Shown here one piece after another: positions 1 to 64,000 of a stretch of 64,000 nucleotides of DNA. The translations under genes and the position numbers were made by a program. The stretch lies in NCBI RefSeq assembly GCF_016612505.1, contig NZ_JAENRR010000008.1, forward strand, positions 62,001-126,000, in the 5' to 3' direction. Position 1 is the first letter of the stretch. Each line of letters starts with the position of its first letter. The notes below the pieces were generated by a model, which saw nothing but the letters and a program-made list of their open reading frames with translations, had not been told where the DNA came from and searched no databases. This DNA is from Carboxylicivirga marina (lineage in GTDB: Bacteria > Bacteroidota > Bacteroidia > Bacteroidales > Marinilabiliaceae).

Positions 1-16
1 TAAAAACAAAAGCATA

Positions 17-856
17 ATGCTCGATGGCGCTGCTGAAATAAAAGTGCAGTTTAACCCTGAGCGTATCCGTTCATCAGCTGCTAAGGTAGACGCAACATCT
101 ATCAAGGAGCGTCCATGTTTTTTGTGCGAAAAGAATCGCCCGACTGAACAGGAAGGAGTTGACTTAGATGATTACACTATCTTAATCAATCCCTTCCCGA
201 TTTTTACTGAGCATCTTACCATTCCGCATAAGCAGCATACGCTGCAGCTGATTGAGCCCTACTTTCCAGCTATGCTGAAAATGGCAAAGGAACTTAATCA
301 GTTTACATTGTTCTACAACGGACCCAAGTGTGGAGCATCGGCACCTGATCATTTCCATTTTCAGGCTGGTATAAAAGGGCTTATGCCTGTCGAGGAAGAT
401 TTTAGAAAAGCATCTTTTACGCAGTTGATTGAAGTGCAGAATGATGTAAAAATCTACAACTGGAAAGGCTATCATCGAGGACTTATCACATTTGCAAGTG
501 TTAATGCTGAGGAGATAACAAGCCTGTTTGAAAAATTGCATCAGGTATTGTGGACGAATCAGTCAGAAGAGCTTGAGCCAATGCTTAATGTTTTGGCTTA
601 TTATGAGAACGATGAATATGTAGTACATGTGTTTCCGCGTGTTCTGCATCGTCCGGACTGTTATTTTGCCGAAGGTGATAAGCAAATCCTGATTAGTCCG
701 GCATCGGTAGATATGGGTGGCGTATTTATCACGCCTCGCCCAGATGATTTTGAGAAAATAAATGCTGCTGATATCGTCGATATTCTGAGGCAGGTTTGTT
801 TGAGCGAAAAGGAGTGCTTAAAGATTTTAAAGAAGTTGTTTAATAAGAAGAATTAA
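17..856 (+). CDS. DUF4922 / HIT-like nucleotidyltransferase-type protein (5' end may lie outside window)
   Basis: A protein of about 279 residues that I place in the DUF4922 group, which resembles the HIT/GalT nucleotidyltransferase fold. Visible support is a HxHxQ-type triad (HFHFQAG, residues about 116-122), the region where HIT enzymes carry their nucleotidylated histidine, and an N-terminal CFLC pair that might bind metal. The frame is open to the first bases of the window with no stop, so the ATG used here may be internal and the gene may be slightly 5'-truncated. Next come a GNAT, SpoIID, AmpG-like and NagX-like gene on the same strand, a grouping that suggests activation or salvage of a cell-wall sugar phosphate. 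That role is inference; the substrate is unknown. Confidence 0.7.
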   Translation: MLDGAAEIKVQFNPERIRSSAAKVDATSIKERPCFLCEKNRPTEQEGVDLDDYTILINPFPIFTEHLTIPHKQHTLQLIEPYFPAMLKMAKELNQFTLFYNGPKCGASAPDHFHFQAGIKGLMPVEEDFRKASFTQLIEVQNDVKIYNWKGYHRGLITFASVNAEEITSLFEKLHQVLWTNQSEELEPMLNVLAYYENDEYVVHVFPRVLHRPDCYFAEGDKQILISPASVDMGGVFITPRPDDFEKINAADIVDILRQVCLSEKECLKILKKLFNKKN

Positions 857-913
857 ATTGCCGCCATCGCCTAAAGGCACCTCCTCAAAGGTAAAGGTAT
901 TATGCCTTGTATT

Positions 914-958
914 GAATTCTCCCCTTGGGGAGATACCCGAAGGGAGAGGGGGAATTTT
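914..958. repeat. REP-like palindromic intergenic repeat
   Basis: The perfect palindrome CTCCCCTTGGGGAG (919-932) is nested in a wider inverted pair, GAATTCTCCCC on the left and GGGGGAATT on the right. Hairpins of this CTCCCC/GGGGAG type are scattered between genes in many Bacteroidota genomes. A degraded relative appears near 20600-20655. The surrounding gap otherwise holds no gene. Confidence 0.5.
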
Positions 959-1056
959 ATACTGAAAATTATAATTATAAGGAGATAAGCTCTTATTATA
1001 TGCTAAAACAAGTGTCAGCAACATTCTATAATCTAAAAAGCAAAGCGGTCTAAATT

Positions 1057-1971
1057 ATGAACTACCCAATTACCCTGTATTCCCCAAAAGACTTAAGCCG
1101 GTTATCTGCTTTCATAAATGCCAATTGGCAACACGATAGCATAAGCGAAACTGTTTTGCGGGAAAAGCTGGAAGGCGACCCTCATTGGATGCCCGAAGCC
1201 ACCTTTATTTGTAAAGATGGTGACAAAATAATTGGCTTTATGCAAGGTGTGATACGCGATATTAGCGAAACGCGCTATGCCTATATTAAACTAATGGCTG
1301 TTGATGAAGCCTATCGTCGAAATGGCATTGCATCGGCCATGTATGAAAAGTTGGAAGCTATTTTTATAGAGCAGAAAGCAGATGTCGTTCGCATTTACGA
1401 TGTGCCTTTGAACTATTTTATGCCGGGCATCGACCCACGTTATACAGCCGCTTTGTGTTGGGCTATGCGAAAGGGATTCAAGCGATTTGGCGATACATCT
1501 AACCTTCTGGTTGATTTAAACCAAAACTGGGATATGAGCAAAAAAGAACTGGCACTGCAAGCCAATAATATTGTGGTGCGACGTGCCAAACCTGATGAAG
1601 AACAAGCTGTTCTTGAATTTATAAAAGATGAATGGCTATTGTGGAACAATGAGGTAAAAATGGCTTTTCAAGATGAGCTGCCATCGATTCATATTGCTTT
1701 GTTAAATGGTCAGGTAAAAGCCTTCTCGGCACACAATGCCAATAACAAAGGAACCGGTTGGTTTGGGCCCATGGGCACTCATCCCGATTTGCGTGGCAAA
1801 GGTCTGGGAGCCATCTTGCTTAAACGATGCTTGCAAGATATGAAAGAAATGGGCCTATCGCATTCGATTATCCCCTGGGTTGGCCCCATTGATTTTTACT
1901 CGCAGATTGCCAATGCCCTTGTCGATAGAGTATTTTGGCGATATGAGAAGAAGCTGTGCAGTAAGCATTGA
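1057..1971 (+). CDS. Tandem-GNAT acetyltransferase
   Basis: A 304-residue protein with two GNAT folds in tandem. The first carries the acetyl-CoA pyrophosphate-binding motif A as RRNGIAS near residue 89, and the second as RGKGLG near residue 248, each following the usual V-D/T-H-P-x-x-R-x-x-G pattern. Tandem GNATs are usually cytosolic transferases acting on small amines or sugars, with one domain often catalytically quiet. The acceptor cannot be read from sequence. It sits between a DUF4922 gene and a SpoIID gene in a likely cell-wall turnover group, so an amino-sugar or muropeptide acceptor is possible (inference). A 21-bp-period repeat array starts three bases after its stop codon. Confidence 0.8.
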   Translation: MNYPITLYSPKDLSRLSAFINANWQHDSISETVLREKLEGDPHWMPEATFICKDGDKIIGFMQGVIRDISETRYAYIKLMAVDEAYRRNGIASAMYEKLEAIFIEQKADVVRIYDVPLNYFMPGIDPRYTAALCWAMRKGFKRFGDTSNLLVDLNQNWDMSKKELALQANNIVVRRAKPDEEQAVLEFIKDEWLLWNNEVKMAFQDELPSIHIALLNGQVKAFSAHNANNKGTGWFGPMGTHPDLRGKGLGAILLKRCLQDMKEMGLSHSIIPWVGPIDFYSQIANALVDRVFWRYEKKLCSKH

Positions 1972-1973
1972 AA

Positions 1974-2225
1974 ATTGCTTCAACGGAAGCAGTCATATCT
2001 ATCCGAACAGATGCCAATGTCTTAAAACAAAAAGAGATTGTTTTAGTCAAAGAATTAATTGCTTCGATGATAAGCTTCATTGTTTGAGCAATATATGTCA
2101 TTTTTTCAGTTCAAGAAACGAATGTCTAACTTCAGGCTGGCTTTGCTTTATCTGAAGATCGGATTGCTTAAGTGTAAGCGGTCATTGCTTTGGATTCAGC
2201 AGCGTATGTTTCATTGTTAGTATTG
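1974..2225. repeat. Array of twelve degenerate 21-bp units
   Basis: Cutting the sequence every 21 bases from 1974 gives twelve units with no indel. Most begin ATTGCTT, ATTGTTT or AATGTCT (1974, 2016, 2037, 2058, 2079, 2121, 2163, 2184), the rest being weaker variants. The third heptamer of each unit tends to start with AG, and the middle heptamer is unconserved. In one plus frame the array reads as a C-F/L heptapeptide series, but that frame is stopped by TGA at 2156 while the DNA pattern continues, so the conserved object is DNA or RNA rather than protein. Confidence 0.8.
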
Positions 2226-2317
2226 AATGATGCTCACTTAGCAGAATATGTATCAAACCAATGAAACGGTTTAACTTTATGGAAACCAGTTATACAAAGT
2301 CTAAAAAACGTAAATCA

Positions 2318-2340
2318 TGCACGATGCCCCGCATCGAGCA
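2318..2340 (+). other. Hairpin in leader of the SpoIID gene
   Basis: A stem of TGC, one A-A mismatch and CGATGC closed by a CCC loop and paired with GCATCG and GCA. It ends 15 nt before the SpoIID start codon, so it would lie in the mRNA leader. It has no T-tract, so a terminator is unlikely. A role in translation or RNA stability is only a guess. Confidence 0.4.
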
Positions 2341-2355
2341 CTATTATAAAATACC

Positions 2356-3696
2356 ATGAAAAACACACCCTTCATACAAGTTGGCATACAATTTAAAGAA
2401 ACCATAGCATTTACCTTAAATGGCACTTATAAACACAGCTCTGGTGTAACATTAACAAGCGGAAAATACAAAGTATCCATAGCTGGTAATGTATTGGAAC
2501 TTGTGCAGTGTAACAATGGAGAAGAAATACTGATTCGTAATGGTTTGCTGTTCGAGCCAAAAGCAGATGATGCCTTTTTTACCATTCATGATGTTACCAT
2601 TGGCATTAATTTTCATTGGGAGCGCGATGAAGATCAATCCTTTAAAGGAGGGCTAAAACTAATTACTGAAAACGAAAAGATTACTGCCATTAATGTTCTC
2701 TCTGTTGAAGATTACCTGATGAGTGTTATTTCATCAGAAATGAGCGCCACCTCATCGCTAGAGTTATTAAAGGCGCATGCAGTTATATCGCGCAGCTGGT
2801 TGTTAGCACAAATTGAAAAAAACAATTCCTTACAACAAGCCACTGACACTTACCAATCGGTTTATCAATCAGACGAAAAATTCATTAAGTGGTACGATCG
2901 TGAAGACCATATCAATTTTGATGTATGTGCCGATGATCATTGCCAGCGTTATCAAGGCATTACAAAAGCCAACACATCCGAGGTTGTTGAAGCTGTGAAA
3001 AACACATGGGGCGAAGTATTAATGAATGGTGAGGCTATTTGTGATGCCCGCTTTTCTAAATGCTGCGGCGGCATGGTCGAGAAGTTTGAAAATGTCTGGG
3101 AACCTGTTAACCATCCTTATTTACAGGCATTTGTCGATAACGACAATAATCCTGATGGTTTTGAATTGGATCTGACGAACGAGAGCAATGCTGAAAAATG
3201 GATACTTGGTAGTCCGGATGCCTTTTGTAATACCAATAACAAGGAAGTGCTGATCCAGGTATTGAACGACTACGACCAGGAAACCAATGATTTCTATCGC
3301 TGGAGCGTCAGCTACACACAAAAAGACATAAGTGAATTACTAAAAAAACGTACGGGCTTCGACTTTGGAATCATACAAGATTTAATACCCGTTAAAAGAG
3401 GCGATTCGGGTCGCTTAATTGAGCTGAAGATTATTGGCGATAAAAAGAGCTTAACTATTGGTAAAGAATTAGAGATTAGAAAAGCGCTATCGGAATCGCA
3501 CTTGTATAGCTCAGCCTTTATTATTGAAAAGGCGGAAGTAAATGGCGAAGTAAACTTTACACTTAAAGGTGCCGGATGGGGTCATGGCGTTGGTCTTTGC
3601 CAGATAGGCGCTGCCGTTATGGGTGCCAAAGGTTACAATTATAATGCTATCTTAATGCATTATTTTCGAGGGACCGAATTGAAAAAGAAGTATTAA
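2356..3696 (+). CDS. SpoIID/LytB-domain protein
   Basis: A 446-residue protein of the SpoIID/LytB family; sporulation SpoIID is a lytic transglycosylase that cuts stem-peptide-free glycan strands. The core is visible as VEDYLMSVISSEM (about 117-129), followed by LLKAHAVISRSWLL, and the C-terminal signature GWGHGVGLCQIGA with AILMHYFRGTEL near the end. There is no signal peptide or membrane helix at the N terminus (MKNTPFIQVGIQ), so it may be cytosolic, which suits processing of imported wall fragments rather than sacculus cleavage. The next gene is AmpG-like, supporting a role in muropeptide recycling (inference). Bacteroidota are not spore formers. Confidence 0.85.
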   Translation: MKNTPFIQVGIQFKETIAFTLNGTYKHSSGVTLTSGKYKVSIAGNVLELVQCNNGEEILIRNGLLFEPKADDAFFTIHDVTIGINFHWERDEDQSFKGGLKLITENEKITAINVLSVEDYLMSVISSEMSATSSLELLKAHAVISRSWLLAQIEKNNSLQQATDTYQSVYQSDEKFIKWYDREDHINFDVCADDHCQRYQGITKANTSEVVEAVKNTWGEVLMNGEAICDARFSKCCGGMVEKFENVWEPVNHPYLQAFVDNDNNPDGFELDLTNESNAEKWILGSPDAFCNTNNKEVLIQVLNDYDQETNDFYRWSVSYTQKDISELLKKRTGFDFGIIQDLIPVKRGDSGRLIELKIIGDKKSLTIGKELEIRKALSESHLYSSAFIIEKAEVNGEVNFTLKGAGWGHGVGLCQIGAAVMGAKGYNYNAILMHYFRGTELKKKY

Positions 3697-3788
3697 AGCT
3701 AGTCATGAATAGTTAGCTATTACCTCCTAAACATTTAAAAAATGCATCGGATATTCTGACTTGCAAATATTGTCACTAAAGCACTAAA

Positions 3789-5081
3789 ATGAAACAAAAA
3801 TCTCCATGGGCGTGGGTGCCCTCATTATATTTTGCCGAAGGAATACCTTATGTGGTAGTTATGACTCTGGCTGTTATCATGTATAAGAAATTAGAAATAT
3901 CCAATACTGATATTGCTTTATACACTTCGTGGCTATATCTACCTTGGGTAATTAAGCCCTTTTGGAGCCCGATTGTGGATACCTTAAAAAGCAAACGTTG
4001 GTGGATTGTAACAATGCAATTACTCATTGGTGCCGGACTGGCAGGTGTTGCTTTTACTATTCCAACAACCTTCTTCTTTCAGTCAACCCTGGCATTCTTC
4101 TGGTTACTGGCATTTAGTTCAGCCACGCACGACATTGCTGCCGATGGTTTCTACATGTTTGGTATGGATGAAAGCAAGCAGGCCTATTTCATTGGTATTA
4201 GAAGCACGTTTTATCGATTGGCCATGATTGCTGGCCAGGGATTACTAGTCTTTTTGGCTGGCCAACTTGAGGAAATGACTTTATTTGGTAATGAAGAGCC
4301 GAGCATTCCTTTAGCCTGGTCGCTAACCTTCTATATAATCACCGGCATGTTTCTACTGTTTGCATTATACCATAAGTTTGCATTACCACACCCTGTTGAA
4401 GATCAGACTAAAGAAGTGAAAAGCATCAGTGAGGTCATAAGTGAATTTGTCCATACCTTCACAACTTTTTTCTCAAAAAAGGACATCTGGGTAATTATGG
4501 GAATGCTACTATTCTATCGCCTGGGCGAATCACAGCTGGTAAAAATGGCATCACCATTCTTGTTGGATAAACCCGAAGTTGGCGGTTTGGGACTAACTAC
4601 CAGTCAGGTTGGTATTGTCTATGGTACCATTGGTGTTATTTTCCTTACCATTGGCGGTATTCTGGGTGGCTTATTAGCTTCTCGCAACGGATTAAAATAC
4701 TGGTTATGGCCAATGGTTATTGCCATTAATCTACCCAACCTGGTGTATGTTTACCTCTCCTACGCCTTACCCGAATCTTTTGTATTGGTCAGCATCTCGG
4801 TAGCTATTGAGCAATTTGGTTATGGTTTTGGTTTTACCGCTTACATGCTGTATCAGATATATGTATCAGAAGGTGAGCACAAAACAGCACACTTTGCTTT
4901 TTGCACCGGATTAATGGCCTTAGGTATGATGTTACCAGGTATGATTTCAGGTTGGATTCAGGAATTGATCGGTTACCAGCATTTCTTCGTGTGGGTCATC
5001 ATTTGTACTATCCCTAGTTTTATAATGGTCAAACTCATCAAGGTCGACCCAACGTTCGGCATCAAAAAGGAAAAAAGTTAA
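3789..5081 (+). CDS. ampG: AmpG-like muropeptide MFS permease
   Basis: A 430-residue, about 12-helix major-facilitator protein of the AmpG type. The N terminus has the family hallmark FAEGIPY, followed by a loop with the YLPWVIKPFWSPIVD pattern typical of AmpG. AmpG proteins import GlcNAc-anhydroMurNAc peptides through the inner membrane. The gene lies between the SpoIID gene and a NagX-like gene, 26 bp before the latter, probably cotranscribed. Length matches the shorter, Bacteroidota form without extra C-terminal helices. Substrate is inferred from family and context; other sugar conjugates cannot be excluded. Confidence 0.82.
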   Translation: MKQKSPWAWVPSLYFAEGIPYVVVMTLAVIMYKKLEISNTDIALYTSWLYLPWVIKPFWSPIVDTLKSKRWWIVTMQLLIGAGLAGVAFTIPTTFFFQSTLAFFWLLAFSSATHDIAADGFYMFGMDESKQAYFIGIRSTFYRLAMIAGQGLLVFLAGQLEEMTLFGNEEPSIPLAWSLTFYIITGMFLLFALYHKFALPHPVEDQTKEVKSISEVISEFVHTFTTFFSKKDIWVIMGMLLFYRLGESQLVKMASPFLLDKPEVGGLGLTTSQVGIVYGTIGVIFLTIGGILGGLLASRNGLKYWLWPMVIAINLPNLVYVYLSYALPESFVLVSISVAIEQFGYGFGFTAYMLYQIYVSEGEHKTAHFAFCTGLMALGMMLPGMISGWIQELIGYQHFFVWVIICTIPSFIMVKLIKVDPTFGIKKEKS

Positions 5082-5107
5082 AAGTATCAACAGCTAAACA
5101 AAAGTCA

Positions 5108-6226
5108 ATGTCTAAATCTAAACGATACTTAGCACTCGATGTACTAAGAGGTATAACCATTGCAGGCATGATTCTGGTAAACACGCCCGGTAGCTGGTCT
5201 TATATTTATCCGCCATTAAGGCATGCAGCCTGGCACGGATGTACGCCTACCGATTTGGTATTTCCCTTCTTCTTGTTTGTGATGGGTGTTTCCATGTTCT
5301 TTTCTTTTTCTAAATATGGTGATGGTTTAAACAAAACATCCTTGCTGAAAATTGGGAAACGAGGATTCCTGATTTTTGCCATTGGCTTGTTTTTGAATTC
5401 ATTTCCCCAATGGCAAACCAATTTCTCTGAGTTACGTATTATGGGTGTACTTCAGAGAATTGCAGTCGTTTATATATTTAGCTCATTAATCGTTTTATCA
5501 TTCAACAAGAAGGGGATTATAATTTCATCGATACTATTGGTTCTATGCCATTGGTTGGCTTTACATTTACTGGGAGGCGAACAACCGTATTCGTTGGAGC
5601 ACAATGCCACGATACCATTTGACAGAGCCATTCTGGGTGAGAATCATCTGTACAAAGGTTTCGGCATTCCATTTGACCCTGAAGGATTATTTAGTTCTGT
5701 TTCGGCAATAGCAACCGCTTTGTTAGGGTATTTGATTGGCTTGCTTATTAAAAATACTGAGAAAAATAAATTGCCTCTTAAATTGTTGTTCTTTGGAGGA
5801 GGCTTAGTGTTATTGGGCTTAATATGGAATATGGTTCTTCCAATAAACAAACCATTATGGACAGGATCATATGTTGTGTACACAGCCGGATTAGCCATAC
5901 TGCTGCTTAGCCTACTGGTGTGGTTGGTCGACATTAAAGGCTATAAGAGTTGGACTTCATTTTTTGTGGTATTTGGAATGAACCCATTATTAATTTTCGC
6001 CTTCTCTATTTTGTGGGTTAAAATATTGGTGCGATTAATTAAAATCAGCAGTATTAACGGTGATGCTCCTGCTGTAATTAATGGCTATACTGCCTTATAT
6101 CAAAAGGTGTTTGTGCTGGTCGCAGGTCATATGAATGGCTCCTTGTTATTTGCCCTTACTCACATCGTATTCTTTTGGTTGATTGGCTGGATACTGTATA
6201 AAAAAAAGGTATTTATAAAAGTATAA
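5108..6226 (+). CDS. NagX-like membrane acyltransferase (DUF5009, heparan-alpha-glucosaminide N-acetyltransferase family)
   Basis: A 372-residue polytopic membrane protein of about ten helices. It begins with the family signature LALDVLRGITIAGMILVN, followed by an H-AAWHG-TPTDLVFPFFLF stretch containing conserved histidine and aspartate residues. The relatives transfer an acetyl group across the membrane to an amino sugar (HGSNAT in animals; NagX in bacterial GlcNAc loci). It follows the AmpG-like permease by 26 bp. Likely job: acetylating or processing amino sugars released from the wall or from chitin-like polymers; the acceptor is inference. The last gene of this group. Confidence 0.8.
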   Translation: MSKSKRYLALDVLRGITIAGMILVNTPGSWSYIYPPLRHAAWHGCTPTDLVFPFFLFVMGVSMFFSFSKYGDGLNKTSLLKIGKRGFLIFAIGLFLNSFPQWQTNFSELRIMGVLQRIAVVYIFSSLIVLSFNKKGIIISSILLVLCHWLALHLLGGEQPYSLEHNATIPFDRAILGENHLYKGFGIPFDPEGLFSSVSAIATALLGYLIGLLIKNTEKNKLPLKLLFFGGGLVLLGLIWNMVLPINKPLWTGSYVVYTAGLAILLLSLLVWLVDIKGYKSWTSFFVVFGMNPLLIFAFSILWVKILVRLIKISSINGDAPAVINGYTALYQKVFVLVAGHMNGSLLFALTHIVFFWLIGWILYKKKVFIKV

Positions 6227-6366
6227 TTGTCTGTATGTTTTATTAAAGAGACTCTACCATTGAACTGAATTAAAGGTGCATCTTAATAAGCATTTGGTAT
6301 TGTGTACTAAACTTTCAACACTCCTAGTTGTTTAATAGCAACCACTTTATCCTAAAACAACAAGTA

Positions 6367-7365
6367 ATGTTTCGTATCATTCATTCTTTGTTACTATTGC
6401 TACTTCTTGCTGCTTGCCAACAGCCTGCCAGTAACAATAACACCTTTCAACATGGCATTAGTGGAGATAATAAGCCTTGGAGTCATACACAATTTGATAA
6501 TCAGAATGACAAATTCTCATTTGCTGTTTTTTCAGATTTAACCGGTGGCGAACGTGCTGGTGTATTTAAGGTGGCCATCGAACAGTTAAACCTCTTGCGA
6601 CCTGAATTAATTATCAATGTAGGTGATCTGATCGAAGGGGCTGATTCAGACACAAGCGAATGGCACAGGCAATGGGACTCATTTGACAAACGTGCATCTA
6701 AAGCCAGAGCCCCCTTCTTCTATATGGGAGGCAACCATGATTTAACAGGTCAGTTATCAAGGTACATATGGAAAGAACGCCTCGGGCCGCGCTATTACCA
6801 TTTCCGCTATAAAGATGTGTTGTTTCTGATATTGGACACAGAGGACCATTCGATTGACAGAATGGCTGAAATAGAACTAATGCGTTCGAAAGCTATTGAA
6901 CAACTGAAAGAAGGAGGATGGGAAGCGTTTGGAAAATCAGACTATGCTAATATTCCTGAGCGAACATCTGGCACAATTAGTCGAGAACAGGCTGAGTATT
7001 TTTTAAATGTTATCGACACCCACCAGGATGTTCTGTGGACCTTTGTTCTCATTCATAAACCTGCCTGGGAAAAACCAGAAGAGATGCAATTCTCACGCAT
7101 TGAAAAAGCGCTAAACAAGCGTCCCTACACAGTATTCAACGGGCACACACATGTATACAAATACATGCAGCGCCATGGCCGCGATTACATTAATTTGGCA
7201 ACCACAGGCGGGCATCAGTTTCCCGAAACAGGTCCTTCATATGATCATATGATGTGGGTAACGGTTGATAAACAAGGCGTGAGTATGGCGAATCTTAAAT
7301 TATCAGGAATTATGGATAAAACAGGGCAAATACCATTGAATGGTGATACACTTGCCTTCGAATAA
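6367..7365 (+). CDS. Calcineurin-like metallophosphoesterase lipoprotein
   Basis: The chosen ATG gives a clean lipoprotein signal, MFRIIHSLLLLLLLAAC, with cysteine 17 as lipidation site; an upstream in-frame ATG 39 bp earlier would add 13 residues and spoil the signal. The mature part has the metallophosphoesterase series: FSDLTGG, NVGDLIEG, GGNHDL, LIHKPAW and FNGHTHVYKY. The first motif is DxT where the family normally has DxH, so one metal ligand may be changed. Probably periplasm-facing or surface-exposed phosphoesterase; substrate unknown. It is followed at 81 bp by a DUF3299 gene and may begin the next transcription unit. Confidence 0.78.
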   Translation: MFRIIHSLLLLLLLAACQQPASNNNTFQHGISGDNKPWSHTQFDNQNDKFSFAVFSDLTGGERAGVFKVAIEQLNLLRPELIINVGDLIEGADSDTSEWHRQWDSFDKRASKARAPFFYMGGNHDLTGQLSRYIWKERLGPRYYHFRYKDVLFLILDTEDHSIDRMAEIELMRSKAIEQLKEGGWEAFGKSDYANIPERTSGTISREQAEYFLNVIDTHQDVLWTFVLIHKPAWEKPEEMQFSRIEKALNKRPYTVFNGHTHVYKYMQRHGRDYINLATTGGHQFPETGPSYDHMMWVTVDKQGVSMANLKLSGIMDKTGQIPLNGDTLAFE

Positions 7366-7446
7366 AACCAAACATACTTTGCCGCACTAAAGAACATTAC
7401 TAATTTTACCTATTAGCAATTACTTTATAATGCACAATATACCTGC

Positions 7447-8112
7447 ATGTCAAAAACCATTAATATAAGCGGATTAATATTTCTTGGATTATTTGTCCAT
7501 TTAATTGGCCTTGCTCAAAACCCTAAAGAACTTGCCTGGGCAGATTTGATACCAAAACCAATTGAGTACCCCAACCCTTTCAAAGAAATAGAACCGGCTC
7601 ATTTAAAAACACTCAGTCAAATTGCTAAAGCAAAAACGCTGATACGTGATAATCCGGCTATTATTTCAAAATCGTTGATAGCTGAAGTTGACAGCATAGA
7701 GAAAAGTCTGGCTAAACAAGGTGTTGATGCCGAAGCTATCTTTCAGACAGTTGATAAAATTGCTGAACAGAAAAAACAAAGGGCATTATCTACGGTGAAT
7801 GAACTGGATGGCATTAAGGTTAAAATGCCTGGTTTTTTATTACCGCTTGAAATGGTTGACAATAAAGCAACTGAGTTTTTATTGGTTCCATGGGTGGGAG
7901 CTTGCATTCACACACCGCCACCTCCCATCAATCAGATTGTTTTTATAAAATTCATGAAAGGGCACACTTCAGATATGAATTTTGAAGCTGTGTGGGTGGA
8001 AGGTGTCATGTCAGTTCAATCATCAGTCAAACAACTGTTTTTAGTAGATGGCACCGATGATATCAGCAGTGGCTATAGCCTGACAGCAGATAAAATCTAC
8101 ATCTATAACTAA
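7447..8112 (+). CDS. DUF3299 secreted protein
   Basis: A 221-residue exported protein; the N terminus (MSKTINISGLIFLGLFVHLIGLAQ) is a signal peptide. The C-terminal half carries the DUF3299 pattern: GFLLPLE, FLLVPWVGACIHTPPPP and NQIVFIKF, with conserved Cys and His that could bind metal. In Vibrio and other proteobacteria DUF3299 proteins sit beside an ABC ATPase and FtsX-like permease in zinc-responsive loci; the same gene order occurs here. A metal-binding periplasmic partner of the transporter is the best reading, as inference. The next gene follows at 37 bp. Confidence 0.75.
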   Translation: MSKTINISGLIFLGLFVHLIGLAQNPKELAWADLIPKPIEYPNPFKEIEPAHLKTLSQIAKAKTLIRDNPAIISKSLIAEVDSIEKSLAKQGVDAEAIFQTVDKIAEQKKQRALSTVNELDGIKVKMPGFLLPLEMVDNKATEFLLVPWVGACIHTPPPPINQIVFIKFMKGHTSDMNFEAVWVEGVMSVQSSVKQLFLVDGTDDISSGYSLTADKIYIYN

Positions 8113-8149
8113 AATAATTAATACAAACTTTACTAAACAACCTCACGAT

Positions 8150-8881
8150 TTGAAAAAAGAAGCATGCATTCAGATAAGTGACCTTCAGTTTCAATGGCCC
8201 GATCAAAAAGAAACTCTACTCAATATTCCTGAGTTAATTATCAACCAACAAGAACACTTGTACATACAAGGAGACAGTGGCAGTGGTAAAAGCACTTTAC
8301 TTAACTTGTTAGGCGGAATTATTGAGCCTCAACAAGGCGACATTACGATTCTCGGACAAAGCTTAAGGCAGCTCAGCTCGTCGCAGCGCGATCATTTTAG
8401 AGCAGCTCATATTGGTTATGTTTTTCAGCAATTCAATCTGGTACCCTACCTATCTATACTTGATAACGTAACCCTGCCTTGTGATTTTTCATCAGAGCGT
8501 TACAAACGAGCAGGTGCTTCAAGTAACAGTATTAAGAAAGAAGCCATGCGTTTATTGTCACACTTAGGACTGGAAGACGAAGCATTACTCCAAAAGCCGG
8601 TAACACAACTGAGTGTGGGACAACAGCAGCGTGTGGCTGCGGCCAGGGCTTTTATTGGCTCACCTGAAATTATTATTGCCGATGAACCGACCTCATCATT
8701 AGATGCTAATGCACAGGAATCATTTATTAAATTGCTTTTTGATGAAGTGAAATCAAAAAACACTACCATCGTGTTTGTGAGTCACGATGAGCGATTTATA
8801 CCACTGTTTGAGCACTCCATCCAACTCACTTCTTTACAAGCAAACAAGGCTACTACTTTAATGGAAGGAGGTCAGCTATGA
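8150..8881 (+). CDS. ABC transporter ATPase, LolD/MacB type
   Basis: A 243-residue ATPase with Walker A GDSGSGKST (about 43-51), Q-loop VFQQFNLVP, signature LSVGQQQR, Walker B IIIADEPTSSLD and H-loop VSHDER. These place it in the LolD/FtsE/MacB clade that energises FtsX-like permeases. No ATG exists upstream in frame after the preceding stop, so the TTG at 8150 is the most likely start. The stop overlaps the permease ATG (ATGA), showing translational coupling. Together with DUF3299 it likely forms a four-part envelope system; see the permease for the metal hint. Confidence 0.88.
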   Translation: MKKEACIQISDLQFQWPDQKETLLNIPELIINQQEHLYIQGDSGSGKSTLLNLLGGIIEPQQGDITILGQSLRQLSSSQRDHFRAAHIGYVFQQFNLVPYLSILDNVTLPCDFSSERYKRAGASSNSIKKEAMRLLSHLGLEDEALLQKPVTQLSVGQQQRVAAARAFIGSPEIIIADEPTSSLDANAQESFIKLLFDEVKSKNTTIVFVSHDERFIPLFEHSIQLTSLQANKATTLMEGGQL

Positions 8882-10200
8882 AACGAATCAACCACTTAGC
8901 TATCAAAAGCCTGAAATACCGAAAATTTACCATAACACTCAGCATTATATCCATTTCACTAAGTGTAATATTGTTGCTGGGGGTTGAGCGCATTCGTAAT
9001 CAGGTACACGAAAGTTTCGCCAGCACTATTTCTGGTACAGATCTTATTGTTGGTGCCCGAACCGGAAGTGTATCTCTTTTGCTTTCTACGGTATTCCACA
9101 TAGGCTATGCCAACCAGAATGTGAGTTACGAAAGTTATGAAGCCATTAGTAAGAATCCTAAAGTAGCCTGGAGCATCCCATTGTCATTGGGCGATTCTCA
9201 CAAAAGTTTTCCGGTATTAGGTACCACTGATGAATATTTTGAACATTTTAAATATGGACGCAAGCAGAATTTGGAAGCTGCAGCAGGTCACCTGTGCGTG
9301 CATGGTATGGGCGCAGTTATTGGTGCTGATGTGGCCAAAAACCTTGGCTATTCAGTTGGCGATGAACTAATCGTCACACATGGCATGGGTGATGAAAGCT
9401 TTGTTAAGCATGATCATGATCCTTTTACCATTGAAGCTGTTTTAAAACCAACTGGCACACCTGTGGATCAAACTGTTCATGTTTCCATTAATTCAATGGG
9501 TGCCATTCATGCCGAATTTTATAACGAGGAAGACTCCCTTGCTTATGATCCTTTTGCTGAAGCATTGGCCGCGCATCAAAATGAGCATGACCATCACCAC
9601 CACGCACATTGCAACCATGGTCATTCAGCTGAAGCAGGCGGCACTCCAAGTACACTCACCGGCTTTATGCTGGGCTTGCACAAGCGCAATGAGGTTTTGC
9701 TAATGCAACGCCATTTGAATACCTATGAAGATGAACCCTTAAGTGCAATTATGCCTGTCGTCACTTTACTTGAACTTTGGAATGTTGTCAAACCCATTCA
9801 AAAAACACTCATTATCATTTCCTTTTTAGTGCTCATTGTGGCCTTTGTGGGCATGTTAACCACTATTATGACAAGCCTGAACGAAAGACGACGAGAGATG
9901 GCGATATTACGCTCTGTGGGTGCTAAACCCCGCGATATATTTCAATTAATTATTATTGAATCGTTTAGTGTAACTACCATCGGTATTATTGTCGGTATTA
10001 TTATACTTCACCTATTGTTGCTTGTTGCCAAACCAATAATCAGCTCACAACTTGGCATCCTTATCAACATCTTTGATTTTAACATGATGGAACTATCATT
10101 TGTATCCATCATATTACTCGGTGGTTTGCTCATTGGCTTTTGGCCTGCCTATTTATCTTATAAACATTCATTGGCCGATGGTTTAACCATAAAAGTTTAA
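8878..10200 (+). CDS. FtsX/MacB-type ABC permease with His-rich loop
   Basis: A 440-residue permease with one N-terminal helix (about 15-35), a large extracytoplasmic domain and three C-terminal helices (from about residue 300), the MacB/FtsX layout; RRREMAILRSVGA before the second helix is the typical coupling segment. The extracytoplasmic domain contains a striking histidine run (EHDHHHHAHCNHGH, residues about 235-248) that looks like a Zn/Ni/Cu sensing or chelating loop. Beside a DUF3299 gene this recalls zinc-regulated ABC loci of Vibrio. Mechanotransmission rather than bulk transport is possible for this class. Confidence 0.86.
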   Translation: MKRINHLAIKSLKYRKFTITLSIISISLSVILLLGVERIRNQVHESFASTISGTDLIVGARTGSVSLLLSTVFHIGYANQNVSYESYEAISKNPKVAWSIPLSLGDSHKSFPVLGTTDEYFEHFKYGRKQNLEAAAGHLCVHGMGAVIGADVAKNLGYSVGDELIVTHGMGDESFVKHDHDPFTIEAVLKPTGTPVDQTVHVSINSMGAIHAEFYNEEDSLAYDPFAEALAAHQNEHDHHHHAHCNHGHSAEAGGTPSTLTGFMLGLHKRNEVLLMQRHLNTYEDEPLSAIMPVVTLLELWNVVKPIQKTLIIISFLVLIVAFVGMLTTIMTSLNERRREMAILRSVGAKPRDIFQLIIIESFSVTTIGIIVGIIILHLLLLVAKPIISSQLGILINIFDFNMMELSFVSIILLGGLLIGFWPAYLSYKHSLADGLTIKV

Positions 10201-10225
10201 ACTATTATTTTCAACACTGTTCGCT

Positions 10226-11035
10226 ATGAAAGCACGCCAACCATTACTTATCACTGTTCTTATGCTGTTTTCGCATATGCTTTTTTCACAAAACAGTGAA
10301 GCTGACTTTAAGAAAGTCGATGATGGTAAAGACTGGCAATTCGTCCTATCTCCATACGCGTGGCTGGCTGCCAATGCCACCGATGTTGGGGGCGAATCTT
10401 TACGCCAATCATTTAATGACTTATCATCATTAACCAACTTTGGTTTTCAGATGGTATCTTCAGCAAAGTATAAACGACTAATTTTATCGCTCGACTGGAC
10501 GTATGCTCATTTAGCGACCGGCATGGGAGGAGACTTACTAACGGTGGATGCCAATGTACACCAGTAGATTGTTGATCCTAAGTTAGGTTACCTCATCTAT
10601 AATACAGTTGATTATAATGATGAAGCAATTATTGCCGGCTGGAGTATTGAAGGCAACCTGGGCGCCAAATATTGGTATAACAATATTGATGTTGCCTATT
10701 CGCTCAATTCTGAAATTTTTCCTCTGGAAGGTTCTTTTGAAGAGAAACAAGATTGGTGGGATTTAATGATTGGGGCTAAAGCACGTATTATAATCAGTAA
10801 GTCAGTTCTTCTGTCAGTTGGTGGTGATATCGGTGGATTTGGCATAGGCAACTCATCTGATCTTTCGTATAATTTCACCTATGGTAATTCATTTAAGGTC
10901 TCTAAATTATTATTAATCACAGCTGGCTATCGTTCGTTAAAATACAATCGTACCGATGGAAGTGGCGAAGATGAATTACATACTAAAGTGAGCGCCTACG
11001 GTCCGTTTATAGGTGTTTCATTTGTTTTGTCATAG
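10226..11035 (+). pseudogene. Outer-membrane beta-barrel protein gene interrupted by one in-frame TAG
   Basis: One reading frame of 270 codons runs through this interval with a single TAG at 10565-10567 and no frameshift. The first part has a signal peptide (MKARQPLLITVLMLFSHMLFSQ) and DWQFVLSPYAWLAAN, typical of a proteobacterial/Bacteroidota barrel family with W-x-F-x-L-x-P-Y-x-W starts. The part after the stop keeps alternating strands (IVDPKLGYLIYN to the terminal GPFIGVSFVLS) and ends in the aromatic/hydrophobic pattern of barrels. The preceding codon is CAG, so CAG-to-TAG is a simple explanation. It follows the ABC permease at 25 bp and was probably its outer-membrane partner. Sequencing error or readthrough are alternatives. 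Confidence 0.78.
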
Positions 11036-11054
11036 CAGTAAGCAATACTATCAA

Positions 11055-11090
11055 AAAAGGCAGATTAGAACATCATCTAATCTGCCTTTT
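11055..11090. terminator. Bidirectional intrinsic terminator
   Basis: A perfect 15-bp stem, AAAAGGCAGATTAGA paired with TCTAATCTGCCTTTT around a 6-nt loop ACATCA. It sits between the convergent barrel pseudogene and the DUF4136 gene, and the A-tract and T-tract allow use from both sides. Confidence 0.9.
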
Positions 11091-11112
11091 ACATATACTA
11101 AATAGTAAGCTT

Positions 11113-11688
11113 TTATTCGTTGACCGGAATTGGGTATTGCTCAAATATTTTACCTACAATTTCATTTATCCTACCATCCGGATCTTTTACATTTCCTTCG
11201 CGTTCTCCCTCAGCAGTTCCAATCCATAACATATCCTTGGTTTTCGGATCAATTACAGCAATACGCAATTTACCTATTTCAGTTTGATACTCATCGGTTG
11301 AACTATAACTGCTAGCCATGCCCATACCATAACCACCATAACGTCCACGGTATCCCATATAAGGACCTCCTGTATAGGTGGTATGCGTCTCATAACTCTT
11401 TTGGATATCAATGCCAACTGCCCATAATATCAACATATCAGGATCTTCATCACCAACCAAGCCTCGCATTTTGGCCTGTTGATCAATGGCTGCCTCAACA
11501 CGCTGCTTATTCATTTGATTAACAATAAACTTTTGGTTGGCCAAATCATCTTCATTAACAAAGTGCACGACTTTATAACTGTTGTATTGCACAAAGTTGA
11601 CTCCGCTCATCTGATCGCTTGTGTACTTAATTGAACTGCATGAAAATGCAATAATCCCAATTACAATTAGTGTTAGTAATTTTTTCAT
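11113..11688 (-). CDS. DUF4136 lipoprotein
   Basis: A 191-residue lipoprotein with signal MKKLLTLIVIGIIAFSC (lipidated Cys 17). The body matches DUF4136: an N-terminal FVQYNSYKVVHF strand, a central LILWAVGI segment, a Gly/Tyr-rich loop (GGPYMGYRGRYGGYGMGM) and a C-terminal KLRIAVIDPKTKDMLWIGTAEG block. The family is widespread, envelope-located and without known function. Monocistronic by position: convergent with the gene on its 3' side and with over 400 bp of non-coding sequence upstream. Confidence 0.85.
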   Translation of the reverse strand: MKKLLTLIVIGIIAFSCSSIKYTSDQMSGVNFVQYNSYKVVHFVNEDDLANQKFIVNQMNKQRVEAAIDQQAKMRGLVGDEDPDMLILWAVGIDIQKSYETHTTYTGGPYMGYRGRYGGYGMGMASSYSSTDEYQTEIGKLRIAVIDPKTKDMLWIGTAEGEREGNVKDPDGRINEIVGKIFEQYPIPVNE

Positions 11689-12102
11689 CGGTCTAAAGTT
11701 TTTTAAAATTATTTCTGGTTAATCATATTTGTTATAGAGTAACAATACACCTTTGATAATGTTTACCTTAACGCACATATAAATGGACAAAAAGAGGAAG
11801 GCAGGTTAAGACACAACAACACTCAATGAGTACTGTACCCTCAAAGTAATCGTATAAATACTGAATAAAAATTCTTCCTAAAATTTGCTATTAAGCAATA
11901 TGAAAGGGTGCATTTTCACCTTATACACCGGTGCAATCTCAAGCTCACAAACAACTGCCTATGTGCTAATTAACGCCAATTATCTAATTCATCCTTTTAC
12001 CAGGCGACAATAATCTACTGTCTGGTCTTTTATTTGCACTAGCAACAAACTCAAAATGTGCCAGCTATTTTTTATTGCGTATGACACTAAAAATTATGTG
12101 AG
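11689..12102. other. 414-bp divergent intergenic region
   Basis: Lies between the divergent DUF4136 and hypothetical lipoprotein genes, so it must hold both promoters. I find no convincing open frame, no RNA gene and no strong repeat. AT-rich stretches make several TAnnTTTG-like matches possible but none is better than chance. Confidence 0.5.
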
Positions 12103-12867
12103 ATGAAAAATTCAGATAATTGGTTTAAGGGCTTTCTTATATACAATGCAGTTGTAATCATTATACTATTGCTAAGCTCATGCCAGGAAAATACAATATA
12201 TCCTGAAAACGGCATCTACCCGGAGGAGCCTGATGGAGAAATACGTGAATTTAAACTTAGCTTTTCTAATGACATACAGGCTAACACAGAAGGCCTGGGT
12301 ACATTTAGCTTAGAAGACTGGCTTGAACAAGAATACGATCCCGCAAAACTAGAACACAACTATGTAACAACCGGCTACACCGTCAAAATTGATCGGGCCT
12401 GGATAATTGATGAGAACAGGCCTGCAGGTGGCTATTATGATGATTTAGAATTTGAAGATGTCGATTTGAATGATCAGGAAATCATATTTCAATCAGCAGG
12501 ATTTTTTAGCATTGAAGTAGAACATCCTAACTATCGTCGCAATAACGCTTCCTATGAAGCCTATTATGGATTTGAAAAGACACGTTACAACGATGTACCT
12601 GCTAACAGTGATATAATAGTAAACATGGAATTGTTGCAACATGCCGTATTTTTAGTCTTTCGTACTCTGGACATTCATTATACCATTGAAGAGATGAAAA
12701 TTGACGATTTAATAGTTGAAGAATACCAGCCGGTGTACCTATCTGACAGGAGGCGTTTTAGCATGGAAATAAAGCACGACGGTTATATACGACGAATTGA
12801 CCGTGATCGCTCAGGAGATAGTGGTGCTGCTACCTACTTCTGGGTGGAAAGTATATTGTTTGAGTAG
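12103..12867 (+). CDS. Hypothetical lipoprotein
   Basis: A 254-residue protein that I do not recognise. The N terminus has a hydrophobic helix and lipobox ending LLLSSC (Cys about 27), so it is a lipoprotein, and the acidic residues after the cysteine resemble the surface-export type tail seen in Bacteroidota (QENTIYPENG). The rest is rich in Glu, Asp and Tyr with beta-strand-like alternation and ends in FWVESILFE. The word VDLNDQEI and repeated IDD/IDR turns suggest a beta-sandwich, but no catalytic pattern is visible. Isolated from neighbours by non-coding sequence on both sides. Confidence 0.7.
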   Translation: MKNSDNWFKGFLIYNAVVIIILLLSSCQENTIYPENGIYPEEPDGEIREFKLSFSNDIQANTEGLGTFSLEDWLEQEYDPAKLEHNYVTTGYTVKIDRAWIIDENRPAGGYYDDLEFEDVDLNDQEIIFQSAGFFSIEVEHPNYRRNNASYEAYYGFEKTRYNDVPANSDIIVNMELLQHAVFLVFRTLDIHYTIEEMKIDDLIVEEYQPVYLSDRRRFSMEIKHDGYIRRIDRDRSGDSGAATYFWVESILFE

Positions 12868-13061
12868 AATTGTGGTCATTCCCTGAGCAATCGAAGTGCT
12901 CTGTGGTGAAAAATTCTTTCGTCATTTCTCATTGAACCATACTGTTTATATACGCTCTTAATTCAAAAATACACTTCGAGCTAAGCTTATTAACAAATAT
13001 TGCTGCTTTCCTTATTATTTTCGTAATTTGATATTCGAAGACTAATAAACAGGATGTAAAT

Positions 13062-14012
13062 ATGCAAGCACTTAATCTTAACGGATACTCCATGCCCATT
13101 TTAGGGCTTGGCACCTGGAAATCGGCTCCAGGCGAAGTTTATACAGCAGTAAAAGAAGCTATCACAATAGGGTATCGACACATCGATTGCGCTGCTATTT
13201 ATGGCAATGAGAAAGAAGTTGGAAATGCCATCAAAGAATGTATAAATGAAGAGCTTGTACGTCGCGACGAACTCTGGATAACTTCCAAACTCTGGAATAA
13301 CATGCATGGTGAGACCAATGTGATACCTGCACTGCGAAAAACACTAACAGATCTGCAGCTTGACTATCTCGATCTCTATTTGATTCACTGGCCCGTGGCC
13401 CAAAAGAAACTATTTGTAGGGGCCAATAAGGCACAACATTTCCTTTCACTTGATGAGCAACCAATTGCCAACACCTGGAAAGGAATGGAAAAAGCAGTAC
13501 AAGAAGGTTTAACAAAGTGCATTGGTGTAAGCAACTTCAGCGTGAAGAAACTTAAAGATTTAGTGGCACAATCGAGTATCAAACCAGCCATTAACCAGGT
13601 AGAATTACACCCGTATTTCCAACAAGATGATTTGGTTGATTATTGCCATTCTAACAATATTCATGTAACTGCCTACTCACCTCTAGGTTCATCAGACAGG
13701 CCTGAAGGATTAAAAGCAGCTGATGAACCCGTTTTACTGGAAGATCAAACAATTACAAACATGGCTCAAAAAATGGGTGCTTCAGTGGCTCAAACCATCC
13801 TGGCCTGGGATATCAACAGAGGTATATCTGTCATTCCTAAATCAGTTAACGCCACAAGATTACGTCAAAACCTTAATGCTGTTAATGTTGAGTTAAACGA
13901 ATCAGATATGTCAATTATAAAAAGCATTAATAAAAACCGTCGTTATGTGGATGGTAAGTTTTGGGAAGTACCCGATGGCCCTTACACCGTAGAAAATCTT
14001 TGGGATGAATAA
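13062..14012 (+). CDS. NADPH-dependent aldo/keto reductase
   Basis: A 316-residue AKR with the full catalytic set: IDCAAIYGNE (Asp and Tyr), TSKLWN (Lys) and YLIHWPV (His), and the cofactor end IPKSVNATRLRQN typical of NADPH binding. Closest to the AKR1/aldehyde reductase branch. It would reduce aldehydes or sugar aldoses in the cytosol. A candidate -7 element TATTTTCG lies at 13016-13023 and the ribosome-binding sequence is weak (AGGATG). The downstream lipoprotein gene starts 8 bp after its stop, so the two are cotranscribed; whether they share a substrate is unknown. Confidence 0.9.
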   Translation: MQALNLNGYSMPILGLGTWKSAPGEVYTAVKEAITIGYRHIDCAAIYGNEKEVGNAIKECINEELVRRDELWITSKLWNNMHGETNVIPALRKTLTDLQLDYLDLYLIHWPVAQKKLFVGANKAQHFLSLDEQPIANTWKGMEKAVQEGLTKCIGVSNFSVKKLKDLVAQSSIKPAINQVELHPYFQQDDLVDYCHSNNIHVTAYSPLGSSDRPEGLKAADEPVLLEDQTITNMAQKMGASVAQTILAWDINRGISVIPKSVNATRLRQNLNAVNVELNESDMSIIKSINKNRRYVDGKFWEVPDGPYTVENLWDE

Positions 14013-14019
14013 TTGTACT

Positions 14020-15051
14020 ATGAAATATTTACTAATCACCATCTGCATCGGGCTAATGCTTAGCTCATGCCAGTCAAACAAAAAGGGTACATCTGAACCA
14101 ACATTGAGTGCTGTGGCAGCATCTGATAAACAATGGACCGGTGTTGCAGTAAGTCAATCAGGCAGAGTGTTTGTTAATTATCCATTTTGGTCGGGTCATG
14201 TACCTGTTAGTGTTGCCGAAATTGTTAATGGCGTGCCGCGTGCCTATCCTAACATGGAGTGGAATCAGCGCACCAACTCCCAAACATTCAATGCTGTACA
14301 ATCCGTTTTTATTGATGACATTGATCGTCTTTGGGTATTGGATACGAACAATCCTCAGTTTAAAGGAGTCAATGCCATTGGGCCACAGCTCTACCACTTT
14401 AACCTGGAAAGTAACGATGTGGTAAAAGTCTACAATCTTCCCGAAGGTGTTTATAAAAGCAATTCATACTTTAATGATGTACGCATTGATAGTGATAAAA
14501 ATATGGCTTACATGACCGACTCTGGTGATGGCGCCATTATTGTACTTGATTTGAATACCGGGCACTCACAACGCTTATTGGATGAACATCCATCTACACA
14601 AAATGAAGTAGATCATTTAGTTTGTGATGGTATTCGCTGGGAAAACAGTGTACATTCCGATGGCATTGCTTTATCACCAGACCGACAGTACTTGTACTAC
14701 ATCGCTCTTTCGGGACATACCTTGTATCGCATCCCAACCAATAGCTTACTTAACGAAAGCATGTCACCTGAATCATTAGCAAAAGAAGTTGAAAAAGTTA
14801 AAAAAATACCAGCCACAGACGGCATGTTGTTTGACAAAGCTGGCAATTTGTATTTAGGAGGATTAGAAACGAATTCTGTCAATCGACTCAATAAAGACGG
14901 TGAGGTGGAAAAGCTTATGGAGTCGCCTCGCATACGTTGGGCCGACTCTTTTGCTCTGGATAGAGATGGCAACTTGTATTTTACCACCTCTCAGATTCAC
15001 TTGCCAGAGAAAGAAAGAGGGAAATATGAGGTTCTAAAAATCCAATTTTAA
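14020..15051 (+). CDS. Major-royal-jelly/yellow-like (SMP-30 related) lipoprotein
   Basis: The ATG at 14020 starts a clean lipoprotein signal MKYLLITICIGLMLSSC; an in-frame ATG five codons earlier overlaps the AKR stop and is less likely. The 343-residue product has the six-bladed propeller style of bacterial MRJP/yellow proteins: QWTGVAVSQSGRVFVNYPFW, DDIDRLWVLDTNN, NDVRIDSDKNMAYMTDSGDG, HSDGIALSPDRQYLYY and a final RDGNLYFTTSQIHLPE. Acidic pocket residues recall gluconolactonases. It would sit on the envelope, perhaps as a lactonase feeding the linked aldo/keto reductase (inference). Confidence 0.85.
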   Translation: MKYLLITICIGLMLSSCQSNKKGTSEPTLSAVAASDKQWTGVAVSQSGRVFVNYPFWSGHVPVSVAEIVNGVPRAYPNMEWNQRTNSQTFNAVQSVFIDDIDRLWVLDTNNPQFKGVNAIGPQLYHFNLESNDVVKVYNLPEGVYKSNSYFNDVRIDSDKNMAYMTDSGDGAIIVLDLNTGHSQRLLDEHPSTQNEVDHLVCDGIRWENSVHSDGIALSPDRQYLYYIALSGHTLYRIPTNSLLNESMSPESLAKEVEKVKKIPATDGMLFDKAGNLYLGGLETNSVNRLNKDGEVEKLMESPRIRWADSFALDRDGNLYFTTSQIHLPEKERGKYEVLKIQF

Positions 15052-15055
15052 TCGA

Positions 15056-15082
15056 TTGACTGATTGATTATGCTTACTTTCG
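15056..15082 (+). promoter_or_regulatory. Bacteroidota-type promoter for the nitroreductase gene
   Basis: A -33-like TTGAC at 15056-15060 and a -7 box TACTTTCG at 15075-15082, close to the Bacteroidota consensus TTTG/TAnnTTTG. The gene start follows 28 bp after the box. Confidence 0.45.
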
Positions 15083-15109
15083 CAGCCCAAACAAAATGAA
15101 CATAGAATC

Positions 15110-15937
15110 ATGTTAAATTTTAAGATTGATGAAGCCAGGTGCACCCAATGTGGCATGTGCTCAAAAGAATGTCCAACCTTAATTATCAATGGTAAAAACG
15201 GCATTCCTGAAATTAAGGAGGGAAAAGAGAAAAACTGCATTAAATGTCAGCACTGTCTGGCTATTTGTCCAACCGCTGCTTTGTCTATTTTCGGTAAGAA
15301 CCCTGATGACAGCTTATTAGTTGAAGACGAAACACCATCAACAGAGGCTTTAGAGCGTTTAATAAAAACACGTCGTTCGGTGCGCCGATTCAAAAAGGAG
15401 GCTATCGATTCTGCAGTCATTAATCAGTTGATTGAAACTGCTGCATATGCGCCTACTGGTCATAATAAAAACCAGGTATTATTATCTGTTACCGACAGCA
15501 AAGAAGCACTTGCCAAAGTGAGAACATTGGTGTACGATACCATTAAAAAAGCAAAACAAGCCGATAAGCTTGAAGGTGCTTTAGCCATGTACGGTTCTTT
15601 TCAAAAGGTTTGGGAAGAAAAAGGTATCGATGTTATTTTTAGGGATGCCCCACATTTAATCATTGCATCTGCACCAAAAAGCAATAGCAATGGCCCTGCC
15701 GATTGTGTTATTTCATTAAGCTATTTTGAATTATTGGCTAACTCAATGGGTATTGGTACACTGTGGAATGGATTTTTAAAATCAGTATTTGAAGAAATTG
15801 CTCCTGAACTACACAATGCTGTCGGCATTCCTGAAGAGCATGCCATTGGTTACATGATGGTTTATGGTATTCCGGCTGTAAAGTTTACCCGATCGGTACA
15901 AAGTGAAGGTTTAAACCTTAACAAAATTAACTTATAG
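15110..15937 (+). CDS. Ferredoxin-nitroreductase fusion
   Basis: A 275-residue two-domain oxidoreductase. Residues about 1-60 form a dicluster ferredoxin with CTQCGMCSKECP and CIKCQHCLAICP. Residues from about 85 form an FMN nitroreductase domain: RRSVRRFKKE at the flavin phosphate site, AYAPTGHNKNQ and the terminal GYMMVYG. Such fusions can pass electrons from reduced ferredoxin to flavin and reduce quinone-like or nitro compounds; true substrate unknown. Relevant to an anaerobe with a ferredoxin-linked hydrogenase. Single gene between its promoter and a strong terminator. Confidence 0.9.
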   Translation: MLNFKIDEARCTQCGMCSKECPTLIINGKNGIPEIKEGKEKNCIKCQHCLAICPTAALSIFGKNPDDSLLVEDETPSTEALERLIKTRRSVRRFKKEAIDSAVINQLIETAAYAPTGHNKNQVLLSVTDSKEALAKVRTLVYDTIKKAKQADKLEGALAMYGSFQKVWEEKGIDVIFRDAPHLIIASAPKSNSNGPADCVISLSYFELLANSMGIGTLWNGFLKSVFEEIAPELHNAVGIPEEHAIGYMMVYGIPAVKFTRSVQSEGLNLNKINL

Positions 15938-16004
15938 ACGATTGGAAAGAGAATGTCTGAGAACAGATTGATTCTCACAATGGTCGCAGAATAAGACAAT
16001 ATAA

Positions 16005-16052
16005 AAAGGTCGCAATTTGTTCATATACACTAATGTTCAAATTGCGACCTTT
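16005..16052. terminator. Bidirectional terminator between convergent genes
   Basis: A 15-bp perfect stem AAAGGTCGCAATTTG / CAAATTGCGACCTTT around an 18-nt loop, lying between the nitroreductase and the convergent ABC permease. Confidence 0.85.
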
Positions 16053-16079
16053 ACATATTTTTTATGGGATAGTTTATCT

Positions 16080-17708
16080 CTATCTATTGCGGATGGTTCG
16101 GTAACTTAATGAAATGAATAAAGGCATTACTACGCATAAACCAATGCCTACACCCATGTGAGCTAGTGATACCAGGTAAACCAAACCGATAATGACTCCA
16201 ACCATTAGCATACCTAAAAACATTCGTAAGGTATATTCACCCTTATTCACCATTTCGCGACCCTGCGAAAAAGGCAAAGGATTATTTTGAATACGCACAA
16301 GCAATATGGCCAATACTACGCTTAATCCTGATCCTAAAAACACGTAAGGTAAAACGGCAAAACCCCAAATCCAGATAATAGGTATCAAGTAAAGCAACTG
16401 CAAGGGCAAAAAGAATGTGAACAACATGGCTTTTACGGCACCCGATTGTATGTGATACTTTTTATTGGTTGCGGCCATTTCATAAATCCACGAAGCTTTA
16501 GGCGTATCAGTAAACGGTATAACACCTACACCTAAGGTTCCAAAAAAACCAGTAAGTACGAATAACAAGTATTTTGAAGATGTAGCTAACTCCTGTATGT
16601 AAGCCGAAAAATCATTTATTTCAGGTTTTAGAAAAGCCACAACCATAATTAAACTGTATGCAAACATAGGATATACTTGTTGCTTAAGTTTTCGATCACC
16701 CCGAATATGACTCATGGTTAATCGCCAGCCTGTTTGCTCAACTTCCGAGATGCATAAGATTGACAATAGCTTATTCTTCCATCCTTTAGCTGATTTAATT
16801 TCAACGGGCTTAACTTCTCGTTGTATGCCAGTTCCTGATTCTGAAATAATAGAAGTAAAACCTGACGATAATTTACGTATTAACAAAACACTCCCTAATA
16901 AACTAACACATAAAGCCGTAGCAGCATAAACCCAATCTGATGAGACCGCCAGCCCTCCAATCACCTTGGTTAATCCCGCAAACCACGCGGATGGTAATAA
17001 ATAGGCCCACCATGCTTGCTTAAACATCAATGATTCCACATTGGCACCTTCCATAAAATGCGGTACCAACTGGTAACTGGCCATAATAACAACCGCCAGA
17101 GCTATCTGAAAATAATTCAGCACATCTTTAAATCGTTCGGCACTGACAAACTTAGATAAGGACATATAAAAACCAACGGCCAATATTAAGGTAAACCACG
17201 CACACAACAATACGCCAATAATAAAGGCTACGGACAGAAGTCCATGATTAATGGCCAGGTAAATGGCAAACGGCAAACTGAGCGTGATGGCAATATAGCT
17301 CATATAAACCAAGATATGTACTAGCCGAACCAGTAACAAAGTTCTCGATGAAACAGGCCTGGGCAGCAGTATCTGGTTTTCATTCTCATCAAATAATACT
17401 CCTGTAAATTCGGTTAGCAAAATCGTGCCTTCAAACACTATCAGAAAGGTGAAAAACACTGAGAACTGAAGCATCATATCACTAATACGATACAAGCTAA
17501 ACACCACCATTGCCCCCAAAAACGCATATATGAATAATTGTTTTATGAGTGTTTGCTTCTTACCAGCCGATTGAAAACTATTGGGCGGACGACGAAAATC
17601 GATTTTTAACTTGGCACTTAACAAGGCCCAAAAGTGCAATACATCAACACCTAATGTTTTTAAAAACAGATTAAGTGGAGCAACAATAACTTGCTTAACT
17701 GTAATCAT
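16080..17708 (-). CDS. ABC exporter membrane subunit
   Basis: A 542-residue polytopic membrane protein with roughly a dozen helices and a long cytosolic loop in the middle (EVKPVEIKSAKGWKNK). It resembles ABC-2-type permeases of the large, poorly described kind that pair with CcmA-like ATPases. Its gene starts 3 bp after the ATPase stop, so the two make one transporter. The exported substrate cannot be deduced. The N terminus is amphipathic rather than a signal peptide. Confidence 0.75.
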   Translation of the reverse strand: MITVKQVIVAPLNLFLKTLGVDVLHFWALLSAKLKIDFRRPPNSFQSAGKKQTLIKQLFIYAFLGAMVVFSLYRISDMMLQFSVFFTFLIVFEGTILLTEFTGVLFDENENQILLPRPVSSRTLLLVRLVHILVYMSYIAITLSLPFAIYLAINHGLLSVAFIIGVLLCAWFTLILAVGFYMSLSKFVSAERFKDVLNYFQIALAVVIMASYQLVPHFMEGANVESLMFKQAWWAYLLPSAWFAGLTKVIGGLAVSSDWVYAATALCVSLLGSVLLIRKLSSGFTSIISESGTGIQREVKPVEIKSAKGWKNKLLSILCISEVEQTGWRLTMSHIRGDRKLKQQVYPMFAYSLIMVVAFLKPEINDFSAYIQELATSSKYLLFVLTGFFGTLGVGVIPFTDTPKASWIYEMAATNKKYHIQSGAVKAMLFTFFLPLQLLYLIPIIWIWGFAVLPYVFLGSGLSVVLAILLVRIQNNPLPFSQGREMVNKGEYTLRMFLGMLMVGVIIGLVYLVSLAHMGVGIGLCVVMPLFISLSYRTIRNR

Positions 17709-17711
17709 TAC

Positions 17712-18497
17712 TTAATTTTTAAAAACATCATCAATAACACTGGATTCTCCCACCCTGTTTTCGGCTCCTGTCAACTTTGAAAACACCTGCTCCAATGAGG
17801 CTTTACTATCTTGCTGCAGCTCTTCAAATGTACCATCGGCAACCACCTGTCCATCATCAATTAAAATGATACGATCAGATATCTTCTCCACCACATCCAT
17901 TAGGTGCGAACTATAAAAAATGGTTTTGCCCTGGTGTGCCAATCGAGTTAGCATATCTTTCACTAAAATCACCGAATTGGCATCCAGTCCCGATAAAGGT
18001 TCATCCAGAAATAAAATATCCGGATTGTTAATAAGGCCTGCAATGATTAATATTTTTTGCTTCATGCCTTTTGAGAAAGTATCCATGCGCTGATGACTGT
18101 GTTTCTCCATGCCAAAGTACTGCAAGAGCGAATTACTACGCTCGCTGATTTGCTCTGATGACATATCAAACAAAGTACCAACCAAATTCAGATATTCATT
18201 TGGCGTTAGCGCCTCATACAAAGCACCATTCTCCGGCACATAGCCAATCTTACGCTTTATAGCAATGTCATTACCACGTAGTGGCAGTCCCATCACTTCA
18301 ATTTCACCCTCAAATGATGTTAGTATGCCACACAAGATTTTTACAGTCGTACTTTTACCAGCCCCATTGGGCCCAATATAGCCGATAATCTGCCCGCTAT
18401 TGATGCTTAAATCGATGCCCTTTAGTACCTCTTTCTTAGCTGCTCCTTTTCCAAAGGCCTTTTTTAAGCCACGTATACTAATACTAGTTTCGTTCAT
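17712..18497 (-). CDS. ABC exporter ATPase (CcmA-like)
   Basis: A 261-residue ATPase of the drug/polysaccharide-export class: Walker A GPNGAGKST, signature FSKGMKQK, Walker B ILFLDEPLSGLD and switch YSSHLMD. The extra C-terminal tail (TGAENRVGESSVIDDVFKN) is unconserved. Forms a transporter with the membrane protein encoded 3 bp downstream. The promoter must lie in the 315-bp divergent gap shared with the cysteine desulfidase-family gene. Confidence 0.88.
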   Translation of the reverse strand: MNETSISIRGLKKAFGKGAAKKEVLKGIDLSINSGQIIGYIGPNGAGKSTTVKILCGILTSFEGEIEVMGLPLRGNDIAIKRKIGYVPENGALYEALTPNEYLNLVGTLFDMSSEQISERSNSLLQYFGMEKHSHQRMDTFSKGMKQKILIIAGLINNPDILFLDEPLSGLDANSVILVKDMLTRLAHQGKTIFYSSHLMDVVEKISDRIILIDDGQVVADGTFEELQQDSKASLEQVFSKLTGAENRVGESSVIDDVFKN

Positions 18498-18812
18498 TCG
18501 TTAGGTATTAAGTTAAGTTATGCAAATAAAAATCCTCTTTCACCTCTTCATTCGAGGAACAAAAATAAAAAATAACAGCTATTAATGGTACTTGTCATAG
18601 AGTTTTAGAAATCTACTATAGAATACATTAAATAACAAAAGATGACACTCACTATATATTAATAATAAGCTCCTCGGTATTTTAGGGAGGCTGTTGACAT
18701 CCGTTTTTATAAGATTGTACAGGTGTGTCATTTATCATGTTCTAAAATCATGTATCTTGTTAATTTCGCGCCAATTATTAAAGGGATATTCTGATTTAAA
18801 GTAAAGGTCATC
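18498..18812. promoter_or_regulatory. Divergent promoter region
   Basis: A 315-bp gap between divergent genes. A candidate -7 box TAATTTCG at 18761-18768 would serve the plus-strand cysteine desulfidase-family gene. No gene or strong hairpin seen; the sequence is AT-rich throughout. Confidence 0.4.
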
Positions 18813-20096
18813 ATGAACAAATCTGATAAAAGGTATACGGCTTACGTTGATATTTTGCATGAAGAGCTAATGCCAGCCATGGGTTGTACCGAGCCTATCG
18901 CCATTGCTTATGCTGGTGCTATGGCCCGAAAGGTGTTAGGACAGCTTCCTGAACGCGTACTAGTTGAGGCCAGCGATAACATCATTAAAAATGTGAAGAG
19001 CGTTGTTGTACCTAATACCGGAAACCTGAAAGGTATTGAAGCAGCGGCTGTTGCGGGAATCGTTGCTGGCGATGCTGATAAGGTACTGGAAGTTATCTCC
19101 ATCGTAAATGATGAGGAACGTACAGGGATGGCCGATTTCTTGAACACAAAAGAAGTGAAGGTTAAGCCTGCTAATACCAATGTTATTTTTGACCTTATTG
19201 TTCATGTCTTTAATGGCGATGATTGTGCTTCGGTACAAATATCACATTACCACACTAACATTGTACGTATCACCAAAAATGGTGAGACAACTTTATTCAA
19301 TCATCATTGTGATGACTTAAATACAAAGCACAAAACCGATCGTACCATAATGAGTGTGGAAGCTATTGTTGAATTTGCCGACTCGGTAGACTTAAGCGAT
19401 GTACGTGTAGCACTCAAAAAGCAAATAGAATATAACTCAGCCATTGCTCAGGAAGGTATTCAAGGCAAATGGGGAGCTAATGTTGGCTCGGTGCTACTAA
19501 AAACCTGGGGCGAAAACGATGTTAAAGTACGTGCGAAAGCTTTTGCAGCAGCAGGTTCTGATGCTCGTATGAGCGGTTGTGAATTGCCGGTTATGATTGT
19601 ATCGGGTAGTGGTAATCAGGGCTTAGCCACCTCAGTACCTGTTATTGAATATGCCAAAGAATTAAAAGTAGATGAAGACACGATGCTTCGTGCATTATTG
19701 GTGTCAAACCTGATAACTATCCACCAAAAAACGGGTATTGGCCGCTTATCAGCCTTTTGTGGTGCTGTGTCGGCTGGCGTGGGTGCCGGAGCCGGCATCA
19801 CTTACCTTCATGGTGGTCGTTACAAAGAGGTAGCTCACACCATTGTTAATGCCCTGGCTATTGTATCGGGCATTGTGTGCGATGGCGCCAAACCATCATG
19901 CGCAGGTAAAATTGCTTCAGCTGTTGAAGCAGGTATATTGGGCTACCACATGTATAAAAATGGTCAGCAGTTTTATGGTGGAGATGGCATTGTGGTGAAA
20001 GGTGTAGAAAATACGATTAAGAATATTGGTCGCCTGGGCAGCGTTGGCATGCGCGAAACCGACAAAGAAATCATCCGCATGATGCTGGGTGAATAA
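18813..20096 (+). CDS. L-cysteine desulfidase / serine dehydratase alpha family protein (UPF0597)
   Basis: A 427-residue protein of the UPF0597 (YhaM/CyuA, CdsB) family, [4Fe-4S] enzymes that split L-cysteine to pyruvate, ammonia and sulfide in anaerobes. Family features: MGCTEPIAIAYAGA near residue 25, SGCELPVMIVSGSGNQG in the middle, and FCGAVSAGVGAGAG and CDGAKPSCAGK near the end; these cysteines are the probable cluster ligands. Length matches the family. It stands alone between a promoter gap and a terminator. Serine deaminase activity is an alternative for this family. Confidence 0.88.
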   Translation: MNKSDKRYTAYVDILHEELMPAMGCTEPIAIAYAGAMARKVLGQLPERVLVEASDNIIKNVKSVVVPNTGNLKGIEAAAVAGIVAGDADKVLEVISIVNDEERTGMADFLNTKEVKVKPANTNVIFDLIVHVFNGDDCASVQISHYHTNIVRITKNGETTLFNHHCDDLNTKHKTDRTIMSVEAIVEFADSVDLSDVRVALKKQIEYNSAIAQEGIQGKWGANVGSVLLKTWGENDVKVRAKAFAAAGSDARMSGCELPVMIVSGSGNQGLATSVPVIEYAKELKVDEDTMLRALLVSNLITIHQKTGIGRLSAFCGAVSAGVGAGAGITYLHGGRYKEVAHTIVNALAIVSGIVCDGAKPSCAGKIASAVEAGILGYHMYKNGQQFYGGDGIVVKGVENTIKNIGRLGSVGMRETDKEIIRMMLGE

Positions 20097-20125
20097 AAGA
20101 ACATATCCAATCAACGAAAATAGAG

Positions 20126-20165
20126 ACACCTTGCAGTAACTTATTTATTGCAGGGTGTTTTTTGT
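20126..20165 (+). terminator. Terminator after the cysteine desulfidase-family gene
   Basis: Stem ACACC...TGCA paired with TGCA.GGTGT and followed by a T-run, starting 30 bp after the stop codon. Confidence 0.75.
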
Positions 20166-20316
20166 CCATGCCATTTATGAACAGAAACCTTTTAAAATGG
20201 AAGATATCTAGGCAATCGCATATAAAATCAAATATACCACCCCGCCTGTCGGCACCCCTTCCCGCAGGGAATTCGCTTTTACCAATAACTTTTACTTTGC
20301 TCAAGCCACAAGGGCT

Positions 20317-20348
20317 TTTCATTTTTGGCTACAGCCCCAAAAATGAAA
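20317..20348. repeat. REP-like hairpin TTTCATTTTTGG
   Basis: A 12-bp perfect stem TTTCATTTTTGG / CCAAAAATGAAA around an 8-nt loop. The same CATTTTTGG/CCAAAAATG hairpin phrase is familiar from intergenic repeats of Bacteroidota, so this is probably one copy of a dispersed family. Confidence 0.55.
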
Positions 20349-20623
20349 CAAAAAAGGCCGCGACTACAGCACTCGATTACCCAGTAATTCATCATTTCGG
20401 GAAAAATTTAAAGATTTGCATCTTGGTACCAAATTTTTCTTTCCTTCACTTATGAAACTGGGTACCCAATCTGCGTTGCTGAGGTCGTTTGATTCACAGC
20501 TTTTACTAGAATAAAGTTTAAAGCGATTTCCCTACCCCTTTCCCACTAGTAATCGAGACAGGCTCTAAAATTCAGAAGGGGACGGGATTGCGTCACTCTC
20601 CTCCTTGAAAAAAAGATAGCTTG

Positions 20624-20653
20624 TTCCGTTTAACGGAAAGTACCACGAAGTGG
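20624..20653. repeat. Two adjacent small palindromes
   Basis: TTCCGTTTAACGGAA (20624-20638) followed by CCACGAAGTGG (20643-20653). Flanking CTCCTCC and GGGGAGG words make an outer inverted pair like that near 914-958. Confidence 0.5.
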
Positions 20654-20778
20654 GGAGGTGGTTATGATGGTTAAAGGATATCTTAAATCAGAACTAGTTT
20701 ATATTTGAATATACAAATCATAACGAGTACCAACCTTGTCCTAAATATTACTGAATGGGCTTTTCGCCCAAACCCAAC

Positions 20779-20824
20779 TTACTTTTTTAGCTTGAACTAA
20801 AAAACTAAGGAAAAAAGTTCAAGG
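20779..20824. repeat. Repeat with two alternative hairpins
   Basis: TTACTTTTTTAG pairs with CTAAAAAACTAA (one mismatch, loop CTTGAA), but the loop word GCTTGAAC can instead pair with GTTCAAG at 20817-20823. The two folds are mutually exclusive. Probably a copy of a dispersed repeat. Confidence 0.5.
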
Positions 20825-21202
20825 CTACTTTTATAATTGTCCTCTTATTCATCTCAAGCTTAAGTGCAACCGTGTGATTTTCGAGCAAGCTCTCAACTTC
20901 ACGGTTTTACTAATGCTTTCGATAATACGAAACCAATTATAAAAAGATGCCAAATTGCAAGTCGTAAATAAATGACCCCACATAACAAATCTAGTAATTA
21001 TTGAACTAAACAACATAGACTTACATGGTTGTGTTGAATTCGTATAAAACGCAATTGAACGAGTACCTATTAAAATCCCCATCTCCACACCTGCGTTGTG
21101 CCACTTCCTTTTGTTCTCAAGTATAAACTACCCTCCATTCGTTTTATTGTTAAAAAACAACATGCAACTTTGCTATCCCAAGCCCTCGGTGCCGGGCAGG
21201 CA

Positions 21203-21222
21203 CATCCTTTTTAAAAAGGATG
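21203..21222. repeat. 20-bp perfect palindrome
   Basis: CATCCTTTTTAAAAAGGATG is a perfect palindrome. No loop is needed, so cruciform or dimeric protein binding is as likely as an RNA hairpin. About 310 bp upstream of the antiporter gene. Confidence 0.6.
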
Positions 21223-21535
21223 CAAAATTTGATTGAAAGAGGTGATTGCTCCGGATCAGAGATGGATTTATTGCTTCAGGCTTACCTTTTCCTTCGTCAA
21301 AGTCGCCATTACGCAACATCCCCCTCTTATCACTGGCTTTCAATCATTCGAAACTACGTTTCGATTAAGGCAGGAAGTGTTTGAGCATAAAAATGGAAAA
21401 AGTCCATGTTTGACAAGAAATGTTCTCTGGCCGCACTGAAAATCACGTTCGTTAGAATGAAGCATTAAAGCCACCTCTTGAAACTGACACAAGAAGGCAG
21501 TGGCATATTAAAGAGCTATTTGCTAACTTGTTGCA

Positions 21536-22900
21536 ATGCCAGAAAACAGTATAAGTCTGCTGCCTCCTCTTGTTGCAATTCTAATTGCATTATGGCGTAA
21601 AAATGCCATAATCGCTTTATTATCGGGTGTTATCTTATGCTGGATAATGGTTAGTGACTGGCATATTATTGAAGGACTTGGCGCCAGCTCACTATCGCTG
21701 CTGAATATCTTCAAGTCGGCCAATCAAACATACATTATTGTTTTTAGCTTGTTAATAGGTGCCTTGGTGAAGCTGCTGAATCAATCGGGTGCTGTCAATG
21801 GATTTATTCTGCTACTAAGTCGAATTAAACTAGTTACCAATAAAAGAAGGGCCGCCTTATTACCGACAATCATTGGAACAATCATTTTTACAGATACTAA
21901 CCTGAGCATGTTTACAGCAGGCATGGCCAGTCAACAACTCTTTGACAAATACAAACTCAGTAGAGCGCAGCTGGCCTATTTAATTGATTCGACCTGTGCA
22001 CCGGTTAGTATTCTGATATTAATCAACGGCTGGGGAGCATACATCCTTGGTTTACTGGATGGATTTGCCCTGGACAATAAGGTTAGTATTGTAGTCAGCA
22101 CCATCGTCTTTAATTTTTATGCCATCATGGCTTTAATAATAGCCTACTACACGGCTTTTAGCTGTCGTACTTTTGGCTACATGAATAAAACCAAACCTTC
22201 AAACACCCTGAAAATTAAAGACTCACCAACGACTAAGATTTCCCCGCCCATTATAATGTGGCTGCCATTACTCACAATCTTGCTCACAACCTTAACCATA
22301 CTTTGGTACACTGGTGATGGTGATTTACGACAGGGAGATGGTGCTTTCGCTGTCTTTTGCGGAGTTATAATCAGTATCATCCTATGTGCCGGATTAATCC
22401 GTTATCATCGGGCACTTTCCATACAGCAAATCACCAAAAACAGCTTTAAAGGCATCAAAGAGATGTTTCCGGCCGTTGCCATCTTAGTTTTATCATTTGC
22501 CTTTGGCGATGGCATCAAAGCCCTGGGCACAGGAGTCTTTGTCAGTGAAGTCATGAACCTGCAGGTGGCCACAGTCCTTATTGCACCTATTCTCTTTTTG
22601 ATAGCCGGAATAATGGCTTTTGCTACAGGCTCATCGTGGGGCACCTATGCCATCTTAATTCCCATAGCCATACCTGTGGCACTTGATTCAGGCCTTCCTG
22701 TACCATTTGTTTTAGCCGCCGTATTGGGTGGTGGTATCTTTGGCGATCATGCTTCTCCAATATCTGATACTACAGTTATAGCCTCTATAGCCAGTGGATG
22801 TGACCACTATGAACATGTCAAGACGCAATTACCTTATGCCGTGATTATTGCTTGTGTCAGTTTAATCCTCTATCTGTTATTTGGCTTCAACCTGATGTAA
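21536..22900 (+). CDS. nhaC: NhaC-family Na+/H+ antiporter
   Basis: A 454-residue inner-membrane protein with about 11 helices. It has the NhaC-family pattern: SLLPPLVAILIALWRKNAIIALLSG at the N terminus, conserved TDTNLSMF and STCAPVSILI in the middle, and FATGSSWGTYAIL plus GIFGDHASPISDTTVI near the C terminus. These proteins exchange Na+ for H+ (or a malate/lactate-type couple in MleN relatives). Monocistronic, preceded by the gene-free repeat region, convergent with the pseudogenes downstream. Confidence 0.86.
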   Translation: MPENSISLLPPLVAILIALWRKNAIIALLSGVILCWIMVSDWHIIEGLGASSLSLLNIFKSANQTYIIVFSLLIGALVKLLNQSGAVNGFILLLSRIKLVTNKRRAALLPTIIGTIIFTDTNLSMFTAGMASQQLFDKYKLSRAQLAYLIDSTCAPVSILILINGWGAYILGLLDGFALDNKVSIVVSTIVFNFYAIMALIIAYYTAFSCRTFGYMNKTKPSNTLKIKDSPTTKISPPIIMWLPLLTILLTTLTILWYTGDGDLRQGDGAFAVFCGVIISIILCAGLIRYHRALSIQQITKNSFKGIKEMFPAVAILVLSFAFGDGIKALGTGVFVSEVMNLQVATVLIAPILFLIAGIMAFATGSSWGTYAILIPIAIPVALDSGLPVPFVLAAVLGGGIFGDHASPISDTTVIASIASGCDHYEHVKTQLPYAVIIACVSLILYLLFGFNLM

Positions 22901-23004
22901 TGATACGACTTCATTCCCGGCAATTTTAACCAATAAACCTTAAATCATTTTTTGCATACCTGAACTCTATCAATAATGCATACCCCTTGACAGTATGGCC
23001 CTAA

Positions 23005-24021
23005 TTATTCCTCCACAACAATCTTGACTTCACATTCTGTCTCATTCAAATGCTTATCGATGGCAGCAAAAACCAAGGTAAATTCACCTGCCTCACCTGG
23101 GTTCATACTTAAGGTCATTTTCGCTTTATCAAACCTGGCCCAATCAGGCTTTTCGCTTTTCAGGCTAATTTCCAGATTCTCATTATCAATATCTCTGAAT
23201 AAATCAGCCGGAAGCGATAAATGAAATACCTCACCAAGCTTTATTGTGCTTGAAGGAATGGGCTTAAAAATAAATGGTTTAAATACCTTTTGCGTACTCA
23301 CCCAGTATATATCCGACTCTGCATAACCATTATCATCAAAAATCTGCTTCGTAAAAAACAAAAATCGATTATCGAAAGACACAAATGGTCGCCTTTCCCA
23401 ATCTGCTGTATTGATAGCAGAATTTAATAACACAGGCTGAGTCCAGTTACCGCTATAATCCTGATAACTAATAAACAAATCCGGTCCATTGGCATTGCTG
23501 GCATATCGGCTAAATATAATGTATTGCTCATCGGGGGCTATAAAGATGCTTTCCTCATCGCGCATCGAACAAATTGAATCTAAGCGCTCCACAATTCTAT
23601 ATTCACCATTTTCAAGCGATGAGCAATATAAGTCGGCTAAGCCATTCCCGTTTCTGTTGGATGAAAAATAAATTGTTCCATCCAGGCTCAGACAAGCAGT
23701 TGACTCCCGGCTTAAAGTACTTATCGGATTATCTATTTTTTCAGCTTGCCCCCAAGAGCCATTCATTTTATTCAAGCGCCAAATATCCGTAAAGCCATTG
23801 CTTGTATCAGGCCTGCTTTGTGCATAGAGCAATGATTTCCCATCAGGTGAAAAGTAAGGAAGATAGACACTTTCATCTTCCAATGGCTCAAAAACAGTAG
23901 GCTCCGTCCACTTGTTGCTATGCTTTTTCGAATAATAGATGGTACCACTAAAGTCAGCTTTATTAAATATGCCGAAGGCTAATTCCCGTGAATTTGGTGC
24001 AAAGGATAAGCCATGCTCATC
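23005..24021 (-). pseudogene. PD40-repeat protein, 5' end lost by deletion
   Basis: The frame contains WD40-like PD40 blades (SFAPNSRELAFGIF, YFSPDGKSLLYA, CLSLDGTIYFSSN, FIAPDEQYIIFSRY, FVSFDNRFLFFTK) followed by a C-terminal Ig/cadherin-like domain ending CEVKIVVEE. No ATG and no signal peptide exist: the first in-frame candidate is an internal TTG, yet clear blade sequence (EHGLSFAPNSREL) continues upstream of it in the same frame up to about 24021. There it meets, out of frame, the 5' part of a GH3 gene. The N terminus, export signal and first blade are missing. Native role was probably a surface or periplasmic propeller linked to the glycan locus. Confidence 0.8.
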
Positions 24022-24365
24022 ACATCGTAACCAAAAATTAGTGGAATACCCAGGCGTGTGTTTTCAACAACTGTTTTTTGAGCATTACGGGTTGCTTCAG
24101 CACCAATCACATTAAGCATCGAACCAACCATTCCACTTTTAAGCTGCTCTGATAAATCTTGTGCACCAGCATTGTCTTTGGGTGCCGGTCCGGTCATTTC
24201 CCAACGACTGGTATATTGATTTAACTGTCCTACCTTTTCGGCAAGTGTCATTTTCTCTAACAGGTCTTCAACAAACTGTTCTTCTTTACTCATTGGCTTT
24301 TCGTTACTTGAACACGAAGCCAAAATTACGGCTGCAAAAAGCATTATCAAATAGAGTCTTGTCAT
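24018..24365 (-). pseudogene. GH3 beta-glucosidase, 5' fragment only
   Basis: Starts with a proper lipoprotein signal (MTRLYLIMLFAAVILASC) and continues as a family-3 glycoside hydrolase: FVEDLLEKMTLAEKVGQL, then LGIPLIFGYDV near residue 115. GH3 enzymes are 700-800 residues and would continue with an IHG motif and a catalytic SDW aspartate; here similarity stops right after GYDV and a few unrelated residues lead to a stop. Sequence beyond the joint belongs to a PD40 gene. It follows susD behind a terminator, so it was the locus beta-glucosidase and is now inactive. Confidence 0.85.
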
Positions 24366-24404
24366 TTTTTAGGTTTGTGTGCATTAATAATCAATACAAA
24401 AATT

Positions 24405-24428
24405 AAAGGCTACCGATTGGTAGCCTTT
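24405..24428. terminator. Terminator/attenuator after susD
   Basis: Perfect 10-bp stem AAAGGCTACC / GGTAGCCTTT with loop GATT, between susD and the GH3 fragment. It could reduce transcription of downstream enzymes relative to susCD. Confidence 0.8.
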
Positions 24429-24468
24429 AAATATACATTCTATAGTAATTGCTACACTAAGCAACATT

Positions 24469-26022
24469 TTAGTTATAACCCGGATTTTGGTCTTCAATGG
24501 AGATGCCTGCATTCAGGTCAATCTCTTCCTGAGGAATAGGGAATATCTCATTTTTCCCAGCCGTAAATCCTCTTGTACCTAATTCAGTAGTGGCGTCGCC
24601 CCAGCGAACTAAATCCCAGAAGCGATGACCTTCAAAGGCCAGTTCCAAAGCACGCTCTTTTTTAATGATATCAAATAAAGGATCACCTGTTAATGTTTCC
24701 CAGGCCGAATGGTCGGTAAAACCAGCACGCTCACGTACATCTCTGATTAAAGGAACAGCCTGTGCATCCATACCATCACGATTGTAGGCTTCGGCAGCCA
24801 TTAGCATTACATCCGATAATCGGATTAATTTAAACGGTGTATTCCAGTTAACTTCTTTCACTCCGCCTTCTGATGTTTCCGAAGGAATAGTTGAATACTT
24901 TAATCGGATATATCCTTCGAATGCATCCCAGTTATTATTTCCTGAACGATTCACTTCACCACCTGCGGCCACAAATTCAGCCTCTGAAATAGTGGATGTG
25001 GTGTAACGCTCTGCCCCTGCTTCGGCTTGTAATAAATCACCAAACTTACCTGTTGGCACATTAAAGCCCCATCCATTGGTGTAACCAATGACATCCAGAT
25101 CGTTAAATGAATTATCACCACGAGGCCCGCACAGCTGAACGATAAAGTTAGACTCGGCAGTACCGTCCCATGGGCCACCCCAGTCGTGTGCATTTTTACT
25201 TGAATACAACACTTCAAAGATGGACTCTGAACCGGCGCGCTCGCCTTTTAACCAAATGGTACTATAATCTTCTGTTAATGAATAACTATCGTCATCAATT
25301 ACAGCCTGCAATAATGGGTGAGCACTGGCATAATCTTCCTGATACAAATACACTTTACCTTTTAAAGCCTGTGCAGCACCTTTCGAAATTCTGAATTTTA
25401 AACCTTCGGCTAAATCATCTTTAACAGGTAAAACGGCTATCGCTTCTGCTAAATCCTTATGAATCTGATTATAAATAGTCGTTTTATCAGCCCGTGGGTT
25501 ATCCACACTAATTTCGGTGGTATTGACAGTATAAAATGGCACATCGCCCCACATGGTTACCAATTCAAAGTAGGCATAAGCTCTGAAAAATTTAGCCTCG
25601 GCCGATATCTGTTCTGCATTATCCAACTCAGGTGAAATGGTATTTAAGATTGCATTAGAAGCATTCACTATTTTATAAAACGAATGCCACACATCTTTTA
25701 GGGCCGGGTTGTCGTACTCATAGGTAAAACTATTGAGCTGTTGCAACTTGGGCTGGTCAGCCGATGAACCACCACCGGTATTTAAATCATCACCTTGTAA
25801 ACCTTTCACAAAGAAGATACTTGACCAATCGCCATAGTTATTATAACCGATTTGTAAATAATCGTAAACTCCAATAATGGCTGCTTCGGCCTCTTCTTCT
25901 GTTGTTAAATAGTCAGCACTATTGAATTGTCCAATTGGAGTTTTGTCCAAAACACTATCTGAGCATGCTCCAAAAGCAAGAATCAGAAGTAAAGTAAATA
26001 TGCTATATTTTATTTTTTTCAT
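24469..26022 (-). CDS. susD: SusD/RagB-family glycan-binding lipoprotein
   Basis: A 517-residue lipoprotein, signal MKKIKYSIFTLLLILAFGAC (Cys 20), with the SusD start (LDKTPIGQFNSADYLTTEEEAEAAIIGVYDYL), TPR-type helices (AKFFRAYAYFELVTMWGDVPFY) and the conserved C-terminal block ALELAFEGHRFWDLVRWG with FPIPQEEI. It caps the SusC channel on the cell surface and binds oligosaccharide. It starts 17 bp after susC. The GH94, GH3 and transporter neighbours point to beta-glucan oligomers as ligand (inference). Confidence 0.95.
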   Translation of the reverse strand: MKKIKYSIFTLLLILAFGACSDSVLDKTPIGQFNSADYLTTEEEAEAAIIGVYDYLQIGYNNYGDWSSIFFVKGLQGDDLNTGGGSSADQPKLQQLNSFTYEYDNPALKDVWHSFYKIVNASNAILNTISPELDNAEQISAEAKFFRAYAYFELVTMWGDVPFYTVNTTEISVDNPRADKTTIYNQIHKDLAEAIAVLPVKDDLAEGLKFRISKGAAQALKGKVYLYQEDYASAHPLLQAVIDDDSYSLTEDYSTIWLKGERAGSESIFEVLYSSKNAHDWGGPWDGTAESNFIVQLCGPRGDNSFNDLDVIGYTNGWGFNVPTGKFGDLLQAEAGAERYTTSTISEAEFVAAGGEVNRSGNNNWDAFEGYIRLKYSTIPSETSEGGVKEVNWNTPFKLIRLSDVMLMAAEAYNRDGMDAQAVPLIRDVRERAGFTDHSAWETLTGDPLFDIIKKERALELAFEGHRFWDLVRWGDATTELGTRGFTAGKNEIFPIPQEEIDLNAGISIEDQNPGYN

Positions 26023-26039
26023 TGTTCTTAGATTTTGGA

Positions 26040-29000
26040 TTAGAAATTAACATTAAGACCAAACATTACTTTTTTGGTAGTAGGATATAATCCTTTATCA
26101 ATTCCCTGGCGGTTATCTTCGTTAGAACCAGCCTCAGGATCCATACCTTCATATTTGGTAAATGTGAAATAGTCATCTAATGAAACAAAAGCACGAACGC
26201 GCTGTAATTTTATCTTTTCGGTTAAAGATTTTGGCAAGGTATAACCAAGCTGAATCTGTTTGATACGCATATATGATGCATCCTGAACAACCAAATCGCT
26301 ACGATAAACGTAATCACTTGTATTATCAGGTGCCGGCATGCTTGCGTTATCACCAGGGCCAGTCCAACGGTCGGTATAGAAGAAGGAAGGTTTATTACTT
26401 AGCTTGCGGTCGGTACGGAACCAGGCCATGAACACGTCGTTACCCGACATTCCTTGCATAAATAAGTTAAAGTCGAAGTTTTTGTACTCCATATTGAAAG
26501 TAGCACCGTATAACAAATCAGGATGTGGGTCACCAATATTTGTTTGGTCAGAAGCCGTAATTTCACCATCATCATTCACATCAACCACTATCGGTTCACC
26601 TGTTGCCGGATCAATACCTGCCGTTTTGTAGCCTTTGAAATAATAGATTGGGTAGCCTTCTTCAAACCAGGTCATGTTAAAACCACGCACATTGGCACCT
26701 GGCTGAGGTGTATCATCCAACACTTCAGTTACTTCATTCTTCAGCGTACTAATGTTAAAGTTCACACCATATTTCAGACCGAAAGAAGTCGTATTTCGCC
26801 AGCCTAATTCAAATTCTAAACCTGAATTTTTCACGGTTCCCAGGTTAGCTGATACATCTTCACCAAAACCTGCTGAACCAGCCATTCTATTACCTTTAAT
26901 CAAACCTTCTGTCTCTTTCACATAGTAATCAACAGAGAAGTTTAGCTTGCTGTTAAAAGCACGCATATCAACACCAAAGTTAGTTTGCTCTGACGTTTCC
27001 CATCCCAGATTCGGGTTAGTCGGACGTGGACTTCTTGAACCACCTGACAATACCTCATCTTCATTCGGATAGTTAATATTCTGTGATGTCCAGAAAGCCA
27101 TATCGGCAAATGGATTTACATTAAAAATACTACCATTCTGTCCCCAGCTACCTCGCAATTTCAAGTAATCAATTGCTTCAACACTCCAGAAGTCTTCTTG
27201 CGAAATTAACCAACCAGCTGATACCGCAGCAAAAGAAGCCCAACGGTTATCTTCTGGTAAAACACTGGCACCATCACGGCGAAGAGAAGCCTCAAGCATG
27301 TATTTACTAGCATAATTATAGCTCAGTCGTCCGAAGTAAGATACTTTTGTATTTTCCTCCAGATTACCACCTACCATGTTATTATCACGGTCGGCATAAT
27401 AATCGTGATAAGCATATTGCTCGCCTTCTTTTGGCATTTCAGATTTCATGTAGTAATTAGGATGCGTATACTCTTCGTATGACATACCTCCTAACAAAGT
27501 GAAATCGTGATTATCAAACTTCTTATTATACGACGCAAAGTTCTCCCACAAAGCTTTGTAATACTTATCGACCCAATCCTGTGCTATATTAAGGTTGTTA
27601 GAGCGTTCAGACGAAAAATAGTACTTAGGCGACCATTCTTTGCGGGTAACATAGGTTAATTCTAAACCAAGGCGCGAAGTGATATTCAGACCTTCAAGAG
27701 GTTTTAAAGTACCGTAGAATGAAGCTAATAGCTTGTCACGAATTTCCTTATTATGGGTATTCTCCATAAAAGCAACCGGGTTGGCTGTTTCACCTGTTAC
27801 AAAACGATTCAAACCGTAATAGTCGCCATTGGCATTTTGCAGTGGCGTGTTTCCGTCAGCAATAATGGCATCAATACGACTCATATCCGACTCAATAACC
27901 GGCGTATAAGGATCCATCAATAAAGCACTGTTCACTATCGAGCGGTACTCATCATCTTCAGGTAAAATGTTTCTGCTTGAATGCGAGAAGTTAAGGTTAT
28001 TACCAACTTCTAACCAATCAGCTACTTCATTTTTGGTATTGATACGGAAGGTGTAACGCTCAAAACGTGCATGCTCACCGCCAATCGCTCCATCTTGTTT
28101 GAGATACGATCCCGACAACAGGTATGTTGATTTCTCAGTTCCACCTGAAAAACTTAAGCTGTGACGTTGCATTGGTGCCGCTTCTGAAATTTCATCTAAC
28201 CAATCAGTATCATAGTTTTCGCCAGCTGGAGGTGTAATTGTTTCTCCGGCTTCTTCCATGAACTGCTTATATTGAGATGCATTCATCATCTCAGCATTGG
28301 TTGCCAGATTTTGGATACCATACTGGAAGTTATACTCAATTTTGGCTTTTCCTTTGGTTCCGCTTTTGGTGGTAATTAATACCACACCATTGGCACCTTC
28401 TGTACCATAAATAGCCGCCGATGCCGCATCCTTCAATATTTCCATTGAGGCAATATCATTCGGATCCAAATCATCAATACTACCGGTTTTCATACCATCA
28501 ACAATGTAAAGCGGATTACTGTTACCATTTGAACCAGTACCACGGATACGGATTTTCACACTCGCACCAGGAGCACCAGAAGTTGGCAATACAGCCACAC
28601 CAGCAGTGCGACCTTGTATCGCATGCTCAACGCGACCATTTGATACTTTCTCTAACTCCTCGGCTTTAACCGATGAAATGGCAGCTGTTACAACACTTTT
28701 GCGCTGAACGCCATATCCAACCACAACCACCTCATCCATATCAATGGCTTCTTCCACCATGGTAATATCAACAGATGCTTTGCCAGCTACCTGAATTGTT
28801 TGTGGCTCAAAACCTACGAATGAATAATTTACTGTAGCATCGGGTGATGAAAGTGTGATTGTATAAGTTCCGTCAATAGCAGTAATGGTACCATTACTTG
28901 GATTCTCTTGTTCAACGATTGTTACACCTGGAATAGGATCACCATTCACATCGGTTACCACACCACTTAGTGTATGTTCCTGCTGAATCAATGAAATGGC

Positions 29001-29366
29001 TTCAGGCGACTTGGTTAAAACAATTTGGGTATCAATAACGCGGTAACTAATAGAAGTAGAAGCAAATAATTGATCAAGTACCTCAAGTAATTCTTCCCCT
29101 TCAACATCTAATGATAAAACATCTAAATTATCAATAACCTGTTGATTATAAAGGAAAGTGTAACCAGTCTGCTTCTCAATATCTTCAATAATTTGTTCTA
29201 TTGAGACATTACTGCGTTTCATCGAAAGTGTTGCTTCCTGCGAATACGTGCTTGTAGCCCATATTTGCGTTACGCCAACGAGTAAAAGAATTGCTAACAT
29301 TCTCATACGTCTGTAAATTTTTTGCAAGGCATAGGTATCCCATACCTCAAGTGGATTTTTTTTCAT
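26040..29366 (-). CDS. susC: SusC/RagA TonB-dependent transporter with STN signalling domain
   Basis: An 1108-residue outer-membrane receptor. Order: signal region ending STYSQ (about 43), STN secretin/TonB short domain (about 45-95) that contacts FecR, carboxypeptidase-D-like domain (LSGVVTDVNGDPIPGVTI), TonB box-like segment DEVVVVGYG, plug (IQGRTAGVAVLPTSGAPGAS, NPLYIVDGM) and 22-stranded barrel ending KVMFGLNVNF. The STN domain matches the sigma/FecR pair upstream, so substrate binding outside should switch on transcription of the locus. Pairs with SusD downstream. Confidence 0.95.
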   Translation of the reverse strand: MKKNPLEVWDTYALQKIYRRMRMLAILLLVGVTQIWATSTYSQEATLSMKRSNVSIEQIIEDIEKQTGYTFLYNQQVIDNLDVLSLDVEGEELLEVLDQLFASTSISYRVIDTQIVLTKSPEAISLIQQEHTLSGVVTDVNGDPIPGVTIVEQENPSNGTITAIDGTYTITLSSPDATVNYSFVGFEPQTIQVAGKASVDITMVEEAIDMDEVVVVGYGVQRKSVVTAAISSVKAEELEKVSNGRVEHAIQGRTAGVAVLPTSGAPGASVKIRIRGTGSNGNSNPLYIVDGMKTGSIDDLDPNDIASMEILKDAASAAIYGTEGANGVVLITTKSGTKGKAKIEYNFQYGIQNLATNAEMMNASQYKQFMEEAGETITPPAGENYDTDWLDEISEAAPMQRHSLSFSGGTEKSTYLLSGSYLKQDGAIGGEHARFERYTFRINTKNEVADWLEVGNNLNFSHSSRNILPEDDEYRSIVNSALLMDPYTPVIESDMSRIDAIIADGNTPLQNANGDYYGLNRFVTGETANPVAFMENTHNKEIRDKLLASFYGTLKPLEGLNITSRLGLELTYVTRKEWSPKYYFSSERSNNLNIAQDWVDKYYKALWENFASYNKKFDNHDFTLLGGMSYEEYTHPNYYMKSEMPKEGEQYAYHDYYADRDNNMVGGNLEENTKVSYFGRLSYNYASKYMLEASLRRDGASVLPEDNRWASFAAVSAGWLISQEDFWSVEAIDYLKLRGSWGQNGSIFNVNPFADMAFWTSQNINYPNEDEVLSGGSRSPRPTNPNLGWETSEQTNFGVDMRAFNSKLNFSVDYYVKETEGLIKGNRMAGSAGFGEDVSANLGTVKNSGLEFELGWRNTTSFGLKYGVNFNISTLKNEVTEVLDDTPQPGANVRGFNMTWFEEGYPIYYFKGYKTAGIDPATGEPIVVDVNDDGEITASDQTNIGDPHPDLLYGATFNMEYKNFDFNLFMQGMSGNDVFMAWFRTDRKLSNKPSFFYTDRWTGPGDNASMPAPDNTSDYVYRSDLVVQDASYMRIKQIQLGYTLPKSLTEKIKLQRVRAFVSLDDYFTFTKYEGMDPEAGSNEDNRQGIDKGLYPTTKKVMFGLNVNF

Positions 29367-29400
29367 AAATTTGAAATGTTTAGTGAAACAAATTATTTGA

Positions 29401-29434
29401 GGAGAGTAAACGAAGGTGGTGCTTCATACTCTCC
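29401..29434. promoter_or_regulatory. Hairpin in the fecR-susC gap
   Basis: GGAGAGTA / TACTCTCC with an inner GAAG / CTTC helix, between fecR and susC on the minus strand. In the susC direction it is followed by an AT-rich leader without a strong T-run, so it may act as an attenuator or mRNA-stabilising element; on the plus strand the same hairpin is followed by six Ts. Confidence 0.5.
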
Positions 29435-29452
29435 TTTTTTATTAACTATTTA

Positions 29453-30466
29453 TCATTCTTCATTCATTTTAAGTGTTACCTGCATCTTACTATATGTGCC
29501 GTCTTCCAATGTTTTTGGTTGTTTAATCTGATATCTAATTGGAGCGGTTAATTTCATCAAACGCAATACTTCTTCAATACTTTCATCTTTAAATGTGGCT
29601 CTAAACTGATAATCTTTTGGGTAAGCTCCCTCAAGAACAACATCAACATTATACCAATCACTTAATTTATCAGCTACGTCCTGAAGGTTATCGCCTCTCA
29701 TGATTAGCATACCTTTTACCCAAGCTGTATGCTCTTCTGTTTGCACTTTTTCGAGTTGCACCACTTGAGCCTGCTTCTGATATATCAATCTTTCACCTGG
29801 TTTTAAAATAGTGGCTGTATCGTTATGCGGTATAAATTTCACTTTACCACTTTCAAGTACAACTTCGGTAATCTTTTTATCAGGTGACATCTTGGCGCTA
29901 AACCGGGTTCCCAACACCACAACTTTTGATTCATCGCCTATCACCTCAAAGGGTTTATCCTCATTGTGAACGACATCAAAATAGGCTTCGCCATTCAACT
30001 TCACATGGCGCTCGTTAAAAAGCGTGCTATATGTTAGGTGTGATCCGCCATTTAACCAGCCTTTGGTACCATCCGGTAATCTAAACTCAACCTTTGACCC
30101 ATGCATCGCCTGAATGGACGTTTGAGCCAAATTAAGGCTCTGCTGATCTTGATGCAAATTATTATAAATGAACCATATTGCCAGTGGTAAAAGCAAGACA
30201 GCCGCAATGCGAGAATAAAACCTGTAGATATTTAAAACCTTTACTGAATTTTCTGCCGGCCTTATTTTTGAATGGATACTTTCAAGTATATGGTTGAAGT
30301 CATGCTGACCTGATGCATTCGTTTGCTCCCAATCCTCTTGTGCATACTTTTTTAATCCTCCTAAACTCTCCTCGTCATTAAAACGCTCGGTTACATAACG
30401 CTCATCGTTAGCATTATACTTGCCATTCAAATAGCGTTTTAATATCTCTCTGTTCACTTTGGTCAT
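29453..30466 (-). CDS. FecR-family anti-sigma factor
   Basis: A 337-residue single-pass membrane protein: cytosolic N-terminal sigma-binding part, a helix at about 85-102 (IAAVLLLPLAIWFIYN), a FecR domain (MHGSKVEFRLPDGTKGWLNGGSHLTYS; HVKLNGEAYFDV) and a C-terminal DUF4974 domain (ATFKDESIEEVLRLMKLTAPIRYQ). It holds the ECF sigma factor until the SusC STN domain signals. It lies between sigma and susC, the standard order. Confidence 0.93.
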   Translation of the reverse strand: MTKVNREILKRYLNGKYNANDERYVTERFNDEESLGGLKKYAQEDWEQTNASGQHDFNHILESIHSKIRPAENSVKVLNIYRFYSRIAAVLLLPLAIWFIYNNLHQDQQSLNLAQTSIQAMHGSKVEFRLPDGTKGWLNGGSHLTYSTLFNERHVKLNGEAYFDVVHNEDKPFEVIGDESKVVVLGTRFSAKMSPDKKITEVVLESGKVKFIPHNDTATILKPGERLIYQKQAQVVQLEKVQTEEHTAWVKGMLIMRGDNLQDVADKLSDWYNVDVVLEGAYPKDYQFRATFKDESIEEVLRLMKLTAPIRYQIKQPKTLEDGTYSKMQVTLKMNEE

Positions 30467-30563
30467 ACTTTTATTCTTTCTGCGATTTCAACGCGAGTCT
30501 TATGTTATATTCTCAGGATTTTGAAGGTTTAAAAAGCCTCTATTAGTTATATCCTGAAAAAAG

Positions 30564-30593
30564 AAAAATCTCCCTTCGAAAAAGGAGATTTTT
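30564..30593. terminator. Terminator after the ECF sigma gene
   Basis: Stem AAAAATCTCC / GGAGATTTTT with a 10-nt loop and flanking T/A runs, in the gap between sigma and fecR. It would separate sigma from fecR-susCD transcription or limit readthrough. Confidence 0.75.
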
Positions 30594-30629
30594 TTATAAA
30601 TATTATTTTTATGACTGATTTAGTGTTAG

Positions 30630-31196
30630 TTAAATAACAAGAAAAAAGAAAAGAGCAATGGCTATTTCACTAATATCAACCCTATCTTTTAAGTAGTGAA
30701 TGACTTCTGAAATTTGATTATCGATAGTTTTAGGTGCTAAGCCAATTTTTTGTGCAATCTCTTTGGATGGCAAACCTTCAAAACGACTCATTTCAAAAAT
30801 CTTACGTTTCTTCTCGGGTAACTCATTCAATAAATCGATTACCTGGTGAAGGATAGAGCGGTAAAGAATGCTTTTCTCGGTAGAGTTATCAGCTATCTCA
30901 GGCGCCAGTACATCCACCATGCCCGAAATAACCTGCCGCTTCTCAAAATGCCTCTTAATCTGATTAAACGTAATGGTAAAAAGGTAAGATTGAAAAGATT
31001 TTTCGGCATCAAGACTTGCCCGTTTGTTCCAAATTTTAATGAAAACCTCTTGCACCATACCTTCAGCCTCCACTTCTGATTTTAAATACTTTAGGACAAA
31101 AGCGTAGAGCTTTGAACTATAATACTCAAACAAACGATCAAAGGCTTTAATATCGCCTTTAGAAAGCTTCCGAATAAGTTGCTTTTGATTTTTCAT
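30630..31196 (-). CDS. ECF sigma-70 factor (Bacteroidota PUL type)
   Basis: A 188-residue ECF sigma factor. Region 2 shows AFDRLFEYYSSKLYAFVLKYL and EGMVQEVFIKIWNKR; region 4 shows LLNELPEKKRKIFEMSRFEGL and SKEIAQKIGLAPKTIDNQI. It ends with a hydrophobic tail (IAIALFFFLVI) usual in this Bacteroidota group. Partner of the FecR and SusC encoded downstream; it should direct transcription of susCD when glycan is sensed. Confidence 0.93.
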   Translation of the reverse strand: MKNQKQLIRKLSKGDIKAFDRLFEYYSSKLYAFVLKYLKSEVEAEGMVQEVFIKIWNKRASLDAEKSFQSYLFTITFNQIKRHFEKRQVISGMVDVLAPEIADNSTEKSILYRSILHQVIDLLNELPEKKRKIFEMSRFEGLPSKEIAQKIGLAPKTIDNQISEVIHYLKDRVDISEIAIALFFFLVI

Positions 31197-31259
31197 TAAT
31201 AATGGATAAAGTTGAATAAAGGTAAAAACTTATCTTCTTAAAACGCAAATTATGTTATC

Positions 31260-31302
31260 AAAAAGAGTCAGATGCACTTAATTCTGAAACACCTGACTCT
31301 TT
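31260..31302. terminator. Terminator after the GH94 gene
   Basis: Stem AAAGAGTCAG / CTGACTCTTT with T/A runs on both sides, 6 bp past the end of the GH94 gene on the minus strand and ahead of the sigma gene. Confidence 0.8.
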
Positions 31303-31307
31303 TAATA

Positions 31308-33743
31308 TTAACCCATTGTAACAACAATTTCATATGTACCACTCTCGAAAATTGGCACAACATTTCCATCTATTTCTTTTCCATCAACTGTCAGGCTTGC
31401 GATACCCTTATTAACACCTGCCTCATTAATTACTTTGATCGTATATTCGGCTCCACGGAACTGGCGTTTAACCGTAAAACCCTTCCAGTCAGCCGGTATA
31501 CACGGCTCAATTTTTAAGCCATCATAATCGGGCTGTATACCCAAAATATATTGCGTAACAGCATAGAAATTCCATGATGCCGTACCTGTTAACCACGAGT
31601 TTTTGGCTTCCCCCGGTTTATAGGCATCTTTACCAGCAATCATCTGCGCATATACATATGGTTCTGTTTTGTGCAATTCACTGATATCCTCTAAATAAGC
31701 CGGACAGATCTTTTTGTAATACTCCCAAGCCTCTTCGCCACGACCTATTTCCGTTTCACCAATCATAATCCATGGATTATTATGACAGAAAATACCTGCA
31801 TTCTCTTTGTAACCGGCAGGGTATGTTGATATCTCACCGTACTCAATCACATACTTGGTAAATGCCGGGTTATTCAATACAATACCGTAATCACTATCGA
31901 GGCGTTCTTTTACCGAGTTAAGCGATTTTTCGCACATCCCTTCTTCTTTACCAATGCCCGCCATGGTACACCAGCCCTGAGATTCGATAAAGATCTTACC
32001 CTCTTCATTTTCATCACTTCCCACTTTGTTACCATAGAAATCGTAGGCACGAAGGAACCATTCACCGTCCCAGCCTCTGGCCTTAACTGCTGCAACCATT
32101 TTATCTACTTCGGCCTGTGCTCTATCAGCTTCTGCATCATTTCCAATGCGACGACTCAACTTCACATACTCCTGACCATACACCACGAACAAGCCGGCAA
32201 TCATTACTGACTCCGCCTTAGAGCCTTCCGTATTGTTTTCGGTTGTCTGAAATGATTCATTAGGATTGGTAGAGAAACAGTTCAGGTTCAAACAATCATT
32301 CCAATCGGCACGACCAATCAAAGGCAGGCCATTTGGCCCCAGATTATTCACCACATGATTGAAGGAAATCGTTAAGTGATCGTAAAGTGATTTAGCAAGG
32401 CTCATGTCATTATCAAACGGCACCATCTCATCCAAAATGGAGAAATCGCCCGATTCTTTAATGTAGCTCACAACTCCTAAAATCAACCACATTGGGTCAT
32501 CATTAAAGCCGCCACCAATGGCATCATTTCCTCGCTTGGTTAATGGCTGATACTGGTGATAACAACCCCCATCTGGGAACTGTGTTGATGCGATATCGAT
32601 GATTCTCTCACGGGCACGTTCTGGAACCTGATGCACAAAACCAATTAAATCCTGATTTGAATCACGGAAGCCCATTCCACGGCCAATACCTACTTCAAAG
32701 AAAGAGGCCGAACGCGACATATTAAAGGTCACCATACACTGATACTGATTCCAAATATTAACCATGCGGTTAAGCTTGTCATCATTACTATCGAGCATAA
32801 ATTTCCCAAGTAGATTATCCCAATACGAGCGTAAATCGGCCAAAGCCGCCTCTACTTTTTCAACCGTATTGAAGCGCTCCATAATTGCTTCAGCCGGCTT
32901 TTTGTTAATCACATTCTTTGACTCCCACTTTTCTTCTTCCGGATTTTCAATGTAACCTAAAGTGAAAATATAATCCTTCGATTCGCCTGGTTGTAATTCC
33001 ACCTCAATATAATGCGATGCAATTGGCGACCAACCATGCGCCTCAGAATTTGTTGGTTTTCCATCCAGAACGGCTTGCGGAGCCGAAAATTCGTTGTATA
33101 AACCAAGGAATGATTCACGATCGGTATCGTAACCATCAATTGGTGCATTTACATTGTAAAATGCATAATGATTGCGTCGTTCTTTGTATTCCGTTTTGTG
33201 ATAAATGGTTGAACCTTTTACCTCTACCTCACCCGTTGACAGGTTACGCTGTAGGTTATTTTGGTCGTCTTCAGCATTCCACAAACACCATTCCATGAAA
33301 GAGAAAAGCTTAATCTTCTTTACTTCAGAAGTAGTGTTGCTTAGCCTCACCTTATGAATTTCGGCCCATGTTTTTAAAGGAATAAAAAACAGTGTTTCAG
33401 CTTCAATACCATTTTTGGCTCCGGCAATTTGGGTGTAGCTCATACCATGACGGCATTCGTATTTATCCAGCTCAGTTTTACATGGTTTCCACCCCGGCGA
33501 CCAAATGGTATCTTCATCTTTGATATAAAAATATCGACCGCCATTATCCATCGGCACATTATTGTATCGGTAGCGATTTAAGCGACGAAACTTTGCATCC
33601 TTATAAAAAGCATATCCACCGGCAGAATTAGATACCAATCCAAAAAAGTCTTCATTTCCTAAGTAGTTAATCCAGGGCCACGGCGTTTGTGGGTTGGTGA
33701 TAACATACTCTCTTCTCTCATCATCAAAATGTCCGTATTTCAT
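31308..33743 (-). CDS. GH94 cellobiose (beta-glucan disaccharide) phosphorylase
   Basis: An 811-residue protein matching GH94 cellobiose phosphorylases in length and motifs: N-terminal [47 protein letters not shown], the acid catalyst block [11 protein letters not shown] and C-terminal [12 protein letters not shown]. It splits cellobiose or a close beta-glucoside with phosphate to glucose-1-phosphate and glucose in the cytosol, saving ATP. No signal peptide. Last gene of the operon with the sugar transporter (24 bp upstream) and Nudix regulator. Laminaribiose or cellodextrin specificity cannot be excluded. Confidence 0.93.
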
Positions 33744-33767
33744 AACTCAATATTTTTACCTTAAATC

Positions 33768-35369
33768 TTATTGTAGTTCTTTAATTCGTTTATCATTTAA
33801 TTCGTTTGTTATCTCGGTCATTTTTGCTTGTGTAAGTGGATACACAAACATAACACCCGCAGCCACAACAGCAACGATTGCAGGTATCCAGCTCATCAGC
33901 ATAATAATACCCGGGACAGCACCTTGTATGGCCACTGCATCTTGACCGTTATAATTAAACACAGCTAACACAAAACCTATAATTGCACCAGCTATACCAC
34001 CACCAAATTTAGTTGCAAATGAACCTGCTGAATAAACAAGTCCCGTAGCTCGCCTGCCATTTTTCCACTCTGAGTAATCAGCTGCATCACCTAACATGGC
34101 AAAAAACAAGGTTGGGAATATGGCTGCGGCAAATTCTGATATTATACCTAATGAGAAGATAGCGATTGTATTTTGCGGCCCACATAAAACCAGTAAAGCA
34201 TTGACCGCCCCTGAGAATATAAGCGCATAAATAAACAAATTACGTTTTCCCCATATACGCGCCAACGGCGTGGTCGCCATGGCTCCCAGAATGGAGATGA
34301 CCATTAAGCCAACCAAGTATGAAGCAGCCAGTAATTCGTCATGCAAATAGTGTTTGAAATAAATAACGGTAATACCCTGCTTGGTAGCATTGTAAATATT
34401 AAATAATAAGCCAACGATTAACAGAACCAACCAAGGCTTGTTTTTAACCAAATCCTTAAGATCTTTCCACAGATTATTTTTTTGTTCTTCTGATGCTTTA
34501 ATGCGTTCTTTTGTACTCAGGAATGTAAGTATCATAAAACCGGCCAGAAAAACAGATAGGAGATAAATCGAATAACTATAACCCTTCTTTTGGTCGATAA
34601 CCGAAATTTGTTCTTCAACTAATCCTGCCTCTCCCTCAACAATAAATGAATAGCTTTGGTTGGCTTTCATAGCAAAACTCTTGCCCTTAGTTGGCTGGTC
34701 GCCTTCTATTGTCTCCTGCCAAACAAAGGTAGCAATGCCATTCTCTGTCTTTATGTTGGCATTGGGCACATCATTCGATGACGAAACGGTCACCACATAT
34801 TTATCTTCCCCTTGCTGAGATATTTTAATTTGTGGTTCAACATTCCCGAAGAACATCACTAAATACAATAAAGCTCCCTGAACAAGCATACCTCCGGCAA
34901 AAGCTCCTACCATACGATAGGAACCTAAACTTGTACGCTCTTTGTCATCGCCTGTCATTACAGCCATCAGGGCACCGTAAGGAATGTTGTTAGCCGTATA
35001 AATTAAGGTAAACAATATATACGTCACATAAGCATATATAATTTTACCTGTTGTACCCAAATTAGGAGTCGTAAACAATGCTGCCAATATAGCTGCTAAA
35101 GGAATAGCCGTCCATAATATCCAGGGGCGGAAATTGCCATACTTCGACTTAGTTCGATCGCCAATAACGCCCATCACCACATCACTGATACCATCGCTCG
35201 AACGAGCCACCAATAGTAATACACCAGCTACTGCAGGCGCAATACCAAATACATCGGTATAAAAAATTAACAAAAACGTAGCAACTCCCCGCCATGCAAT
35301 ATTTGCAGCTCCGTCGCCCAGTGCATAACCGATTTTTTCTTTAATAGATATTTTCTCTTGATTTATCAT
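33768..35369 (-). CDS. GPH-family sugar:cation symporter with periplasmic insertion
   Basis: A 533-residue glycoside-pentoside-hexuronide symporter: IGYALGDGAANIAWRGV, DRTKSKYGNFRPWILW and ATGLVYSAGSFATKFGGGIAG are family hallmarks. It is about 80 residues longer than usual because of a soluble insertion at residues about 176-264, between predicted helices on the outer side, with beta-strand-like sequence (KYVVTVSSSND, ATFVWQETI). Imports the disaccharide used by the GH94 phosphorylase (inference from operon). It starts 9 bp after the regulator gene. Confidence 0.88.
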   Translation of the reverse strand: MINQEKISIKEKIGYALGDGAANIAWRGVATFLLIFYTDVFGIAPAVAGVLLLVARSSDGISDVVMGVIGDRTKSKYGNFRPWILWTAIPLAAILAALFTTPNLGTTGKIIYAYVTYILFTLIYTANNIPYGALMAVMTGDDKERTSLGSYRMVGAFAGGMLVQGALLYLVMFFGNVEPQIKISQQGEDKYVVTVSSSNDVPNANIKTENGIATFVWQETIEGDQPTKGKSFAMKANQSYSFIVEGEAGLVEEQISVIDQKKGYSYSIYLLSVFLAGFMILTFLSTKERIKASEEQKNNLWKDLKDLVKNKPWLVLLIVGLLFNIYNATKQGITVIYFKHYLHDELLAASYLVGLMVISILGAMATTPLARIWGKRNLFIYALIFSGAVNALLVLCGPQNTIAIFSLGIISEFAAAIFPTLFFAMLGDAADYSEWKNGRRATGLVYSAGSFATKFGGGIAGAIIGFVLAVFNYNGQDAVAIQGAVPGIIMLMSWIPAIVAVVAAGVMFVYPLTQAKMTEITNELNDKRIKELQ

Positions 35370-35378
35370 GATGCTGAT

Positions 35379-36113
35379 TTATATAGTGAAATCAAATAGT
35401 TCTTTTTTCGTTTTTGAATAAACCTCGCGACTAAAAACATATAAACGTGCCGGCTTGTGAGCCACACCTGTTTGCTTTTCATCCAAAGGAATCAGGTATT
35501 TCATACGCGCCACTTTCTTTCGGAAATTGCGCTTATCAAGCTCTACGTCCCAAATGGCTTCATAAACGTTTTGTAATTGTGTTAAGGTGAATTTATCATG
35601 CAGCAACTCAAATGCGATCGGTTCATACTTAATACGCAAACGTAAAGTTCGAAGTGCCTCTGATAAAATTAGATTATGATCAAAGGCCAATTCGCCAACT
35701 TCAGAAATCGGCACCCAGCGTACGTTTCGCCCTTTCCAAATAAGCTTTACTTTATCGGTAGCTACTAATGAGTAAAAACCAATTGTTACAATACGTGCAT
35801 CCGGATTACGCTTGCTGTTTTTTAACCACAACTGATCATTGGGCTTTTTTAATCGATCAGGATGCGCAAAAGTTTTAAATTGTTCAAGAAAGACATTATC
35901 CAAACCGGTAAGGTCATTTAGAACACGATATGCAGCATCTTCAATTGTTTCATCTTCGTATACATGATTACCAGTTAAAGTACGATCATTGATTACTTGT
36001 TCACCTGATTCCTCATCAGTTAGTGTTCTATCAACAATTAACACTTCTAACTCTGCACCATTATAACCGAATAGTACACAATCAACAGAAATATATGGAG
36101 ATATTTGCCTCAT
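35379..36113 (-). CDS. Nudix-fold transcriptional regulator (NrtR/AraR-like)
   Basis: A 244-residue protein with an N-terminal Nudix domain and a C-terminal winged helix (FTLTQLQNVYEAIWDVELDKRNFRKKV), the layout of NrtR-type sugar regulators in Bacteroidota. The Nudix box is degenerate: where catalytic enzymes have RExxEE, this protein reads YRVLND after GNHVYED, so hydrolysis is unlikely and the domain should serve as ligand sensor. First gene of the regulator-transporter-GH94 operon, so it probably controls its own operon in response to the sugar or a phosphorylated product. Confidence 0.88.
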   Translation of the reverse strand: MRQISPYISVDCVLFGYNGAELEVLIVDRTLTDEESGEQVINDRTLTGNHVYEDETIEDAAYRVLNDLTGLDNVFLEQFKTFAHPDRLKKPNDQLWLKNSKRNPDARIVTIGFYSLVATDKVKLIWKGRNVRWVPISEVGELAFDHNLILSEALRTLRLRIKYEPIAFELLHDKFTLTQLQNVYEAIWDVELDKRNFRKKVARMKYLIPLDEKQTGVAHKPARLYVFSREVYSKTKKELFDFTI

Positions 36114-36150
36114 TATACTTAGTGTTTTTTTTACACTTTTACTTCTGAGA

Positions 36151-36181
36151 CAAATGTATTTGTTTTTTTATTTAAAGCAAA
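36151..36181 (-). promoter_or_regulatory. Promoter of the regulator-transporter-GH94 operon
   Basis: On the minus strand TTTG (36178-36181), a 19-bp spacer and TACATTTG (36151-36158) match the Bacteroidota consensus TTTG-N19-TAnnTTTG exactly. The start codon follows about 38 bp downstream. Confidence 0.7.
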
Positions 36182-36308
36182 AAAAATTAGAGTGCTACTT
36201 GTAGAATCCCTTGCACAACCTATTCCAATAAACCCTTGAATATTACTATTCGTAAGCGTTACGAATTCAAAAAAAACGACACCAAACTCACTTTAAAAAA
36301 TGATTATT

Positions 36309-36436
36309 ATACCAATTGCATTTCAAAGTGAGCCTTAAGTGAAATTTTGAAAATTGCAATCGTTAATGCCGATAATAAACGAAAAAGTCTTTGGGAGTGA
36401 GCGAACCAAAGGCTCATTTCGATATTAAATCGGTAT
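36309..36436. repeat. 128-bp imperfect inverted-repeat element
   Basis: Left end ATACCAATTGCATTTC...GTGAGCCTT resembles the reverse complement of the right end ATACCGATTTAATATCG...TGAGCCTTT. Inside are smaller inverted pairs (ATTGCA...TGCAAT; CTTTGG...CCAAAG). It fills much of the 535-bp gap between the regulator and the chemoreceptor gene, contains no gene and looks like a small non-autonomous element or structured RNA. Confidence 0.45.
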
Positions 36437-36639
36437 TACCATAAGAACAATGATTCCAACTTCTCGAATCAAATCAAGCGCAAAGGTAAATTAGGTAATT
36501 AATTACAGAATTATTTCGTCAAATAAATAGCATCATTGGTGGACAATTATGAACCATTCGCACACCAAAAACTATTATCTCATTGATATTCTGCACTTAT
36601 CCTATTTAACCAGTAATTTTAACACTCGCAGCATAGGAT

Positions 36640-36647
36640 TATTTTTG
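36640..36647 (+). promoter_or_regulatory. -7 box of the chemoreceptor gene
   Basis: TATTTTTG matches TAnnTTTG. It lies directly before an in-frame ATG at 36649, which would then be at about the transcription start, so translation more likely begins at the ATG at 36697. Confidence 0.5.
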
Positions 36648-36696
36648 CATGTCGTATCCATTGCTTAATTTAAACAATCACACAAATCAAAAGAGA

Positions 36697-38481
36697 ATGA
36701 ACATAAATATAATCAGGAACATATCAATCAGACTTAGACTCATAACAGGCTTTACCATTATGGTTGCATGCGTTGCAATCGTTGGCTTTATTGGTAGAAA
36801 TGGGATTAATCACACGCAAAAAATTGTTACGGTAGCCAACCACCTAAAACAAAGTCAGGAATACCTGCTAAACGCCAGAATATCGGTTCTATACTACATG
36901 AACTTTAATGATCCCACAAAGGTTGATGTGGCAACGACTCAATTAACAAATGCTTTGTATGAAATTAATACAGCCGATAGTGTTCAAACAATTAATGCCG
37001 AAAAAAATGATTCATTAAAACAAGCCATCACTAACTACCATGATGGGTTAAAAGCATATGCTTTAGCGGAAGTAAATAAACAAAAGACCAAACGCGACTG
37101 GTCAAAGGCAGGCGATAAAGTTGGTGCTCTTATAACATTTGACAAGCATCTTAATGATTACAATAAATTATCAAAAGACATTTCATATGCACATAGCCAG
37201 GTAAGAATTGCCGCGTGGGAATTTGTTGCTCAGCAAATGGATGAAAAAGGTAATGTCAATCAAAAAGCTATTAACAAAGTAAATTCGAGACTAGATAAGC
37301 TATATACTATTATCGACAAAGCAAGAAATACCTATTCGGGCGAAGTGATAAAAACACTTGATAAAATAGAAGGTGGTTATAGCGATTATCAAAATGCATT
37401 TGAAGCATTTTTGACAGATAATATAGAGCAAGGCAAACAATTGCGTTCCATGCAGAATTCGGGAGCTAAAGCGGCTGGTTTAAGCAGCTCTATGGTTAAA
37501 CTTGTAAGCACTGAAGAAAGTAGAATTATTCAATCTGCGTCATTTTGGAGTACTACGTTACTCATTTTTGCGATGGTGATTGGGGTCGTTATTACACGAA
37601 TCATTAATCAAAGTATTATTAACCCAGTTAACAGAGGTCTGCGCTTAGCCGAAGCTTTGGCCGATGGAGAATTACACCATTCGTTTGAAACAAGTGGCAA
37701 AGATGAAATCAGTCGCTTAATGAATGCCCTCAAACAAATGAATGTTAAGCTTCGTGAGGTAGTAAGTGAAATTGCTAATGGGGCTGAACAGCTGAACCAT
37801 GCCAGTGAGCAATTAAATCAAAGTTCGCAGGAACTGACTCAAGGAGCCAGCGAACAAGCAGCCTCGCTCGAAGAAGTTTCAACAACCATGGAAGAGTTGG
37901 TGGCCAATATTGAGCAAAGTAATGTGAATGCCGGCACCAGCGAAAAACATTCAAATAAAGCTTTGGAAGGGATTAAAATAACAGCCAACGAATCAGAAAA
38001 AGCCTTCGAGGCCAACAAACTGATTAGTGAAAAAATTGCCATGATTGAGGAAATTGCGATGCAAACCAACATTTTGGCACTTAATGCTTCAGTAGAAGCG
38101 GCTCGTGCCGGCGAGCATGGTCGTGGCTTTGCTGTTGTTGCCGGCGAAGTAAGAAAACTGGCCGAAAGGAGCCAGGATACTGCATCTGAAATAGTTCGTG
38201 TAGCTAAAGAAAGCAATACTCTATCAGAAAACTCAAGCGAACTACTTAGCAAAATGCTGCCAACCATTGACACCTCAAATAATCTGATGAAAGAAATATC
38301 ATCGGCCACCCGGGAACAGCGCGATGCCGTGCAGCAAATAAACGCGGCTATTCAGCAAATGAACCAAACAACACAGCTAAATGCTTCGAGTAGTGAAGAA
38401 ATTGCTGGTAATGCCGAAGAGCTCAACTCACAAGCCACGCAACTAAGGGAGTTAATCAATTACTTTAAACTTAAAAACTAA
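36697..38481 (+). CDS. Methyl-accepting chemotaxis protein
   Basis: A 594-residue chemoreceptor: first helix [21 protein letters not shown], a long all-helical periplasmic sensor of about 250 residues (helical-bundle type), second helix near residues 285-305, HAMP ([18 protein letters not shown]) and the signalling tip [24 protein letters not shown] followed by [16 protein letters not shown]. No CheR-tethering pentapeptide at the C terminus (YFKLKN). The start at 36697 is preferred over 36649 because of the promoter position and a better AAAAGAG leader. No che genes are nearby; ligand unknown. Confidence 0.92.
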
Positions 38482-38503
38482 GCACAGTATAATTTTTTAT
38501 TCA

Positions 38504-38537
38504 AAAGGCTCTAATCCTCGTGTGGATTAGAGCCTTT
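38504..38537. terminator. Bidirectional terminator
   Basis: Perfect 14-bp stem AAAGGCTCTAATCC / GGATTAGAGCCTTT with a 6-nt loop between convergent chemoreceptor and DUF2892 genes. Confidence 0.9.
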
Positions 38538-38590
38538 ATCATTCACAAACAAAAAATATAGAAACATTCACACCGTAGTGCAAACTCAAA

Positions 38591-38776
38591 CTATTTTGGA
38601 ACTCCAAGTTTGGTTAAAATATCATTCATCAAACACCATTTAGTAATAGATGATTGAATTAAATTAACGGCGACAAAACCGGCTAAAAACAACCAGTTAA
38701 CATTAACATAAATGGCCAATAAAACACTGATAAGTACTAGTGTTCCGGCAATTGCTCTAACAATTCTTTCTTGCAT
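38591..38776 (-). CDS. DUF2892 small membrane protein
   Basis: A 61-residue protein with two helices (IAGTLVLISVLLAIYV and FLAGFVAVNLIQSSIT), the conserved N-terminal ERIVRAIAG and the WCLMNDILTKLG end of DUF2892 (also found fused to rhodanese in YgaP). Small inner-membrane protein of unknown role. It lies 19 bp after the PII-like gene and ends the efflux operon, so it may accompany the RND pump. Confidence 0.85.
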   Translation of the reverse strand: MQERIVRAIAGTLVLISVLLAIYVNVNWLFLAGFVAVNLIQSSITKWCLMNDILTKLGVPK

Positions 38777-38795
38777 GATTATTTATTTTAAATGA

Positions 38796-39101
38796 TTATC
38801 CAACTCCTTGTTCCACATTAATAATATAGGCATTGATATTACATTGCGGCATTTCAGCTTTGCACTGAAGTAGTTTATCTAGTAAACTATCGGCTTGTTC
38901 ATTGCCTACAAAGGAAATAAAAATAATGTTGTCCATACCAAAATCTCCCTTTCCGAACCAGTTACCTAATCGATGTTGTTTCTCCAACTTTTGCATTCCT
39001 TTTGCTTCAATCTCGTTATAGTAGCTTACATGCTGCTCGCTAAAAAACTCCTGCAAACGTTCTCTGTATTCGGCCACTGTAATGGCTATTAATAGTTTCA
39101 T
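38796..39101 (-). CDS. PII-like small protein of the efflux operon
   Basis: A 101-residue protein starting MKLLIAITVAEYRERLQEFF. The alpha/beta pattern and the C-terminal AYIINVEQGVG resemble PII-like ferredoxin-fold regulators. An in-frame ATG 22 codons upstream would place translation inside a repeat hairpin and adds non-conserved residues, so the later ATG is chosen. Such proteins accompany heavy-metal or drug RND pumps in Bacteroidota. It may bind the pump or a small ligand, but no T-loop or nucleotide motif is evident. Function inferred only. Confidence 0.7.
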   Translation of the reverse strand: MKLLIAITVAEYRERLQEFFSEQHVSYYNEIEAKGMQKLEKQHRLGNWFGKGDFGMDNIIFISFVGNEQADSLLDKLLQCKAEMPQCNINAYIINVEQGVG

Positions 39102-39107
39102 ATTATC

Positions 39108-39184
39108 TAGTGCTAGATGCATAGTGACCAGTGCATAGTGCTCAAATTGAAAATTAACACTAAGCACAGCGCACTTTGCACTTT
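39108..39184. repeat. Heptamer-phased inverted array H1
   Basis: Exactly eleven 7-nt words fill the gap between the PII-like and RND genes: TAGTGCT, AGATGCA, TAGTGAC, CAGTGCA, TAGTGCT on the left, two AT-rich central words, then ACACTAA, GCACAGC, GCACTTT, GCACTTT on the right. Left words carry AGTGC and right words its complement GCACT, so the arms fold on each other. Confidence 0.7.
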
Positions 39185-42100
39185 AATTATTTAATTCAGA
39201 CTCTTCCAACTCTTCAACATGGTTGGTTGAATAATTCTGCTTTCTTTCTTCGTCAGGCGACTCGTATTTTTTACGTTCAGTCATGTAAAAAATCAATGGT
39301 ACAATTAGTAATGTTAGCACTGTTGAAGCAATAGTACCCCCCATTAATGAGATGGCTAAGCCCTGGAATATTGGATCAAACAAGATAACTACCGCACCAA
39401 TCACGACTGTACCTGCAGTCAGCAGAATGGGTGTTGTACGCACAGCACCTGCTTCGATAACTGCCTCACGCAATGGCACGCCTTCATTGAGTCGTATATT
39501 CACAAAATCTATCAGAAGTATAGAGTTCCGGACCATTATACCGGCCAGAGCAATCATACCAATCATTGATGTTGCAGTAAAGAATGCGTTCAGCATCCAG
39601 TGTCCTAAAACAATCCCAACCAATGATAAAGGAATAGCAACCATCATTACAAATGGCACTTTCAGGTTTTGAAACCAACCAACAATTAACAGGTAGATGA
39701 TAACCAACACAACTGCAAAGGCCGTTCCTAAATCACGAAATACTTCATAGGTTATTTGCCATTCTCCATCCCATTTAAGTCCAAAATTATTCTCAACAAA
39801 TGGCTGACCATTGTAAAACTCTTCAATGCTATAACCTTCTGGCAATTGAATCTCATCCATGCGCTCACTCATATCAAGAATGGCATATACCGGACTTTCT
39901 AAATCACCAGCAACATCGGCTGTGACATAAACCACTTGTTTTTGATTTTTACGAAAGATGCTCTTCTCTTTCACTTCTTCACGGATGTTTACCAAATCGC
40001 CAACGATGATCATTTCACCACGCTGCGATTTCAGACTTATCTTTTTAAGGTCCTTAATACTTGTGCGCTTACTCTCATCCAAACGTAGTTTAATACCCAC
40101 CTGCTGATGATCATTTTCGGCATATAACTGAGAAACCTGAGCTCCACGTAAGGCCATATTCACAGCCTGAATGATTTGCTGAGGTGCCACACCTGCCAGC
40201 ATCGCTTTTTCCTTATCAACATCAAAGTGATATTCTACCTGATCATCTTCCATCATCCAATCCACATCTACCACACTTTCGGTATCAGCAAATAAATCTT
40301 TTACCTGGCTTGCAACTGCTTTCTGTGCTTCGTAATCAGGGCCATAAATCTCAGCTACCAATGTCGACATCACTGGAGGTCCTGGTGGTACTTCAACCAC
40401 CTTTACATTGGCATTAAGCTTCTCACCAATGGATTGTAGGCCTGGGCGCAACTCTTTTGCAATATCATGCGATTGCAAATCACGCTCTTTCTTGGAAACC
40501 AGATTTACCTGAATATCGGCCACATTTGAGCCTCGACGCAAATCGTAATGACGCACCAAGCCATTAAAGTTTATCGGTGCTGATGTACCAACGTAGGTTT
40601 GATAATCCGTCACTAACTCATGACTTTTTATATAAGCTGCAAGCTCTTTGGTTACATTAGCTGTTTCCTCAAGAGTGGTTCCTTCGGGCATATCAATCAC
40701 CACCTGAAACTCATTTTTATTATCGAAAGGCAAAATTTTAACCGTTACCACTTTGAATAAGAACAAACTGGCCGAACCGAACAACAACACTGTTACGCCA
40801 CCAATAAATACCCAACGTTTTATCGGGCTCTCAATCATAGGTCGCATGGTTTTATCATATAAACGATAGATAAGTGTTTTCTCCAATGAATAATCCTTAT
40901 CATCATCTTTACCATCGTCATGCTTTAATAAGCGATAAGCTAACCACGGCGTAATCATAAGCGCTACCAGTAAAGAAAATATCATGGCTATAGATGCACC
41001 AATAGGCATCGGACTCATGTAAGGTCCCATCATACCTGATACAAAAATCATTGGAATAACAGCTGCAATCACCGTAAATGTTGCTAAAATGGTAGGGTTA
41101 CCCACCTCATCAATCGAACGTAAAGCCGCCTGCCAAAATGGTAACTGCTTCATCTTAAAATGTCGGTGCATGTTTTCAGCAATAATAATCGAATCATCAA
41201 CTACAATACCCGTTACAAACACCAAAGCAAATAAGGTAATACGGTTAAGCGTGTAATCGAGGAAATAATAGCTAAACATGGTTAATGCAAAGGTGATAGG
41301 TACCGAAATAAACACCACCAAACCACCTCGCCAGCCCATGGCCAACATGACTACAAATGTTACAGCGATTATTGCACCTAGCAAGTGCATTAACAATTCG
41401 CCAACTTTATCAGATGCTGTTTCTCCGTAATTTCGAGTCACTTCCACCTGAATATCGGCAGGTAATAATTCTTCACGCAAAACATCTATTTTCTCTGTAA
41501 TTTGTTCAGCTAATCGCATAGCATCGGCTCCACGACGCTTGGCAACCGAAATTGTTACTGCCGGGTATTCACTCTGAAACGTCTCTTGATTATCATTTGC
41601 AGTTCCATAGCCAAAAGCAACATACGAATTAGGTAACTCAGGCCCGTCTTCAACACTAGCCACTTGATGCAAATACACAGGCGACTGCTGATGAACACCA
41701 ATCACAAGGTTTGCAACCTCATCGGCATTGACGAAAAACTTGCCGGTTCTTACGGCATATTCGTTATTTCCATGATTAAAACTACCAGCCGATACTTGTT
41801 GATTAGCTGCCTGTAATTGTTGTGTGATTAATAATGGATCAACTTTAAATGCTGCCATTTTATCGCGTTGCAACACTACCTGAATCTCGCGATTACGTCC
41901 GCCAATCACCTTCGTTTCTGACACATCAGTAATCTTCTCTATTTCAGAAGTTAGTTCCTGAGCCACACGTTTCAACTGGTAATCGTCATAGTTCTCGCTC
42001 CAAAGCGTAAGTCCCATAACAGGTACATCATCAATCGACCTGGTTTTAACCAAAGGTAGTGTCACACCAGTCGGCATCTGATCCATGTTTTTCATTAGCT

Positions 42101-42446
42101 CATTGTACAACTTCACGAGGCTTCGTTCAATATCCTCACCAACATAAAACTGAACAATAAGCATGGCTTGCTCATTCAACGATTGCGAATAAACATATTC
42201 AACACCTTTTACATTAGAGATGACCTTCTCAATAGGTGTAACTATTTTTGATTCAATTTCTTTAGGGCTAGCACCTGGGTACGCAATAAAAATATCGGCT
42301 ATCGGTACATCAATCTGAGGTTCCTCTTCGCGAGGTGTTAAGTATGAACTGTACACACCAATGATCATAAAGGCGACCATTAAAAGCGGTGTCAGCTTTG
42401 ATTTTATAAACATCCGGGCTAATGTCCCGGCAAATCCTGTTTTCAT
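39183..42446 (-). CDS. RND efflux pump inner-membrane subunit
   Basis: A 1087-residue AcrB/MdtC-type RND transporter with twelve helices in two halves and two large periplasmic domains. Evidence: N-terminal PLLMVAFMIIGVYSSYL, the proton-relay helix FVTGIVVDDSIIIAENMHRH with paired aspartates, and the second-half LAGIMVRNSILLIDFVN. Part of an operon with MFP and TolC genes 27 and 37 bp apart. Length and sequence fit the divergent Bacteroidota RND group; drug versus metal substrate is not clear from motifs. Confidence 0.93.
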   Translation of the reverse strand: MKTGFAGTLARMFIKSKLTPLLMVAFMIIGVYSSYLTPREEEPQIDVPIADIFIAYPGASPKEIESKIVTPIEKVISNVKGVEYVYSQSLNEQAMLIVQFYVGEDIERSLVKLYNELMKNMDQMPTGVTLPLVKTRSIDDVPVMGLTLWSENYDDYQLKRVAQELTSEIEKITDVSETKVIGGRNREIQVVLQRDKMAAFKVDPLLITQQLQAANQQVSAGSFNHGNNEYAVRTGKFFVNADEVANLVIGVHQQSPVYLHQVASVEDGPELPNSYVAFGYGTANDNQETFQSEYPAVTISVAKRRGADAMRLAEQITEKIDVLREELLPADIQVEVTRNYGETASDKVGELLMHLLGAIIAVTFVVMLAMGWRGGLVVFISVPITFALTMFSYYFLDYTLNRITLFALVFVTGIVVDDSIIIAENMHRHFKMKQLPFWQAALRSIDEVGNPTILATFTVIAAVIPMIFVSGMMGPYMSPMPIGASIAMIFSLLVALMITPWLAYRLLKHDDGKDDDKDYSLEKTLIYRLYDKTMRPMIESPIKRWVFIGGVTVLLFGSASLFLFKVVTVKILPFDNKNEFQVVIDMPEGTTLEETANVTKELAAYIKSHELVTDYQTYVGTSAPINFNGLVRHYDLRRGSNVADIQVNLVSKKERDLQSHDIAKELRPGLQSIGEKLNANVKVVEVPPGPPVMSTLVAEIYGPDYEAQKAVASQVKDLFADTESVVDVDWMMEDDQVEYHFDVDKEKAMLAGVAPQQIIQAVNMALRGAQVSQLYAENDHQQVGIKLRLDESKRTSIKDLKKISLKSQRGEMIIVGDLVNIREEVKEKSIFRKNQKQVVYVTADVAGDLESPVYAILDMSERMDEIQLPEGYSIEEFYNGQPFVENNFGLKWDGEWQITYEVFRDLGTAFAVVLVIIYLLIVGWFQNLKVPFVMMVAIPLSLVGIVLGHWMLNAFFTATSMIGMIALAGIMVRNSILLIDFVNIRLNEGVPLREAVIEAGAVRTTPILLTAGTVVIGAVVILFDPIFQGLAISLMGGTIASTVLTLLIVPLIFYMTERKKYESPDEERKQNYSTNHVEELEESELNN

Positions 42447-42473
42447 AACATTAAGATTTAAAAAATGGGAACA

Positions 42474-43550
42474 TTAATTTAAATTCAACTGAGCACCATC
42501 AAACAAGCGCCCTTTAGATGACGTAACAACCTGATTACCTTCATTCAACCCGGATAGAACTTCGACTTTATCACCGTATGTCTTACCTAATCGAACCCAA
42601 CGTAACAAGGCCTGATTCGACTGACTAACTGTCCAGATACCTTTTAACTGACCACGGTTAATGACCATATCAGAGGCCACCAGCAATTTATTCTCTTCAC
42701 CTTTAAAGTGATTAACATGTGCAAATACACCACTTCGAATAACTGCTTTTTGCTTACTGCTCGGGTTTAAATTAATTCGTGCATCAAATTGAGAACCTGA
42801 AAAACGGCTAGAAGGACTAATTCGTGCAATACTTCCCTTAATCGGCTCTGGACAGGCATCAATTAATACTTCCACTTCATCCCCTTTTTCTAATTTATAA
42901 ATATCTGATTCAGGAATCTTAGCATTCACTTCAAACAAGCCCGGCGCTTCAATTGCCAACAAAGGCATACCTGGATTTGCCATATCTCCTCCATCAACAA
43001 AACGTTGTGTAATCACACCGCTATATGGAGCACGTATATTGGCATAAGATAACATCTCGTCCACTTCTTCTTTGGCCTTTTGAGCTGCTTCAAGTTGCGC
43101 CTTGGTCATTTCATAGTGCACCGTAATATCATCCAATTCTTTTTGCGTAGCACTGTTACTACTTTTCAAGCTCTGCATACGCTTATAATCATCCTGCGCA
43201 TGCTTATAAGATGCTTTTGCCTGAATAATATTGGCTTCCACTTGCTTTTGCTTGGCCTGAATATCATTACTTCGGATCGATACTAATAACTGACCTTTAT
43301 TAACCGCATCTCCCTCATGCACTAGCACTTTTGAGATTTGCCCCATAATGCGCGTACTTAAAGTCGATTGATTAACTGATGATACCGTACCTGTATAATG
43401 AAATTTCTTTGGAACACTTGTTAGCTTCACCACTTCAGCATTGGCAGCTATGGCAACTGATTTCTTTTCATCTTTTGTTGAATCGCTGCCACATGCCTGC
43501 AAAAGGCTGGCTACTAGCAATACGACTATTGATAAATTTAAAGCTTTCAT
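42474..43550 (-). CDS. RND periplasmic adaptor (MFP) lipoprotein
   Basis: A 358-residue membrane-fusion protein with lipoprotein signal MKALNLSIVVLLVASLLQAC (Cys 20), a biotinyl-lipoyl half-motif GQISKVLVHEGDAVNKGQLL, a coiled-coil hairpin (about 100-170) and the second half ANIRAPYSGVITQRFVDGG. It bridges the RND pump and the TolC channel encoded on either side. Confidence 0.92.
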   Translation of the reverse strand: MKALNLSIVVLLVASLLQACGSDSTKDEKKSVAIAANAEVVKLTSVPKKFHYTGTVSSVNQSTLSTRIMGQISKVLVHEGDAVNKGQLLVSIRSNDIQAKQKQVEANIIQAKASYKHAQDDYKRMQSLKSSNSATQKELDDITVHYEMTKAQLEAAQKAKEEVDEMLSYANIRAPYSGVITQRFVDGGDMANPGMPLLAIEAPGLFEVNAKIPESDIYKLEKGDEVEVLIDACPEPIKGSIARISPSSRFSGSQFDARINLNPSSKQKAVIRSGVFAHVNHFKGEENKLLVASDMVINRGQLKGIWTVSQSNQALLRWVRLGKTYGDKVEVLSGLNEGNQVVTSSKGRLFDGAQLNLN

Positions 43551-43587
43551 TTCTATCTATTTTTTGTTTTTTCTCGAATGATTTGAA

Positions 43588-44925
43588 TTAATTCTGGCTT
43601 GATTCAGAAGCCAGCATCTGGTATTTGAAAACTGCTATATTGTAGTTATAAATAGCATTAAGTTTCTTAAGAATACTTTCTTCGGCTTTTGTTTCAGACA
43701 TTAGCAAGTCCGATGTTCGCTCTAAGCCCTGATCGTATCGATTGGTTCTGATACGTAAAGACTCAAGCGCTTCTTCGGCTGCCAGATTATAGGTTACCAA
43801 TTGACTTTCAGCAACTGCAATGGCGCGAGTTGCTTTCGATAATTCCATATTTTCTTTCTCTACATAATCCTGATACGAAACCATGGCCATGTTATATTTA
43901 GCCTTTGATTGATTGTATTTACCTATATTTCGACCGCCATTGAAAATACGCCATTGCAACTTAATACCCACCATGTAACTATCAGCTCCAAATCCACCAA
44001 AATCGGCATCGTATAAGTTATAAGCTCCAAAAGCATTCACACGAGGTGCAAATTTCATTAAATCGCTCTTCGACATTTTCTTATGTGCCTCTAAGCCATA
44101 TTGCATGGCCATCACATCAGAGCGATTAAGGATAGTAGTGGCATTATTAAATGAAAAAGAGACCTGTGTAATTGAATCACTAACCGTTACGGGCAGTTTT
44201 ATTTCGCGCCCCATCAAAAAATTAAGCATCTCCGTTACATTTCTCACCTGGTTTTCGGCCTCTTGCACCATGGCCATTTGCTCGTACTGGCGCACTTTTA
44301 TGGCCATTACATCGGCGTCTTTCATATATCCTTGTGCCAGATTATCTTCAGCCATTTTTAAATATGAATCGGTCGCCTGCTGGGCTTTTTTCATTACATC
44401 AACACGATTTTGCGCCAATTGCAAACCATAATAAGTTTGCTTTACCATAAAACCGACATACTCTTTGGTGTACTCTGTTTTCTTTTCAGTTGCCTTAACA
44501 CGATTATTGGCAGCACCTTTCCCCATCCAGGCATCAACATTAATAAGTGGTTGCTCCACCATTACCTGTGTTGCAAAATGATTGGTTTGTCCGGGTGAAT
44601 TGATGACTGCCGGATCAAAATCGGCCATTGTTACACCTTGCTGTTGTAGTTTAAAACCAAATGCGTACAATGGATCATTTGATACACTATATCCAGTCGA
44701 CACTTCAACAGAAGGTAAGAAACCAGCCATAGCTTGTTGATTTCCAGCTTTAGCCTCTTCTATTTCTGCCAAAGCTTTTAGCACTTCCCTATTGTTCTCC
44801 GAAGCTAACTCCAAAGCCTCACTAAGAGAAAACAGCCCATCACTCTCCTTTTCCTGAGCGTGAGATACAAAGCCTGCGAGTGCCATGCAGACTATCAATC
44901 CTTTTTTAAGTAAATAACTGTTCAT
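43588..44925 (-). CDS. TolC-family outer-membrane efflux channel
   Basis: A 445-residue outer-membrane factor: signal peptide MNSYLLKKGLIVCMALAGFVSHAQ, then FSLSEALELASENNREVLKALAEIEEA and a second repeat half (GIKLQWRIFNGGRNIGKYNQSKAKYNMA), both typical of TolC. The ATG at 44925 is chosen; a TTG seven codons upstream lacks signal-peptide logic. First gene of the efflux operon, followed by MFP and RND genes. Confidence 0.92.
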   Translation of the reverse strand: MNSYLLKKGLIVCMALAGFVSHAQEKESDGLFSLSEALELASENNREVLKALAEIEEAKAGNQQAMAGFLPSVEVSTGYSVSNDPLYAFGFKLQQQGVTMADFDPAVINSPGQTNHFATQVMVEQPLINVDAWMGKGAANNRVKATEKKTEYTKEYVGFMVKQTYYGLQLAQNRVDVMKKAQQATDSYLKMAEDNLAQGYMKDADVMAIKVRQYEQMAMVQEAENQVRNVTEMLNFLMGREIKLPVTVSDSITQVSFSFNNATTILNRSDVMAMQYGLEAHKKMSKSDLMKFAPRVNAFGAYNLYDADFGGFGADSYMVGIKLQWRIFNGGRNIGKYNQSKAKYNMAMVSYQDYVEKENMELSKATRAIAVAESQLVTYNLAAEEALESLRIRTNRYDQGLERTSDLLMSETKAEESILKKLNAIYNYNIAVFKYQMLASESSQN

Positions 44926-44948
44926 ATTTTTTGTTTGTTTTTTCAATA

Positions 44949-45028
44949 CACATATCTACATATCTGCATGCAAACATATATCTAATTTTCTACATATGCA
45001 AATTTCTAGATGTCTGTATATTTCATTC
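44949..45028. promoter_or_regulatory. Octamer-phased ACATATCT block upstream of tolC
   Basis: ACATATCT occurs twice in a row, followed by 8-nt words GCATGCAA and ACATATAT, then roughly inverted words such as CTAGATGT. It could be an operator array for the efflux operon or a weaker relative of the heptamer hairpins. The rest of the gap to 45174 is AT-rich and featureless. Confidence 0.4.
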
Positions 45029-45174
45029 AATATCTTTACTCTTGAAATACTGACAATTACTATACATACTTTTTCATCTTATTCTCTTTAAAGAGAATTG
45101 ACAATATTTAAGCATTTAAAGCTCTTAAATTAAAAAACAAATTTCCACCTTAAGTATTTATATCAGCTTCTAAC

Positions 45175-45445
45175 AACCCGAGTTCGATATAAAATTTCTG
45201 GCTCAAACCGCTTATAAATATTTAGTTTCAAGGAATATTTGTGAATGCATAGCGAGCTATGGTGAGCAGATATGATGATGAAAATGAATATTTATAAGTG
45301 AAATTCATAGCTTTTCCTTAAACAAGCGATTTACTACTCTAAATTTTATCACCATCCCGAGTGTTTCGGGATGCCTCAAAAATTTATATTGTAAATCAAT
45401 CATTTAAGAAAATTTGAGCTCTGTAATTTTAATCGAACTCGGGTT
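45175..45445. mobile_element. 271-bp MITE-like element with terminal inverted repeats
   Basis: AACCCGAGTTCGAT at the left end is exactly repeated in inverse at the right (ATCGAACTCGGGTT), with weaker pairing for about 30 bp in total. Internal inverted pairs (CTTATAAATATT / AATATTTATAAG; CATAGC / GCTATG; CATCCCGA / TCGGGATG) suggest strong folding. No open frame inside. No clear target-site duplication, so mobility is inferred. Its right end is 14 bp from the -7 box of the CvfB gene. Confidence 0.5.
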
Positions 45446-45459
45446 AATAGTTATTTAGC

Positions 45460-45467
45460 TATCTTTG
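45460..45467 (+). promoter_or_regulatory. -7 box of the CvfB-like gene
   Basis: TATCTTTG followed by C matches TAnnTTTG(C). The upstream -33 region falls in the right terminal repeat of the MITE-like element. Confidence 0.55.
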
Positions 45468-45486
45468 CATTCTTATTTATTCATTT

Positions 45487-46317
45487 ATGATTGGCAAGTA
45501 CAATACTTTAAAGGTTGTTAAAGAAGTAGAATTTGGACTTTACCTGGATGGCGGAGAAGATTTTGGAGAGATTTTACTCCCGATTCGTTATGTTCCACCT
45601 GGATTAAAGCCTGATGATGAAATTGAGGTATTTATTTACCTTGATTCAGAAGATCGTGTTATTGCAACCACTGAAGAACCATATGCAATTGTTGGCGAAT
45701 TTGCCTATCTGGAAACCGTGTCGGTCAATAAAACAGGGGCATTTCTTGATTGGGGCTTGATGAAAGATTTGTTAGTACCTTATCGCGAGCAAGCTGAACG
45801 CATGAAGGAAGGTGAAAAATACGTTGTATACATCTATTTAGATGATGAAAGCAGACGTATTGTTGCTACCTCAAAACTAAACTCGGTGTTGGACAATCTA
45901 ATGCCAGAATACGAAGAAGGTCAGGAAGTTGATTTAATGGTTATTGCCAAAACCGACCTTGGTTATAAAGTAGCAGTAGATAGCTTACACTCAGGAATGT
46001 TATATCATAATGAGTTGTTTAAACCTATTAAGATTGGTGACACATTCAAGGGCTATATCAAAAAACTCAGAGAAGATGACAAACTAGACATCTCTCTGGA
46101 AAAACCTGGTTACGAAAAAATTGATGGCCTGGCTGGTGAAATACTCGAAATGCTAAAGTCAAAGGGTGGACAAATGGATGTTTCGGATAAAAGTCCTGCG
46201 GAGTTAATTTATAAAGTATTTGGCACCAGTAAAAAGAACTTTAAAAAAGCCATTGGAACACTTTATAAACAACGAATAATTGAAATAAATAAAGACAACA
46301 TCAAATTATTGAAATAA
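45487..46317 (+). CDS. CvfB-like S1-domain RNA-binding protein
   Basis: A 276-residue protein of the CvfB/YitL family: several S1-type OB folds in a row (EFGLYLDGGEDFGEILLP; SVNKTGAFLDWGLMKDLLVP; DLGYKVAVDSLHSGMLYHNELF) and a C-terminal winged helix (SPAELIYKVFGTSKKNFKKAIGTLYKQRII). These bind RNA and affect virulence or growth genes in Staphylococcus. Cytosolic. Monocistronic with its own TAnnTTTG box. Confidence 0.9.
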   Translation: MIGKYNTLKVVKEVEFGLYLDGGEDFGEILLPIRYVPPGLKPDDEIEVFIYLDSEDRVIATTEEPYAIVGEFAYLETVSVNKTGAFLDWGLMKDLLVPYREQAERMKEGEKYVVYIYLDDESRRIVATSKLNSVLDNLMPEYEEGQEVDLMVIAKTDLGYKVAVDSLHSGMLYHNELFKPIKIGDTFKGYIKKLREDDKLDISLEKPGYEKIDGLAGEILEMLKSKGGQMDVSDKSPAELIYKVFGTSKKNFKKAIGTLYKQRIIEINKDNIKLLK

Positions 46318-46424
46318 ATTAATCAGTTTAGAGCTGATTCTAAAATCCAAATCACACAAATCAATTTAATGAATTATAAATGCATCACGGGAAGTGGTGT
46401 TAATATTGTAATGTGATTTTTGAA

Positions 46425-47018
46425 ATGAAAAAAGGGATTTTAACAGCTTTAGGCCTACTAACCTTCGCTTTTGTATCGGGTAAAGATTATCAGCAGGACT
46501 TAAATAATTTTTCCAAAAACTACCAACAGGTTCCATCGAACATTCATGCCTTTAGTGTTCAGTTATTCAATACAGTTGGCTATACTGATTTAGAAGCAAG
46601 TTTTTGGTTAACCGCATTTGACGAGGCTAAGCACAGCTTTAACCTTAGGCTTGCTCATGAACGATTTGAAAGTCAATATTTTGGCATTGGCCTAGGCTAT
46701 GGATACGATTTACGGATTAAACAGCATTCGTTTCAACCCTATTTTACCTACAACCACGATGTGGAAACATGGAAGAATGGGGCCCTTGTAACCGGCTTGT
46801 ATTACACCTATGGAGGCCGTTTCGATTTTGCTCTTGGCACTACCAGCAACTTTAACAACCTAGGCTATAGTAACAACTCACATTGGATAGATGCCTATTA
46901 CAATATCAAGGTTTATGGTGGTATGCAACTAGGTTTTGAATATTGCTTTATGAATGATTCATCTGAAAAATATTACGGCATCATCTTTCAAAAAACGCTT
47001 TGGCAGAAAAATAAATAG
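46425..47018 (+). CDS. Putative outer-membrane beta-barrel protein
   Basis: A 197-residue exported protein with signal MKKGILTALGLLTFAFVSG; an ATG four codons earlier is less likely. The mature part alternates polar and aromatic residues (FGIGLGYGYDLRIKQHSFQPYFTYNHDV, GLYYTYGGRFDFALGT) and ends GIIFQKTLWQKNK, consistent with an 8-strand barrel. I do not recognise a family; function unknown. Confidence 0.65.
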   Translation: MKKGILTALGLLTFAFVSGKDYQQDLNNFSKNYQQVPSNIHAFSVQLFNTVGYTDLEASFWLTAFDEAKHSFNLRLAHERFESQYFGIGLGYGYDLRIKQHSFQPYFTYNHDVETWKNGALVTGLYYTYGGRFDFALGTTSNFNNLGYSNNSHWIDAYYNIKVYGGMQLGFEYCFMNDSSEKYYGIIFQKTLWQKNK

Positions 47019-47040
47019 GGCATTTGATAATCAAATGCCC
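47018..47040. terminator. Terminator-like hairpin between convergent genes
   Basis: GGGCATTTGA / TCAAATGCCC with loop TAA, immediately at the stop of the barrel gene and ahead of the convergent acyl-CoA dehydrogenase gene. The T-tract is weak. Confidence 0.65.
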
Positions 47041-47065
47041 CATTCCATTCAACCAATTATAATTA

Positions 47066-48595
47066 TTAAGTATACATTAACCAGTCAGAATTTGACTGGT
47101 AATCTTCAATCACTTTTGTTTCGTTATTAACATTAAACGACGAAAGTAGCGTCTGCATTTCCTGACGAAGATGTGATACAGTTCCATCAATTAGCTTCTC
47201 AGAAAAACCTTTATCACTTAATACCAGGACATGCTCCAATGAAATAACGCGACTTAATATTTGCCCCAACTCAACTAATTTGCGTTGCGGTACATTAAAG
47301 TCAAGCTCAAAATTAAACAAGTCTTTTACTAAACTGGCCGCATTTGCTGTTAGCTCAAAGGATTTGATAAAGTCCAATAGGTTACCTTGTTTTGCCTTAC
47401 GCATTAGTTTAATAACACTTTCCGATATTTGAGAATACAACATGTCGTTTGATCCTTCAAAAATTTGAAACGGACGGCTATCGACGGTAGAGCGACCTGC
47501 AATATGATTTAACTTGTAACCCTTAGCTCCCACCAGTTGCAATAACGTTTGCGAAGCAGACTGCATCATATCCGTAGATAAGCTTTTTACAGCATTCGCT
47601 TCAATTCCCGCCATTGATAAATCGTTGATTAATCCTGCTTTTTTGCTACTATTTACACAATAGGCCGACACGGTGGTAAAATATGATTGTAACTGGCTTA
47701 TGCGTTGCTGCACCTGATCGTAGCTCAATAAACTTTTGCCACTAACAAAGCGCTTCTGACAATGCTCAATGGCTTCATCCATCATCCTTTGAATAAAGCC
47801 CATGGCCATTCCTGGAAATGACATGCGGCTACGGTGCAATAGATCAAGCATTAGCTTAACACCCGATTTTTCAGGTACCAATTTCTGCACGCCCGGTATC
47901 TGAACATCTATTCTATTACGCCCGTATGGAATTTGGTATAAACCTAGGTTTTCAAAGAACTCTTCAACGACAATTCCCTGATTTGGCTGAGTCACATCAC
48001 AAATAAAGAAATCTAAATCTCGTGCCAGACGCCCTTCACCTGTATCTTTACGGGCGGTTAACAACCAAAAATCGGCCCATCCTGTTAAACCTGCCCAATG
48101 TTTCGTTCCTTTTAAATGTGCGAACTTGTCATTTTCAACAAACGAAGTCCGCATACTTAAGGCATCACTACCAAAATCAGGTTCGGTAATCATCAGACCA
48201 CCCATATTTTGCTGTTCGATAAAACGCTTTAGAACAGCAACTTTAGCCTCGGGCTGCCCGGCTTTAATTACTGGCTGCAGAAATAAAGCCATATTGATAC
48301 CAAAAGTTAACGATAGTGCCAACGATTCGTATGAGGCTGCAGACATCAATGCAATGCTTTCTTTAACATCGCCACCTAAGCCTCCATACTCTTTTGGAAT
48401 AATAGCTGAAAATGGATTCACCGACATGATTTCACGCATCACAAATGGAGGCATCCCTCGTTTAATTCCTAATTCATTAATATCACTTCTTTCGTGATAT
48501 ACGCTTCGCATTTTATTCTTTAAACCATCGAGCACGTTTGAGAATTGATTCTTCAAATCACCACTCTCCTCTTTTATCATTTCCGTTTTAAACAT
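47066..48595 (-). CDS. Acyl-CoA dehydrogenase family protein
   Basis: A 509-residue flavoprotein with the ACAD fold: PKEYGGLGGDVKESIALMSAASYES, GGLMITEPDFGSDALSMRT (flavin/substrate loop), GTKHWAGLTGWADFWL and the C-terminal FQIFEGSNDMLYSQIS containing the conserved RxFxxFEGTN-like segment. About 120 residues longer than short-chain ACADs because of a C-terminal helical extension. The general base is not clearly assigned. Substrate unknown; no beta-oxidation genes adjoin. Confidence 0.88.
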   Translation of the reverse strand: MFKTEMIKEESGDLKNQFSNVLDGLKNKMRSVYHERSDINELGIKRGMPPFVMREIMSVNPFSAIIPKEYGGLGGDVKESIALMSAASYESLALSLTFGINMALFLQPVIKAGQPEAKVAVLKRFIEQQNMGGLMITEPDFGSDALSMRTSFVENDKFAHLKGTKHWAGLTGWADFWLLTARKDTGEGRLARDLDFFICDVTQPNQGIVVEEFFENLGLYQIPYGRNRIDVQIPGVQKLVPEKSGVKLMLDLLHRSRMSFPGMAMGFIQRMMDEAIEHCQKRFVSGKSLLSYDQVQQRISQLQSYFTTVSAYCVNSSKKAGLINDLSMAGIEANAVKSLSTDMMQSASQTLLQLVGAKGYKLNHIAGRSTVDSRPFQIFEGSNDMLYSQISESVIKLMRKAKQGNLLDFIKSFELTANAASLVKDLFNFELDFNVPQRKLVELGQILSRVISLEHVLVLSDKGFSEKLIDGTVSHLRQEMQTLLSSFNVNNETKVIEDYQSNSDWLMYT

Positions 48596-49018
48596 TCATA
48601 TTGTTTTATGGAAGTCTGAATTGCTTAGAAAGATTAATAATGAGCCACACACACATTCAACCGAGGTACACAAATTCGCAACTATCCTAATTAACTTAAA
48701 ATTAATGCACGAATGTATTCAATAGTTTTGAAATTATGTAGATTTTGAGATGTTTTTATCTTTTTATATGAAATTTTAGCAAAAAACGTTTAGAAAATAC
48801 TACCATTAGTTATAAAAAACCGATTTAATAAATCATTTGGTCGAATATTTCGAATTAGAAACTCAACATCTACATGCATTCACCTATAGATTTTGGTCAC
48901 TGGTCAAAACTAACACTAATTGTTGATTACTTCTTCATCAAACTAGTAACCCTAGAGTACTACCGTCGTATTTCATTTCAATTACGCACATTAAAAAATC
49001 TACAAATTGAATAGTCGC
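48596..49018. other. 423-bp divergent intergenic region
   Basis: Between the divergent acyl-CoA dehydrogenase and surface-protein genes. Very AT-rich. It contains short inverted words (GGTCAC...TGGTCA) but no gene, RNA or convincing promoter match. Confidence 0.45.
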
Positions 49019-50797
49019 ATGTCATTGAAAAAAATCTTGAACACTTTATTGGCATTATTGCTTTTTGCAGGAATAATACAAGCACAAGAACAAGCTAGTC
49101 ATCCCAAAAAAATGTATCGAAATGAAGCTGGCAGACTATTTGCCAATAAGCATCAACCCATGTACTTAATGCTTTCAACTAGTCCTGGCGCAGAAGGTGA
49201 TTCACAACGCTTAGAAAGTGAAAGCTCACCCAAATATGCTAATCCTTTCTATTTCGACTCAGAAGGTTTAAACACCATTCGTACCCCTTCCCAAGTCGAT
49301 CCTGAAACAAAGAAGTTGGTATATCCGGTCGCCGATGTGGTATTTGAAGTTTATGCCGATGGTATTGCACCAACAACAAAAGCTACTTTTAATAAGGCTA
49401 AAAAGTACCTTCGGAATGACAGTCTATATTATGGTGACGGACTTCAGATTGAATTAAGTGCTAATGATAAAACGTCAGGCCTTGAAGCTATATATTATAG
49501 TGTCAATGGCACTGCATTTAAGCAATACAGCGATATCATAAAGCTTACTGAAGAAAATCACTACTCGCTTAAGTATTACAGCGTTGATAATGTTGGTAAT
49601 ATTGAAGCATTAAAAGAAAAGCAGTTTACAATCGACAAAACACCACCTGCTGTTAATTGGAAATTAGTCGGCGATGTGTCTGGAAAAACGGTATCGGCCC
49701 GTTCAAAAATTGAATTAATGGCTGTAGACAAATCATCGGGCGTTAGCCATATTAAATATCAACTAAACAATGAGCCAGTTAAAACATACACTCAAGCAAT
49801 TAACCTGAGTATGATTGAAAACGGAAACCATGATTTTAAATTTTGGGCCAGCGACAAAGTTGGTAACCGTTCTGACGGAAGCAGTCATACACAGGACATT
49901 GCTGGTGGTGACATGACCGCTTTTTCTTTTGTAATTGACTATGATCCACCAGAAGCTATTGCCAGCATTGAAGGTGACCAATATCAAGGCAAATACTTAT
50001 ATGTATCTGAGCGAAGTAAATGTATACTTGATGCCAAAGACAATCAACTGGTTATTGACAGAACCATGTATGGCCTCAATCGAGTGGAAATTGATAAGCA
50101 ATACCAAGGACCATTTGCATTTGATACTGAAAAAGACCTGCAGGCCATCTACTTTGAATCATATGATATGGTCGAAAATAAGTCAAAACCAGGCAAACTA
50201 ACAGTTTTTATGGACACTGAAGCTCCTTTGTCAGGAATCGATTATAGTGGCCCTCAATTCTTTAATCGTGATACTTTGTTTATTAACAAGTCAACCAACA
50301 TTAATCTATTTTCTGAGGACAATGCTTCGGGTGTACAAAAGATTGTTTCCAAGATAAATGGCAAGCAGGAACAAGAAACCTCTAGTTTTAAAATACCTGA
50401 AGAAGGTTTTTATGAAATCAAATTTTCATCGGTGGATAATGTCAATAACAAAGAAACAGCAAAAACCAGTCAACTGTATGTCGATAATGAAGGGCCTGAT
50501 GTTTTTATCAATTTCAGCATAAAACCAACTCGTCAGGAATCAGTGGATGGTAAGAATATAAATGTTTATCCTCCATTTGTTAAACTCTACATTGGTGCAA
50601 CTGACAAACATTGTGGCACTAAAGATATTTATTACAGTGTTGACGGCGGCACAATGAAAAACTATAATGGCAACGGTTCTCCATCAAACATGGAACTATT
50701 TAAAGAAGAACGTATTTATAGTGTAAAGGTCGAAGCCACTGACAAATTAGGGAATGGTAAAGCTGAAACATTACAATTCAAGATTTCGAGGAATTAA
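49019..50797 (+). CDS. Secreted surface protein with Ig-like/OmpL47-type repeats
   Basis: A 592-residue exported protein: signal MSLKKILNTLLALLLFAGIIQAQ, then at least four Ig-like units each with the pattern S-G-x-x-x-I-x-Y-S-V-N/D and a D-N-V-G-N-x-E turn followed by DKTPPAV, DYDPPEA or DTEAPLS linkers. These blocks occur in OmpL47/chitobiase-type surface proteins. No sorting (PorSS) C-terminal signal is evident. Probably periplasmic or surface structural or binding protein; no enzymatic motif seen. Stands alone, with a terminator downstream. Confidence 0.75.
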   Translation: MSLKKILNTLLALLLFAGIIQAQEQASHPKKMYRNEAGRLFANKHQPMYLMLSTSPGAEGDSQRLESESSPKYANPFYFDSEGLNTIRTPSQVDPETKKLVYPVADVVFEVYADGIAPTTKATFNKAKKYLRNDSLYYGDGLQIELSANDKTSGLEAIYYSVNGTAFKQYSDIIKLTEENHYSLKYYSVDNVGNIEALKEKQFTIDKTPPAVNWKLVGDVSGKTVSARSKIELMAVDKSSGVSHIKYQLNNEPVKTYTQAINLSMIENGNHDFKFWASDKVGNRSDGSSHTQDIAGGDMTAFSFVIDYDPPEAIASIEGDQYQGKYLYVSERSKCILDAKDNQLVIDRTMYGLNRVEIDKQYQGPFAFDTEKDLQAIYFESYDMVENKSKPGKLTVFMDTEAPLSGIDYSGPQFFNRDTLFINKSTNINLFSEDNASGVQKIVSKINGKQEQETSSFKIPEEGFYEIKFSSVDNVNNKETAKTSQLYVDNEGPDVFINFSIKPTRQESVDGKNINVYPPFVKLYIGATDKHCGTKDIYYSVDGGTMKNYNGNGSPSNMELFKEERIYSVKVEATDKLGNGKAETLQFKISRN

Positions 50798-50815
50798 CCT
50801 AAGCTAAAAGACATG

Positions 50816-50850
50816 AAAAATGGCGAAGTAATTACACTTCGCCATTTTTT
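50816..50850. terminator. Bidirectional terminator
   Basis: AAAAATGGCGAAGT / ACTTCGCCATTTTT with a 6-nt loop, between the convergent surface-protein and hydG genes. Confidence 0.9.
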
Positions 50851-50888
50851 ATATTAGTTACTGAACCAATAATCGGGTTCAATTTAAT

Positions 50889-52322
50889 TTAAAAATACAA
50901 ATCTCGCTCACCATCTTTTATCTTCCCTAAGCGCTCAATTAACTTACCTTTAAAACGCTCGTCTTCATAGTCTTTTAAACTATCCTCAATAAGTTGATAG
51001 CCTTTTTCCTTGGTAGATGCAGGGGCATAATCCTCAAGGTATTCAGCCAATGTTAATATGGCATTGGGCTGACAAAACCGCTTAATAAAACCAGGCACCG
51101 AAAATTCCATAAAGTGCTCACCCGTACGATTTAATCGATAGCAGGCGGTACAAAACGAAGGAATATAACCATCTTCAACCAACTCTTCCATCACCTCGTT
51201 AAGCGAACGATCATCACAGATTTCAAACTGCTCATGATCTAAATCCTGCTGTTCTTTGTGGCTGGTATAACCTTTCATTTCGATATTGGTTCCACCATCT
51301 ATTTGAGAAACTCCGTATTGTAATATTTCGTCACGAATATATCCAGGTTCACGTGCAGTTAGTATCAAGCCTGTATATGGCACAGCCAAACGAAGAATAG
51401 CCACCAACTTAGTGAAATCAGCATCACTTACTTCGTATTTTTTATCCACCTCAAAACCAGAAGCAGACTGAATTCGCGGAAATGAAATCGTATGCGGACC
51501 AACATTGTAAACAGCTTCAAAATGATTAACATGGCGTAATAAGCCCACCACTTCGAAACGCCAGTCGTACAGTCCGAATAAAGCACCAATACCAACATCA
51601 TCTATTCCACCTTCCTGAGCGCGATCTAATCCTGTTAAGCGCCAATCGAAATGTTTCTTAGTTCCTTTAATATGTACTTTCTCATATGTTGGCTTGTGGT
51701 AGGTTTCCTGGAAAATCTGATAGGTCCCGATACCAGCCTCTTTTACAATTTTGTAACCTTCAACATCGAGCGGGGCCGCATTAATATTGACACGACGAAT
51801 TTCGCCATTTTCGTGCTTAACGTCGTATACAATTTTTACTGTATCAGCAATAAATTGAGCATCATAGCGCGGGTGCTCACCATAAACTAAAATCAAACGT
51901 TTATGCCCCGTATCTTCAAGCGCCACAACCTGATCGATGATATCCTGCTTACCAAGCGTTAAACGTTCCTGCTTTTTATTGCTTGAGCGAAAACCACAAT
52001 ACGTACAATCATTGATGCATAAATTACCGACATACAATGGTGCAAAAAGTACAATACGTTTACCGTATACCTGCTCTTTTAACTGCTTGGCTGCTGTTTT
52101 AATAGCATCAACCATTTCAGGCTCATTGGCATTAACTAATATGGCCGTTTCCTGCAAGCTTAGGCGATTCTTATTTAACGATTTGGCAATAACTGCTTCC
52201 ACCTGCTCCATGCTAGGATTGAGATGAGAACCTATTATTTCATGAATTTCATCGGCATCGATAAAACTCTCCATTGGCTTATCGGCCAGCTTATATTGCT
52301 GAGGATTATAAATTATTGACAT
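50889..52322 (-). CDS. hydG: [FeFe]-hydrogenase maturase HydG (radical-SAM tyrosine lyase)
   Basis: A 477-residue radical-SAM enzyme: CINDCTYCGFR supplies the CX3CX2C cluster, and the C-terminal CTACYRLNRTGEHF...RFC supplies the CX2CX22C motif that distinguishes HydG from ThiH. HydG splits tyrosine to make the CO and CN ligands of the H-cluster. The ATG at 52322 is used because a promoter box lies just upstream; an ATG nine codons earlier would start almost at the transcript end. Downstream of the hydrogenase operon on the same strand but behind a terminator. HydE and HydF are not in the window. Confidence 0.95.
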   Translation of the reverse strand: MSIIYNPQQYKLADKPMESFIDADEIHEIIGSHLNPSMEQVEAVIAKSLNKNRLSLQETAILVNANEPEMVDAIKTAAKQLKEQVYGKRIVLFAPLYVGNLCINDCTYCGFRSSNKKQERLTLGKQDIIDQVVALEDTGHKRLILVYGEHPRYDAQFIADTVKIVYDVKHENGEIRRVNINAAPLDVEGYKIVKEAGIGTYQIFQETYHKPTYEKVHIKGTKKHFDWRLTGLDRAQEGGIDDVGIGALFGLYDWRFEVVGLLRHVNHFEAVYNVGPHTISFPRIQSASGFEVDKKYEVSDADFTKLVAILRLAVPYTGLILTAREPGYIRDEILQYGVSQIDGGTNIEMKGYTSHKEQQDLDHEQFEICDDRSLNEVMEELVEDGYIPSFCTACYRLNRTGEHFMEFSVPGFIKRFCQPNAILTLAEYLEDYAPASTKEKGYQLIEDSLKDYEDERFKGKLIERLGKIKDGERDLYF

Positions 52323-52365
52323 TTCTATAGCTTTTACCTGATGTCCCAATCACGACTTCGTGGCT

Positions 52366-52397
52366 CAAAATTAGGTGTTTTAGACTGATTTAAGCAA
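52366..52397 (-). promoter_or_regulatory. Promoter of hydG
   Basis: On the minus strand TTG (52395-52397), 21-bp spacer and TAATTTTG (52366-52373), matching TAnnTTTG. It would give a leader of about 40 nt before the ATG at 52322. Confidence 0.55.
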
Positions 52398-52562
52398 TAA
52401 ATTACCAGAATAATTAGCTGTTAAAAAACAGCATTACAGCAGTTAATTTATAGATTAAGTCGAATACCATTAGCATTGTATCAAATTGACATATTCAGTC
52501 ACTGTATTTTTTATTGAATAAAGAATAATTACCGTTTTCCTATCAATACAAATAACAAAAAA

Positions 52563-52584
52563 CCGCCTCACTAAGGTAAGGCGG
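52563..52584 (-). terminator. Terminator of the hydrogenase operon
   Basis: On the minus strand CCGCCTTAC / GTGAGGCGG (one mismatch) followed by TTTTTT, 23 bp after the hydC stop. Confidence 0.85.
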
Positions 52585-52606
52585 CTCCATTTTTGAAACA
52601 TGTATT

Positions 52607-53083
52607 TTATTTGTACTCTTCTAAAATACCTTTTACATCTTCAGCAGCTACGCGACCGTAAACTTTTTCGCCTACAGTAACTACAGGTGCTAAACCACAA
52701 GCTCCTACACAACGCAGGCAACTGATTGAAAACTTACCATCTTCGGTAGTTTCTCCTACTTTTACATCAAGATGACGCTTAAATTCATCCAAGACTTTCT
52801 CAGCTCCACGAACATAACAAGCTGTACCCATACAAATTGAAATTGGGTGCTCACCTTTTGGTATCATCGAGAAGAATGAGTAAAACGTAACCACACCATA
52901 AACGTGTGCAACCGATACGTTCATTTCGTTTGCTACTAACTCCTGAACTTCTGCCGGAAGGTATCCGAAAAGTTCCTGAGCTGCATGAAGTGCGTTAATC
53001 AACTCGCCTCCTTCGTTACCGAGTTTCTTACATACTTCTTTTAATTCGTCCACCTTGCCGGCGGGTAATTTTATATCTGCCAT
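52607..53083 (-). CDS. hydC: HydC, NuoE-like [2Fe-2S] subunit of trimeric [FeFe] hydrogenase
   Basis: A 158-residue NuoE/HydC protein with thioredoxin-like [2Fe-2S] ligands CMGTAC...CLRCVGAC and the helical start LKEVCKKLGNEGGELINALHAAQELFGYLP. In Thermotoga-type electron-bifurcating hydrogenases it joins HydB and HydA to couple H2 production to NADH plus reduced ferredoxin. Start at 53083 (ATG) is preferred over an upstream TTG that lies in a repeat hairpin and adds a non-conserved tail. Last gene of the operon. Confidence 0.93.
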   Translation of the reverse strand: MADIKLPAGKVDELKEVCKKLGNEGGELINALHAAQELFGYLPAEVQELVANEMNVSVAHVYGVVTFYSFFSMIPKGEHPISICMGTACYVRGAEKVLDEFKRHLDVKVGETTEDGKFSISCLRCVGACGLAPVVTVGEKVYGRVAAEDVKGILEEYK

Positions 53084-53098
53084 TTTTCTTTTCTTTAA

Positions 53099-53168
53099 GA
53101 TAAAAGATTCAAGTATCAAGTATCAAGACTAAATTGCATCCTGATACTTATAGCTTGATACTTTTTTA
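53099..53168. repeat. Heptamer-phased inverted array H2 (hydC-hydA gap)
   Basis: Ten consecutive 7-nt words: GATAAAA, GATTCAA, GTATCAA, GTATCAA, GACTAAA, then TTGCATC, CTGATAC, TTATAGC, TTGATAC, TTTTTTA. Left words follow GNNNNAA and right words the mirror TTNNNNC, so the symmetry axis is at 53133/53134 and the arms pair word by word. Confidence 0.75.
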
Positions 53169-54932
53169 GATTTCAACCTTCTTTTTCTTATCGTAATAGT
53201 GCGTGTGAAGCAACTCATGCGACTTATGCCCACATGGTTCACCTAAGAACTCAGAATATAACTTCTGAATAAATGGATTCTCATGCGACTTACGAATAAC
53301 TTTTCCTTTATCTTCTTCGTAAATGGCTTTCTGACGCTTCTTCAACACTTCAACATCACCATGGTGATATGGCTGACCACCACCACCGATACATCCACCA
53401 GGACATGCCATGATTTCAATCGCATGGAACTGTGATTTACCAGCTCTGATATCTTCTAATAATTGACGTGCGTTACCTAATCCATGGGCAATACCAATGT
53501 TGATAGGAAGACCATCAAAATCGATAGTTGCCGAACGAATACCATCGAAACCACGTAACTCTTCAAAGTCAAGCTTTGGAAGTGGCTTTTTAGTGTGTAC
53601 TTCGTAAGCTGTACGAACAGCGGCTTCAATTACACCTCCGGTTGTCCCAAAAATAACAGCAGCACCAGTTGACTCACCAAGTGGCTGGTCAAAATCATCA
53701 TCTTCTAATGCTTCAAAGTTAAGGTTGGCATTACGAATCATCTGTGCCAACTCACGAGTAGATATTGAAAGGTTCACATCCGGATCACCATCTACCTTGA
53801 ACTCATCACGAGCACACTCATATTTCTTAGCCAAACATGGCATAACAGATACAACAACTACATCTTCACGCTTCTGCTTAAGTTGGTCTGCAAAATATGT
53901 TTTGGCAATAGCACCAAACATTTGCTGAGGCGATTTAGCTGTAGACGGTATATCTATCATATCAGGAAACTGATGTTCGAAGAAATTCACCCAACCAGGA
54001 CAACATGAAGTCAAGATTGGTAATTTCACATCTTTATCTCCTGCCAGGTGCTTCCCTAAACGATCAAGTAGCTCAGTGCCCTCTTCCATAATGGTAAGGT
54101 CGGCAGCAAAGTCAGTATCAAACACATGATCGAAACCTAGCTTACGCAATGCAGAAACCATTTTACCAGTTACTAAAGTACCAGCATCCATACCAAACTC
54201 CTCACCTAACGCAGCACGCACAGCTGGGGCCGTTTGTACAATCACTGTCTTCTTAGGATCAACAATGGCATCCATTACTTTGGCTGAGCTATCACGCTCT
54301 GTTAAAGCTCCTGTTGGACAAACAGCCACACACTGGCCACAGAATGTACAAGCCGAATGATCTAAATCCATCTCGAAAGCCGGTGCAACTACTGATTCAA
54401 AACCACGGTTAACAGCTGAAAGTACACCAACTGTCTGTACATCGTTACAAGCAGTTTCGCATCGACGACACATGATACATTTCTCCATTTCGCGAACGAT
54501 AGCCGGAGATTCATCACTCTTGTAAGAGTTCTTCTCGCCCTGGTAACGCACTTCGCGAATACCTAAATTCTGTGCCATTGTTTGTAGCTCACAATCGCCT
54601 GACTTAGAGCACACTAAACATTCGAATGGATGATCTGATAAGATCAACTCCATTACTGTACGACGTGCATTAACCACACGAACCGAGTGAGTTAGAATGT
54701 CCATACCTTCGGTACATTCTGTCTTACAAGCTGGTGCCAGGTTACGACGACCTTCAACTTCAACCACGCAAACACGACATCCGCCTGGCTTATTCTCAAT
54801 GTTCATATCGTGCAGCTTCATGTGACATAGAGTTGGAATATCCACCCCGATGTTTTTGGCTGCCTCTAAGATGGTAGTTCCTTTTTCAACAACTACCTTT
54901 TTATTATCTATGCTTAATTGAACGATTTCCAT
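53166..54932 (-). CDS. hydA: HydA, catalytic subunit of bifurcating-type [FeFe] hydrogenase
   Basis: A 588-residue group A hydrogenase. N-terminal [2Fe-2S] ferredoxin domain (CRVCVVEVEG region), His/Cys cluster HPFECLVCSKSGDCELQ, two [4Fe-4S] sites CIMCRRCETAC and CTFCGQCVAVC, and the H-cluster motifs TSCCPGW, MPCLAKKYE and MACPGGCIGGGGQP, all intact including the proton-shuttle cysteine. C-terminal small-subunit-like end is present. With HydB and HydC it should oxidise or evolve H2 against NAD(H) and ferredoxin in the cytosol. Confidence 0.96.
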   Translation of the reverse strand: MEIVQLSIDNKKVVVEKGTTILEAAKNIGVDIPTLCHMKLHDMNIENKPGGCRVCVVEVEGRRNLAPACKTECTEGMDILTHSVRVVNARRTVMELILSDHPFECLVCSKSGDCELQTMAQNLGIREVRYQGEKNSYKSDESPAIVREMEKCIMCRRCETACNDVQTVGVLSAVNRGFESVVAPAFEMDLDHSACTFCGQCVAVCPTGALTERDSSAKVMDAIVDPKKTVIVQTAPAVRAALGEEFGMDAGTLVTGKMVSALRKLGFDHVFDTDFAADLTIMEEGTELLDRLGKHLAGDKDVKLPILTSCCPGWVNFFEHQFPDMIDIPSTAKSPQQMFGAIAKTYFADQLKQKREDVVVVSVMPCLAKKYECARDEFKVDGDPDVNLSISTRELAQMIRNANLNFEALEDDDFDQPLGESTGAAVIFGTTGGVIEAAVRTAYEVHTKKPLPKLDFEELRGFDGIRSATIDFDGLPINIGIAHGLGNARQLLEDIRAGKSQFHAIEIMACPGGCIGGGGQPYHHGDVEVLKKRQKAIYEEDKGKVIRKSHENPFIQKLYSEFLGEPCGHKSHELLHTHYYDKKKKVEI

Positions 54933-54966
54933 TCTTCTATCTTTTACTGTTCAAAAACTGGTTTGG

Positions 54967-56760
54967 CTATTGAATGCTGATTGCACCAAACTTACATTTT
55001 TCATAACAAGCACCACACTTGATACAAGTCTCCTGACTAATTAAGTGAGGTTCTTTCTTATCACCGGTAATCGCATCAACCGGACATACGCGAGAACACA
55101 ATGTACAACCGATACATTTTTCATCACTAATGACATATTGCATTAATGACTTACATTGACCGGCCGGACATTTGCCATCATGAACGTGAGCTGCATACTC
55201 ATCAGCAAAGTTCTCCATAGTTGAAAGAACAGGGTTTGGCGATGTTTGACCCAATCCACAAAGAGAAGTATCTTTAATAACGTTACTTAAATTACGTAAT
55301 AAAGTTAAGTCCTCTTCTGTTCCTTTTCCTTCGGTTAATTTCTCAAGCATCTCGTACAAGCGCTTGTTACCAATACGACATGGAGCACACTTACCACATG
55401 ACTCTTCAACTGTAAAATCTAAATAGAATTTAGCTACAGAAACCATACAATCGTCCTCATCCATTACGATCATACCACCAGAACCCATCATAGAGCCACA
55501 AGCAATCAAGTTATCGTAATCGATAGGAATATCTAAATGCTTTTCAGTTAAACAACCACCTGATGGTCCACCTGTCTGAACAGCTTTAAATTTCTTTCCA
55601 TCTTTAATACCACCACCAATGTCGAAGATCACTTCGCGTAGTGTGGTACCCATTGGTACTTCAATCAAACCAACGTTATTTACTTTACCTGCTAAAGCAA
55701 ATACCTTAGTACCTTTACTCTTTTCAGTACCGATACTGCTGAACCACTCAGCTCCTTCTAGCAAGATAACCGGAATGTTGGCATAAGTTTCAACGTTATT
55801 TACGTTGGTTGGCATACCTTTGTATCCGCTCTCTGATGGGAAAGGAGGCTTCACTGTAGGCTCACCACGTAAGCCCTCCATTGAGTGAATCAATGAGGTT
55901 TCTTCGCCACAAACGAAAGCACCGGCACCGTAACGTAGCTCAACATCAAAATCATAGTCAGTACCGAATAAACCAGTACCTAATAAACCATACTCACGAG
56001 CCTGATCAATAGCAATTTTCAAACGCGAAATAGCTAGTGGATACTCAGCACGGATATAAATTAAACCTTTTGTAGCGCCAGTACAATAACCATTGATAGC
56101 CATTGCTTCAAGCACTGCATGAGGATCTCCCTCAAGGATTGAACGGTCCATAAATGCCCCCGGGTCACCCTCATCGGCATTACAAACCACATATTTTTGC
56201 TCAGCCTCTACTTTGCGAGTAATTTCCCACTTTAATCCTGTTGGGAAACCACCTCCACCGCGACCGCGAAGACCTGAGTCGATAATCACTTTAATGGCTT
56301 CTTCTGGTGTCATTTCAGTCAACACCTTACCCAATGCAGCATATCCATCGCGTGCGATATACTCGTCAATATTTTCCGGGTTGATGAAACCACAGTTACG
56401 TAATGCGATACGAATCTGCTTTTTGTAGAATCCCATATCTTTCGATTCTGACACACGCTCTTGCGTTTCAGGATCGGTAAATAATAAACGCTCTACCTTA
56501 CGACCTTTTACTAAATGCTCAGCTACAATTTCAGGAGCATCTTCAGGTGTTACCTGTACGTAAAAAGTATTGTCAGGTACCATTTTAACAACAGGACCTT
56601 TTTCACAAAAACCGAAACATCCGGTTCTTACCACTTGTACTTCGTTTTCAAGGCTATTTTCCTCTAAAACTTTTCCAAGATTTTGTACAATTTCTTCACC
56701 TTGCGAAGCACGACAGCCAGTTCCGCCACAAACAAGGATATGATTTTTATATTTAGCCAT
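54967..56760 (-). CDS. hydB: HydB, NuoF-like NADH/flavin subunit
   Basis: A 597-residue protein: N-terminal thioredoxin-like [2Fe-2S] domain (CGGTGCRAS...GCFGFCEKGP), NuoF core with GRGGGGFPTGLKWE (NADH) and GAGAFVCGEETSLIHSMEG (FMN), a [4Fe-4S] site ESCGKCAPCRIG, and a C-terminal two-cluster ferredoxin (CIGCTLCSRVCP, CIKCGACYEKCK). This is the diaphorase and presumed bifurcation site of HydABC enzymes. Confidence 0.95.
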   Translation of the reverse strand: MAKYKNHILVCGGTGCRASQGEEIVQNLGKVLEENSLENEVQVVRTGCFGFCEKGPVVKMVPDNTFYVQVTPEDAPEIVAEHLVKGRKVERLLFTDPETQERVSESKDMGFYKKQIRIALRNCGFINPENIDEYIARDGYAALGKVLTEMTPEEAIKVIIDSGLRGRGGGGFPTGLKWEITRKVEAEQKYVVCNADEGDPGAFMDRSILEGDPHAVLEAMAINGYCTGATKGLIYIRAEYPLAISRLKIAIDQAREYGLLGTGLFGTDYDFDVELRYGAGAFVCGEETSLIHSMEGLRGEPTVKPPFPSESGYKGMPTNVNNVETYANIPVILLEGAEWFSSIGTEKSKGTKVFALAGKVNNVGLIEVPMGTTLREVIFDIGGGIKDGKKFKAVQTGGPSGGCLTEKHLDIPIDYDNLIACGSMMGSGGMIVMDEDDCMVSVAKFYLDFTVEESCGKCAPCRIGNKRLYEMLEKLTEGKGTEEDLTLLRNLSNVIKDTSLCGLGQTSPNPVLSTMENFADEYAAHVHDGKCPAGQCKSLMQYVISDEKCIGCTLCSRVCPVDAITGDKKEPHLISQETCIKCGACYEKCKFGAISIQ

Positions 56761-56771
56761 AGCGCAAAAAA

Positions 56772-57179
56772 CTATTCGTTTTTATTCTCTTTTACTGTTT
56801 CGTAATTTACCGGGATGATTCCATCCACCAACTCTCCTCTGATAACATACTTTTCAATGATTTCATCGGCCTTTTTATTATCTACATGACCAAAAACCAC
56901 AGGGTCGTTACCTGGTAGAGTTACTTCAATGGTAGGTTCTGCGTGGCAGTAACCCATACATCCGGTTTGAGTAACTATGGCATCTATTGCCTGACGATCC
57001 ATTTCTTCAATCATATGGTTCATCACTTCTTTTGCTCCTGAAGCAATACCACAGGTAGCCATCGACACTTTTACCTGAACCATTTTTTCAGGATTGTCGC
57101 TCTTCTCACGCAGACTTACTTTAGTCTGCAATTCTTCGCGCATTTTGCGCAAATCAGCCAGAGATTTTACTTTTGACAT
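56772..57179 (-). CDS. Thioredoxin-like [2Fe-2S] ferredoxin protein
   Basis: A 135-residue protein with a thioredoxin-like [2Fe-2S] fold: CGIASGAKEV and CMGYCHAEP provide the four cysteine positions in the CX-type spacing of HydB N-termini. Such stand-alone copies lie between HydB and the regulatory genes in clostridial and Thermotoga clusters. Starts 12 bp before hydB, so the products probably work together; an electron-transfer accessory role is inferred. Confidence 0.85.
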   Translation of the reverse strand: MSKVKSLADLRKMREELQTKVSLREKSDNPEKMVQVKVSMATCGIASGAKEVMNHMIEEMDRQAIDAIVTQTGCMGYCHAEPTIEVTLPGNDPVVFGHVDNKKADEIIEKYVIRGELVDGIIPVNYETVKENKNE

Positions 57180-57243
57180 AGCGATTGGTTATTATTAATT
57201 ACACATTCCTTTATATAGTCTGGTACCTGAATAAATCAGGCTC

Positions 57244-57789
57244 TTAATCAAATTCTATCTTTAATTCCTTTAAATTCTCTTCAATCATTTCTTTTAAAAA
57301 ACTTGTCACTTTTGGTAAGCGTATATCCACATCTCCCATTACCTCTTTCACCTCATTGGTACTTATGGCAAATTCGTCTTCACCTCGCTTAACTTCAAAT
57401 TGCAGGTTAACTCCATCGTTACCAGTCATCATCATGGCGGCTGTTGAAGCCAAATCACCCATTGGCGGTCGATCGATGTGTAAGCGACCAAACTTGGCAG
57501 TTAAGATCGTTCCTTCACCTATCTTCGACTCCAACGTCATTTGACCATCTGTCAGCTCTGCATTTTGAAGAATTAACGGAATACCCATACCAACTTTACG
57601 AGTCGTTCGTGATGTGTAGAACGGATCACTTACACTTTTTAGAGTCTCTTCGTCCATTCCTGTTCCATCGTCTTTAACCGAAATAGTCAACCACTGCTCT
57701 TCAATAACAATGGAGAGTTCAACATTAGCCGCTTTAGCTCTTACTGAGTTTTGGACGATGTCCATGATATGCATTGATAAATCCTTCAT
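57244..57789 (-). CDS. HATPase-domain protein of the hydrogenase cluster
   Basis: A 181-residue GHKL ATPase: IVQNSVRAKAANVELSI (N box), DDGTGMDEETL (G1), KVGMGIPLI (G2) and GEGTILTAKF. It has no dimerisation/phosphoacceptor histidine domain and no transmembrane segment. Homologous small ATPases occur next to HydABC in Thermotoga and clostridia. Could phosphorylate a partner protein or bind ATP as a switch (inference). Its ATG overlaps the stop of the PHP gene (TAATG). Confidence 0.85.
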   Translation of the reverse strand: MKDLSMHIMDIVQNSVRAKAANVELSIVIEEQWLTISVKDDGTGMDEETLKSVSDPFYTSRTTRKVGMGIPLILQNAELTDGQMTLESKIGEGTILTAKFGRLHIDRPPMGDLASTAAMMMTGNDGVNLQFEVKRGEDEFAISTNEVKEVMGDVDIRLPKVTSFLKEMIEENLKELKIEFD

Positions 57790-58532
57790 TACCTTAACTC
57801 CACAACTTTTCTTCCTTCTTCTTGATGGAATGCCATTTTGAGTTCTCCAAAACTCGCTTCTGCCAATTCAATAACAGAATAGTGCGTGCCAATCTGTTCA
57901 GGGAAATGTGCATCTGATGAGCGGATAACGGTATATTGTTTTAACTCGGGATGCTTTACTATTTGTTCTTCAACATCAACCCTTGCACTCATTCCGATAG
58001 CATCGGGTGTAATGTCAAAAGGCATAAAACCTAACTGACTATACACACTATAGCTTGGCCGAAAAATATGCGCAGGAATAAACAAACCATTTAACTCCCT
58101 CACCTTTTGCTCTATCTCATCGATGGATTGGTTTAAAGCGCTTATCAACAAACGCTCTTCCTGCCCTTGTATCTCCTCATTTTCATTCACCCATACCTGG
58201 TGACCAAACTTGTCGGTATCATTTTCAATATTCGGCAAGTGCTCATCCAGGTATTTTTGGAAAGCTTCAAGTTTTTCAAAATTTTCAAAGAACGTTAAAC
58301 AGTGAACTTCTTCTTTAGTGGTCACTTCAGCACCACATATTACTGTTAATCCTTTTTCTTTTCCAACCCTATATACCTCAGCACATTGTCTGGTACTGTT
58401 ATGGTCGGTTATTCCTATTATATCTAATCCTCGCTCCAGAGCTGTTTTAACAATCATGCCTGGACTCATCTCTAAACTTCCGCAAGGAGATAAGACGGTA
58501 TGCATGTGCAAATCGGCTTTAAAGCGTTTCAT
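57789..58532 (-). CDS. PHP-domain phosphoesterase
   Basis: A 247-residue PHP protein: DLHMHTVLSPCGSL, GITDHNSTRQC, GAEVTTKEEVHCL, PAHIFRPSYS and RSSDAHFPEQIG give the metal-binding histidines and aspartates of the TrpH/YciV-like group, phosphatases or nucleases acting on small nucleotides. In hydrogenase clusters its substrate is unknown. Translationally coupled to the following HATPase gene by a 1-bp overlap. Confidence 0.88.
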   Translation of the reverse strand: MKRFKADLHMHTVLSPCGSLEMSPGMIVKTALERGLDIIGITDHNSTRQCAEVYRVGKEKGLTVICGAEVTTKEEVHCLTFFENFEKLEAFQKYLDEHLPNIENDTDKFGHQVWVNENEEIQGQEERLLISALNQSIDEIEQKVRELNGLFIPAHIFRPSYSVYSQLGFMPFDITPDAIGMSARVDVEEQIVKHPELKQYTVIRSSDAHFPEQIGTHYSVIELAEASFGELKMAFHQEEGRKVVELR

Positions 58533-58538
58533 TTTTTA

Positions 58539-58621
58539 GTATCAAGTATCAAGATTATTAGTACTAAGATTTAATGACAGCTTGCAAATTGTCTTGTGTC
58601 TTACATCTTGAATCTATTATC
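58539..58621. repeat. Heptamer-phased inverted array H3 (PHP-DRTGG gap)
   Basis: Left words GTATCAA, GTATCAA, GATTATTA (one 8-mer), GTACTAA, GATTTAA; right words AATTGTC, TTGTGTC, TTACATC, TTGAATC, TATTATC. Same GNNNNAA / TTNNNNC mirror rule as H2, with a 12-nt centre. Confidence 0.7.
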
Positions 58622-58955
58622 TCTCGTTTAATAATTTGTACAATTCACCAGATAATTCAAACGCTTCCATCGATGAACTCAAAAGCGGAATACCTTCATC
58701 ATTGCTCTGGCTTATTGTATTCTCATCAGCTTCTAAATCTTTAACGATAATAACGGCTGCTACTTCTTTTAATGACGCCACGGCCATTACATTGCGGTGT
58801 GTTTGAAGGGTTATCCACACTTGTCCTTCATCCACATTGCCCATTACATCGCTTAATAAGTCAGATGTATAACCACCTGTTACTTCATTTTGAAGGCCTT
58901 CATCTCCTCCTGTAACTTTAAGATTAAGCTTTTCTATAATGTCAGAAACTTTCAT
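58617..58955 (-). CDS. DRTGG-domain protein
   Basis: A 112-residue DRTGG-like protein: DIIEKLNLKVTGGDEGLQNEVTGGYTSDLLSDV followed by EGQVWITLQTHRNVMAVASL and a C-terminal helix. DRTGG domains, also seen in phosphotransacetylases and CBS proteins, probably bind a ligand or mediate protein contact. A second copy lies at 60760-61116. Overlaps the end of the preceding hydrogenase-like gene by 14 bp. Confidence 0.82.
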   Translation of the reverse strand: MKVSDIIEKLNLKVTGGDEGLQNEVTGGYTSDLLSDVMGNVDEGQVWITLQTHRNVMAVASLKEVAAVIIVKDLEADENTISQSNDEGIPLLSSSMEAFELSGELYKLLNER

Positions 58956-60321
58956 TTTTTGCTCCTTTTTTCTTACAATCTTTTTCTAAACGATCTTTTC
59001 CCCATGTCTTTTCTATTATTCGAATCGAATGTTGGGGATCTAATTTCTTAGTTTTTTCCATCATTCGCTGAACGAATACACAATTGGATAAGTGTGATTC
59101 TTTACGAACAATATCTTTAGCCAGGCTCTCACAGCTTGGGGCTCCACAAGCTCCACAATCAATCCCTGGTAAATAACACATCATTCGACGAACGCGTTCC
59201 ATCTTTTTAAGTGCTATTCCCATATCTTCATCTAACACCATCATTGATCGAGGCTCAATGCTTCCCACATCAATATTATCACGAATTAACTGCTTATGAC
59301 TATCTGAAATATTAAGCACATATTTACCACTCGACGCAATTCTATCGGCTCTGTTTTTTAAACGCTCAACTGTCAAAAATCTGTTTTCGGTTAGTAAAAC
59401 TCCTCCAGCACAGCTCTCATCACATGCGCGCAGCTCTAAAAAGTCAACATTTATAATTTCATCATTCTCTACTTTTTCAAGAAAAGAGATAACATTATGA
59501 ATTTCGTCTATCGCTAAGCATCGGCCCGCCATATGACTGGCTTCACCATCAGTCAAGCTCCAGTTTAATCCTTTAGGAGATAAATAAGGAACTGTTTCTT
59601 GGCAAACATCAGTAGTTTCTGAGCGGGTTTTTAGCACATGATACACTTTATTGTAAAGAAAGTCCATATTAATAACTCCATCAACATTAGACATTTCATC
59701 ACCCACAGGGCTCTTTACTGTTGCAATTTTTGAAGCACATGGCGTAACGTAAAACACGCCAATTTCGTCGAAACTTTTGCCTTCCTCTTGTAATAACTCA
59801 CGATAATAAAGTGCAGTACTATCAATAGGAGGCTTTACTGGTATAATATTGTTAACAAGCCCTGGGAAGCGGACCTGAATTAAACGAACAATGGAAGGAC
59901 AAAAGGCACTTATCATAGGCTTATCCCTATCAGACTTAAGCCCTTCGAGCATAGATTCATTGATTACATCAACCGTGGCTTCAGCAGGCACTACATGAGT
60001 AAAACCTAAGCCTTTTAATACATCAATAATATCACACTCTTTAATATGCTTCGAAAACTGGCCAATAAATACGGATGGCAAAATGGCCACTCGATGTTTG
60101 TAGTTAAATATCTTTTCAAAGTCATCTTGCTCAACATAGAAAGCGTCAACCGGACAAGCTTTCATGCACTCACCACAATCAACACACCAGTTTTTTCGGA
60201 TAGAGGCAACTCCATCACGTATACGAATGGCATCAGTCGGACAAACGTTCATACAATGGGTACATCCATAGCACAAATCTTTATCAACCTTTAATGCATG
60301 ATAAAACTGTTGATCGCTCAT
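58942..60321 (-). CDS. Divergent [FeFe]-hydrogenase-like (putative sensory) protein with Fes4 motif
   Basis: A 459-residue protein: dicluster ferredoxin CYGCTHCMNVCP and CVDCGECMKACP, then the H-cluster domain with AFCPS (Cys 141), TPCASKIA (Cys 195) and ACDESCAGG (Cys 300, Cys 304), and a C-terminal CGACGAPSC...C site (Fes4). All four ligand cysteines remain, but the proton-shuttle cysteine is Phe 140 and the MPC-x-x-K-x-x-E glutamate is missing. This fits the putative sensory or group D class reported from Thermotoga and Thermoanaerobacter. Likely low-activity H2 or redox sensor. Confidence 0.88.
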   Translation of the reverse strand: MSDQQFYHALKVDKDLCYGCTHCMNVCPTDAIRIRDGVASIRKNWCVDCGECMKACPVDAFYVEQDDFEKIFNYKHRVAILPSVFIGQFSKHIKECDIIDVLKGLGFTHVVPAEATVDVINESMLEGLKSDRDKPMISAFCPSIVRLIQVRFPGLVNNIIPVKPPIDSTALYYRELLQEEGKSFDEIGVFYVTPCASKIATVKSPVGDEMSNVDGVINMDFLYNKVYHVLKTRSETTDVCQETVPYLSPKGLNWSLTDGEASHMAGRCLAIDEIHNVISFLEKVENDEIINVDFLELRACDESCAGGVLLTENRFLTVERLKNRADRIASSGKYVLNISDSHKQLIRDNIDVGSIEPRSMMVLDEDMGIALKKMERVRRMMCYLPGIDCGACGAPSCESLAKDIVRKESHLSNCVFVQRMMEKTKKLDPQHSIRIIEKTWGKDRLEKDCKKKGAKNESF

Positions 60322-60333
60322 AGCTCTTACTTC

Positions 60334-60750
60334 TTAACTTGTCAATTTAGTTGTTAGCTCAACTACTGTTCCTTCACCTACTTTACTTGTTATATCAATT
60401 ATATCAGCATTCCTCTTCATATTAGGCAATCCCATGCCAGCTCCAAATCCCATTTCTCGCACCATAGCTGATGCTGTTGAATACCCCACCTGCATGGCTA
60501 AATCGATATCAGGAATCCCTGGCCCTTCATCTACTATTTTAATGTAAATCCGATTCGTATCAATATCGACCAATACATTTCCTTTATAAGCATGAGCCAC
60601 TACATTTACCTCCCCTTCGTACAAGGCTACCACAATACGCTTTATAATCTTTGGGTCAACATTAAGTTGTTTGAGTACCTTTTTAACGCCACTGGCAGCA
60701 TTACCTGCCTTCGCAAAATTACCTCCTTCAACTTCGTAGCTAAACTCCAT
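60334..60750 (-). CDS. RsbW/SpoIIAB-like anti-sigma serine kinase
   Basis: A 138-residue GHKL kinase: ALYEGEVNVVAHAY (N box), KIVDEGPGIPDIDLA (G1) and GFGAGMGLPNMKRNADII (G2), with the length and order of SpoIIAB/RsbW. Such kinases bind sigma factors or phosphorylate STAS proteins. A PP2C phosphatase of the matching SpoIIE type is encoded upstream, but no STAS or sigma gene is near, so the target may be a DRTGG protein (inference). Confidence 0.88.
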   Translation of the reverse strand: MEFSYEVEGGNFAKAGNAASGVKKVLKQLNVDPKIIKRIVVALYEGEVNVVAHAYKGNVLVDIDTNRIYIKIVDEGPGIPDIDLAMQVGYSTASAMVREMGFGAGMGLPNMKRNADIIDITSKVGEGTVVELTTKLTS

Positions 60751-60759
60751 ATCTGCAAA

Positions 60760-61116
60760 TCAATAAATTGGGTTAACGCCAGATTCGAACAACACTCCAA
60801 TGGTTCTAAACATCGAATACTGACACTCAATAAGTACTGTATTGTTTTCGTCAGCAACCTCAATCATTTCAGGAGTTACTTTTTTTCCTCTTACAAAAAC
60901 AACGCAATTGATATCAGCCATTTCAGCCGTTCTCACCGTTTGCATATTCGTTAAGCCAGTTATTAATACCAACTGTTCTGATTCTAGTGTTAATACATCA
61001 CTCATTAAGTCACTTGCAAATGCATAGTTAATTTCATTATCAACAAACTGCTCACCGCAAACAACACGAGCATCCAGAAGCTCTGCTATCTTTCTTATTT
61101 TAAATGATGACGCCAT
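60760..61116 (-). CDS. DRTGG-domain protein
   Basis: A 118-residue relative of the protein at 58617-58955, with AELLDARVVCGEQFVDNEINYAFASDLMSDVL and QLVLITGLTNMQTVRTAEMADINCVVFVRGK. DRTGG class; no enzyme motif. First gene after the 265-bp gap and therefore perhaps the start of an independent transcript. Probably a ligand-binding or docking protein for the kinase and phosphatase (inference). Confidence 0.82.
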   Translation of the reverse strand: MASSFKIRKIAELLDARVVCGEQFVDNEINYAFASDLMSDVLTLESEQLVLITGLTNMQTVRTAEMADINCVVFVRGKKVTPEMIEVADENNTVLIECQYSMFRTIGVLFESGVNPIY

Positions 61117-61347
61117 ACTTTTTAGTCTTAGCTGGATTTAATTAGCAAACTATTAAAGAAATATTTCCCGAATACAAGAACAAACTAATACTAATATACC
61201 GAGAAAAAAAAGGTCAGATGTTGGTTTTCGGCAATACAGAACAAGTCTAAATTAAAATGCAACAAATCAGCTATTAAGAGAATAAATGACTTTCAATTCG
61301 AAAGGCCTATTAGTATTTGAGCGTCAAATTATAACGAAGTTTTAATC

Positions 61348-61363
61348 CATGATTTAGATCATG
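61348..61363. promoter_or_regulatory. CRP/FNR-type palindrome upstream of the hydrogenase gene run
   Basis: CATGATTTAGATCATG keeps the TGAT-N4-ATCA core of CRP/FNR-family sites and is a perfect 6-4-6 palindrome. A minus-strand -7-like ATAATTTG lies at 61325-61332, placing the site about 35-40 bp above a possible start, where class II activators bind. The rest of the 61117-61381 gap holds no gene. Confidence 0.5.
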
Positions 61364-61381
61364 TTTACTATCAATTAATGC

Positions 61382-62572
61382 CTACATATACTCTATAGTG
61401 ACGTCTTTAAGAAACTTCTCTTCGAGCAAGCGTACAACGCGCTTAACCACAGTACGTCGAATCTCTAACTCAACAGGCAAATTAGGATCTTGATGGGCAA
61501 CGTTAATACGTGTTCCATTCAGAATATGAATACGATCACTTTCGAAAAGCATTTTGATTATCTGGTCGGCTGGCCCGTTACCTAATCGACTATTAACTGT
61601 ATAACTTTCGAGAATTCGTGCAACTTTCCCCAGAGTTAAAATCCCTTCAGTTACCAAACTAATTCCTTCCATAAATGAAACAGGCGGCAATTCACTATCT
61701 TCTGAATCTAAACCAGCATCAAACTTTAAGGCCAGCTCGCGAGCCACCACCTCAGCCGTGGTACCACCGGCTATTATTTTCCGGCCTTTAAAGCGTTTAA
61801 CTTTTAGCGAAAATTCAAAATCATTGTGTTCTTCAAATGGCGGCCCGGTTATCAATAACAATTTACGAGGTTCACGATAATATATTACACCACAAGAGGT
61901 ATCGTCTTTTGGTTTATCACCATCGTGCAACTGAGCCATATTAATGACTTTTTGTGCCAATTTACCCGATGATGCAAAAGGTGTATACTTTACAATTTTC
62001 CTGACGTATTCGCCCAAATCTTCACGACTCCAACCAAAGGGAAAAGCACGTGTTCCCATACCCGATTGAACAACACCATCTGACCAAAAGAAGATACGAT
62101 CTTCAAGCTGTGCCTTAAATTTACAAATCCTAAGCTTTTTACCTTTATTCTGCTCACTTTCCAAAACCAAATCTTCCCACCCAGGATCTAATTCGGTTTG
62201 CCCACGCATGATCAAGCACAATGGATTATCATACTCAACAATGGTAGTAGTTCCATCGTCTTCAATATCAATAATAGTAAAAGTACTATAGCTCACCTTT
62301 CGTACACTACACACAGGTAAGGTATTCATTATAATTTCAGCCGTTCGGGCAACTTCGCGGTGCTCAATGGTAAAGTTCATGGCCATAGAAGCAGTTAATG
62401 TAGCCAAAACATTGGCCTTAACTCCACTACCCATTCCATCAGAGAGAACAGCAATAATCCGTCCCTCCTCCTTAATTCTTTGGGAGAGGAAGACATCGCC
62501 GCATATAATTTCACCTACATGATTATTCTGGCGACATTCAACATCTATGAAGAAACTATTTTCCAGTTCCAT
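61382..62572 (-). CDS. SpoIIE-type PP2C serine phosphatase
   Basis: A 396-residue PP2C phosphatase with metal-binding LSDGMGSG, SDGVVQSGM and DDTSCGV, so the core looks intact. The C-terminal part (about 230-396) is a separate domain with LLLITGPPFEEHNDFE and GRKIIAGGTTAEVVARELA that I do not recognise. No transmembrane segment. Overlaps the sensory hydrogenase gene by 17 bp; pairing with sensory [FeFe] hydrogenases is known for group C3. It probably dephosphorylates a partner of the RsbW-like kinase. Confidence 0.9.
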   Translation of the reverse strand: MELENSFFIDVECRQNNHVGEIICGDVFLSQRIKEEGRIIAVLSDGMGSGVKANVLATLTASMAMNFTIEHREVARTAEIIMNTLPVCSVRKVSYSTFTIIDIEDDGTTTIVEYDNPLCLIMRGQTELDPGWEDLVLESEQNKGKKLRICKFKAQLEDRIFFWSDGVVQSGMGTRAFPFGWSREDLGEYVRKIVKYTPFASSGKLAQKVINMAQLHDGDKPKDDTSCGVIYYREPRKLLLITGPPFEEHNDFEFSLKVKRFKGRKIIAGGTTAEVVARELALKFDAGLDSEDSELPPVSFMEGISLVTEGILTLGKVARILESYTVNSRLGNGPADQIIKMLFESDRIHILNGTRINVAHQDPNLPVELEIRRTVVKRVVRLLEEKFLKDVTIEYM

Positions 62573-64000
62573 GTTCTCCTAATTGCTGTGCTTCAATGAT
62601 ACTATTAAGTGTTTTTTCGGTTTTTGAGGCACTTTCACCTAATAAAAATGCAATCTGTTGCACTGTTTCCAGATTCTCTTTAATAACATCCTGAGCTCGC
62701 TTAATCACTTCTTCTTTACGCACTTCAGGTGTTACCAAATCACGAATAATACCTCCGACAATTTCATTTCGTTTAATCGTAAAAACAGAAACATTAAATA
62801 TTGAATCATTATAATCGACATCTCGGTCCAAAACATCCTGCCCCGATTGTAACACAGTAGAAAAAACCTTATGAAATTCGACTAAACTCTTTAATTCTGC
62901 ACCCTTAAGACCGGGGATTACTTCGGCAATCTCTTTAGCATCATCGCCCAACATTTCAACAAATCGCTGATTGGCTTCAATCACATTTAAATTGCTATCA
63001 ACAATAACTACACCTGCTCTTAATTTATTAAGCATAGCAGTTGTGGTTTCAGCAGCTTCTTTGGCTAAGCCTTCTTCCTGACGTGCCTTTTCTTCACTCT
63101 TAACCAAAGCTTCCTGCGACTTTTTAAATTTTTCGTTAGATGCATTTACCTTATTGACGTATGAGCGCAATTTCTTAATTGAAAAAGTATAACACTGTTC
63201 ATAATCAGTTAAGCCTTGCAAATGTGCCACTGCAAATTCACTACATGTAGGATAACCACAAGCTCCACAACCTAGCTGATCTTCTCTTTTTGATTTACCC
63301 ATATCAGCCAAAATCACATCAACCTCAACTTTTGTGGGTACTGGCAAACGCAGATCTTTAGTCCTATAACTACGCGATAAGTCCAAATTTTTGAATTCTT
63401 CGATATCCAAACGCCATTGATAGGCATCAATGGCCTTCATTCGCTTATTTACATATTTGATAACTTGTGAACGTCGTGTGAATTTTTTTCCTCCTTGAGA
63501 CATTCCCGGGCCCTGAATACAGCCCTTGCAATAAAAAAGATCGAGGTGTTGATTAAGTTGATTCTCCGACTTAAATTCCTTAATAGATTGTAAAAAATTA
63601 GTACGACCTTCGGTAATGAGTATATCGCCCTCAAGCAGTCCCTGATTAATATCAACCGCCTGAAAAAGACCATGAGAAATGGGAAACAGCCCGCCCTTTC
63701 TTCCTAATGGTGGATCAAACTCACTAAACTCTACAGTATTTTCAGTAATCCCTTTTTTTGCAAATAATTCTCTTAATTCTATAAATGTCAGTACTCCATC
63801 CACATGCCCATCGGTATGATAAAAGTGCTTTGCCTCATCCTTAGCCGCTGTACAGGCTGTTAAATATACCACTTTCAGATCATCGCTATATCGACTATGC
63901 AATACCTTTGACATGGCAATATAAGGCGGAACAATTGGCGCCAGATTATCTACCAACTCAGGCTCCTGTTTCTCAATATAATTAACAACAGGTGGGCACT
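62556..64000 (-). CDS. hydS: Sensory [FeFe] hydrogenase HydS with PAS domain (5' end outside window)
   Basis: The frame runs off the right edge, so the N-terminal ferredoxin part is missing; the TTG at 63956 is not a real start because CPPVVNYIEK, the first H-cluster motif, continues upstream. Present are LTACTAAKDEA (second motif), FYCKGCIQGPGM (third, C-x2-C rather than C-x3-C), Fes4 CGACGYPTC...C, a coiled coil and a PAS domain (GVVIVDSNLNVIEANQRFVEML). The base before CPPVV leaves Lys, Glu or Gln where catalytic enzymes have the shuttle cysteine. A group C sensory enzyme that signals through the linked phosphatase (inference). Confidence 0.88.
   Translation of the reverse strand, partial: CPPVVNYIEKQEPELVDNLAPIVPPYIAMSKVLHSRYSDDLKVVYLTACTAAKDEAKHFYHTDGHVDGVLTFIELRELFAKKGITENTVEFSEFDPPLGRKGGLFPISHGLFQAVDINQGLLEGDILITEGRTNFLQSIKEFKSENQLNQHLDLFYCKGCIQGPGMSQGGKKFTRRSQVIKYVNKRMKAIDAYQWRLDIEEFKNLDLSRSYRTKDLRLPVPTKVEVDVILADMGKSKREDQLGCGACGYPTCSEFAVAHLQGLTDYEQCYTFSIKKLRSYVNKVNASNEKFKKSQEALVKSEEKARQEEGLAKEAAETTTAMLNKLRAGVVIVDSNLNVIEANQRFVEMLGDDAKEIAEVIPGLKGAELKSLVEFHKVFSTVLQSGQDVLDRDVDYNDSIFNVSVFTIKRNEIVGGIIRDLVTPEVRKEEVIKRAQDVIKENLETVQQIAFLLGESASKTEKTLNSIIEAQQLGEHGTGK

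Follow-up and report, generated by a model that had tools for sequence, protein, structure and literature searches.

Between a gene for a GNAT acetyltransferase and a gene for a SpoIID-domain protein of Carboxylicivirga marina lies an array of twelve head-to-tail 21-bp units (Table 1). It begins 2 bp past the GNAT stop codon and ends 130 bp ahead of the start of the SpoIID-domain gene. We analyzed it within a 64-kb stretch of the genome, hereafter the window, and compared it with similar arrays in relatives and across the phylum. The consensus of its units is AtTGcTT.a.t..aAgaagtc on the plus strand and ..c..cTt....t.AA.CAaT in the sense that adjoining genes define in the gene-linked arrays described below.

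Table 1. Features of the array locus in the window
Feature	Coordinates	Strand	Evidence
Upstream neighbour: acetyltransferase of 304 aa containing two GNAT stretches	1057..1971	+	PF00583, E 5e-22
Orphan array of twelve head-to-tail 21-bp units	1974..2225	minus (the 'gene sense' of gene-linked arrays)	sequence, autocorrelation and motif match
Stretch of unit 1, TTCAACGGAAGCAG, common to the same-place arrays of C. sediminis and C. mesophila	1979..1992	+	read from sequence
Downstream neighbour: SpoIID-domain protein, 446 aa	2356..3696	+	PF08486, E 9.8e-24

The twelve units fill their interval without a single insertion or deletion, which bears out the exact 21-bp period reported in the initial annotation of this DNA. 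Autocorrelation over positions 1961–2240 is 0.456, 0.462, 0.452 and 0.449 at lags of 21, 42, 63 and 84 bp against a background of 0.265 (SD 0.032), and the best 230-bp stretch reaches a lag-21 identity of 0.491 (z = 7.0 relative to lags 8–119 at every window position). These are the top values across the 64 kb at lags 8–119. Tandem Repeats Finder misses it, even at a score of 30. The proposal that each unit consists of three 7-mers fails, since lags 7 and 14 stay at background (0.249 and 0.256) and the unit thus has no 7-bp sub-period. Words like ATTGCTT and ATTGTTT were said to recur every 21 bp; these two open six of the twelve units, and the remaining six begin with ATATCTA, AATGTCT (twice), ATTTTTT, TTTGCTT and TATGTTT.

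The neighbouring GNAT gene served to locate the same place in relatives; it turned up in 11 of 60 genomes, with ten strong matches including the window's own. Arrays with a 21-bp period occupy the same place in C. sediminis (L026/L098, 11 units) and C. mesophila (L027/L099, 14 units), with one 1-bp shift, and in another genus (L029, nine units), where the motif is yet another one. The stretch TTCAACGGAAGCAG in unit 1 is common to the window, C. sediminis and C. mesophila, which suggests, as far as sequence comparison goes, orthology of the three arrays in their 5' part; apart from this stretch, the arrays of the latter two species follow the consensus TATGTAAGnnnnnCAGnnnnG. Of the nine relatives read 3' of the GNAT gene, five have no array there (L024, L025, L028, L030 and L031), and in L023 the contig stops too early for a decision, ~180 bp after the gene. 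Loss of phase in close relatives had been named beforehand as evidence against selection on spacing: phase is kept in C. sediminis, C. mesophila and L029, and the five relatives just listed lack the array altogether. At the DNA level, a search of 60 relatives with the window array returned, beyond its own locus, only matches of ~16–50 bp (best E 0.0025). Related arrays can grow by block duplication, as seen in the lag-42 identity of 0.78 in L027 and in the repeated five-unit block of L137. The earlier contrast between fixed spacing and recent duplication was therefore drawn too sharply: blocks are duplicated, and the spacing is kept afterwards. As a separate observation, elements resembling ctccccttggggagatacccgaagggagaggggg and runs of CGGACTTCGGACT recur at window positions 890–960 and in the intergenic regions of L023–L027.

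The window array has many counterparts within the genus. A spaced pattern, allowed up to two mismatches in 14 Carboxylicivirga genomes, gave 62 matches in eight of them, against five matches in four genomes for the reversed pattern that served as control. The same kind of scan in named genomes returned 12 stretches: one Bacteroidetes MAG with three matches, six stretches with one match each, and five contigs that are apparently already contained in G003 (two), G007, G009 and G011. We also surveyed 924,405 bases of the window's own genome for periods of 12–40 bp, with coding sequence included and the N-only contigs L121–L128 excluded. Periodic sites were found at 21 bp (nine), 22 bp (seven), 12 bp (four), 23, 18, 24 and 33 bp (three each) and 14, 30 and 32 bp (one each), with none at the remaining periods of this ~0.92-Mb survey and none in the shuffled control; the density of 21-bp sites is biased, because four of them had been preselected by the pattern and one is the window's own. 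Intergenic arrays with periods of 22 or 23 bp and units such as GGTTAAACCCTGGG lie in this genome at L139:9931-10062, L119:3772-3947, L133:395-526, L114:13617-13748, L079:6595-6755 and L116:1781-1918.

Five of the arrays (L084, L086, L088, L089 and L097) sit 5' of a gene for a 224-aa protein without a Pfam match. A search with this protein recovered relatives in 18 of 30 genomes, and the family so defined comprises proteins of ~215–225 aa, probably helical to judge from their sequences, in several classes of Bacteroidota. A profile (A1) built from 23 sequences and searched in 395 genomes of the phylum matched 21 of them at E <= 0.001, a figure that takes in weak matches, and 15 (14 genera) below 1e-10, with at most seven matches per genome. 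Among the weak matches are L201 and L202 (531 aa), which, judging by sequence, we take to be a different protein.

The association between this family and 21-bp arrays is strongly one-sided. Linkage was assessed at 58 family loci, 57 of them measurable, with orthologs and paralogs both counted and the maximum of 570 shuffled controls as the threshold. The 21-bp signal exceeds it in the upstream flank at 40 of the 57 loci and in the downstream flank at three; restricted to members with E < 1e-20, the figures are 38/48 upstream and 3/49 downstream. When any period from 15 to 30 bp is admitted, 41 upstream flanks pass the threshold; 39 of them score best at 21 bp, the exceptions being L191 (20 bp) and L207 (16 bp, with a 21-bp array also there). 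In the L184 array, the spacing alternates between 20 and 21 bp. Sixteen further loci, drawn from 24 listed matches without a locus, behave alike: 13 exceed the threshold with a best period of 21, all 5' of the gene, and the other three show a period of 20 bp (L216), a weak downstream signal (L213) and no signal (L212). Family loci without an array above threshold also exist (e.g., L157, L163, L169, L174, L181, L189 and L212), and at L166 and L168 the array lies downstream of the gene. Counted by handles and scores, gene-adjoining arrays above threshold occur in 17 genera. The arrangement thus appears to be widespread in Bacteroidota and apparently undescribed: judging from titles and listings, we found no description of such 21-bp arrays in the literature on arrays and repeats.

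Two loci deserve separate mention. At L207, tandem repeats of 16 bp that are almost perfect (score 0.976) run from position 400 onwards, with a family gene adjacent and the 21-bp array present too. On contig C148 of G000, a good 21-bp array of 17 units (L214:3020-3376) lies near a piece of a family gene (3635-3832) that has a stop and is within ~100 bases of the contig end; this may be a decayed gene that has left its array behind or a mere contig edge.

The gene-linked arrays are direct 21-bp repeats of 5–31 units as extracted, and units within most arrays are about half alike. From locus to locus, the units differ strongly (TTACATAnnnngCTG, CAAGTAnnnntcT, CAGGTAnnnatCTgtC, GAAATGc and others), and the conserved columns of many arrays fall into two short boxes separated by roughly one turn of the helix. 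Array motifs follow the proteins beside them: over 53 loci, protein identity correlates with same-strand array similarity at r = 0.513, a value that none of 2000 permutations equals, against r = 0.081 for the opposite strand. Removing pairs above 70% identity lowers the same-strand value to r = 0.273 (the permutation figure refers to the full set).

Several arrays lie very close to their genes. The gaps at L165, L167, L185, L206–L208 and L211 are as short as 28–90 bp, so that a promoter distinct from the array would have little space there. In Carboxylicivirga, a conserved leader occupies the interval between array and start codon at L152–L155, L158–L161 and L170–L173; it consists of GTTACG or a near form, followed ~20 bp later by TATTAAC and by CAATTAAC or a near form, and it contains the perfect palindrome ACTAATGAGTACTCATTAGT in L152, L154 and L171. 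A leader of this kind, with its palindrome, would fit a promoter region under the control of the array.

Database searches say little about what the family protein does. Pfam, NCBIfam, PHROGs, PADLOC and PDB-sequence comparisons gave no match over cut-off, or otherwise convincing, apart from carboxypeptidase-regulatory-like C-terminal tails. No DNA-binding family over cut-off and no Nop domain appear for the family proteins among the matches listed (the best 25 of 58 weak families), the window neighbours likewise being without a Nop domain. Models of known defence proteins run against 23 members gave four weak matches to single members (best E 0.0009). A plasmid search with one family protein found no relatives, and viral contigs contained no relatives of three family proteins or of one DUF6261 protein. 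The tails are carboxypeptidase-regulatory-like in L167 and L181 (Pfam, over cut-off) and, by eye, in L165, and weakly fibronectin-like in L197 and L199, which is odd for a DNA binder. Isoelectric points fall mostly between 5 and 7, with a fair number above 7. These acidic values, together with the carboxypeptidase-regulatory-like tails, leave room for a different binder.

The window array belongs with the gene-linked arrays in period, motif and orientation but lacks the family gene 3' of it. The frames of at least 60 aa in the 64-kb window include no member of the family, and none is listed on contig C195 among the profile matches; we therefore call the array an orphan. Frames of at least 60 aa likewise contain no family member at the loci of other orphan arrays (L029, L077, L087, L090, L092–L096, L098, L099, L107 and L137). 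The motif closest to the window's among 73 arrays is that of a gene-linked array in a congener (L224, ATTgttttA..tcaAgATg.c), with a similarity of 0.748; the maximum expected under column permutation is 0.476 ± 0.047, and none of 2000 permutations reaches the observed value. Eleven of the window's 14 best motif matches are gene-linked; in all 11, among which there are some mutually related arrays, the gene sense corresponds to the minus strand of the window. An orphan array may closely resemble a gene-linked array elsewhere in its genome, as do those on contigs C111 (L107) and C77 (similarity 0.937), which makes recognition in trans plausible. For the window array, we found no cognate protein: none of the four paralogs of the window's genome compared with the L224 protein is close to it, identity being at most ~28% over the full length and 37.5% over one 80-aa piece.

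What is conserved inside the units speaks to how they are read. Coding units should be conserved with a period of 3, whereas reading from one face of B-DNA should give a rhythm of 10.5 bp, the second harmonic of 21. Across 55 arrays, the second harmonic of column conservation amounts to 0.306 against 0.10 expected when columns are permuted (z = 16.6). The codon harmonic, at 0.058, is below expectation. Against a smoother null, which is imperfect in that harmonic 10 misfits as well (z = 5.5), 43 mutually dissimilar arrays (of 70) still give 0.272 versus 0.165 ± 0.020; the second harmonic is the largest in 23 of the 43 and exceeds the first in 30. As for phase, the net deviation is 17 bp over 599 unit junctions in 43 gene-linked arrays, in a count where opposite shifts inside one array cancel and the walk permitted shifts of 1 bp only. 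The rarity of slips and the 10.5-bp rhythm support the suggestion in the initial annotation that spacing by two helical turns is under selection; as a whole, its interpretation is partly supported.

A second protein family shows a similar design. An insignificant Pfam match of the family (E 0.077) pointed to DUF6261 (PF19775), an uncharacterised protein of ~240 aa that occurs in three of 148 genomes of the phylum, with 11 copies in the window's genome; the only literature match for it concerned Streptococcus. Ten of 16 DUF6261 loci (L228–L243) have an upstream 41- or 42-bp array above 0.484, a yardstick borrowed from lag 21. The DUF6261 arrays resemble the 21-bp arrays in lying in tandem 5' of an uncharacterised gene with a spacing of nearly a whole number of helical turns, and differ in having four turns (41–42 bp) instead of two, only 4–6 units and mostly dyad-symmetric halves (e.g., TTTCCGCnnnnGCGGAAA and TTGCTTnnnnnAAGCAA). 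Dyad symmetry (p < 0.05) was detected in nine of 12 extracted DUF6261 arrays, a set chosen from the 16 loci for showing the 41–42-bp lag and including two below 0.484, against four of 72 arrays of the 21-bp type. We do not claim homology between the two families, for which hhalign gives a probability of 2.3%; near-whole-turn spacing in two families without shown kinship strengthens the case for a reading tied to the DNA helix.

On balance, we consider it reasonably likely that the window array is a gene-less representative of a type of DNA site array phased with the helix, in which each unit would be a protein contact and the family protein the likeliest binder; the array is probably bound on one helical face by a protein of this type. 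From the comparisons above, we infer the following sequence of steps: (i) The conserved boxes would serve as contacts for a sequence-specific protein that binds double-stranded DNA. (ii) The likeliest binder would be the family protein encoded next to the array, alone or as part of a complex. (iii) Given that units are two turns apart, the bound copies would align on one face of the helix and build up a multivalent nucleoprotein cluster. (iv) At gene-linked loci, the cluster may act on the promoter of the downstream gene in an autoregulatory manner. (v) Orphan arrays, such as that of the window, may recruit or titrate a related protein in trans, or may be what remains of loci that have lost their gene.

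An RNA-level alternative, in which transcripts of the array are processed into 21-nt units that act on the neighbouring protein as guides or inhibitors in the manner of TIGR-Tas or ToxIN, strikes us as rather unlikely. The layout of array plus gene would suit it, and ToxIN, too, has its array 5' of the gene; the family proteins (seven proteins, 23 members) have no ToxN-, CptN- or TenpN-like (type III toxin–antitoxin) match listed. According to PMC12045711, TIGR arrays have units of ~36 nt in which conserved boxes (edge and loop repeats) and variable stretches alternate beside a single gene. The arrays described here share with that account of TIGR-Tas (PMC12045711) the two conserved boxes split by variable stretches next to one gene and a motif that is constant within a locus and varies between loci, but they depart from it in their 21-bp unit, their B-DNA rhythm and the near-identical units of some arrays. 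The variable stretches measure just ~4–7 nt, against the 36-nt RNAs to which TIGR units give rise (PMC12045711), and the near-identical units (L187 and L199) offer no spacer diversity for guiding. Folding gives the RNA system little general support: relative to column shuffles, seven and six of 55 arrays do fold better (z < -2), but mean z is only -0.37 and -0.25, and the window array itself reaches -0.98 and +0.61 on its two strands (-1.59 and -0.50 against dinucleotide shuffles). No Rfam model matches the window at gathering scores. The 10.5-bp conservation rhythm suits B-DNA.

We regard as unlikely, too, that the arrays are neutral minisatellites, with slippage or unequal crossing-over yielding drifting 21-bp copies and the link to a gene reflecting hitch-hiking. 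The block duplications within arrays (L137 and L027/L099) are what such a process would leave, unit number and motif change fast between species, and five relatives have no array at the window locus. Drift should, however, strike all columns equally, whereas conservation is uneven with its 10.5-bp rhythm and indels are rare; moreover, across 17 genera, motifs unlike one another keep to a length of 21 bp and lie almost always 5' of the same protein family.

That each window unit is a short stem-loop, acting as RNA or as a cruciform, seems to us quite improbable, and phased hairpins, which the initial annotation offered as its alternative, do not hold up as a general explanation. Pairing is possible in units such as TGCTTCAACGGAAGCA and GCTTAAGTGTAAGC, and in a fixed register, pairs around positions 3–8/13–18 are slightly above column shuffles (p = 0.035 with G-U, 0.017 with Watson–Crick pairs only). 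A DUF6261-linked 42-bp array of the window's genome (L236) has dyads of the TTGCTT/AAGCAA type, and its similarity to the window (z = 4.2) is the highest of the 12. With the register left free, pairing in the window is marginal (p = 0.06 with G-U allowed, 0.017 with Watson–Crick pairs only), and the dyad test gives p = 0.163. Only four of 55 arrays fall below p = 0.05 in the pairing test, about the number expected by chance, and inspection by eye reveals no unit hairpins in the sister arrays of C. sediminis and C. mesophila, although the latter (L099) is among the four.

Finally, a degenerate coding repeat of seven codons, of which the window copy would be a pseudogene, is very improbable, and as a general explanation we rejected it after six-frame and harmonic tests: 21 bp does equal seven codons, frame +2 of the window array does read as Cys-Phe/Leu heptads crossed by one stop, as first described, and stops in the best of six frames are slightly fewer than in column-shuffled arrays (45 versus 55.2 ± 4.5 over 55 arrays, 1/100 as low), but in 28 of the 55 arrays none of the six frames is free of stops, the period-3 harmonic is below expectation, and the L084 and L088 arrays, with similar neighbours, have different frames open.

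Among known systems, plasmid iterons (e.g., the sites of RepA or pi) and REP/BIME palindromes also invite comparison. The 21-bp arrays resemble iterons in being direct repeats with a spacing of about two helical turns that adjoin the gene of their presumed binder. They are unlike iterons in occurring several times per genome, on contigs with housekeeping genes, with up to 31 units and with orphans between housekeeping genes; the matches listed for the family proteins include no replication initiator family, and the neighbours in the window are GNAT and SpoIID proteins. With REP/BIME palindromes, the 21-bp arrays have in common that they are short repeats between genes, located at gene ends and numerous in a genome; they differ from REP/BIME in their strict head-to-tail period, in having no general palindrome and in being associated with a different protein family.

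Tentatively, and with less confidence than we place in the reading of the window array, we propose that Bacteroidota may carry, phylum-wide, an as yet undescribed class of two-part loci composed of a small protein and an array of sites spaced by whole helical turns (21 bp, or 41–42 bp for DUF6261), with a motif private to each group of paralogs, and that orphan arrays between housekeeping genes may be trans targets at which large one-faced nucleoprotein clusters organise or silence the chromosome. The link between gene and array provides a way of finding members that does not depend on names, and the same design is suggested for DUF6261. If this is right, many 'hypothetical' Bacteroidota genes would gain a DNA-array partner with a motif legible in the genome sequence itself, private pairs of protein and array in several copies would provide orthogonal DNA-binding parts, and the organisation and regulation of the chromosome in these abundant bacteria would be seen afresh.
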